Assembly (NCBI GenBank): GCA_021324175.1
Contig: JAJPJP010000053.1
Coordinates: 1 to 33,450 of the forward strand
Direction: 5' to 3'
Origin: Chitinophagia bacterium
GTDB taxonomy: Bacteria > Bacteroidota > Bacteroidia > Chitinophagales > Chitinophagaceae
Length of the DNA stretch: 33,450 nt
Shown here: in pieces, positions 1-33,450 of the stretch
How the letters are laid out: the number at the start of each line of letters is the position of its first letter
Numbering within the stretch: the first letter of the stretch is position 1
Made by a program: the position numbers and the translations under genes
Notes under the pieces: model-generated
Database searches by the model: none
What the model saw: the letters and a program-made list of their open reading frames with translations, nothing else
What the model was told of the DNA's origin: nothing

Positions 1-42
1 AAAGAATGTTGCTGTATTTTTCTGAAGCAGGTATGTTCCGGC

Positions 43-201
43 TTAACCAAAAAATGATGCATATCCGCCGATTGCTGGGTCAAATAATCTTACGACTACC
101 GTTGTACACGCATCCAGGGTAATGCCGTAGGAAGCAACAGATTTCACAGGGAATATCAAAAGTGCAATCCAGTAAAACCCGGCCAGAATCGCCGTAACCA
201 T
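43..201 (-). CDS. Possible small membrane protein, or fragment of a decayed gene
   Basis: A 52-codon frame on the minus strand starts with ATG at 201 and ends with TAA at 43-45. The product has one hydrophobic segment near the N-terminus (about residues 3-19, rich in A, L, I, F and W), followed by a mixed polar/aliphatic part ending in GGYASFFG. I do not recognise a family. In the same frame a TAG lies two codons upstream of the ATG, and the frame stays open again after the TAA to the window edge. It could therefore be the middle of a longer decayed membrane gene rather than an independent one. An overlapping frame on the same strand (80-274) is less protein-like. Confidence is low. Confidence 0.28.
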   Translation of the reverse strand: MVTAILAGFYWIALLIFPVKSVASYGITLDACTTVVVRLFDPAIGGYASFFG

Positions 202-357
202 GGCCTAAGTTGATAATTTCATAAATGGTCGATTTAGCAGTGAAGGAAAATTGCTTTGTCTCTGAATAGAGCAATTTTTAAGCGATCGTCAAAGTAAAAA
301 TTACGACCATGGCTGGCACATTATACTTTTGCCGGACTGCGGAATTTATTTCGATTA

Positions 358-387
358 TTGAACCGTAGCAAAGTTGAAGTAGTTTTG
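358..387 (+). promoter_or_regulatory. Bacteroidetes-type promoter for the oxygenase-glycosidase operon
   Basis: TTG at 358-360, a 19-base spacer and TAGTTTTG at 380-387 match the Bacteroidetes primary-sigma pattern (TTG at -33, TAnnTTTG at -7). Transcription would begin about 7 bases downstream, leaving a short leader before the ATG at 410. The match in sequence and spacing is good; its use in vivo is inferred. Confidence 0.5.
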
Positions 388-409
388 AGGTGGCTAAACT
401 AAATGCCAG

Positions 410-1225
410 ATGAAAGATCAACTTTCTGACGAACAAATTGCATCTTACCAGTCTAATGGTTTCGTGATAATCGAAGATTTTCTTTACTCCGAAGAGCTGG
501 CCAACTGGCGCGATGCTGTTATGCAGGCTGTTAAACAAAGAGCGGGCATCAAGATACCGGGCAAGAATATTTTAGTAGGCGGAGATGATGGTATTAACGA
601 GGATGCAGATTATTACGGGAAAGTCTTCGATCAGCTTCTAAACCTTTGGCAAACTGATTCTCAAATGAAAAGACTGATGACCGATCGGCGTATCGGCCGC
701 ATGGCTGCGCGACTGTCAGGCGCTGGGGGCATCAGGATCTGGCATGACCAGGCGTTGTTTAAAAGGCCCTGGGCAAATCCGACTGCGTGGCATCTTGATA
801 CGCCATTTTGGTCCTTTAGCGACAGGAAGGCCATTTCAATCTGGCTCGCGCTGGATGACGCCACGCTCGAGAATGGATGTTTATATTTCATTGCAGGTTC
901 CCAGAAGACTACCGGCTTTGATCGGATTGCCATCGGTAAAAATATGGACGGTATATTCGAAACTTATCCGCAATTGTTCAATTCAAAATCAGTTGCAGCT
1001 CCCATGCGGGCAGGCAGTTGTTCATTTCATAACGGTCTTACAGTGCATGGCGCGGGCGCCAACATGACGAACGGCTGGAGAAGAGCGATGACCTGCGCTT
1101 TCATGCCTGAAGGCAATAAATTCAACGGGGAGCCGAATATTCTTCCGGATTCCTACCTGAAAACCCTGAAGGTCGGCGACCTTTTAAACAACGACGAACA
1201 GAATCCGCTGATTTATGGCGACTGA
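410..1225 (+). CDS. Phytanoyl-CoA dioxygenase (PhyH) family Fe(II)/2-oxoglutarate oxygenase
   Basis: This 271-aa protein is predicted to be a cytoplasmic non-haem iron, 2-oxoglutarate-dependent oxygenase of the PhyH family. The iron-binding HxD is H128-L-D130 (within WHLDTPFW), the distal histidine is probably H213 in TVHGAG, and an arginine suited to bind 2-oxoglutarate follows at R224/R225. The segment around 143-166 (SIWLALDD, ENGCLYFIAGSQ) is typical of the family's beta-barrel. The ATG at 410 lies just downstream of a promoter-like element; a nearby ATG at 403 runs into a stop after a few codons. The substrate is unknown. Linkage to two glycoside hydrolases (27 bases to the next start) suggests a role in sugar or glycan-derived small-molecule metabolism rather than phytanate oxidation. 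The family call is secure; the pathway is inferred. Confidence 0.88.
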   Translation: MKDQLSDEQIASYQSNGFVIIEDFLYSEELANWRDAVMQAVKQRAGIKIPGKNILVGGDDGINEDADYYGKVFDQLLNLWQTDSQMKRLMTDRRIGRMAARLSGAGGIRIWHDQALFKRPWANPTAWHLDTPFWSFSDRKAISIWLALDDATLENGCLYFIAGSQKTTGFDRIAIGKNMDGIFETYPQLFNSKSVAAPMRAGSCSFHNGLTVHGAGANMTNGWRRAMTCAFMPEGNKFNGEPNILPDSYLKTLKVGDLLNNDEQNPLIYGD

Positions 1226-1252
1226 CGGACCGAAAATACTAAATGCATTGAT

Positions 1253-4075
1253 TTGAAAAGAAGAGAGTTCTTAATCCACGGAACCCTTGTAACCACGGGG
1301 CTCGGCCTGGGTGTTTCCGTTAAGGCATATAGCCAAACGAAAAACGCGCCCAAAGCAGAACTTTACACGCTTTTTAAAGATCCGCCGACGGCTTGTCGGC
1401 CATTTGTCCGCTGGTGGTGGAACGGTGATAAGGTTGAGAAAGACGAAATCCTTCGCGAACTTCAACTGTTGAAACAGTCGGGCATAGGGGGCATTGAGAT
1501 TAACCCTATACGCTTCCCTCTTCGCGCAAAAGACTTGGGAAAGCGATCCGTCAAATGGCTTAGTCCCGAATGGGTTGATCTATTGAATTATACACTCGAA
1601 CAGGCCAGCTCGCTTGGGTTGATCTGTGACCTGATTGTGGGATCGGGATGGCCGTTTGGAGCCGAATGGCTTGAGGGAAATGAACGCACTCAGATGGTTT
1701 CGATTGCAGTAAAGAAATTCGACAGCGCCGGCGATTACGAAGTTTCAGTATACGAATTGTTCCATGAAGCTGATCCAGGAGTTACTTCACCTTATTCAGG
1801 AAGGACAATGGAACTCGTTTCCTTATGGATCGTCCCCTCTCCGCTTGCTGATCTTGCCAGAGCAAAGGATATCACAAGCAGCGTGAATAACGGATCAGTG
1901 CGATTCAGGTTGGAAGATGGGGCGCATGTATTGTATGCCCTGGTTTCGATCAATGGGTTCATGGAAGTGATCAATGGCGCCCCAGGTGCCGACGGACCTG
2001 TTCTTAATCATTATAATGCCGACGCGGTCAGAAAATACTTGGAGAAGATGTCCGCTGCGATTGGGCCAATGTCAGGGAAGCTCCGCTCTTTCTTCACTGA
2101 CAGCATGGAACTGGAGGGTGCGAACTGGTGCCAAGACATGGCGAACGAATTCAAGCGGAGACGAGGATACGATCTCCTGCCTTATCTGCCTTTTGTATTG
2201 TTTAAGACGGGTGGGATGGGAAATGTTTTTGACGAGCATTATGGAGTTGAGACCGAGACTGACCTTAGGGAAAAGCTTTGTTGCGTACGTTACGACTTTG
2301 AAGTGACAAAAACAGAACTATTGCGCGAACGTTTTGTAGAGCCCTTCATAACATGGTGCAAAAGTCATGGCGTACTCTGCAGAATGCAGGCATACGGCAG
2401 AGGGTACCACCCGCTTGATGGAAGTTTTGGGGTTGATATCCCTGAATGCGAGACCTGGATAAAGGAAGGTCTTGGCGTTGCTATGGGGGACCTGGATTAT
2501 AGAGAAGGCCGAGCGTATTCGATGATCAACAAGTATGTAACATCGGCGGCTCATCTCGAAGGGAAAAGACTGATCAGTTGCGAGGAATTGACAAATACCG
2601 AACATGTCTTTACTGAAACGTTGGAGATCTTGAAGCTTGCTTCGGATCAGAGCACAATTTCTGGCGTGACACATGCCATATTTCATGGCTTCAATTACTC
2701 GCCAAAGGACGCGGAATTCCCGGGCTGGGTGCGATATGGAAGCTTTTTTAACGAGCGCAATCCCTGGTGGCCCTATTTGAAATTATTTACCGACTATAGA
2801 TCGCGGCTTGCAGCGCTGACACAGCAGGGCACCATGTTTGCGGATGTGGCCATTTTATCGCCAATCGCCGACATGTGGAGCATGTATGGCGCGCAAAACG
2901 AACCGTTCCCGACACGTGTTCATCCGTATTATCAAACATGTATTTGGGAGGCTATCCATAAAAACGGATCCGGCTGCGATTATTTGTCAGAAAAAGTGAT
3001 CCAGGATGCCGATACACAGGAAACGCAGTTTGCTTACAAGGGCAGAAAATATAAATTTCTACTGTTGATTGAAGTGGAAAGTCTTGAAATCGCAACGGCT
3101 AAAAAACTCCGCGATCTTGCGAATGCGGGAATCAGGATTTTTTGTATCGGAAAATACCCAAGCAAATCACCGGGCCTACGGGGGCACCAGCAAAATGACC
3201 AGCAGGTCGTGAATTTGATCGAGGGCTTGAAAAAAATGCCAAACCGTTTTATTTTGTTGCCAAAGCCTGAGAAGGATTTTGTTGGTTGGTTTAAAAAGAT
3301 TCAGGAAGATTACGAAATCGCGCCCTATGTGAAAATTGATCAGCCGGATCCATTCATCAATCAGGTGAGATATACCACAAGAGCTGAAGAAATCCTTTTC
3401 ATTATTAATTCCCACATCGACAAAGAATTCAAAGTTAGCCTCACCTTTGATAACAGCATGGTACGAAGGAAGCAGGCTTGGATTTGGGACGCCGAAATCG
3501 GCACGAGAGAAAAGTTGCCCTTAAGCAACAACAACCTGATACTCGACCTTGGGCCGGCGAGCTCCAGGATTTTAGTTTTTGATTCGACAAGAAGGGGAAG
3601 AATCCATGCTCCCCAGAATCCAGTTCCAAAAAAGCCCAGAGATGTGGGCAATTGGACTGCTGAGTGGCGACACATTGACGGGTCGGTTCGATTGAAGAGC
3701 ATGGATGTATTAAAAGACATCAAGGAAATTCCCGATTTCTCAGGGTTCTGCGGAACAGTAATTTATCGCGCCGACCTGGAATTGCGTCCGGGAGAAGCAT
3801 ACTCAACGCTAAGCCTTGGGAAAGTTTGGGGTGTTTCTGAGTTGGTAGTCAATGGAGTGCTTGCCGGCATTCAATGGTGGGGAAAAAGGGTATTTGATTT
3901 AAGAAAACTATTTCAGCCTGGTAAAAATACAATCGAAGTGAGGGTAGTAACGACTATGGGCAATTATCTCAAAACTTTAAAGGACAATCCCGTCGCGCAA
4001 TATTGGACTAATGAAAAAAGAAAGGACCAGCCAGTTCAGTCGATGGGGCTGATTGGACCGGTTCTCATATTTTAG
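1253..4075 (+). CDS. GH106-like glycoside hydrolase, Tat-exported (probable alpha-L-rhamnosidase type)
   Basis: The 940-aa product starts MKRREFLIHG, a twin-arginine motif followed by a hydrophobic stretch and an AYSQ cleavage-like site near residue 28, so export is likely. The body resembles Pfam Glyco_hydro_106: RPFVRWWWNGD at about 49, SGIGGIEI at about 76, FFTDSMELEGANW at about 280, ISCEELT at 441-447, GVTHAIFHGFNYSP at 471, then a WWPYLKLFTDYRSRLAALTQQG segment at about 505-526. The C-terminal 130 residues form a galactose-binding-like beta-sandwich (LGKVWGVSELVVNG, ending MGLIGPVLIF). E444/E445 is a candidate catalytic carboxylate, by analogy only. The start is TTG at 1253; the ATG at 1243 is out of frame and stops after two codons. 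Known GH106 enzymes release alpha-L-rhamnose from pectic glycans; the exact linkage here is unknown. Confidence 0.82.
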   Translation: MKRREFLIHGTLVTTGLGLGVSVKAYSQTKNAPKAELYTLFKDPPTACRPFVRWWWNGDKVEKDEILRELQLLKQSGIGGIEINPIRFPLRAKDLGKRSVKWLSPEWVDLLNYTLEQASSLGLICDLIVGSGWPFGAEWLEGNERTQMVSIAVKKFDSAGDYEVSVYELFHEADPGVTSPYSGRTMELVSLWIVPSPLADLARAKDITSSVNNGSVRFRLEDGAHVLYALVSINGFMEVINGAPGADGPVLNHYNADAVRKYLEKMSAAIGPMSGKLRSFFTDSMELEGANWCQDMANEFKRRRGYDLLPYLPFVLFKTGGMGNVFDEHYGVETETDLREKLCCVRYDFEVTKTELLRERFVEPFITWCKSHGVLCRMQAYGRGYHPLDGSFGVDIPECETWIKEGLGVAMGDLDYREGRAYSMINKYVTSAAHLEGKRLISCEELTNTEHVFTETLEILKLASDQSTISGVTHAIFHGFNYSPKDAEFPGWVRYGSFFNERNPWWPYLKLFTDYRSRLAALTQQGTMFADVAILSPIADMWSMYGAQNEPFPTRVHPYYQTCIWEAIHKNGSGCDYLSEKVIQDADTQETQFAYKGRKYKFLLLIEVESLEIATAKKLRDLANAGIRIFCIGKYPSKSPGLRGHQQNDQQVVNLIEGLKKMPNRFILLPKPEKDFVGWFKKIQEDYEIAPYVKIDQPDPFINQVRYTTRAEEILFIINSHIDKEFKVSLTFDNSMVRRKQAWIWDAEIGTREKLPLSNNNLILDLGPASSRILVFDSTRRGRIHAPQNPVPKKPRDVGNWTAEWRHIDGSVRLKSMDVLKDIKEIPDFSGFCGTVIYRADLELRPGEAYSTLSLGKVWGVSELVVNGVLAGIQWWGKRVFDLRKLFQPGKNTIEVRVVTTMGNYLKTLKDNPVAQYWTNEKRKDQPVQSMGLIGPVLIF

Positions 4076-4079
4076 CACT

Positions 4080-5537
4080 ATGTATCGCAAATTTAATGCG
4101 TTGTGGCCCCTGGTATTTTTGACATTACCAACAATGGCAAGAGATTTTCCTGCGTCTTTATTTGGTATTCGGTCGGACGGTATAACCCTGAATACGCGCT
4201 CAATACAGTTTGCCATCGATTATATCAGCAACAAAGGGGGAGGCAATCTGGTTTTCAGTGTTGGTCGATATCTGACGGGCTCGGTTCATTTGAAATCCGG
4301 CGTGGGGCTGGTTTTGAGTGAAGGGGCCGTCATGGTAGGATCGACAAATCCCCTGGACTACGATAAAGAGTTGTTTACTGCGCTGATCCTTGCCACAAAC
4401 CAACAAAAAATTTCAATCTCTGGTAATGGGATAATCGACGGAAGAGGGAGAGAGGTCGCCCAGAACCTTTTAGCCCTGATCCATGCGGGCATTGTGGAGG
4501 ATCCACTTAGGAATGATCGGCCTTCGGAATCGATCAGGCCAATGTTGATTGATTTTCGATCATGCCGGCAGGTCCGTCTCCGGAATGTTACTCTTCGGAA
4601 TGCGGCTTCCTGGGTTGAAACCTATGACCAATGCTCAGATGTCAGCCTGGATAGCATTACTGTTGACAGCAAAGCATACTGGAATAACGACGGTCTGGAT
4701 ATCGTGGATTGCGACAGCGTACACGTTAGTCACTGTTTTATTGATGCTGCTGACGATGGGATTTGCCTCAAGTCCCACGATCCCGCCAAACAATGCAACC
4801 AAGTCTGGATAGAACATAATGTTATCCGGTCGAGCGCGAGCGCAATCAAGCTTGGAACGGCATCATTGGGAGGATTTAGCCATATTCGCATAATCGACAA
4901 CAAGGTGTTCAACACCTATCGGTCAGCCATTGCGTTGGAAGCAGTTGATGGTGGTTTTATCGACGATGTTCTAGTCGATTCACTGCAGGCTGCCAAAATT
5001 GGCAATGCAATCTTCCTGCGCATCGGTGAACGAATACCTGGAAAGGAGGCAAGGCTGCACAACGTGCGAATTAAGAACGTATCAGTCGATATTCCTGCAG
5101 AAAAGCCGGATTCTGGTTATGATTACGAAGGGCCGGTCGAAGATCAGCCGCGAAATATTTCGCCTGCCGTTGTTATCACAGGACTACCCGGAAGTTTGAT
5201 CGATGATGTTACCTTTGAAAACGTCAATATTAAATCGCCCGGAGGCGGAAATGTCTTTCGGGCCAATTTGCCCCTGGGTGAAGTCGAGAAGGTGCCCGAT
5301 CGGCCGGAGGCATATCCCGAATTTTCGATGTTCGGAGAGCTTCCTGCATGGGGGATCTATATACGCCACGCAAGGAATATTCAAATGACCAACGTCACAC
5401 TTTCAGCTCAGGTTAAGGACTATCGGCCATCCATTGTGCTGGATGATGCCCATCATGCATCATTCCGAAACCTTTCGATTCGACCTAACGACCGGCCAAA
5501 AAAATGGTGGGCAAAAAACTCGACGGACATCAAATAA
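4080..5537 (+). CDS. GH28 family glycoside hydrolase (polygalacturonase-like), secreted
   Basis: I place the start at ATG 4080, four bases after the preceding stop. The frame also contains an upstream TTG at 4053 inside the previous gene, but the ATG gives a clean signal peptide (residues 1-20, ending LTLPTMA). The 485-aa protein is a right-handed beta-helix of the pectinase/GH28 type: DGITLNT near 33, ISGNGIIDGRG at about 113, NNDGLDIVDC at 202-211, AADDGICLKS at 223-232 and SAIKLGTAS at 254-262. D204, D225 and D226 fit the family's three catalytic aspartates. The usual GHG histidine motif is not evident; the matching region reads SSASAIKLG, as in divergent bacterial GH28 proteins, so a substrate other than plain polygalacturonan is likely. 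The 4-base spacing implies translational coupling with the GH106-like gene. Confidence 0.85.
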   Translation: MYRKFNALWPLVFLTLPTMARDFPASLFGIRSDGITLNTRSIQFAIDYISNKGGGNLVFSVGRYLTGSVHLKSGVGLVLSEGAVMVGSTNPLDYDKELFTALILATNQQKISISGNGIIDGRGREVAQNLLALIHAGIVEDPLRNDRPSESIRPMLIDFRSCRQVRLRNVTLRNAASWVETYDQCSDVSLDSITVDSKAYWNNDGLDIVDCDSVHVSHCFIDAADDGICLKSHDPAKQCNQVWIEHNVIRSSASAIKLGTASLGGFSHIRIIDNKVFNTYRSAIALEAVDGGFIDDVLVDSLQAAKIGNAIFLRIGERIPGKEARLHNVRIKNVSVDIPAEKPDSGYDYEGPVEDQPRNISPAVVITGLPGSLIDDVTFENVNIKSPGGGNVFRANLPLGEVEKVPDRPEAYPEFSMFGELPAWGIYIRHARNIQMTNVTLSAQVKDYRPSIVLDDAHHASFRNLSIRPNDRPKKWWAKNSTDIK

Positions 5538-5564
5538 ACAACAAAACTCAAGCTTTTATTGAGT
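5535..5564 (-). terminator. Terminator of the minus-strand DUF3592-like gene
   Basis: ACTCAA (5546-5551) and TTGAGT (5559-5564) form a 6-bp stem with a 7-base loop. Read on the minus strand the stem is followed by a T-rich tail (5535-5545). It overlaps the last codons of the minus-strand gene and may also slow plus-strand transcription leaving the glycosidase operon. Confidence 0.45.
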
Positions 5565-6030
5565 CTTCCGGCTGGTGAACTATCCGAATAAATGGACGTG
5601 TGCCAATGATAACTGCTGAATCGGGCGGAACGATAGGATCAAATTTTTTAGGAGTGGCATATAGAGCCAGGACGATAAGCACTGGGAAAAGGCAATAAAT
5701 TATTGTATCAATCCAGATCCCGTAAAATGTGTCAATTTTTCCATCTTTTGGTTCGTTTGTTTGAAAACGGATTGGTATAGGGGTTCCTGATTTGAGGTCT
5801 AAATCCGTTTCGGCATCAAAAAATAGGCTGTCGCTTCCGATTTTGAAACGAATGACCGGGTGCGCGCTGATTCCTTGGGTCTCCAACGTATGCCCTTTAA
5901 ACCAATAAATGCCTGTAGATTTTACGGAAGTTGAAAGTCAGATGATTCTTGGGATTACTATGAGCCCAATCGCCATGACTAAAACTATTGCGAAAAATTG
6001 CGTCTTGCTTAATTTAATTTTCTTTGGCAT
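5548..6030 (-). pseudogene. DUF3592-like membrane protein interrupted by an in-frame TGA
   Basis: On the minus strand an ATG at 6030 opens a frame beginning MPKKIKLSKTQFF, with a transmembrane segment at residues 12-29, and hits TGA at codon 31 (5938-5940). The same frame then continues without another stop for 129 codons to TGA at 5548-5550. The downstream part contains HPVIRFKIG, DLDLKSGTPIPIRF and a second transmembrane segment (about FYGIWIDTIIYCLFPVLIVL). The order of helix, extracytoplasmic beta domain with a PVIRF motif, and helix matches DUF3592 proteins, which normally run as one chain of about 130-170 residues. A shorter protein from the TTG at 5886 is possible, but it would lack the first helix. 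I read this as one gene with a single nonsense codon, either real decay or a base error. Confidence 0.6.
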
Positions 6031-6265
6031 GATAAAAAGTCCTGTAGCCTAGGGCAATTTTGATTGAAACAAACGGAGTTGGAAAATAAAACATTATTCA
6101 CTGTCGGCATTTTTTAAAGACTTTTAACAGGATACAACAAGCAAAATGACCAGATTTAACTTCCCCGGCACTGCTTAATGTGTTATTTGACCAAAAATCC
6201 CGCTCAAATTACGGGGTATCAGGCATAAAATTTGACATTTGTGCTTGTAGACGCAATCACCATTT

Positions 6266-7027
6266 ATGCTTACGGCAAAGCATCAAAAAAAATATATCAG
6301 GAAACTTGAAAGGGAGGCAATAGACCAACTGAAGGCTATCGCCCATTCCACTGACGAAGAAAGCATTCACCGGTTTAGGATCGCCATCAAAAAAATGAAG
6401 GCGCTTCAGTCGCTGTTAAAAGACTTCAAAAAGAAGAACTTCATCAGGCCGGTAAAAAAGGCCTTCAAGGCAACGGGTGGCGTTCGAGACATTGGCAATG
6501 CCAATGCAATTGAGCTAGATCATTTTAAACTTTCGACCAGGACAAGCCAGAAAAGAAAATCGGAATTTGAAGCGGAGTACCGCAAGCTTGCCCGGCACAT
6601 TTTGGAATACAAGCCGTGTTTTGCAAAGACAAAAAAGAAGTTTACCAGGCAGATCGGGGGAGTACACATGAAGATGCTGAAGAACCATTTCGGCAAAGAA
6701 CTGGCCAAGATTCCCAGGCTGATAGTAAGAAATGACATCGAAGCCATTCACGAATCACGGAAAAAACTTAAGAACCTTTTTTACCTGCATAATATGTTGC
6801 CCGAGCCGCTTCAAAGAAAATTGAATATCCGGATAAAGTATATCGACGACCTTCAGGACAAGATTGGCAAATGGCATGACCTGGTCCAAGCGGAGCCAAT
6901 GCTAAAGAAACGGATTGGAGAAAAGCAGTTGATTGTTATCAGAAGCGAAAAGCAAAGTTTTCTTGATGAGATCAGGAATATGACCTCGGGTTTCCGTTCC
7001 AAATCAGTTCAATACGCCGAGCAGTGA
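6266..7027 (+). CDS. CHAD domain-containing protein
   Basis: This 253-aa, strongly basic, all-helical protein carries the two signatures of the CHAD (conserved histidine alpha-helical) domain: IHRFRIAIKKMKAL at residues 34-47 with H35, and IHESRKKLKNLFYL at 161-174 with H162. Each sits at the start of one of the two four-helix halves. CHAD proteins bind inorganic polyphosphate through a basic groove, and the lysine/arginine richness here fits that role. There is no signal peptide and no fused CYTH (triphosphate tunnel metalloenzyme) domain, so it is a stand-alone cytoplasmic CHAD protein. The GNAT gene starts 40 bases downstream on the same strand and may be co-transcribed. No functional link between the two is evident. 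Confidence 0.85.
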   Translation: MLTAKHQKKYIRKLEREAIDQLKAIAHSTDEESIHRFRIAIKKMKALQSLLKDFKKKNFIRPVKKAFKATGGVRDIGNANAIELDHFKLSTRTSQKRKSEFEAEYRKLARHILEYKPCFAKTKKKFTRQIGGVHMKMLKNHFGKELAKIPRLIVRNDIEAIHESRKKLKNLFYLHNMLPEPLQRKLNIRIKYIDDLQDKIGKWHDLVQAEPMLKKRIGEKQLIVIRSEKQSFLDEIRNMTSGFRSKSVQYAEQ

Positions 7028-7067
7028 ATCAATTGCTGGTCCTTCGGTTATCAGCGTATCAAAATCC

Positions 7068-7583
7068 ATGAATTTAAGCAAGCAAATCTTTCGGTCGGAT
7101 TTTTTCGTTCGAGCAGCAACACCGGCTGATCGCGATGCGGTCTGGAAAATCCTCCTAGAGGTCATTGCGACAGGTGAAGCATTCGTATTCGATCCCGACA
7201 CCCCCAAACACGAAATGCTTGAATATTGGTTTGGCAGTGACAAATACATTTATGTAGCCACCGAAGGAAGTGAAATCGTTGGAAGCTTCATTCTCAAGAA
7301 TAATCAGCCCGGCGGTGGATCGCACATCGCTAACGGTTCATATGTCGTCGCAAAAAAGCATAGTGGGAAGGGGATAGGAACGGCCATGGGCGAATATTCG
7401 CTCGTCGAAGCAAGGCGGCTTGGATACAAGGCGATGCAATTCAATATTGTGGTAAAAAGCAATACACAGGCCGTTAAGCTATGGCAAAAACTGGGATTCA
7501 ACATTGTTGGCGAGATTCCAGAAGCGTTTAACCATCGCTCAAATGGATTGACCAATGCTTACATCATGTATCGTAAGCTTTAA
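7068..7583 (+). CDS. GNAT family N-acetyltransferase
   Basis: The 171-aa protein has the GNAT layout: strand/helix start FFVRAATPADRDAVWKIL at 12-29, strand 4 near YIYVATEGSEIVGSFIL (60-76), and the acetyl-CoA motif A YVVAKKHSGKGIGTAM at 92-107 with the K/QxxGxG-type pyrophosphate loop (K97-H-S-G-K-G). Motif B follows (AVKLWQKLGF, about 144-153). Such enzymes acetylate amines of small molecules or proteins; the acceptor cannot be read from sequence. The ATG at 7068 has no better upstream alternative. Its last codons overlap by 20 bases a possible convergent minus-strand gene. Confidence 0.88.
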   Translation: MNLSKQIFRSDFFVRAATPADRDAVWKILLEVIATGEAFVFDPDTPKHEMLEYWFGSDKYIYVATEGSEIVGSFILKNNQPGGGSHIANGSYVVAKKHSGKGIGTAMGEYSLVEARRLGYKAMQFNIVVKSNTQAVKLWQKLGFNIVGEIPEAFNHRSNGLTNAYIMYRKL

Positions 7584-7797
7584 GAACTGGATTTTTTTTG
7601 GTTGTTTTCACGGATTGCACCTTGATCTTGTACCCCGAAACCTTCTCAAGGAGCGCGGCCTTAATTTTTGCATTGCTGCTGGTGTCAAGAATCTCAGCTT
7701 TGGATTTGTCGTTAGATAAACTAAAGCCGCTCCGGGCCGTGCCGGTAAAGTACATGGGCAATCCAAAGATGTTCGTAAATAAGATGAATCCTCTCAT
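7564..7797 (-). CDS. Small hypothetical protein
   Basis: A minus-strand frame of 77 codons is convergent with the GNAT gene and overlaps its 3' end. From the internal ATG at 7755 the product is about 63 aa: a short polar start (MYFTGTARSGFSLS), then an alternating charged/aliphatic part and a lysine-rich tail (KVQSVKTTKKNPVLKA). That composition is more protein-like than the opposing plus-strand frame (7598-7837), which is hydrophobic in a patchwork way. No family is recognised. It may be a short cytoplasmic or secreted protein, or chance. Confidence 0.33.
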   Translation of the reverse strand: MRGFILFTNIFGLPMYFTGTARSGFSLSNDKSKAEILDTSSNAKIKAALLEKVSGYKIKVQSVKTTKKNPVLKAYDT

Positions 7798-7969
7798 CCT
7801 AGACGTTGGAATTTATGGTTCGGTGAAGTGGGCTTAAAGTTATGAATTTTCGAAAGCAGGCCAGCGATGAGACCCGCTTATTCCCCGATTTTAGTGGTTT
7901 TAATTGAAATTAATTTTATCCCACTTCAGCATTTCAGAAATGTCATCTTTATTTTTAACACAATATATA

Positions 7970-8611
7970 ATGACCAACATTCACTCATTCTTACTGCCGG
8001 AGGTATTTCCAGCTCGGGACATCAATGGCGATCTCGCAGGAGAATTCGCGTACCTGTTACCGCTAGCGTGGCAAGATTATGAAGAGGTCAGGAGGCTCGC
8101 GAGAGATTCGCGCATTTGGGAGTTCAACCGTACGCTGACTGTGAATGAGAATTACGACCATCAATTTGATGACTATTTTAAAACAGCCATGGAACTGTCG
8201 AATCAGTCGGGTCAATCATTTACTATTCATAATTCCAAAAATGATCGGATCATTGGAATGAGTAGAATGCATAGCGTCAATCCTCCGGCAAAGGGATTGG
8301 AGATAGGACATACCTGGTATCTTCCCGAATTCCACGGAAAGGTATATAACAGGGAATGCAAGTTACTTTTACTACAATTTGTATTTGAAAGACTCGGATT
8401 TATGCGGGTGCAGTTCAGAGTCGCAAGCCAGAACATCCGTTCCCAAAAAGCAGTAACAAAAATCGGTGGTGTTCGCGAAGGCGAGCTGCGGAAGAGCGGC
8501 TTTCGCAACGACGGTACCTTGACAGGAACAGTTTATTTCAGCATCATTGACGAGGAGTGGCCTGAAAAGAAGCAGCGATTAATTGATCTCATTGCCTCTT
8601 CGGAATGCTAA
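7970..8611 (+). CDS. GNAT family N-acetyltransferase, RimJ/RimL-like
   Basis: I choose ATG 7970 (MTNIHSFLLPE, 213 aa). The frame extends back to an ATG at 7904, but those 22 residues are unlike the family, and the 7970 start gives the usual length. Features are LLPLAWQDYEEVRRLARDSR near the N-terminus, a central IIGMSRMHSV strand, LEIGHTWYLPEFHGKVYNRE (about 104-123), VFERLGFMRVQFRVASQNIRS and the closing AVTKIGGVREGELRKSGFRNDG stretch. The pattern of W-x-x-P plus N-x-x-S followed by GVREGELR is that of GNAT enzymes related to RimJ/RimL and to acetyltransferases modifying free amines. The substrate is unknown. The gene is separated from its neighbours by long non-coding stretches and is probably monocistronic. 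Confidence 0.82.
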   Translation: MTNIHSFLLPEVFPARDINGDLAGEFAYLLPLAWQDYEEVRRLARDSRIWEFNRTLTVNENYDHQFDDYFKTAMELSNQSGQSFTIHNSKNDRIIGMSRMHSVNPPAKGLEIGHTWYLPEFHGKVYNRECKLLLLQFVFERLGFMRVQFRVASQNIRSQKAVTKIGGVREGELRKSGFRNDGTLTGTVYFSIIDEEWPEKKQRLIDLIASSEC

Positions 8612-9310
8612 TCCCGCTGTTATTGGGTTAGCAGACTTTGTCGCCGGCAGAAACCGCACCATCTGTTCTCAGAGGTGATCTTTGGACCAATACGACTTTC
8701 ACCAGTGGAGATGTCAGCCTGGTGTGCACCTGATAGCGGACCACTTTAAATTCCAGTGGTCTTGGGGTCTAAATCTTTTCAGGTAGATCACCTTAATGGG
8801 GCAGAGTAAAATGTAGACACATGGTCCAAATTTTGCATCGTAGGATTGCAGGTAAAATTGATTAACTATTTGATTTTAATAGTTTTAACACAAAATTTTT
8901 TGTTGACATCATTTGAATACGATTGCCCAGGCACCAGGGCATAATCTTTTGTAATCAGCTCCGAAAAATTCGGTTTCAGCAGGGCGGTAACCTTGCAAAA
9001 AACTGGGTTTTACCAATATTCATTCGGTTGAAAAGTCGACAACAATTAGCAGGAATTCTTCGTCAGAACCGGCCGTTCTAGCAAAGCGCCGGCGACTGTC
9101 AGCAACCAGAAAGCCATCAAAGCAAAGGATAAATGCGTGTTTTCCTAGGGAAAATAACCTGATTCAGTTTTTTTGATTTTGTACAATTGTCTAACTTACG
9201 ACACGAATGCACTCTGAAAACCGGCTTTATGACGGTAAAAAAGAGCAAGTTCCACTGCGGTTATTGATAACCGTTGGTTGTAATTTTACTAACTATTAAA
9301 TTCAAAGCAA
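8612..9310. other. Non-coding stretch with a possible insertion-sequence end
   Basis: About 700 bases hold no convincing gene. A 31-codon plus-strand frame ending at about 8732 (reading SVLRGDLWTNTTFTSGD in part) looks like a gene fragment but has no start codon. It is followed directly by an inverted repeat and an AT-rich segment (8731-8830) ending in a TGTAGACA-like edge, reminiscent of IS21-family ends. The remaining 450 bases up to the SWIB gene are AT-rich and show no hairpin with a T-run and no good TAnnTTTG promoter. Confidence 0.3.
8739..8761. repeat. Inverted repeat GACCACT-N9-AGTGGTC
   Basis: Perfect 7-bp arms at 8739-8745 and 8755-8761 are separated by nine bases. There is no following T-run, so it is not a standard terminator. 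Neighbouring related motifs (GGTGTGCACC upstream, GTAGATCACC downstream) make a transposase-binding or IS-terminal array one possibility. Confidence 0.4.
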
Positions 9311-9676
9311 ATGGCAAAATCTGCAAAAAAAGCGGCCAAGAAGGCTGCAAAAAAAGCGCCGGCAAAAAAAGCTGTTAAAAAAGTTGCGAAAAAAGCTCCG
9401 AAAAAAGCGGCCCCTAAGAAAACAAAAAGAAAGCCCAATGAAGCTTTCATGAAACCAGTGACGCCTAGTGCGGCTCTTGCTGAGGTGATCGGTTCAAAGC
9501 CGATGCCGAGGACACAAATCATTAAATCCATTTGGGTCCATATCAAAAAGAACGGATTGCAGGATTCAAAGAACAGGAGGATGATCAATGCTGACGCCAA
9601 ATTGAAACCGGTGTTCGGCAAACCGCAGGTCTCCATGTTCGAATTGGCTAAGATCGTCAACAATCACGTAAAATAG
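9311..9676 (+). CDS. SWIB/MDM2 domain protein with histone H1-like lysine/alanine tail
   Basis: The 121-aa protein has two parts. Residues 1-42 are a low-complexity K/A/P tail built of AKKAAKKAP-like repeats, like eukaryotic histone H1 C-termini and bacterial H1-like proteins, and should bind nucleic acid non-specifically. Residues 47-121 are a SWIB domain: FMKPVTPSAALAEVIGS, MPRTQIIKSIWVHIKKNGLQD, NRRMINADAKLKPVFG and VSMFELAKIVNNHVK match the family along its full length. Bacterial SWIB proteins occur in Bacteroidota and Chlamydiae; a role in nucleoid or DNA-topology control is assumed but not established. The gene is isolated, with its own strong terminator. The lysine codons are nearly all AAA/AAG in A-runs. 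Confidence 0.9.
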   Translation: MAKSAKKAAKKAAKKAPAKKAVKKVAKKAPKKAAPKKTKRKPNEAFMKPVTPSAALAEVIGSKPMPRTQIIKSIWVHIKKNGLQDSKNRRMINADAKLKPVFGKPQVSMFELAKIVNNHVK

Positions 9677-9716
9677 AATTCGGCGGGAAATATTCCCACA
9701 CAGCTAAATTGACTCT

Positions 9717-9744
9717 GCAGCAGTTCACCTGCTGCTTTTTTTTT
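9717..9744 (+). terminator. Strong intrinsic terminator of the SWIB gene
   Basis: GCAGCAG (9717-9723), loop TTCAC and CTGCTGC (9729-9735) are followed by nine T residues (9736-9744). This is a textbook Rho-independent terminator 40 bases after the SWIB stop. Minus-strand frames across this region owe their lysine-rich appearance to it. Confidence 0.85.
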
Positions 9745-10490
9745 GAGTTTTTGAAGCGCTTGCCAGCGAGAATAGGTGGAAACGTGTTTGGAGTAAAAGT
9801 TCTGGATCTCGTCTTCGAACTCCTGCTCGGCATTAAGGCCATTAGGATATTGCCTCTTATGCTGGCACCATCTACGAATCACTTTTTCGCGTTTTCAAGG
9901 AATTTACGAACGCGAGAATCATCTCCGTCACAGGTAAGCAAACAGGATCCTCAATAAAGAAAGATTGAGGAGCCTTGGCCATTAGTGTTTGGATTAATAA
10001 GCTTACTGCGCTTGCACACTATCAAATTCGTCGACCATTTGCATTACTCTTTCGGTGATGGCGTTACAACGGGGGAGATGAAAAGAAGAGACACGATCGC
10101 GAACGTACGAACCAAGCCGGCCTTACAAAAGTGCTCTTGACCGGTTAAGTCGCATTTTTACATTTGAAGGCCTCGTAATTATACGATTTTAGTGGTAAAT
10201 GCCGAAGCCCTGAGATTGGTCAAAACTGCTATTTCACAAATGGAATCTGCTTTATATGTTTGCATCCATAACGCTGATAGTTAAATTAGTTTTCGATCCA
10301 ATTCCAAAAAAACCAATCCAGAATCAGATCCTAGGAAAGCCAAAAAATCTAAATCCTAAAACCGGAAAACGAATTTACTGCCCAGTGTGATAACCAAAAT
10401 CCAAGTCCAATAAGCACATCCTAAGAAAAAACTAAAAATTGTACCTATCAAAAGCCAAAAGTTGCTCTAGTACCGTACAAAAAATTAAAG
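9745..10490. other. Non-coding stretch between the SWIB and permease genes
   Basis: About 750 bases without a supportable gene. A minus-strand frame at about 10001-10122 reads coherently at its end (NAITERVMQMVDEFDSVQAQ then TAA) but lacks a start codon and is preceded by a stop, so it is at most a gene remnant. The hairpin at 9949-9970 lies just beyond its end. The part from about 10260 to 10490 is A-rich and leads into an isolated terminator, so a small RNA is conceivable. TATGTTTG at 10255-10262 resembles a -7 box but has no TTG at the proper distance. Confidence 0.3.
9949..9970. repeat. Inverted repeat (stem-loop) CCTCAAT-N8-ATTGAGG
   Basis: Seven-bp arms (9949-9955 and 9964-9970) extend by one pair and, past a mismatch, by two further G-C pairs. 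No T-run follows on either strand. It could be a transcript 3'-end structure for the coding remnant on the minus strand. Confidence 0.4.
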
Positions 10491-10513
10491 GCTCCTCCCC
10501 GAGGGGCTTTTTT
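10491..10513 (+). terminator. Isolated intrinsic terminator
   Basis: GCTCCT (10491-10496), loop CCCCG and AGGGGC (10502-10507, with one G-T pair) are followed by TTTTTT (10508-10513). The nearest upstream plus-strand gene ends more than 800 bases away and already has a terminator, so this one must end some other transcript or guard the permease gene from read-through. Confidence 0.65.
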
Positions 10514-10734
10514 AGTTCCTTGTCAAAAGGATTCCTCAAAACTGCTTCTGGCTGCTCTCACTTTGCTACGCTGACCCAGGTCGGGGTAAATTAATTTTGG
10601 GCGGTATCTGCCATCCACAAGACGACAGAACGGTTCATCCTAAATCGGTTACAACAAGCTGATATAGGTTTAAATTTAGTTCGGCATAATCGGACCATCT
10701 ACCATTTCATCCATTCACCCATTGCAACAAACTT

Positions 10735-13179
10735 ATGCATGGCCTAGCTATTCGTTCCGCCTATCGCCATTTGGCAAAGGACAAGGTCTCCGGGTTCCTT
10801 AATATTCTTGGTTTGGCTGCGGGGTTGGCCTGCTCCCTTTTGATACTACTATATGTGAGAGACGAATTGAGTTTTGATCGTTTTCATCGCAATTACGATA
10901 ATATATTTCGAATAGACTGGACTAGCATAAACAACGGTCAACGGGCAACAAATGCGACGACTCCCTTGGCGCTGGGACAGGTCATTGAAACGGATATGCC
11001 GCAAGTGCGCTTCATGGCCCGAGTTTACAACCGCGCTGGCAGCATGGAGTTTTCAAGCACTGAAAAAAAATTTCAAGAGCAGAATGTATTTTTTACGGAT
11101 ACCGGCTTTTTTCACATTTTCACCATTACGCCCGAGCAGGGCGATATCAATGAGGCCCTGGCCTCGCCGAATTCTGTTGTTATCACGAGCATGATGGCAA
11201 AAAAATATTTCGGCATGCAGGACCCGCTTGGAAGAACGCTGCTTTATGAAAATAGCATTCCGCTCAAGGTCACCGCCATCGTTAAGCAAGTCCCCGTGAA
11301 CTCCGATCTGCAATTTGATTTTTTGATCTCATTGGAAACCTTGTATTCAGTCGAAAGCAGATTTATTGGCAATTACCTCAGGACAGATTGGAATTATAAT
11401 CCTGCATTCACCTTTTTTCTTGCCAAAGAGGGCTCTCAAAAGGACGTGCTTAATCGGGGTCTAAATGCAGTTCTGCAGAAATACGGCGATGAGCGAAGCA
11501 AAAAACTGCATGTTCTTTCTGTGTGCCCGCTGAGCGATATCCATTTGTACAGTGCATCAGTCAGCGGCAACCCAAGCTTGAAAAGCGTTTTCTACATATA
11601 CATTTTCGGCGCAATCTCCATTCTGATCCTTGGAATTGCTATGGTCAATTATATAAACTTGGCGACTGCGAGGGGAAGCACGCGGGAAAAGGAAGTGGTG
11701 ATGCGCAAGGTGCTTGGAGCCAGCAGGAAAACGATTGTTGTGCAATTCCTGTCAGAGAGCATTTTGACGGCTTCGCCCGCACTCGTTTTGTCATTTGTTC
11801 TTGTGGAATTCGGAATTGGATTCCTTAACCATTTGACAGGCAAACAAATCACATTGACGGGATGGATGAGTTTAACTAATTGCCTATTATTTTTTTCACT
11901 CTTTATAATCTGTTCGGTCATTTCTGCACTATACCCCGCTTTCTTTATTTCCCGCTTTGAACCATCGACGTCTTTGCAGGGGAGATCAGGCCCTGATTCG
12001 AAGGGCAATTTGCTTCGCAAATCCCTAGTGGTTTTCCAATTCACGATTTCGATCGTCCTGGTCATCTGCGCAATCGTTATTAACCAACAATTGCAATGGT
12101 TAAGGAACAAACCGCTGGGGTTTCAAAAAAAACAGATTGTGGTGGTGCCGCTCTTTGGAACAGGTGCCTCCAGCATAGGTTATGCTGTGGATGCTGCCTT
12201 GCGACAGCGCATGAATTCATTCAGCAATGAGCTATTAAAAAGATCAAAAATCATCGGCGTCACAGCGACATCCGCGCTGCCTGGTCAGGGAATTGTCCGG
12301 GGCCTTGTGATTCCGGAAGGATTCCAGGATAAAGACAACATTTTTTTCCCGTGGATTTCCGTCGACTATAATTTCATTTCAACGCTGAAAATCCAGTTAG
12401 TGGCCGGCCGGGAGTTCTCGAAGAATACTGGCACTGATCATTTAAGCGCCTTTATTTTGAACGAATCTGCAGTGAGGAAGCTGGGTTGGGGGAGCCCGGA
12501 GGGGGCTATCAACAAATCAATCGTTCGGGGGGACTCCAAAGAGGGCAAGAGGGGAAAGGTGATCGGCGTGGTCAAGGATTTTAATTTCAATACGCTCGAT
12601 CAACCCATACAACCATTAATTCTTGACGTAAATGTCGCCCGGTTTATACAATTCGCCGTTAGCGTTCAGGCCGATCATATTCCTGAAACAATAGAATATA
12701 TTCGTCGTCAATGGTCGGCTTTTTTTCCTGAGCGCATATTTGAATATGGTTTTTTAGATCGTCAAATTGATTCCCTCTATAGCGATCAGGAAAATCTCAG
12801 TAGTATCATTGAATTTTTTTCCCTGGCGGCCATCCTGTTGTCATGCTTCGGGCTTTTCAGTTTGACTTCACTTGTCTGCAGTCAAAAAACCAGGGAGATA
12901 GGAATCAGGAAGATTTTGGGGGGTAGTGTAGAATCAATCGTTGCACTGCTTTCCTTCGATTTCCTGAAATTGGTTTGCATGGCATTTCTGATCGGCGCAC
13001 CTTTATCTTGGTTAATCACGCATCAATGGCTCCTGAACTATGCGTATAGAGTCAGTGTTCCCTTCTGGCTATATATACTTGCGGGATTTTTTATGTTACT
13101 TATCACCATCATAACGGTATCATATCAGACTCTCCATGCATCGATGGCAAATCCCGTCGACAGTATTAGGAAGGAATAA
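10735..13179 (+). CDS. ABC transporter permease, MacB/FtsX type (two-module, orphan)
   Basis: The 814-aa integral membrane protein has the Bacteroidota double-FtsX layout. A first helix at about 20-41 (GFLNILGLAAGLACSLLILL) is followed by a MacB-type periplasmic domain (about 45-280), then three helices at about 285-400 containing the coupling segment STREKEVVMRKVLGASRKTI. A second helix lies near 430, then a second periplasmic domain (about 455-680) and three C-terminal helices with a matching coupling segment (SQKTREIGIRKILGGS, about 720-735). Family members work with an ATPase such as MacB or LolD in mechanical export or lipoprotein/peptide handling. No ATPase is nearby, as is usual for the many such permeases in Cytophagales. 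The start MHGLAIRSAYRHLAKDKVSGFLN is typical. The substrate is unknown. Confidence 0.9.
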   Translation: MHGLAIRSAYRHLAKDKVSGFLNILGLAAGLACSLLILLYVRDELSFDRFHRNYDNIFRIDWTSINNGQRATNATTPLALGQVIETDMPQVRFMARVYNRAGSMEFSSTEKKFQEQNVFFTDTGFFHIFTITPEQGDINEALASPNSVVITSMMAKKYFGMQDPLGRTLLYENSIPLKVTAIVKQVPVNSDLQFDFLISLETLYSVESRFIGNYLRTDWNYNPAFTFFLAKEGSQKDVLNRGLNAVLQKYGDERSKKLHVLSVCPLSDIHLYSASVSGNPSLKSVFYIYIFGAISILILGIAMVNYINLATARGSTREKEVVMRKVLGASRKTIVVQFLSESILTASPALVLSFVLVEFGIGFLNHLTGKQITLTGWMSLTNCLLFFSLFIICSVISALYPAFFISRFEPSTSLQGRSGPDSKGNLLRKSLVVFQFTISIVLVICAIVINQQLQWLRNKPLGFQKKQIVVVPLFGTGASSIGYAVDAALRQRMNSFSNELLKRSKIIGVTATSALPGQGIVRGLVIPEGFQDKDNIFFPWISVDYNFISTLKIQLVAGREFSKNTGTDHLSAFILNESAVRKLGWGSPEGAINKSIVRGDSKEGKRGKVIGVVKDFNFNTLDQPIQPLILDVNVARFIQFAVSVQADHIPETIEYIRRQWSAFFPERIFEYGFLDRQIDSLYSDQENLSSIIEFFSLAAILLSCFGLFSLTSLVCSQKTREIGIRKILGGSVESIVALLSFDFLKLVCMAFLIGAPLSWLITHQWLLNYAYRVSVPFWLYILAGFFMLLITIITVSYQTLHASMANPVDSIRKE

Positions 13180-13191
13180 TCACATTGATAC

Positions 13192-13209
13192 GTGATCGAA
13201 TCACTTTTT
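13192..13209 (+). terminator. Weak terminator after the permease gene
   Basis: GTGAT (13192-13196), loop CGA and ATCAC (13200-13204) are followed by TTTTT. The stem is short, but the position 12 bases after the stop codon supports it. The following 390 bases (13210-13599) hold no convincing gene; a 29-codon frame at 13413-13502 with a hydrophobic start is the only candidate. Confidence 0.4.
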
Positions 13210-13599
13210 CCCATCTTGGGAATCCTTGCCGTACAAAATTTTTAAGGGCTCTTTTTTGAGTTACCTGACGCGCCGCGCACTGTTGCATTCTTTTCCCAAA
13301 ATTCCCCAACATTTTTTGAAATTGGAAACTTTTTTCTCTTGTAATCGCTCTTTTTATTGGATGATAACATGGGCAGGTTTTTTGATCTGGTAACTAATAG
13401 TTAAACAAAAACATGGCAGACGGGACCGTTATATTAATCGTCGCAATGCTTGTCGCAGTTTTCTCGGAAAGGTTACGAACAGCGACTCGCTACCGGGTTT
13501 AGTCATTAACGCCAGTGCTGTAATTTTTGTAAAAAGTCCGCAAGCCTAGATTTAGCCACCGCCCAATCAATTGAAACAATCATCTGAATTAAATCGGTT

Positions 13600-13869
13600 A
13601 TGAAGAAATCTCGCTGCTTTTTCATTCTGCTGGCCGCCGTTGTGGTCAGTTTTGCCCTCATCACTGTTTTTTTTGTTAAAATCGGTTTTGTCGCCGGCAT
13701 GTTTTTTCTTGCCGCTTCATGGACTACCCTGGTTTCAGTGCTTCGCTTCTCTTCGAGTAGGACAATTCCTGCAAGCACCCGTATAAATAGAAACCTGCAT
13801 CCTATTGAGGCTGCTCCGGTGCGCCAGATCAAGGTAATCAAGGAGGAAGCTGTCCTGATCACAGCCTGA
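13600..13869 (+). CDS. Hypothetical small membrane protein
   Basis: The 89-aa frame begins MKKSRCFFILLAAVVVSFAL, with two consecutive hydrophobic segments (about residues 6-27 and 30-50) and a polar, basic C-terminal tail of about 40 residues. This fits a small inner-membrane protein with a cytoplasmic tail. The opposite strand is also open (13506-14009), but its central part is the arginine/threonine-rich complement of the hydrophobic region and looks like a shadow. No family is recognised, and no promoter or terminator stands out. Confidence 0.4.
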   Translation: MKKSRCFFILLAAVVVSFALITVFFVKIGFVAGMFFLAASWTTLVSVLRFSSSRTIPASTRINRNLHPIEAAPVRQIKVIKEEAVLITA

Positions 13870-14083
13870 TTCGGACTTATATTCATCATCGCAAGGGCCC
13901 GCGAAGAATTAGAGAGCCCTCTGCCAGGCATTGAACATAAAGAAAAATCTATGATTCCCAGGCTTGAAATTGCAAACCCCGTTCGGTTCAAAACGGGGCA
14001 ACGATACATGAAGAAATATATCTAAATATTACCATCATCGGGTTATCAACAAATCGCAGGTGATAGCCTCAGATCTGCATAAT

Positions 14084-14707
14084 TTATGCACGGGAAGTTC
14101 CCAATTTCTTTTTTCCGGACCGCAGTCGGGGAAGGATTGGCACGCGGGCCTTGTAATCGAGGTAGGCCTTCCCAAAGCGCGTCACAAGTTTTTTCTCTTC
14201 CAGTTTGATACCGATGATTATGTAAACTGTGATTACGAGGCATGCTAAAAGATTGCTCGGGAAAAAAAACAGCGCCAACAGCCCGTAAATAAACAACAAA
14301 GTTCCCAGATAAAGAGGGTGCCGTACTTTTTTATGAATGCCAATTTCCAAAAGATCGTCGTTGGGTTGCTTTTTGAAAAGGAGGTCAAACCCGGTCATTC
14401 TCAGGAAATACTTTTTAGCAGAAATGGCCATCAAAGATAGTCCTCCCGCAATCAGGACGTAACCGGCGAATACCAGGAATGTAGCAGGTCCGATGATGCT
14501 ATGTTCTTTCATTCGTAATTGGTACCAAAGAATCAGGATCAGGGTAATAAATGCGATTGCTGAATAAACCAGGCGATAATATCGATACAATCCGGGGGCC
14601 CGGTCCGATATCCGGGTTTTCAGCCGGTTGGTCGCAAGCAGGCTATGAATCGCACAATAGGCGATCCAGCCAAAGGTTAAATAAATATAATTTTCAAGGG
14701 AAGCCAT
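14084..14707 (-). CDS. Isoprenylcysteine carboxyl methyltransferase-like (ICMT/PEMT) membrane protein
   Basis: The 207-aa membrane protein has about five hydrophobic segments (near 6-24, 45-63, 74-95, 132-150 and 150-168). Its C-terminal half carries the SAM-binding signature of the ICMT/PEMT superfamily: GIHKKVRHPLYLGTLL at 123-138 with R129-H130-P131, then KLEEKKLVTRFGKAYLDY at 168-185, with the paired glutamates E170/E171. Bacterial members of this superfamily methylate lipids or other hydrophobic substrates; true prenylcysteine substrates are absent in bacteria. The gene is divergent from the small gene at 14767, with 59 bases between them, so a shared promoter region is likely. The family call is good; the substrate is unknown. 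Confidence 0.8.
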   Translation of the reverse strand: MASLENYIYLTFGWIAYCAIHSLLATNRLKTRISDRAPGLYRYYRLVYSAIAFITLILILWYQLRMKEHSIIGPATFLVFAGYVLIAGGLSLMAISAKKYFLRMTGFDLLFKKQPNDDLLEIGIHKKVRHPLYLGTLLFIYGLLALFFFPSNLLACLVITVYIIIGIKLEEKKLVTRFGKAYLDYKARVPILPRLRSGKKKLGTSRA

Positions 14708-14766
14708 CGGTTGGATGCAAAATCAGTAGATTTGCGTCTAACAATCTATCCAAAAATTTTTACTTT

Positions 14767-14985
14767 ATGAAATTTGAAGCCGGAGAGTCTGTTATAGTTT
14801 TGGACACAGAAAATAGGCCTGCAGGAACAGGTCATGTTATCAGCTTCGACGAAGGCGGGCTTTACCGGATTGCCTTTACGTACATAAATACCGAAAAAAA
14901 AGAAGAAATTATCCTGCCGGAACACCGGTTGCTAAGCAATCGCGACGTTAGCGATCCGGAACTTAGAATCGCTGACCAGATTTGA
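14767..14985 (+). CDS. Conserved-looking small hypothetical protein
   Basis: ATG 14767 gives a 72-aa soluble, acidic protein (MKFEAGESVIVLDTENRPAG at the start). The frame is open back to 14551, but the upstream part lies opposite the methyltransferase gene and is a shadow. The layout of short strands with a VIVLD...GTGHVIS...YRIAF pattern suggests a small SH3/KOW-like beta-barrel, and the last 15 residues are charged. No named family is recognised. It precedes the YbhB-like gene by about 160 bases. Confidence 0.6.
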   Translation: MKFEAGESVIVLDTENRPAGTGHVISFDEGGLYRIAFTYINTEKKEEIILPEHRLLSNRDVSDPELRIADQI

Positions 14986-15148
14986 TCTGTTTGAAGTTCA
15001 CCATTTGTTTGGCACCTGGGGAAAAATTACCGCCGCGCATTTAATACCACGTAACCCGGAATTCGATTCTGACGTTCATTTGGTATGTTTTTGGTTTCCC
15101 AACAGTAAAATACCTCACATGAATTCTCCAATTATTGGCGCCATTGTA

Positions 15149-15595
15149 ATGGCTGCCTTGCAGGTTACAAGCCCTTCTTTTAAAAACAATGATTTTATGC
15201 CTTCCCGATACACGTGCGAAGGCGACAATATCAGCCCGGAGTTGAAAGTTGACGGTATTCCGCAGTCAGCAAAATCTTTAGCTGTCACTGTGTTCGATCC
15301 TGATGCGCCGAACGGAGGCGTGGTGCACTGGGCGCAATGGAATATTCAGCCGTCTCCTATCATTCCTGAAAAGGTGATGGACGGGGTGATGGGCGAGAAC
15401 GTGCGAGGAAAGCCCGGCTATACCGGTCCCTGCCCTCCATCGGGAGTTCATCATTATCACTTTATGGTGTATGCCTTGGATACGATGCTATCAATTCCAG
15501 CAGGGTCCACTAGATCAGACCTGGATAATGCCATGCGAGGACACATCCTCGCGCAAGGGGAACTTGTTGGCCTTTACACGAAGACCAAACAATAA
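15149..15595 (+). CDS. YbhB/YbcL family Raf kinase inhibitor-like protein (PEBP fold)
   Basis: The protein matches bacterial phosphatidylethanolamine-binding-protein homologues over its full length: LQVTSPSFKNNDFMPSRYTC at the start, GDNISPELKVDGIP, the ligand-pocket signature VFDPDAPNGGVVHWAQWNI, then GKPGYTGPCPPSGVHHYHFM and the closing ALDTMLSIPAG region. D-P-D-A-P and GPCPPSG-xHHYHF are the conserved anion-binding elements. With ATG 15149 it is 148 aa, the normal size. An in-frame ATG at 15119 would add ten residues, and the frame is open further upstream to 15005. These proteins are cytoplasmic or periplasmic and of unclear physiological role in bacteria; there is no signal peptide here. 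Confidence 0.88.
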   Translation: MAALQVTSPSFKNNDFMPSRYTCEGDNISPELKVDGIPQSAKSLAVTVFDPDAPNGGVVHWAQWNIQPSPIIPEKVMDGVMGENVRGKPGYTGPCPPSGVHHYHFMVYALDTMLSIPAGSTRSDLDNAMRGHILAQGELVGLYTKTKQ

Positions 15596-15638
15596 CAAGA
15601 AAGATTATTTGATCTTATGCATGCTCAGGTATGTGCGC

Positions 15639-15875
15639 TCACCTTTTTGGGACAATTATGGCATATATAACATACAACCAGCCTAAAATGCCGTGAATAA
15701 TTGCAAGCAGTATCGACTTATTGCGCGTCCAAGAAACAACCACGGCGATGATGGTTCCTAATCCGATGCTGGGTCCAACATAAACTGGCGGCTGCCAATA
15801 TCCGTACCCTCCGTAGGTGTGTATGACGCATGAAGAAAAAGCAATCGTTAGAAGAAGGCAAATGATTTTGGTCAT
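15639..15875 (-). CDS. Small lipoprotein with C-terminal membrane segments, superinfection-immunity-like tail
   Basis: This 78-aa minus-strand product begins MTKIICLLLTIAFSSC, a short lipoprotein signal with a plausible lipobox (FSSC, C16). A Gly/Tyr/Pro-rich stretch (17-33) follows, then two hydrophobic segments (about 37-49 and 54-75) joined by SWTRNKS. The arrangement of a hydrophobic strand, a short basic W-x-R-N-K-S turn and a helix ending GWLYVIYAI resembles the small proteins annotated as superinfection immunity/Imm-like. Those usually lack a lipobox, so the assignment is tentative. It is convergent with the YbhB gene, with stops 43 bases apart. Confidence 0.6.
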   Translation of the reverse strand: MTKIICLLLTIAFSSCVIHTYGGYGYWQPPVYVGPSIGLGTIIAVVVSWTRNKSILLAIIHGILGWLYVIYAIIVPKR

Positions 15876-16095
15876 CCTGAGTTTTTGGTGAAGTTAACGA
15901 TCTGCATCAAGTTCTGGGCCCGTCGACACGCTGGAAAATTTTATCAGGTATGCGAGTCAAAGGACGAGTAACAAACCGCCATTAGGAAATTGAGACCTCC
16001 GGAGAATTCATTATGGCGATTTGTCCGTGTCAAATAATCCCCGGGAGAGTTGGTGGGAATCTATTTGCTCATATTCAATCAATTTCCATCTCGAA

Positions 16096-16134
16096 GATGT
16101 CGCCTGTAAGGCGGTTGCGACAGGCATCTTTTTT
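16096..16134 (+). terminator. Isolated terminator-like hairpin upstream of the PfpI gene
   Basis: GCCTGT (16103-16108) pairs with ACAGGC (16120-16125); a three-base bulge then allows GAT/ATC pairing, and TTTTTT follows (16129-16134). It lies about 500 bases after the last plus-strand gene and 45 bases before the PfpI start. It could end a small RNA or act as a leader attenuator. The stretch 15876-16095 shows no gene. Confidence 0.5.
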
Positions 16135-16178
16135 GGGGCGGATGTCAGGAATTACTAGCCAAAAACAAAAACAACTTT

Positions 16179-16730
16179 ATGGCGGCGCTAACCGGAAAAA
16201 AAATAGCGATCCTGACAGAGACTGGCTTTGAAGAAGTCGAATTAACAAGCCAGAAAAAAGCACTGGAAGATGCGGGCGCGAAGGTCGTTATCGTTTCGCC
16301 GCAAAAAGAAAAGGTCAAAGCCTGCAACCATGACCACTGGTCAATCGAATTGCCGGTTGACGTTATGGTGGAAGAGGCAAACCCTGGCGACTACGATGCA
16401 TTGATGATACCAGTTGGGGTAATAAATCCGGACCAGATGAGAACAAATGAAACTTGTGTCGAATTTGCTGAAGGATTCATGAAAGCAGGGAAGCCGGTCG
16501 CAGCAATTTGCCATGGGCCACAGCTACTGATTGAAACAGGTATGGTAAAAGGCAAAAAATCGACTTCTTATCCATCTTTAAAAACTGAACTTACCAGTGC
16601 GGGGCCTTCCTGGACTGACGGGGAGGTGGTAACCGATCATGGTCTAGTGACCAGCAGGAGTCCCAAAGACCTCGCCGCATTTAACAAAAAAATGATCGAA
16701 GAAGTCCAGGCAGGCGTCCGCGCCCGATAG
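16179..16730 (+). CDS. DJ-1/PfpI family protein (type 1 glutamine amidotransferase-like)
   Basis: The 183-aa protein matches the PfpI/YhbO branch of the DJ-1 superfamily: GKKIAILTETGFEEVELTSQ at 6-25 with the partner glutamate at E18/E19, IPVGVINPDQMR at 77-88 and the nucleophile elbow VAAICHGPQLLIE at 107-119 with C111-H112. It ends with the usual ASP-like segment (RSPKDLAAFNKKMIEEV). Members have been described as stress-induced proteases, deglycases or glyoxalases; which activity applies is unsettled. The common GG before the variable loop reads VG here. The protein is cytoplasmic. The next gene starts 27 bases downstream and probably shares the transcript, which ends at the terminator at 17004. 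Confidence 0.9.
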   Translation: MAALTGKKIAILTETGFEEVELTSQKKALEDAGAKVVIVSPQKEKVKACNHDHWSIELPVDVMVEEANPGDYDALMIPVGVINPDQMRTNETCVEFAEGFMKAGKPVAAICHGPQLLIETGMVKGKKSTSYPSLKTELTSAGPSWTDGEVVTDHGLVTSRSPKDLAAFNKKMIEEVQAGVRAR

Positions 16731-16757
16731 ATATTTTCTTAAGCAAAAATTAGACAT

Positions 16758-16970
16758 ATGCCAGATACTAAAACAGACAATAACAATTATGGTAAAATCG
16801 GAAATGACCTGCAAAGAGATCTTGGAGCAAAGGGGGGCCCGGCCTCAGGATTGGGAAGCCCTGACGCAAAGCATAGTATTTCGAGGCCTTACGACGAAGA
16901 TATTCAAACGCAACTTGCAGCGAAAAACAAGAGTAAAAGAAAACTGCAAAGGAATAACCAGAAAAAATGA
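16758..16970 (+). CDS. Small hydrophilic hypothetical protein
   Basis: The 70-aa frame (MPDTKTDNNNYGKIGNDLQR at the start) is very polar, Gly/Asn/Asp-rich in the first half and Lys/Arg-rich at the end (NKSKRKLQRNNQKK), so it is probably disordered. It follows the PfpI gene by 27 bases and is followed by a strong terminator, which favours a real co-transcribed gene. A +1 overlapping frame at 16789-16983 is a weaker alternative. No family is recognised; small basic-tailed proteins next to PfpI in stress operons are plausible, but this is context only. Confidence 0.55.
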   Translation: MPDTKTDNNNYGKIGNDLQRDLGAKGGPASGLGSPDAKHSISRPYDEDIQTQLAAKNKSKRKLQRNNQKK

Positions 16971-17003
16971 GGTCGTCGTCTGATTTTTATTTGAACATAA
17001 CAT

Positions 17004-17043
17004 GACTCCGGCGAGCGGTCGCTCCGCATGCCCGGAGTCTTTT
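17004..17043 (+). terminator. Intrinsic terminator of the PfpI operon
   Basis: GACTCCGG (17004-17011) pairs perfectly with CCGGAGTC (17032-17039). The 20-base loop contains a further GAGCG/CGCTC hairpin, and TTTTATT follows. It separates the PfpI pair from the oxidoreductase gene. Confidence 0.8.
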
Positions 17044-17062
17044 ATTAACCGCGATAAAACGT

Positions 17063-18004
17063 ATGAGCATGAAAGCAATTCAAATTCATGAATTCGGCGG
17101 CCCTGAGGTTCTAAAGTATGAAGAAGCACCTCGTCCGACACCGGCCCCCGATGAGATACTAATAAAAGTTTATGCAACGGGTGTTAACCCGGTTGATTGG
17201 AAAATTAGGGAAGGAGTCCGCAAGGAGCCAGCCACAACCAGGTTTCCATTAATTCCTGGATGGGATGTGTCCGGCGTGGTCGAAGAGACCGGCCCCGGGG
17301 TGGAGAATTTCAAAAAAGGAGATGAAGTGTACAGCAGGCCGGATATTAGCAAAAATGGAACTTACGCCGAATATGTTGCCGTGAAAGCCGACCAGGTCGG
17401 TCGCAAGCCCCGGTCAATCGATCACGTCAATGCCGCTGGCGTTCCGCTTGCGGGTTTAACGGCTTGGCAAGGACTATTTGATCACGGAAAATTGCGAGCC
17501 GGAGAAAAAGTACTCATTCTTGGTGCATCCGGAGGAGTCGGCAGTTTTGCAGTCCAGTTTGCGAAATGGAAAGGAGCTTATGTTATTGCAACATCGTCAG
17601 AGAGAAATGTCGATTTTCTCAAAAAACTGGGTGCAGATGAAGTTCTTGACTATAAGAAGGAAAATTTCGAAGAAAAATTGCACGATATTGACCTTGTCTT
17701 TGACACTGTTGGAGCTCAAACCCAGGCCCGGTCCATTCAGGTTTTAAAAAAAGGTGGAAGGCTGATCACCACAGTGAAACCCGAAAACGAAAGGGAAGCC
17801 AAAGACAAGAATATTCGACAGGAGGGCTATATGACCCAATCGCTTCCTTCCGAGTTAGATGAAATTGCGAATCTTATTGACTCGGGTAAAATAAAACCCG
17901 TTGTCTCAAAAGTATTCCAGTTGGATCAAGCCGCGGAAGCGCAGGAACTCAGCAAGGAAGGGCATGTGCGGGGCAAGATTGTTTTAAGAGTGATCAATGA
18001 ATGA
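17063..18004 (+). CDS. NADP-dependent alcohol dehydrogenase-like oxidoreductase (zinc-free MDR, quinone reductase type)
   Basis: The 313-aa protein is a medium-chain dehydrogenase/reductase without the structural or catalytic zinc ligands. It has the N-terminal GroES-like fold (MKAIQIHEFGGPEVLKYEE, then ILIKVYATGVNPVDWKIREG), FPLIPGWDVSGVVEETG at about 66 and the Rossmann motif VLILGASGGVGSFAVQFAK at about 149-167. The closing strand GKIVLRV is near the C-terminus. The AxGxxG-type motif with a following YVIATSSERN region suits NADPH. Relatives are quinone oxidoreductases and 2-alkenal reductases. ATG 17063 and ATG 17069 are both possible; the second (MKAIQIHEFG) is the family-like start. The gene stands alone after a terminator. 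Confidence 0.9.
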   Translation: MSMKAIQIHEFGGPEVLKYEEAPRPTPAPDEILIKVYATGVNPVDWKIREGVRKEPATTRFPLIPGWDVSGVVEETGPGVENFKKGDEVYSRPDISKNGTYAEYVAVKADQVGRKPRSIDHVNAAGVPLAGLTAWQGLFDHGKLRAGEKVLILGASGGVGSFAVQFAKWKGAYVIATSSERNVDFLKKLGADEVLDYKKENFEEKLHDIDLVFDTVGAQTQARSIQVLKKGGRLITTVKPENEREAKDKNIRQEGYMTQSLPSELDEIANLIDSGKIKPVVSKVFQLDQAAEAQELSKEGHVRGKIVLRVINE

Positions 18005-18242
18005 GTTAGGGTGAAACAATTCGCGCTTTGAAAATAAATGTATACGCGGAGGTGCGAATGATCGGCTTTGTTTTAATCTAATTAGCGGGACTGTGGCGTT
18101 ATATCTGATCTATATGAGGCTACAAAAAAGTAAGCTGTTGGTAGCACTTCTGCATAGACACAGAACCATTAATTTATTTCATTTTTAATGGATCAATCCC
18201 TGGAGGCAGGGTCAGTTGGACCGTGCCCTCTTCAGAATTGCG

Positions 18243-19352
18243 ATGACAGACATTAGTGTAAACCAGCGTGAGCTGCGGGCGATAATTGGTGAGACGATTT
18301 ACAGGCAAGGCCCGATATCGTTCTGTGAATTTATGGAGCGTTGCCTTTACACACCTTATTTTGGTTATTATTGCCAAGACCGGGAGCCAGTCGGAAGGAG
18401 CGGTGATTTCTACACCAGTGTTGAGGCAAGCAGCCTTTTCGGATTCGCAATTGCCCGGCAGCTGCAAGAAATGTGGAATATTCTGGGGCAGAACGAATTT
18501 ACGGTTCTAGAATATGGTGGTGGCAGCGGGCTTCTCTGCCGCGATATCCTGGAATGTTTGGCTATGGACAATCGCTTTTTCGAGCGTTTGACTTATTTTA
18601 TAGTTGATAAACGCCCCCCTCAAAAGGATCTGATTTGCGCATTTCCTCCTGGAAAGGTCGTCTATCTCGAAAACACTTCTGCTCTTGGAGTTTTCGAGGG
18701 ATGTGTCCTTTCGAATGAACTTATAGATAATTTCTCCTTTCACCGTGTCAAGGTGCAAAACGGCCTTAAGGAGATTTTTGTGGACTTTGACGGGACTTTC
18801 CACGAAGAGTTAAGATCAGCGAGCCAGGAATTGCTCGATTATTTTTCATTTTTAGAAGTTTCATTGCCGGATGGTTTTTCGACTGAGGTCAATTTAGAAC
18901 CGAAGTTTTGGCTTCGAGAGGTCAACGAACATTTGAATCGCGGTTTTGTTATGACTTTTGACTACGGCGGCAGTTCGGATGAATTATACAATTCGAGGAA
19001 AAATTCCGGTACAATGACGTGCTTCTATGATCACACGGTGAATTTTCGACCTTATGATCATATTGGTGAGCAAGACATCATGGCGCAGGTGAATTTTTCC
19101 GCTATTGAAAAGTGGGGCGAATTACTTGGGCTTATTTCCACGGGATATACGAACCAGCAATACTTTCTGCGCGCGCTGGGTCTCGCGGATACTATCCGAA
19201 TGCTGGAAGCCACAAAGATTGACCACCAAAAGGCGCATTTTTTCCTGCAGAAATTTTTAATGGAAATAGGAAATCGTGTCAAAGTGCTGGTTCAACAGAA
19301 AGATGTGGCTCTGACCAGGCTCTCGGGGATGCAATTTCCATTGCCCCTTTGA
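18243..19352 (+). CDS. MidA/NDUFAF7 family SAM-dependent methyltransferase
   Basis: From ATG 18243 the product is 369 aa (a TTG at 18216 in the same frame would add nine residues). It matches the MidA family (Methyltransf_28): PISFCEFMERCLYTPYFGYY at 24-43, GRSGDFYTSVEASSLFG at 51-67 and the SAM-binding loop VLEYGGGSGLLCRDIL at 88-103. YLENTSAL and VLSNELIDNFSFHRV follow (the family's SNELxDxxPxHR region), then FVMTFDYGGSSDELY. The mitochondrial homologue methylates an arginine of a complex I subunit; the bacterial substrate is not established. Methyltransf_28 proteins usually read GxGxG in the motif-I loop, and GGGSG fits. No operon partner is apparent. Confidence 0.88.
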   Translation: MTDISVNQRELRAIIGETIYRQGPISFCEFMERCLYTPYFGYYCQDREPVGRSGDFYTSVEASSLFGFAIARQLQEMWNILGQNEFTVLEYGGGSGLLCRDILECLAMDNRFFERLTYFIVDKRPPQKDLICAFPPGKVVYLENTSALGVFEGCVLSNELIDNFSFHRVKVQNGLKEIFVDFDGTFHEELRSASQELLDYFSFLEVSLPDGFSTEVNLEPKFWLREVNEHLNRGFVMTFDYGGSSDELYNSRKNSGTMTCFYDHTVNFRPYDHIGEQDIMAQVNFSAIEKWGELLGLISTGYTNQQYFLRALGLADTIRMLEATKIDHQKAHFFLQKFLMEIGNRVKVLVQQKDVALTRLSGMQFPLPL

Positions 19353-19851
19353 TGCAGTGCAGGCAACGTATTTTTCGCCAATTGAGGTTCGAGAAATCGG
19401 TAAACGTAAGGTATAAAAATTTGCGGCAGCTTATTTTCAATAAATACATTATCTTTATTCTACCCTTTGATTGTTTCTTCTTATTCTTTAGGATCCCACC
19501 TGGGACAGGACAGAACTAATAAATCAGGAGCCGAGATGCCTACATGCGTTGATTGAGCATTCATCATCGATTAATCATTTTTTCAAAATTATTAGGTATG
19601 CGTGAAGAGAAATCCTCCCGAGAGCAGATCCGTCTTTTGAGATCAAATAACGACGGGGAAAATAGAAAAAGAAAGGAAACCCACCCGCGGCACCCATTAA
19701 ATTTCATCAACGGCCTTGCGACGCAATCATCAGGAATGCGTGGTGTCAGACCTTCATTTAAGAGTCCTCGAAAAAAAGACCTCGTCATCGATGTTTGGTG
19801 CATAGAATAGGCCCGAACTAACTTGTTACCTCGATCAATCAAATCATTAGT
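19353..19851. other. Non-coding stretch between two methyltransferase genes
   Basis: About 500 bases without a convincing gene. A 70-codon plus-strand frame from ATG 19598 to 19810 encodes an Arg/Lys/Ser-rich product with no recognisable pattern, and the minus strand is also open there (19564-19842). Neither looks like a protein. A TACCCTTTG element near 19462 is one base too long for the -7 consensus. Confidence 0.4.
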
Positions 19852-20616
19852 ATGACGATCAGTCTCGAATCACTTCACCCTACCAGTAGGTTTTCAAACC
19901 GAGTAGAAAATTATGTAAAATACCGGCCCTCTTACCCTGACACGATCATAACATTTCTGGAAGAGACTGCCGGATTAACAAAGACAAGCTTAATTGCAGA
20001 TATTGGCTGTGGCACCGGGCTTTTTTCCGAGAAGCTTTTACAAGCACATTATCGTGTTATTGGCATCGAACCCAATGAAGAAATGCGAAAAGCGGCCCAG
20101 TATAAGTTGTCAGGTTACACGGATTTTATCTGCAAAAATGGGTGTGCTGAGAAATCAGGCCTTGACGCTGGCAGTATCGATCTGATTACCGTAGCGCAGG
20201 CATTTCACTGGATGGCCCCGCACGCTACAAAAAAAGAATTTTTTCGAATATTGAAACCGGGAGGAATCGTAGTCCTGGCGTGGAACGTTCGCAATAAGCA
20301 TACGCCGTTTCTGAAAGCATATGATGACTTACAGCGCCGATTCAGTATCGAGCGGAAGCCGTCCAGAATCGTAAACGACCACTCAATACGAGCTTTTTAT
20401 GAACCAAGAAAAGTCTACACAAAAAAGTTCCCTAATATTCAGGAATTGAATTTCGAATCGCTGAAGGGCCAGCTGCTTTCCTCTTCATTTATGCCGCTGC
20501 TAGGACATGCCCGCTATGATACAATGATTGATCAGCTTGCAAATATTTTTGTAAGGCACAATGCACGCGGGTATGTTCGGATGGAATATAATACTGAGCT
20601 TTTCTGGAATTTCTGA
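19852..20616 (+). CDS. Class I SAM-dependent methyltransferase
   Basis: The 254-aa protein has the start typical of this group (TSRFSNRVENYVKYRPSYPD, residues 11-30), motif I ADIGCGTGLFSEKLL at about 49-63, an acidic motif II (GIEPNEEM, about 72) and the AQAFHWM signature at about 113-119. KKEFFRILKPGGIVVLAWN follows, closing the Rossmann sheet. Proteins with this RF...Y...YRPxYP start and AQAFHWF box are annotated as Methyltransf_11 enzymes acting on small molecules; the substrate is unknown. It ends 14 bases before the convergent minus-strand gene. Confidence 0.87.
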   Translation: MTISLESLHPTSRFSNRVENYVKYRPSYPDTIITFLEETAGLTKTSLIADIGCGTGLFSEKLLQAHYRVIGIEPNEEMRKAAQYKLSGYTDFICKNGCAEKSGLDAGSIDLITVAQAFHWMAPHATKKEFFRILKPGGIVVLAWNVRNKHTPFLKAYDDLQRRFSIERKPSRIVNDHSIRAFYEPRKVYTKKFPNIQELNFESLKGQLLSSSFMPLLGHARYDTMIDQLANIFVRHNARGYVRMEYNTELFWNF

Positions 20617-20630
20617 GCCAGCGTAATAGC

Positions 20631-20942
20631 TTAATCGTATAGCTCGGGGTGCCTAAACAGAAAAGGAATCAGCCAGAACGCCAATAAACAGGAGATGCCT
20701 TCCAGGCCGAGAAACAACCCGCGTATGCCCGACAAGAGACTCCCGCTTTGATGACGGGTATCGGAAATCGTCACAATGATTAAAACTGCGAGGACCACTA
20801 GTCAGATAATCAGGAACCAATTTCCACTGTGGAGGACCTTTAGACTTAAGAAATAAGCAAATCCCGCTAAAGTCAGGAAGACGGGAATTGCAACAAAAAA
20901 TGATTTTGCCAAATTGACTGGTTCCTCGCAAGCTCTAATCAT
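20631..20942 (-). pseudogene. Small membrane protein gene interrupted by an in-frame TGA
   Basis: On the minus strand an ATG at 20942 opens a frame (MIRACEEPVNLAKSFFVAIP at the start) that meets TGA at codon 47 (20802-20804). It then runs on without another stop to TAA at 20631-20633, 103 sense positions in all. Both halves are clearly protein-like: helix 1 at about 15-34 (FFVAIPVFLTLAGFAYFLSL), helix 2 right after the stop (LVVLAVLIIVTI) and helix 3 near the end (CLLAFWLIPFLF). Without the TGA this is a three-to-four-helix membrane protein of about 103 aa. The ATG overlaps the stop of the upstream small membrane gene by eight bases, so the two would be translationally coupled. No family is recognised. 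Confidence 0.6.
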
Positions 20943-21090
20943 CCCCTCTCACAATCCTGGCGAAGATCAGGATCACTGTCAGTGGAAGGCAAACGTAGAG
21001 AAGAAAAGGCTGCTTAATCACAATCACCGCCAAAATTGAAAGTGCGAAAAAAAGTACGATCAAAACATATATTGTACTACTTATAGACAT
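20935..21090 (-). CDS. Small two-helix membrane protein
   Basis: ATG at 21090 gives a 51-aa minus-strand product beginning MSISSTIYVLIVLFFAL, with two hydrophobic segments (about residues 7-26 and 29-46) and the charged end RIVRGDD. It shares eight bases (ATGATTAG) with the start of the next minus-strand gene, an arrangement typical of a coupled operon. That coupling and the coherent hydrophobic pattern support a real gene despite its length. The family is unknown; small partners of this sort often form a complex with the adjacent membrane protein, here the TGA-interrupted one. Confidence 0.55.
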   Translation of the reverse strand: MSISSTIYVLIVLFFALSILAVIVIKQPFLLYVCLPLTVILIFARIVRGDD

Positions 21091-21195
21091 TTTCGATTGA
21101 ATTTGAACTTATTCTTTTGCATTTTTTTTCTCCGGAACCTTTCGTCTTCGCGCCGGGCTCCAGACAGTCCGACGACAATTGGCTGTTTGGATCAC

Positions 21196-21369
21196 TTACT
21201 TTTTTCCCGCTTCGGCTGTTTTTGACGCCGCGTTTTCATTTGGCTTTTCCCCCATAAATTATTTTTTGGCCTCGATAATTCCCGAATTTAGCAAGAAGCT
21301 CGTCTTGAGGGACGACCATTCTCCTTTTACGAACTTTTGGCGGCTTTCAGTCGTCATATTCGACTTCAT
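21196..21369 (-). other. Two tiny in-frame ORFs, possibly one decayed small gene
   Basis: On the minus strand ATG 21369 to TAA 21259 encodes 36 aa (MKSNMTTESRQKFVKGEWSS at the start). One codon later in the same frame, ATG 21255 to TAA 21196 encodes 19 aa (MGEKPNENAASKTAEAGKK). Both are hydrophilic and protein-like, while the opposing plus-strand frame (21179-21514) looks like their shadow. They may be one short gene split by a TAA. No family is recognised. The stretch 21370-21757 holds no gene that I can support. Confidence 0.22.
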
Positions 21370-21661
21370 CAGCGTAATTTGCGACGCGACAAGTGGGAAC
21401 GAACCGCCGCCGCGCGGAATTCTTTTTGCTCATTGTAATATTTTGAACAGGGGCAGGCCCCTCGCCCAAGCTCAAGAAACTTCTATGCCATTAAAAAGCA
21501 AGTCGAAAATTTAATGAGTGGGAATATAACGCAACAACAGGGTTGCTGTATCATGCACAAATGTCCACAACATGAAATAAGGTGGGCAGGCAACCGCTGC
21601 CCGTTCGTTCACCATGGCTAGAGTCTCTTTATAAGACGCTAATAAGACTCATCGAAGCGTA

Positions 21662-21678
21662 CTGATTTGCAAAATCAG
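21662..21678. repeat. Short hairpin resembling a tRNA anticodon arm
   Basis: CTGATTTGCAAAATCAG folds as a 5-bp stem with a seven-base loop TTGCAAA, as in the anticodon arm of a GCA (cysteine) tRNA. No matching acceptor, D or T arm is found around it, so it is not an intact tRNA gene. Confidence 0.3.
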
Positions 21679-21757
21679 AAACCCGCAATATCACACCGGT
21701 AATATTCCATTTTGCTGAACAGCGCTCAAATTATAGGAAGTTCGCTAAAGAGGCCTA

Positions 21758-21988
21758 TTAAGAGATATTAAGAGACTTGGACACGCCGTCTTTGGCCGAT
21801 TCATAACTATCTTTTAGTTGCTCGCCAACCTTCGTTGCTTTATTTAAGAGCTGTCCGGAAAATGCCCGTGCATGCTTAGCGAGTTTTTTCCGAGTTTTAT
21901 CTCCCCGCCGGGGAGCAACCAATATACCTGTAGCTACGCCAGCAGCCATCCCCATTAGAAATACCAGAAATGTTTTTGATCCGCTCAT
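21758..21988 (-). CDS. YtxH domain-containing protein
   Basis: The 76-aa protein has the YtxH pattern: an N-terminal hydrophobic, glycine-spaced helix (FLVFLMGMAAGVATGILVAP, about residues 7-26) followed by RRGDKTRKKL and an amphipathic, charged helical tail rich in A, K and S. Such proteins are membrane-anchored by the N-terminus with the tail in the cytoplasm and are often linked to general stress; their function is unknown. It is divergent from the gene at 22168, with about 180 bases between the starts. The frame on the same strand at 21897-22256 is a shadow. Confidence 0.85.
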   Translation of the reverse strand: MSGSKTFLVFLMGMAAGVATGILVAPRRGDKTRKKLAKHARAFSGQLLNKATKVGEQLKDSYESAKDGVSKSLNIS

Positions 21989-22167
21989 AATCGTGCTTTT
22001 TTAAATAGTAATCGAAAATCAGGCCATCCCGGTCAACCATGCCGCCTCGTATTTTTACCAACCTACAGTCAACCATTAACAAATTGATCACCCTAGCGCG
22101 ATAATTAATGGGAAGGCGGCCGGAAACGGTTTGGTATTTGTGGCCTTCTTCATATACATAGGCTGGA

Positions 22168-22413
22168 ATGGAATACGATCCTGCATTCAAACTCAAGAAT
22201 TTGCTCGTAGAAGAAATCCTAAAATTTATTGAAATGGTGGACTCCCGGGCAACCATTCAAGAACTCGAGGCGAAGCGAGACTGGATTAAAGGCATATTCA
22301 GATTACTTAGCGATAAAGACAAGGAAGAATTTTTAACGCTTTTTGGGGAAGATTTTCTGCACCAGCCTATTACTAATTTTGCAAGAAATAAGTTTGGCGA
22401 GCGAAAAAAATAA
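22168..22413 (+). CDS. Small hypothetical protein
   Basis: The 81-aa product (MEYDPAFKLKNLLVEEILKF at the start) is predicted to be helical and soluble, with heptad-like spacing of leucine and isoleucine and a basic end (ARNKFGERKK). It lies divergent to the YtxH gene and looks like a real gene by composition. No family is recognised. The spacing suggests its own promoter in the 180-base gap shared with YtxH. Confidence 0.6.
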   Translation: MEYDPAFKLKNLLVEEILKFIEMVDSRATIQELEAKRDWIKGIFRLLSDKDKEEFLTLFGEDFLHQPITNFARNKFGERKK

Positions 22414-22516
22414 GTCGTCCGCTGCGTTTTTTCCACAAATAGGATCACTTTTGGGCAGGCACGGAAAGCTGACGAATATGTATTCTTTCAAAGTGTAATG
22501 GCTTAATCTTCATGGG

Positions 22517-22960
22517 TTAAGGAATTTCGTTTCCGGTTAGCCATAGCAATGAAATAGCATTGACGATTTCTACAAGTTTCGCGAAAGAATCCGGCTTTGT
22601 AATAAAGCAACTGGCGCCAAGCTGATAACAACTTGCTTTGTCCCGGGGAAGATTGGAAGTGGTTAATACGACGACCGGAACTTGGCTGAACTTGCTGTTT
22701 CCGCGTATTTCTTTTAACGCCTGAAGACCCGTCAGGCCGGGCATATTCAAATCAAGGAGGACAAGGAGTGGTAGCGGATGCTCCTTGTTATGCATTGCAG
22801 AAAGTAGTTTTTGGGCACTTTCAAAATAAACGCATGCATTCTCGCCTTGGCATTCTGAAAAAGCTTCCTTTATAATTTGCCTGTCATCAGCATCATCGTC
22901 GACGATAAAAACTTTTTTCTGATATTGCTTTTCCATAATTCCAACCTGTTGATTTGTCAC
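22517..22960 (-). CDS. Single-domain response regulator (CheY/Rcp1-like)
   Basis: This 147-aa protein is a lone receiver domain: acidic triad D21-D22-D23 (FIVDDDADD), phosphoacceptor D70 in LLDLNMPG, T100 in VVLTTSN and K122 in FITKPD. The long beta-alpha loop after the acidic cluster and the spacing resemble Rcp1-type regulators that serve phytochrome or multi-sensor kinases. An internal ATG gives a start at residue 9 (MEKQYQKKVFIVDDD), closer to the usual family length. It has no output domain. It is divergent to the poly-HAMP kinase operon, with 215 bases between the starts, which makes it a probable phosphotransfer partner of those kinases. Confidence 0.9.
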   Translation of the reverse strand: MTNQQVGIMEKQYQKKVFIVDDDADDRQIIKEAFSECQGENACVYFESAQKLLSAMHNKEHPLPLLVLLDLNMPGLTGLQALKEIRGNSKFSQVPVVVLTTSNLPRDKASCYQLGASCFITKPDSFAKLVEIVNAISLLWLTGNEIP

Positions 22961-23175
22961 AATCTTATGAACTGAAAAAAATGTACCTCATATCTATGCA
23001 CGTAAAATTAAAATCACTACTTTTACCTGAACCCACTCTCAATAATACCGAAATCTTCGTGAAACCTTTGTCTCAGGGACAATGCTGCGCATTGCTGTAG
23101 AAAGGCGTGACGCCATTTTATGTTGTGCGATATTGGACTAATGCTGTATGCTATTTTAAAACTTAATTAACCGTC

Positions 23176-26100
23176 ATGACGACCCAAAAAAGTGCCCCAA
23201 CACTTTCCAGGCCTCGCGTGGAAGCCAACCACAATGGCCAAAAGTCAAAAACTAAGCCATTTAAAAAGCCTGCGCGGACTCCCCACACTGAAGAACCAGA
23301 TGCCGAAGATTACCGGATCATCCTGGCAGTCCTCAGCGAAGTTAAGAAAGGGAATTTTACAGTCAGAATGCCCATTGACAAATTTGGAATCCAGGGCAAG
23401 GTGTACGATACGTTAAATGACATCATAGCCCTAAACGAACAAATGATGCTGGAATTTACCAGGGCGGGGAATATAATTGGGAAGGAGGGAAAATTAACGC
23501 AGCGCATTGAATCCCCCAGTGCCAAAGGTTCCTGGAGCACTGGCGTCGAATCGCTTAACTCACTCATCTCTGATCTGGTTCATCCTACCATAGAAATTGC
23601 TCATGTTATCAGCTCCGTGGCAAAAGGCAACCTTTCACAACAAATGCCACTGGAAATCGGCGGCCACACGCTTAAAGGAGAATTTGCGCGAATTGCAAAG
23701 GAAGTGAATGACATGGTTCGCCAGCTTAATTTGTTTTCTATGGAAGTTACGCGAGTCGCACGCGAAGTAGGTTCTGAAGGGAAACTTGGTGGGCAGGCCA
23801 AGGTTAAAGGAGTAGATGGTGTATGGAAAGACCTTACTGATTCTGTAAACCAGATGGGGAGCAACCTAACAGCGCAGGTACGCAATATCGCCGAAGTGAC
23901 GACGGCGGTAGCCAAAGGAGACTTATCGAAGAAAATTACTGTGGACGTAAAAGGCGAGATCCTTGAATTGAAGAATACGATCAATACGATGGTTGACCAG
24001 CTGAATTCGTTTTCATCCGAAGTGACGCGTGTTGCGCTGGAGGTTGGTACTGAAGGTAAGCTGGGCGGGCAAGCGCAGGTAAAGGGAGTCGCGGGAACCT
24101 GGAAAGATCTCACTGACTCAGTCAACCAAATGGCCAGCAACCTGACTGGCCAGGTGAGGAATATTGCTGAGGTGACAACGGCTGTTGCCAAGGGCGATCT
24201 TTCGCGACAAATTACAGTGGACGTGAAGGGCGAGATCCTCGAATTGAAGAATACGATCAATACGATGGTTGACCAACTGAACTCGTTTTCTTCGGAAGTT
24301 ACGCGTGTAGCCCGTGAAGTAGGATCGGAAGGAAAGCTTGGCGGCCAGGCGAAGGTGAAAGGAGTCGGCGGCGTGTGGAAGGATTTGACCGATTCGGTGA
24401 ATCAAATGGCAAGTAACCTGACAGGCCAGGTAAGAAATATTGCGGAAGTTACAACGGCGGTGGCCAAGGGCGATTTATCGAGAAAGATTACTGTAGACGT
24501 GAAGGGGGAAATTTCCGAGTTGAAAAATACCATCAATACGATGGTCGACCAGTTGAATTCGTTTTCGTCGGAAGTGACACGCGTGGCGCTTGAAGTCGGC
24601 ACAGAAGGAAAACTCGGCGGCCAGGCGCAGGTAAAGGGAGTCGCAGGGACCTGGAAAGATCTCACCGATTCTGTAAACCAGATGGCGAGCAACCTGACCG
24701 GCCAGGTGAGAAATATTGCAGAAGTTACGACGGCGGTCGCTAAGGGCGACTTGTCGAGAAAAATCACCGTGGATGTGAAGGGAGAAATTCTCGAGCTGAA
24801 AAATACGATCAACACGATGGTCGACCAGCTGAATTCTTTTGGATCAGAAGTTACCCGCGTCGCACGTGAAGTAGGTTCTGAAGGCAAACTTGGCGGCCAG
24901 GCTGATGTTCCGGGCGTGGGGGGAACCTGGAAAGATCTGACCGATTCCGTTAACAAGATGGCGTCAAACCTGACCTCGCAGGTGCGAAATATTGCGGAAG
25001 TAACAACGGCTGTGGCAACCGGCGATTTGTCAAGAAAAATCGACGTGGACGTGAAAGGCGAGATCCTTGAATTGAAGAATACGATCAATACCATGGTTGA
25101 CCAGTTGCGCGGCTTTGCTTCTGAAGTTACCCGCGTGGCGCGCGAAGTCGGCTCAGAAGGAAAATTGGGCGGCCAAGCTGCAGTGGAGGGAGTCGGTGGC
25201 GTTTGGAAAGACCTGACAGATTCAGTCAACGGTATGGCAAGTAACCTGACAGGCCAGGTAAGAAATATTGCGGAAGTCACAACCGCAGTGGCAAAAGGGG
25301 ACCTTTCCAGAAAAATCACAGTGGATGTTAAAGGAGAAATCCTCGAGCTGAAAAATACCATCAATACAATGGTGGATCAACTTAATTCATTTGGTTCAGA
25401 GGTAACCCGCGTTGCGCGTGAAGTAGGTTCAGAAGGCAAACTCGGCGGTCAGGCGGATGTGCCTGGCGTCGGGGGGACATGGAAGGATTTGACAGATTCC
25501 GTTAATAAAATGGCATCCAACCTGACATCCCAGGTGCGCAATATTGCTGAAGTAACGACAGCTGTTGCTAACGGCGATCTTTCTCGCAAGATTACGGTGG
25601 ATGTTCAAGGAGAAATCCTGGAACTAAAAAATACGATCAATACCATGGTCGACCAATTGCGCGGGTTCGCCTCTGAAGTCACTCGTGTAGCGCGTGAGGT
25701 TGGAACCGAGGGAAAATTGGGCGGCCAGGCCAATGTCCCGGGGGTTGCGGGAACATGGAAGGACCTGACGGACTCAGTGAACCAAATGGCCGGCAACCTG
25801 ACTGACCAGGTGCGTAATATTGCTGAGGTTGCTGTTGCAGTGGCCAATGGCGACATGTCGAAAAAGATTACGGTAGACGTGCGGGGCGAAATCCTCCAAT
25901 TGAAGGAAACCCTGAATACCATGGTGGACCAGCTCCGCGCTTTTGCCTCTGAGGTCACACGCGTGGCAAGAGAAGTAGGAACGGACGGAAAACTCGGCGG
26001 CCAGGCGTTTGTCCCTGGCGTGGCGGGAACATGGAAAGATTTGACCGATTCAGTCAACCAGATGACCGGTAACCTTACAGCCCAGGTGCGCAATATTGCT

Positions 26101-29100
26101 GAGGTGACAAAAGCAGTAGCGAGCGGTGACCTTTCCAAGACGGTGGCTATTGACGTAAAGGGCGAGATTCTGGATCTCAAAAACACCATCAATACGATGG
26201 TGGAACAATTGAACTCCTTCGCTTTTGAAGTTACCCGTGTAGCACGTGAAGTCGGAACGGAAGGTAAACTCGGCGGCCAGGCCGAAGTGCGCGGCGTAGC
26301 CGGGACATGGAAGGACCTTACAGATTCGGTCAATATGATGGCATCAAACCTTACCAATCAGGTTCGCAATATTGCGAAAGTGGTAACAGCCGTTGCAACC
26401 GGGAATCTTAAGCAAAAGCTTGCCATTGTTTCGCGCGGGGAGGTTGCGCAATTGATCGACACCATTAATGAAATGATTGATACGCTCGCTCTCTTTGCAG
26501 ACCAGGTAACTACAGTTGCTCGCGAGGTTGGTGTGGACGGAAGGCTAGGAGGCCAAGCGAGTGTTCCCGGCGCTTCGGGCATTTGGAAGAACCTGACGGA
26601 TAATGTAAACCAGCTCGCGCAAAATCTTACCACGCAGGTACGATCGATCTCCGAAGTGGCTTCAGCAGTTACCAAAGGCGACCTTACTCGAACGATTCGC
26701 GTGGAGGCCAAAGGAGAAGTAGAAGCCTTGAAGGACACGATTAACCAGATGATTGCAAACCTTAAAGAGACGACCCTCCGAAACCAGGAACAGGATTGGT
26801 TAAAATCCAACCTGGCAAAATTTACGCAAATGCTGCAGGGGCAGAAGGATCTCAAGACTGTAACGCAGCGGATTCTTTCCGAGCTTGCTCAGGTGGTAAT
26901 GGCGCATTACGGAGCATTCTACGTGTTGCGACAGGACGAAGAAACGCAAAAGGTTACCCTCAGCCTTTTCTCCGCATATGGCTATAAATCCGAAAAAAAT
27001 ATTCCGACGGAATTTGCCATTGGCGAAGGCCTCGTTGGCCAGGTGGCTTTCGAGAAGGAACGTATAATATTGTCCAATGTGCCAGGTAACTATATTAAAA
27101 TCAATTCGGGTCTCGGAAGGTCCAAGCCTGCGAACCTTATTATCCTCCCTGTCTTATTTGAAAATGAAGTAAAGGCTGTTATTGAGCTTGCTTCCCTGGA
27201 CATGTTCAGCCAGACACACCTTAATTTCCTTGGCCAGCTCACAGAAAGCATCGGAATAGTTCTCAATACGATCGAAGCTAACACGAGGACTGAAGAACTG
27301 CTGACCCAGTCTCAATCTCTCGCAGGCGAGCTAAAAATTCAACAGGAGGAACTGAGGAGGACTAATGACGAGCTTCAGGATAAAGCGCTTTTGCTTGTCA
27401 AACAAAAAAATGAAGTAGAGGCGAAGAACAAGGAAGTGGAAGAAGCAAGACGATCGCTGGAAGAAAAAGCCGAACAGCTCACACTAACCTCCAAATATAA
27501 ATCTGAGTTCCTGGCAAATATGTCTCATGAGTTGCGTACGCCCTTGAACAGTCTCCTGATCCTTGCCCAGCAACTGTATGAAAACGCGGAAGGCAATCTC
27601 AACGATAAGCAAATCCGTTATGCAAAAACTATTCACTCTTGCGGGGACGATTTAATCCAACTGATCAATGATATCCTGGATCTTTCAAAGATCGAGTCCG
27701 GATTTATAACTGCCAATATTGCGCCGGTAAGATTTGGTGAGATTGCATCCTTTGTCGAAACGACTTTCAAGCCGATTTCGGAGGCCCGGCATTTGCGATT
27801 CACTATTGATACGGATCCGAATTTGCCAGAAACAATGTCGACCGATCTTCAGAGGCTTAACCAGATTTTGAAGAACCTGCTATCGAACTCCTTCAAGTTT
27901 ACGGAAAAAGGCGAAGTCAGGCTGAAGATTTACGAAGCCCGCAAGAACTGGAAACAGGGCGTTTCGTCCCTTGATAATGCCGGACGTGTGGTGGCTTTTG
28001 CCATCAGTGATACTGGAATTGGTATACCAAAAGAAAAACAGAACATCATTTTCGAGGCCTTCCAGCAGGCAGAAGGATCCACAAGCCGAAAATATGGCGG
28101 CACCGGACTAGGACTTTCAATAAGCCGGGGCCTGGCGGAATTGCTTGGCGGAAACATCGAACTTGAAAGTTATCCCTCAGAAGGAAGTACGTTTACGCTT
28201 TTCCTTCCGGTAGAAAGCCCCACCGGTACAATCACAAAAGAGACCAAAGAAAACCTTAGCGCCTACCAACAACTGCAACTGGGTGATGGCGCCGGCTCAA
28301 TTGACAATTTGTTGAATTCACTGCGTGACACGGACGCAGAAAATTTAAATCTTGTCAATGAAATGATCAATGAGACTGGGGACGACCGGGCCCGCATCCA
28401 ACAATCCGATAAAACGGTTCTAATAGTCGAGGATGATTTGCGTTTCGGGAAGATCCTGATTGAGCGTGCGCATGACCTGAGTCTCAAAGCCGTTGTGGCG
28501 ACAACATATGTGGAGGTTTTTGATTTTATAAACCGGTTTAACCCGATTGCAATTACGCTTGATGTAAAACTTCCAGACACCAGTGGCTGGAAGGTCCTCG
28601 ACCTGCTGCGCAACGACCTGAATTTCCGACATATCCCGATTCATCTCATATCGGGTGAAGAAAACAGAGATTTGGCAATCAGGCGTGGAGCGCGTAGCTT
28701 CCTGCTAAAACCTTTGGAAAATGAAGCGTTGAAAGAGTTGTTCGAGGATATAGTTAACCATCATGAGAAGATCGTAAAAAAGGTACTCGTCGTAGAGGAC
28801 AATGAAATGGACTCTTCCCAAATTGTCAAAATCCTGGGTAACGGAATCATGGAAGTCACAATCGCCGAAACAGGCGAAAGCGCACTAAACAAGAACGACC
28901 TGGCCGAATACGACTGTATTATTCTCGACTATACGTTGCCCGACATCTCTGGCCTGGACCTTTTGGAAAGAGTTTCACGCGCCAAAAGGAAAAATACGCC
29001 GGTCATAATTTATTCAGCTAAAGACTTTAATAAAAAGGAGATGCAACAGATCGCGCGCGCGACCAATTCTGTACTGCTCAAAAGTGCGAATTCCCTGGAA

Positions 29101-29580
29101 AACCTTTTGGAAGAAACAATTCTTCAGCTTCACATCAATCATAAGGACCTGACTCCAGAAAAAAAGAGGCTGATCGAAAACACGCGACTTAAGAATGATA
29201 TCTTGACGGGTAAGAATATTCTCGTAGTGGATGATGACGTTCGAAATCTTTTTGCGTTGACAACGGTCTTTGAACGATACAATATTAATGTGATCACGGC
29301 CGAAAGTGGCAAAGACGCGATTACCATCATTAACGATGAGAAACAGCGAGTGGACATGGTACTCATGGACATCATGATGCCCGAAATGGATGGCTATGAA
29401 ACAACGCAGAAGATCAGGAGAGAACATAAGAACAATGCGCTTCCCATAATTGCCGTTACTGCTAAAGCTATGAAAGGCGACCGCTTAAAATGCATTGAAG
29501 CAGGAGCGTCCGATTATATTACAAAACCGTTAAAAATAGACCAACTTCTCTCGCTTATGAGGATGTGGTTTTACAAATAA
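23176..29580 (+). CDS. Giant poly-HAMP / GAF hybrid histidine kinase with three receiver domains
   Basis: The 2134-aa protein has no signal peptide or transmembrane helix, so it should be cytoplasmic. Order: a polar basic N-terminus (1-44); a HAMP array (about 45-1203) of two divergent leading units and 11 near-identical 92-residue units, each pairing a REVGxEGKLGGQ and a [10 protein letters not shown] type HAMP; GAF (about 1225-1368); coiled coil (about 1370-1440). Then come HisKA with H1451 (NMSHELRTP), HATPase_c (N-box near 1566, [16 protein letters not shown], end about 1680) and three receivers with D1796, D1918 and D2065. The third receiver is the most canonical ([14 protein letters not shown]); the second has K followed by S rather than P. 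The layout recalls fungal group III (Nik1/Os-1) osmosensing kinases. It heads a four-gene operon with gaps of 34, 39 and 16 bases. Confidence 0.93.
23743..26778 (+). repeat. Eleven tandem 276-bp HAMP-pair repeats
   Basis: Units begin at 23743 + 276k for k = 0 to 10, taking the codon for the first residue of (E/Q)VT-x-VA as the boundary (checked at 23743, 24019, 25123 and 26503). The register has no insertion or deletion over 3036 bp. Amino-acid identity between units is very high through unit 8 and falls in the last units (26227 onward). Many codon differences are synonymous, so the repeats are old and held by selection rather than freshly copied. Confidence 0.9.
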
Positions 29581-29614
29581 ATAGATTTAACTAAAGATAA
29601 AGTTGCCTATCTGA

Positions 29615-30877
29615 ATGCAACCGAAGATTCTTTTGGTGGATGACCGGGATGACAACCTGCTTTCTCTGGAGACGATCCTGGAGAAAGACGGCTATCAGTT
29701 TGTAAAAGCGAATTCCGGCAAACAGGTTTTGAAGATTTTGCTCCATGAATTCGATTTTGCACTCATCCTGATGGATGTACAGATGCCTGTTATCAACGGC
29801 TTTGAAACCGCTAGGATGATTTACTCGAGAGAGAAACTAAGGCACATTCCGATCATATTCATAACTGCAAACAATTTCGGAGAAGACAACGTTTTCAAAG
29901 GGTACGAAGCGGGTGCTGTGGATTACATCAACAAGCCAATAAATGCGGATATTTTGAGGGCTAAAGTGTCAGTCTTTGCCGAGCTCTATCGCAAAAACCG
30001 GCAACTAATTGCACAAGAACAAAAGCTTGTGGGAATCAACAAGAACCTCGAAATGGAAATCAACGAGCGCAAGGCCTCGGAAGAGAAAGTGAGTATGCTG
30101 AATATAAAGCTCCTGGAGAATATCGCTCTGCTTGAATCCGCTAATAAGGACCTCGATCTATTCGTCCTAATGGCTTCACACGATCTCCAGGCTCCATTGA
30201 GAAAAATTCGTATGTTTAGTGATTTGCTGACAAACCACAGCGATGGTATTGGTGAGGCAGAGAAGGGATATATAAGCCGGATCGGTCGCGTTTCTAAACA
30301 AATGCAGGATTTGATCAATGATCTTCTCGAATTCTGCAAAATTTCCGGAGAAAATGATCCCGCGGAGTTGGTAGACCCGAATATCGTCCTCAAGGAAATT
30401 ATTTTTGAGCTTGACGAGATTATTAGAGAAAAAGATGCCAGGATTGTATTGGACAAACTGCCGATGCTGTTCATAAACCCGGTACTTATCCGGCCTTTGT
30501 TTTTCAATTTGCTCAGCAATTCGTTAAAATACAGCAGGAAAGGCATTCAGCCCGTTATTCGCGTTTACTGGGAAGGCAGCAATGAAAAAACTGATAGGAA
30601 GCCCCGGGCGGAAACATTGCAATATTGTAGGCTTTATATTCAGGATAACGGGATCGGGTTTGAGCAAAAATACGCCGAAGAAGTTTTTGATATGTTTAGA
30701 CGGCTGCATCCCAAGTCAGAGTTTGAAGGTACCGGGATCGGCCTTGCGCTTTGCAAAAAAATAGCTGAAAAGAATGACGGGCACATTTATGCCCGCAGCC
30801 GTGTGGGCGAAGGAACGACGATTATCATTTCACTACCAATGGATCGTGTAAAGGAATTGCAAGCCGAGGTGGTTTGA
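29615..30877 (+). CDS. Response regulator-histidine kinase (REC-HisKA-HATPase)
   Basis: The 420-aa cytoplasmic protein starts with a receiver domain (ILLVDDRDD at 5-13, phosphoacceptor D54 in LILMDVQMP, ITANN, K108 in YINKPI). A long coiled coil follows (about 120-182), then a HisKA domain with H189 in MASHDLQAPLRKI and a HATPase_c domain (FFNLLSNSLKYS, QDNGIGF, EGTGIGLAL). The H-D variant of the H-box is that of the phytochrome-like/cyanobacterial HisKA group. An N-terminal receiver means the kinase is itself controlled by phosphorylation, so it can relay a signal from the upstream hybrid kinase. It starts 34 bases after that gene, in the same operon. Confidence 0.92.
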   Translation: MQPKILLVDDRDDNLLSLETILEKDGYQFVKANSGKQVLKILLHEFDFALILMDVQMPVINGFETARMIYSREKLRHIPIIFITANNFGEDNVFKGYEAGAVDYINKPINADILRAKVSVFAELYRKNRQLIAQEQKLVGINKNLEMEINERKASEEKVSMLNIKLLENIALLESANKDLDLFVLMASHDLQAPLRKIRMFSDLLTNHSDGIGEAEKGYISRIGRVSKQMQDLINDLLEFCKISGENDPAELVDPNIVLKEIIFELDEIIREKDARIVLDKLPMLFINPVLIRPLFFNLLSNSLKYSRKGIQPVIRVYWEGSNEKTDRKPRAETLQYCRLYIQDNGIGFEQKYAEEVFDMFRRLHPKSEFEGTGIGLALCKKIAEKNDGHIYARSRVGEGTTIIISLPMDRVKELQAEVV

Positions 30878-30916
30878 CAACTTGAAATAACAAAAACCGA
30901 TAATAAAAAATGTCTT

Positions 30917-32404
30917 ATGGCGACCATCAACCAGGCTTTATACAAGCGAAAACCCGATGTCGTGGTTAAGCCAATAAAAATTATGGTTATCGACGATGAT
31001 GAAGATGATTTTTTGCTGATTAGCGGTTTTATTAATCATATTCAGGGACGCTCATTTCTGATTGACTGGTGTTATGAGCACGATGCGGCATTGAGGGACA
31101 TGCGAGAACATGGGCATGATCTTTATTTTGTCGATTATAAGCTTGGTGCTAAAACCGGGCTCGACATTTTGAAGGAGGCGGTGGCCGCTGATTGCCATCA
31201 GCCTATCGTCATGCTCACGGGCATGGGCAGCCGTAAGCTGGATATTGAAGCCATGGAGGCGGGAGCTACTGATTATCTCGTAAAATCCGAGCTTGCCACC
31301 GACAAACTGGAGAGATCGATACGATATGCAATCGACCGCTCGAATTCGCTCAAATCCCTGCGGGAAAGTGAAAAAAAGTATCGTGCGATTTTCGAAAAAT
31401 CAAAGGATGCTGTCTTTATCGCCGATGGAAAGTTTTTTTTCAAAGAGGTTAATCCTGCACTAACCGATCTCCTTGGATACGGATCCAAACAAATAGTTCG
31501 CCTGTCTATTTTTGACATGATCGCTGACGAAAGCAAGAAGATTCTGATAACGAGACTTTTATCTGAAAATGGTGAAGTTCATGATCTTACGCTCGAGTTG
31601 GCAGCCAAAGGCGGCGACAGAATTCATTGTCTCCTTTCCGCATCATTGCTGACTGACGGCCAGGCGGTGCCCTATATTCAGGGAATAATTCATGATATTA
31701 CCGACCTCAAAAAAGCGGAGAGGGCTCACTTACAGTCTGAAAAGTTGAAATCAGCAAACAGACTATTGCGGATCCTTGCGCATGAAGTAAGAAACCCGCT
31801 TACCAATATCAATATTGCCATGGATATGATGGAATCGGAATTTTCCACCGATGGCGGACGGCAATATTTGGACATTGTTCGACGCAGCAGTCGCCGGATC
31901 AACGAACTGGTCTCTGAACTGTTGGATTCCTCCCGCCAGAAAGAATTGATATTTGAAAATATTGCGCTTCGCCAGATTATTGAGCAGACTTTGGAGATGG
32001 CATCTGACCGGATCGCCCTTAAAAATATCCAGGTTCTGGCTACTTTTCCAAAGGAAGATTCGATAGTCAAGGTTGATCCGGTCAAGATAAAAATAGCACT
32101 GCTTAATATAATTATCAACGCGATCGAAGCCATTTCTCACGAACAAGGTAAGCTACAGGTTCGGGTTGAGCAATCGAAGAGCGGGTATGATATTTTTATC
32201 GAAGACAATGGCTGCGGCATCAGCGAAAAAAATATGTCCAGGCTTTTCGAACCTTTTTTCACTTCGAAGAAAAACGGCCTGGGTCTTGGTTTAGCCTCAT
32301 CGTTGGCTATCCTGCAATCCCATGAAATGAATGTCGACGTCAAGTCAAGACTTGGAAAGGGAACGTCCTTTGTTATCAACGTTCCAAAAAAGGAATCGGC
32401 CTGA
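30917..32404 (+). CDS. Response regulator-PAS-histidine kinase (REC-PAS-HisKA-HATPase)
   Basis: The 495-aa protein has a 20-residue basic leader, then a receiver domain (IMVIDDDEDD at 22-31, D73 in YFVDYKLG, T101 in VMLTGMG, K123 in DYLVKSE). A PAS domain follows at about 152-268 (SEKKYRAIFEKSKDAVFIAD, ending IIHDITDLKKAE), then a HisKA domain with H289 (ILAHEVRNPLTN) and HATPase_c (LLNIIINAIEA, EDNGCGI, GLGLGLASSL). The H-E-V-R-N-P-L box is that of NtrB-like kinases. There is no membrane segment; any PAS ligand or cofactor is not evident. The gene lies 39 bases after the REC-kinase gene and 16 bases before the single REC gene. Confidence 0.92.
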   Translation: MATINQALYKRKPDVVVKPIKIMVIDDDEDDFLLISGFINHIQGRSFLIDWCYEHDAALRDMREHGHDLYFVDYKLGAKTGLDILKEAVAADCHQPIVMLTGMGSRKLDIEAMEAGATDYLVKSELATDKLERSIRYAIDRSNSLKSLRESEKKYRAIFEKSKDAVFIADGKFFFKEVNPALTDLLGYGSKQIVRLSIFDMIADESKKILITRLLSENGEVHDLTLELAAKGGDRIHCLLSASLLTDGQAVPYIQGIIHDITDLKKAERAHLQSEKLKSANRLLRILAHEVRNPLTNINIAMDMMESEFSTDGGRQYLDIVRRSSRRINELVSELLDSSRQKELIFENIALRQIIEQTLEMASDRIALKNIQVLATFPKEDSIVKVDPVKIKIALLNIIINAIEAISHEQGKLQVRVEQSKSGYDIFIEDNGCGISEKNMSRLFEPFFTSKKNGLGLGLASSLAILQSHEMNVDVKSRLGKGTSFVINVPKKESA

Positions 32405-32420
32405 TGTAAAAAATCCAATT

Positions 32421-32789
32421 ATGAAAAAATCAGCGGCAATCAAGAAAATTCTGGTTTGCGATGATGATCCCGATATCCTGGAACTGGTCGCTTTGATGCT
32501 TCGGTCCAACGGGTACTATACAGTATGCGAGTTAAACAGCCCAGATATCTATAAGAAGATCGATGAGGAAAACCCGGATGCTATCGTTCTTGACCTCTGG
32601 ATGCCAATTCTTTCTGGTGAAAAAATAATTAAAGTATTGAAAAGGGATCAGAAGACGAAACACATTCCCATCATCGTCATTTCCGCAAGTAACGACGGAA
32701 AGGAGATTGCCGAAAGGGCGGGCGCAGACGATTTTATCGGAAAGCCTTTCGATATTGATACGTTGCTGCGGGTAGTCAACAAGAATTGA
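32421..32789 (+). CDS. Single-domain response regulator (CheY-like)
   Basis: From ATG 32421 the product is 122 aa, a bare receiver domain: ILVCDDDPD at 10-18, phosphoacceptor D58 in IVLDLWMP, S in IIVISASND and K in FIGKPFD. The frame is open upstream into the preceding kinase gene, but that extension is a shadow. It closes the four-gene kinase operon and is its only free receiver, so it is the likely final acceptor of the relay, acting by protein-protein contact since it has no output domain. Confidence 0.9.
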   Translation: MKKSAAIKKILVCDDDPDILELVALMLRSNGYYTVCELNSPDIYKKIDEENPDAIVLDLWMPILSGEKIIKVLKRDQKTKHIPIIVISASNDGKEIAERAGADDFIGKPFDIDTLLRVVNKN

Positions 32790-32812
32790 CTGTTAAGATT
32801 TTCAAACCCAGC

Positions 32813-33157
32813 TCAGGAAATAGTCAGGTCTTCGCCGCACATAGCGTAAAACAGGTTCTGTAGTTGATGAATATACAGCAGCGGATGCGTATTGATTTTT
32901 ATCTGCCTTTTGACAAAGTACCAGCCTCCATTTTCACAGATCACGTAAACGGGATGCAGTTTGAAGTGCGCAAATGTTTCATTTTGACTGAATCCAAAGC
33001 GCATAAGCCACTTGCCGGCGATTAATACTGGTAAAACTTCCAGTTTGCCCGACTTAATACTTAACAAATCCTCAAGCGAAAGCTTTAACAATTTCATTTT
33101 GCCGGTGGAATCTGTTTTGACAAAGTTGCCTGGTCGCAAATCGGAATATACAATCAT
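32813..33157 (-). CDS. Conserved hypothetical protein of a Bacteroidota/phage-associated type
   Basis: This 114-aa minus-strand protein has the pattern DLRPGNFV near the start, LEVLPVLIAGKWLMRFGF in the middle and YIHQLQNLFYAMCGEDL at the C-terminus. It matches a family I recognise from Bacteroidota genomes and their phages: a (D/E)LRxGN(F/Y/W)V start, P(I/V)-x-WL-x-(R/K)FGF core and (Y/F)-x-HQLQN-(L/Y)-(F/Y)-A end. The function is unknown. Neighbouring genes show no other phage features. It is convergent with the kinase operon, with stops 23 bases apart. Confidence 0.72.
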   Translation of the reverse strand: MIVYSDLRPGNFVKTDSTGKMKLLKLSLEDLLSIKSGKLEVLPVLIAGKWLMRFGFSQNETFAHFKLHPVYVICENGGWYFVKRQIKINTHPLLYIHQLQNLFYAMCGEDLTIS

Positions 33158-33234
33158 AAGCAGTAATAGGCACCATTACTGGGCGTAGGACTTAAACAAC
33201 AAGGCGTAGAAGTTTGTTCTTAGGACTTAGGTCT

Positions 33235-33418
33235 ATGGAAAAAAGATTCGGAAGTGAATATGACTTTGAATTTGTCGAATCCGCTGTCAATGCTTTCAAA
33301 GGCTGTGTTTTTTCGAACCAATGAAATAGCGGATTGGATAGACGAGGCTGTCTCAAAAGAGGCAGCCTCTTTCACATATGTAGATAAAAAGAGCAGGTGG
33401 GAATTAAAAGTAGAATAG
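33235..33418 (+). pseudogene. Small gene apparently broken by a frameshift in a T6 run
   Basis: ATG 33235 opens a 29-codon frame (MEKRFGSEYDFEFVESAVNA at the start) ending at TGA 33322-33324. A second frame (ATG 33260 to TAG 33416-33418) is protein-like from the T-run onward (FRTNEIADWIDEAVSKEAAS, then SRWELKVE). Removing one T from the TTTTTT at 33308-33313 joins them into one acidic protein of about 60 residues. Each half is coherent only on its own side of the run, which supports one gene with a one-base insertion. A minus-strand frame over the same bases (33220-33438) looks like a shadow. No family is recognised. Confidence 0.45.
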
Positions 33419-33450
33419 AATTTGTGGTTAATGGGCATGTCAAAACCAGT

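Follow-up and report, generated by a model that had tools for sequence, protein, structure and literature searches.

Large cytosolic poly-HAMP kinases are already known, namely OsaA of Streptomyces, Amb07, AskA and AskB of myxobacteria, and Nik1 of fungi. The descriptions given here follow excerpts of the cited reports. The OsaA/OsaB system of Streptomyces coelicolor (SCO5748/SCO5749) pairs a soluble hybrid kinase, which has over ten HAMPs and lacks a membrane helix, with an adjoining receiver protein that contains a coiled coil (PMC9739842). The osaB mutants fail at high osmolality and the osaA mutants are mildly delayed (PMC10117811); such an osmotic role of the pair is demonstrated in Streptomyces only. 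AskA, AskB and Amb07 are described with an extended N-terminal poly-HAMP region, a kinase, several receivers and no membrane region, and AskA and AskB have roles in Myxococcus development and the ambruticin response (PMC7643160). The fungal group III kinases (Nik1/Os-1, CaNik1, TcsC, Bos1) are described as cytosolic and linked to osmostress, HAMP-dependent control and the HOG pathway. Among them CaNik1 has nine HAMPs, in which a 92-aa repeat is a HAMP pair and one HAMP is single, and removal of all HAMPs leads to constitutive signalling (PMC3848655). Another soluble protein with concatenated divergent HAMPs is the receptor Aer2 of Pseudomonas aeruginosa, whose five HAMPs lie around a haem PAS domain with a chemoreceptor output, and whose HAMP1 and HAMP2 conformers send opposite signals (PMC3570549).

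How does the present locus compare with these systems? The features of its main gene are listed below, with positions counted in the window, i.e. the whole stretch of DNA analysed (33,450 nucleotides, contig JAJPJP010000053.1 of a Chitinophagia bacterium).

23176..29580, + strand: poly-HAMP hybrid histidine kinase, 2134 aa (open frame from ATG; Pfam domains)
23176..23307, + strand: N-terminal polar tail, aa 1-44 (sequence)
23308..23718, + strand: divergent N-terminal HAMPs B-A-B, aa 45-181, approximate boundaries (9trk/9trj homology; HMM unit 1)
23719..26754, + strand: eleven HAMP pairs A-B of exactly 92 aa, aa 182-1193 (spacing, 276-bp tandem repeat, HMM, DNA divergence)
26755..26844, + strand: conserved junction helix with QDWLK, from the last B to GAF (motif in 8/8 sequences inspected)
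26845..27264, + strand: GAF domain, aa 1224-1363 (GAF_2, 7.7e-18)
27499..27702, + strand: HisKA, aa 1442-1509, with His1451 in SHELRTPLN (Pfam; motif position)
27844..28215, + strand: HATPase_c, aa 1557-1680 (Pfam; motif positions)
28411..28761, + strand: receiver 1 (approximate), Asp1796 and Lys present (Response_reg stretch; motif positions)
28777..29130, + strand: receiver 2 (approximate), Asp1918 and Lys present (Response_reg stretch; motif positions)
29218..29556, + strand: receiver 3, aa 2015-2127, Asp2065 (Response_reg stretch; motif positions)

A soluble kinase of Nik1-like plan

The Pfam search of the whole chain gave HAMP (3.4e-118), HAMP_2 (1e-105), GAF_2, HisKA, HATPase_c and three Response_reg stretches, and no sensor domain besides the one GAF. 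The order is a short tail, B-A-B HAMPs, eleven A-B pairs, GAF, HisKA/HATPase and three receivers, where A and B are the two HAMP-like sequence types; it is the order given in the original prediction, as is the share of the array, which takes about aa 46-1193 or roughly 54% of the 2134 aa. Pfam and motif positions show the phosphosites of the kinase domain and the receivers to be present; His1451 in SHELRTPLN is the phosphoacceptor, and HATPase_c has its ATP-site motifs. The tail (aa 1-44) is probably disordered. On the absence of a membrane helix the original prediction had staked itself, and by hydropathy no transmembrane segment was found, the highest 19-residue Kyte-Doolittle mean being 1.48, within GAF; the N-terminus is polar, and hydropathy showed no polar-to-apolar N-terminus.

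The claim of a soluble kinase of Nik1-like plan was thus right. By description, the window kinase and the fungal group III kinases share a cytosolic location, 92-aa pairs plus a single HAMP, and HisKA/HATPase/REC domains, while CaNik1 has 4 pairs + 1 and the window kinase 12 pairs + 1, and a GAF is present here but is none of the domains named in the excerpts on the fungal kinases. Nik1-type kinases carry a number of HAMPs at the N-terminus, often over five, as does the window kinase. Since group III has been called fungal-specific (PMC11253588), and the window kinase is bacterial with Bacteroidota as its nearest named relatives (best 80 of 587 confirmed relatives), we call it Nik1 'type' rather than 'fungal group III'. 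That it has far more units than Nik1, as was claimed, is true against the fungal counts in the excerpts (nine HAMPs in CaNik1), but long arrays in bacteria are already on record, with over ten HAMPs in OsaA and extended poly-HAMP regions in Amb07, AskA and AskB.

Among bacteria, the window kinase shares the published plan of AskA/AskB/Amb07 (PMC7643160), and it resembles OsaA (PMC9739842), being a soluble hybrid kinase that lacks a membrane helix, has over ten HAMPs and adjoins a receiver gene. One Streptomyces relative (L087) has a frame of 1836 aa with the same units, beside a 296-aa REC protein that is 59-60% identical to the window partner in the receiver. Size, layout and genus make L087 a putative OsaA; OsaA/OsaB themselves are likened here by description. 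As for Aer2, a profile match to 3vol (1e-4) and the best Foldseek match (4i3m/4i44, prob 0.89 but E 0.14) point to a likeness in the HAMPs, while the output is a kinase here, and neither the PAS-haem nor the chemoreceptor signalling domain of Aer2 is among the Pfam matches of the window kinase. The PDB also has an entry of this family, 9trk/9trj ('histidine kinase, Gcn4p', E 4e-120), the N-terminal HAMPs of a homologue solved as a GCN4 fusion; it covers the first HAMPs only and is likened to the window array by sequence. The relative closest to 9trk is L064, with 78% identity (best 80 of 587).

Structure of the HAMP array

The alternation of two HAMP-like sequence types proposed for the array is confirmed. 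Eleven units follow in succession, and their spacing is exactly 92 aa in 10/10 gaps. A twelfth unit, N-terminal and divergent, was picked up by the unit HMM and is preceded by a lone B, so that the array reads B(AB)x12, or 25 HAMPs. The window kinase thus has the 92-aa HAMP-pair unit and one single HAMP, with the single first B inferred: it was called from the motif and from alignment of the B-A-B stretch to 9trk, and neither a Pfam family at E <= 10 nor the B HMM picked it. Of the N-terminal B-A-B, Pfam HAMP reaches the second B alone, with 24.2 bits, just below the cut-off of 25. Among the best 80 of 587 relatives, A and B alternate cleanly in 67 of 70 complete arrays, and the three flagged ones (L058, L079, L087) are explained by weak or overlapping matches. 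The number of units ranges from 9 to 15 in complete relatives of this set, with twelve pairs as the commonest class (32/69); a count of 7 was also obtained, from a frame whose start lies inside the array.

Are the type A units HAMPs at all? Type B matches Pfam HAMP (PF00672), one isolated middle unit scoring 44.8 bits against a cut-off of 25 (1.6e-11), but isolated type A units (one middle, one N-terminal) gave no Pfam family at E <= 10; the expectation that the repeats match HAMP profiles is therefore borne out for B and not for A. The A and B profiles do not align over their full length (prob 3.2), so common descent of the two is here without sequence support. The suggested structure prediction of two consecutive units, an AlphaFold2 monomer, did give helix-connector-helix for A too, but with a pLDDT of only 56; this low-confidence model was used for the helix pattern only, and with it Foldseek found nothing at E <= 0.001. 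Predicted topology, homology to 9trk and the 92-aa pair reading published for CaNik1 make type A HAMP-like.

Conservation and age of the repeats

No part of the protein is better conserved than the middle array units, which surpass even the catalytic core. Their median identity to the window is 83%, followed by 75% for HisKA, 63% for HATPase, 55% for GAF plus junction and 44% for the N-terminal HAMPs, where middle units were compared with the mean of nine window units and the other domains with the aligned position. We also collected units by HMM from 80 loci, the best 80 of 587 confirmed relatives, which include several close kin (e.g. Bradyrhizobium) and, being the best matches, favour long arrays that carry common motifs. 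We left the opening unit of every array, and its final two, out of the count, and the 629 of 685 units of exactly 92 aa were kept. In this set 55 of the 92 positions are at least 95% one residue, and 20 polar positions are fixed at that level. The nearly invariant polar residues are Q2, E9, T11, R12, E16, Q26, K37, D38, T40 and N44 in the first half of the unit, and T51, Q53, R55, N56, D68, S70, E80, K85, T87 and N89 in the second half. Such strict conservation of the repeats would seem to exceed what a simple signal lever requires.

Could the array nevertheless be a passive spacer or lever, whose HAMPs hold the dimer and tune the gain while GAF is the sole sensor? GAF indeed lies between array and kinase, and 9 to 15 units are found among complete relatives (best 80 of 587), as if exact length mattered little. 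But GAF plus junction is less conserved than the middle units, a spacer would have no need of 20 polar positions at which one residue reaches 95% or more (best 80 of 587), and the window units are most alike the same-position units in three relatives described below. We regard this explanation as rather improbable.

Another concern is that very similar protein repeats might stem from a recent tandem expansion or an assembly artefact and be functionally meaningless; the repeat DNA of some relatives (L067, L017) is in fact recently homogenised. In the window, however, the units have a mean DNA identity of 69%, and their synonymous mismatch is 0.595 against a random expectation of 0.652. Such near-saturated synonymous sites indicate old units under purifying selection, and since even the two most alike units are only 82% identical in DNA, an assembly error in the number of repeats is unlikely. 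Moreover, the HMM finds the same 12 units in three relatives (L009, L014, L015), mostly matching position by position: a window unit is closest to the unit of the same position in 26 of 33 comparisons, ties counted. A recent origin or artefact is thus extremely improbable, and for the window array we rejected it on the synonymous divergence.

The recurrence of the hyperconserved polar positions in every unit raises a different question: do they bind something? The array might be a multivalent scaffold, in which near-identical unit surfaces bind one partner, such as another rod, a receiver, DNA or an envelope protein, to form a cytosolic signalling cluster with sensing in the assembly. We know of no binding partner of the array. 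In vitro, any two of the three Ask kinases bind each other and AskB binds promoter DNA, AskA doing so in pull-downs only, as the excerpts describe (PMC7643160), and the cytosolic receptor FrzCD forms clusters modulated by its HAMPs (PMC12077210). The polar positions may instead serve packing within the bundle, and the idea of DNA binding came partly from partial overlaps with SpoIIID/HTH profiles. We rejected a SpoIIID/HTH domain, as the SpoIIID total of 66 bits is a sum over repeats in which no single stretch passes. A basic tail that could hold DNA or bind the nucleoid (cf. FrzCD, nuclear TcsC) was rejected as well, for tail charge is not conserved: the net charge is at least +3 in 17 and at most -3 in 14 of 73 sequences (best 80 of 587, start codons taken mechanically). 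On balance a scaffold is possible but doubtful.

The partner gene and its neighbourhood

Downstream and upstream of the kinase gene the following features were found.

29615..30877, + strand: partner, 420 aa, OsaB-like receiver (Asp54), linker, HisKA (His189), HATPase_c (Pfam, motif positions)
30917..32404, + strand: REC-PAS-HisKA-HATPase kinase, 495 aa (Pfam)
32331..32789, + strand: single receiver protein, 152-aa frame (open frame, Pfam)
22517..22960, - strand: divergently transcribed single receiver, 147 aa (Pfam)

The partner gene starts 34 bp past the kinase stop on the same strand. It differs from OsaB, a receiver plus coiled coil, by the added HisKA/HATPase_c. Of the relatives with full flanks (best 80 of 587), 52 of 58, from many phyla, have an OsaB-like receiver gene beside the kinase and on its strand; a first pass with a frame cut-off gave 37/58, and 52/58 was obtained by tblastn with a threshold of at least 40% set afterwards. 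In a sample of 395 genomes of the phylum, kinase and partner are adjacent in 9/9 carriers, the window included, as read by eye from two tables; at most six candidates were scored per genome, so 9/395 may be low. The partner-type receiver thus travels with the poly-HAMP kinase across phyla. The pairing is not exclusive, since 6 of the 58 relatives (best 80 of 587) have no partner nearby and 32 of the 395 genomes have partner-like receivers and no detected kinase. The original prediction does not mention this conserved downstream gene.

The other receivers of the neighbourhood were also considered as conserved partners and rejected. At 40% identity or more, and again in the 58 relatives (best 80 of 587), the receiver of the 495-aa kinase and the 152-aa receiver are each near the poly-HAMP kinase in only one, and the divergent 147-aa receiver in none; the exception is the kinase's own receiver 3 (9/58), which resembles the partner's receiver and is the second-best match to it in the source genome (39%). 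A weaker match to the 147-aa receiver (E <= 1e-12) occurs in 11/58, and at the same place a divergent receiver of 26-31% identity is seen in some Chitinophaga-like loci. The 495-aa kinase is probably on the same transcript as the poly-HAMP kinase. For the 152-aa frame, an inner Met at 32421 would avoid overlap with the upstream gene.

A probable cytosolic stress phosphorelay

The explanation we favour, as a probable though not a firm one, is a cytosolic stress phosphorelay of OsaA/OsaB type with the HAMP rod as its input. Two chains would form a parallel dimer, their HAMPs stacked into a continuous helical rod. If A and B have opposite packing preferences, each 92-aa pair would amount to a single neutral step and would preserve the register that the kinase faces. 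The equilibrium of the rod may move with the state of the cytoplasm, be it solute, water activity or crowding, most likely under osmotic stress, perhaps biased by GAF, and would switch the kinase/phosphatase activity at His1451. The phosphate could then pass from the kinase to its receivers and to the partner's receiver, which would control the partner kinase. Nik1-type kinases are described as answering osmotic stress or fungicides by way of their HAMPs and an HPt protein; one Hpt match is found in the source genome, which is 88% complete. With an AlphaFold2 monomer model as poor as this, homology is the basis for the dimeric rod.

The original proposal of the array itself as input fits the lone GAF, the best-conserved middle units and the published effect of HAMP deletion in CaNik1 (PMC3848655). 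The stress is probably osmotic, a stimulus that we infer. Even where it was tested, osmosensing by this kinase class is weakly supported, given the minor osmotic effect of osaA deletion in the Streptomyces excerpts. Against the phosphorelay reading stand also the action of AskA/AskB in development, the 44% identity of the N-terminal HAMPs and the position of type A outside Pfam HAMP, and GAF could be the real sensor.

Then is the rod a relay at all? Tentatively, and with less confidence than for the phosphorelay, it may be a repeated recognition surface, the kinase sensing how many of its sites are occupied, whether by lateral neighbours, by ions or water, or by some universal ligand of the cytosol, while strict pairing of units would keep the HAMP phase facing the kinase. 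As each 92-aa pair shows the same roughly 20 near-invariant polar residues, a dimer would have about ten near-equal sites per rod.

Implications

The class of this kinase is known, and two facts make the question of its input testable. One is that across phyla the middle array exceeds the catalytic core in conservation, each unit having about 20 polar positions fixed; the other is the co-travelling receiver gene, which names the likely phosphotransfer target. It is in this conservation and in the linkage to an OsaB-like receiver gene that the observations go further than the known kind. They suggest that one 92-aa unit is behind Streptomyces OsaA/OsaB, the myxobacterial Ask kinases and fungal Nik1. 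If the rod is indeed a repeated recognition surface, it would be, together with its OsaB-like partner, a widespread bacterial system of cytosolic sensing.

Architecture of the kinase

23176-29580 (+): poly-HAMP hybrid histidine kinase, 2134 aa, open frame
29615-30877 (+): partner, an OsaB-like receiver-kinase of 420 aa, starting 34 bp downstream of the kinase
downstream of the partner: REC-PAS-kinase, then a lone receiver
upstream of the kinase, divergent: lone receiver
410-5537 (+): consecutive phytanoyl-CoA-dioxygenase-like, GH106 rhamnosidase and GH28 genes, which we take to be a likely pectin/rhamnogalacturonan unit
6266-7027 (+): stand-alone CHAD-domain protein, a possible polyphosphate binder
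9311-9676 (+): protein with a SWIB/MDM2 domain; a short tandem repeat encodes its N-terminal tail, which is rich in lysine and alanine and resembles histone H1

A Pfam search of the kinase finds HAMP, HAMP_2, GAF_2, HisKA, HATPase_c and three receivers (REC1 to REC3), in keeping with the original prediction of a HAMP array followed by GAF, HisKA/HATPase and three receivers. The prediction also held that there is no membrane helix, and hydropathy shows none. The phosphosites His1451, Asp1796, Asp1918 and Asp2065 are present. Eleven units with a spacing of exactly 92 aa, each made up of a type A and a type B HAMP, occupy aa 182-1193, and a divergent B-A-B stretch lies N-terminal of them. The unit HMM finds 12 units on the kinase, and the array reads as B(AB)x12, that is 25 HAMPs with the first B included. 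This first B matched no Pfam family and was not picked up by the B HMM either; it is called a putative HAMP from its motif and from the alignment of the B-A-B stretch to 9trk, the solved structure of a homologue's N-terminal HAMPs.

Is type A also a HAMP? Two HAMP-like types had been proposed, which holds by profile for type B (44.8 bits for the isolated unit against Pfam HAMP) and is unsupported by profile for type A: in isolation it has no Pfam match at E <= 10, and its profile does not align with that of type B over their length. Despite the absent profile match, we still call type A a HAMP, because in AlphaFold2 secondary structure (a weak model) both types have the same helix-connector-helix rhythm with helices unbroken across the joints, because the unit profile gives a weak match to Aer2 (3vol) that covers all of B and the end of A, and because the available text of PMC3848655 assigns the 92-aa repeat of CaNik1 as a HAMP pair.

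The architecture is already published, since OsaA of Streptomyces likewise has more than 10 HAMPs without a membrane helix (PMC9739842), Amb07/AskA/AskB of myxobacteria have an extended poly-HAMP region (PMC7643160), and the tract is described as differing in length between two myxobacteria (MXAN_6735/LILAB_12790, PMC4603909), all as far as the accessible parts of these papers go. The SpoIIID family PF12116 reaches 66 bits over the whole kinase, yet no single stretch passes. A similar effect may underlie the partial SpoIIID/HTH hits that the available text of PMC7643160 reports for AskA/AskB.

Evolution of the array

The eleven units of the window have a mean identity of 69% in DNA and 78% in protein, and their synonymous codon mismatch is 0.595, where 0.652 would be expected if this gene's codons were chosen at random. 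Among the 80 arrays compared (the best 80 of 587 relatives), DNA identity between the units of one array is lowest in the window. The units are therefore old and owe their likeness to purifying selection on the protein. A unit of the window is most like, or tied with, the same-position unit of three relatives in 26 of 33 comparisons (L009, 10/11; L014, 8/11; L015, 8/11). Recent homogenisation of the array is found in other genomes, for example at loci L067 and L017. The 69 complete relatives among the best 80 of 587 have 9 to 15 units, with 12 in 32 of them; a count of 7 at L084 is doubtful, as its frame starts within the array. Types A and B alternate cleanly in 67 of 70 arrays, and weak or overlapping hits account for the three exceptions, so gain and loss seem to go by whole pairs.

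The partner gene

A partner-type receiver (at least 40% identical, within 3.5 kb, same strand) adjoins the kinase in 52 of the 58 full-flank loci from the best 80 of 587, 48 downstream and 4 upstream. For control receivers of the window the count is 0 to 1 of 58, and for REC3 of the kinase itself it is 9 of 58. Judged by gene order, the partner is the only neighbour that clearly travels with the kinase. By record titles, some of them of metagenome-assembled genomes, the adjacency occurs in Bacteroidota, Pseudomonadota, Acidobacteriota, Cyanobacteria, Myxococcota, Verrucomicrobiota, Gemmatimonadota, Fibrobacterota, Bacillota and Actinomycetota. Six loci (L018, L022, L024, L027, L062 and L079) have no such receiver on the kinase's strand within 3.5 kb; at L022 one lies about 6 kb away. 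No report of this cross-phylum pairing was recognised in the literature searched, which was mostly titles and abstract starts with few subscription journals.

In the phylum sample, the kinase is found in 9 of 395 genomes including the window's, a possibly low count with at most six candidates scored per genome, and all 9 have a partner receiver adjoining on the same strand. In another 32 genomes of the sample a partner-like receiver is present and no kinase was detected, and the N-terminal part of the kinase is present in 32 of 147 genomes of the family. Several of twelve other genomes also have receivers 40-50% identical to the partner's that do not lie near the kinase, which argues against this receiver type being restricted to it. 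In the window's genome, the second-best match to the partner's receiver is REC3 (39%), and two other receivers reach 41% over shorter stretches with weaker E-values.

In the partner genes of relatives the receiver is kept and the remainder differs: in the examples read by eye it is a kinase, with PAS/GAF and a second receiver either present or absent, and in the 296-aa protein of Streptomyces it is just a helical tail. This Streptomyces REC protein, at L087, resembles OsaB as described in the accessible text of PMC9739842. Four genomes (G295, G223, G487, G370) have frames of 812-824 aa with a partner-like receiver (52-54% identity) and no detected poly-HAMP kinase. In a close relative of the same genus (G035, contig C23) the kinase is split into two open frames of 703 and 1363 aa, through either a disrupted frame or misassembly.

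Proposed mechanism and conservation of the array

How might such a kinase work? The architecture, the catalytic motifs, the conserved pairing with the partner and purifying selection are the observed steps. Beyond them, the kinase chains would pair as a parallel dimer and the HAMPs would stack into a rod, in which types A and B may hold opposite preferences, as in the model supported for Aer2 (PMC3570549, available text). Cytosolic stress would be the stimulus and phosphate would pass to the partner. Osmotic stress is our first choice of stimulus, by analogy with OsaB in Streptomyces (PMC10117811) and Nik1 in fungi. However, in the accessible portions of the sources, deletion of osaA itself has only a minor effect (PMC10117811) and the Ask kinases function in development (PMC7643160), both of which count against it.

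Among the 69 complete relatives from the best 80 of 587, median identity to the window is 83% for middle units (524 units), 77% for the last unit, 75% for HisKA, 65% for the coil, 63% for HATPase, 59% for REC3, 55% for GAF with the junction, 44% for the N-terminal HAMPs, 39% for REC1 and 34% for REC2. Over 629 middle units at 80 loci (the best of 587), a single residue accounts for 95% or more at 55 of the 92 positions, and 20 of these 55 are polar. For the single array family measured, this polar conservation would exceed the needs of a pure helix-motion relay, which would keep the core only; we offer this as an argument, not a proof. The conservation pattern of the array is an under-explored feature of an otherwise known architecture.
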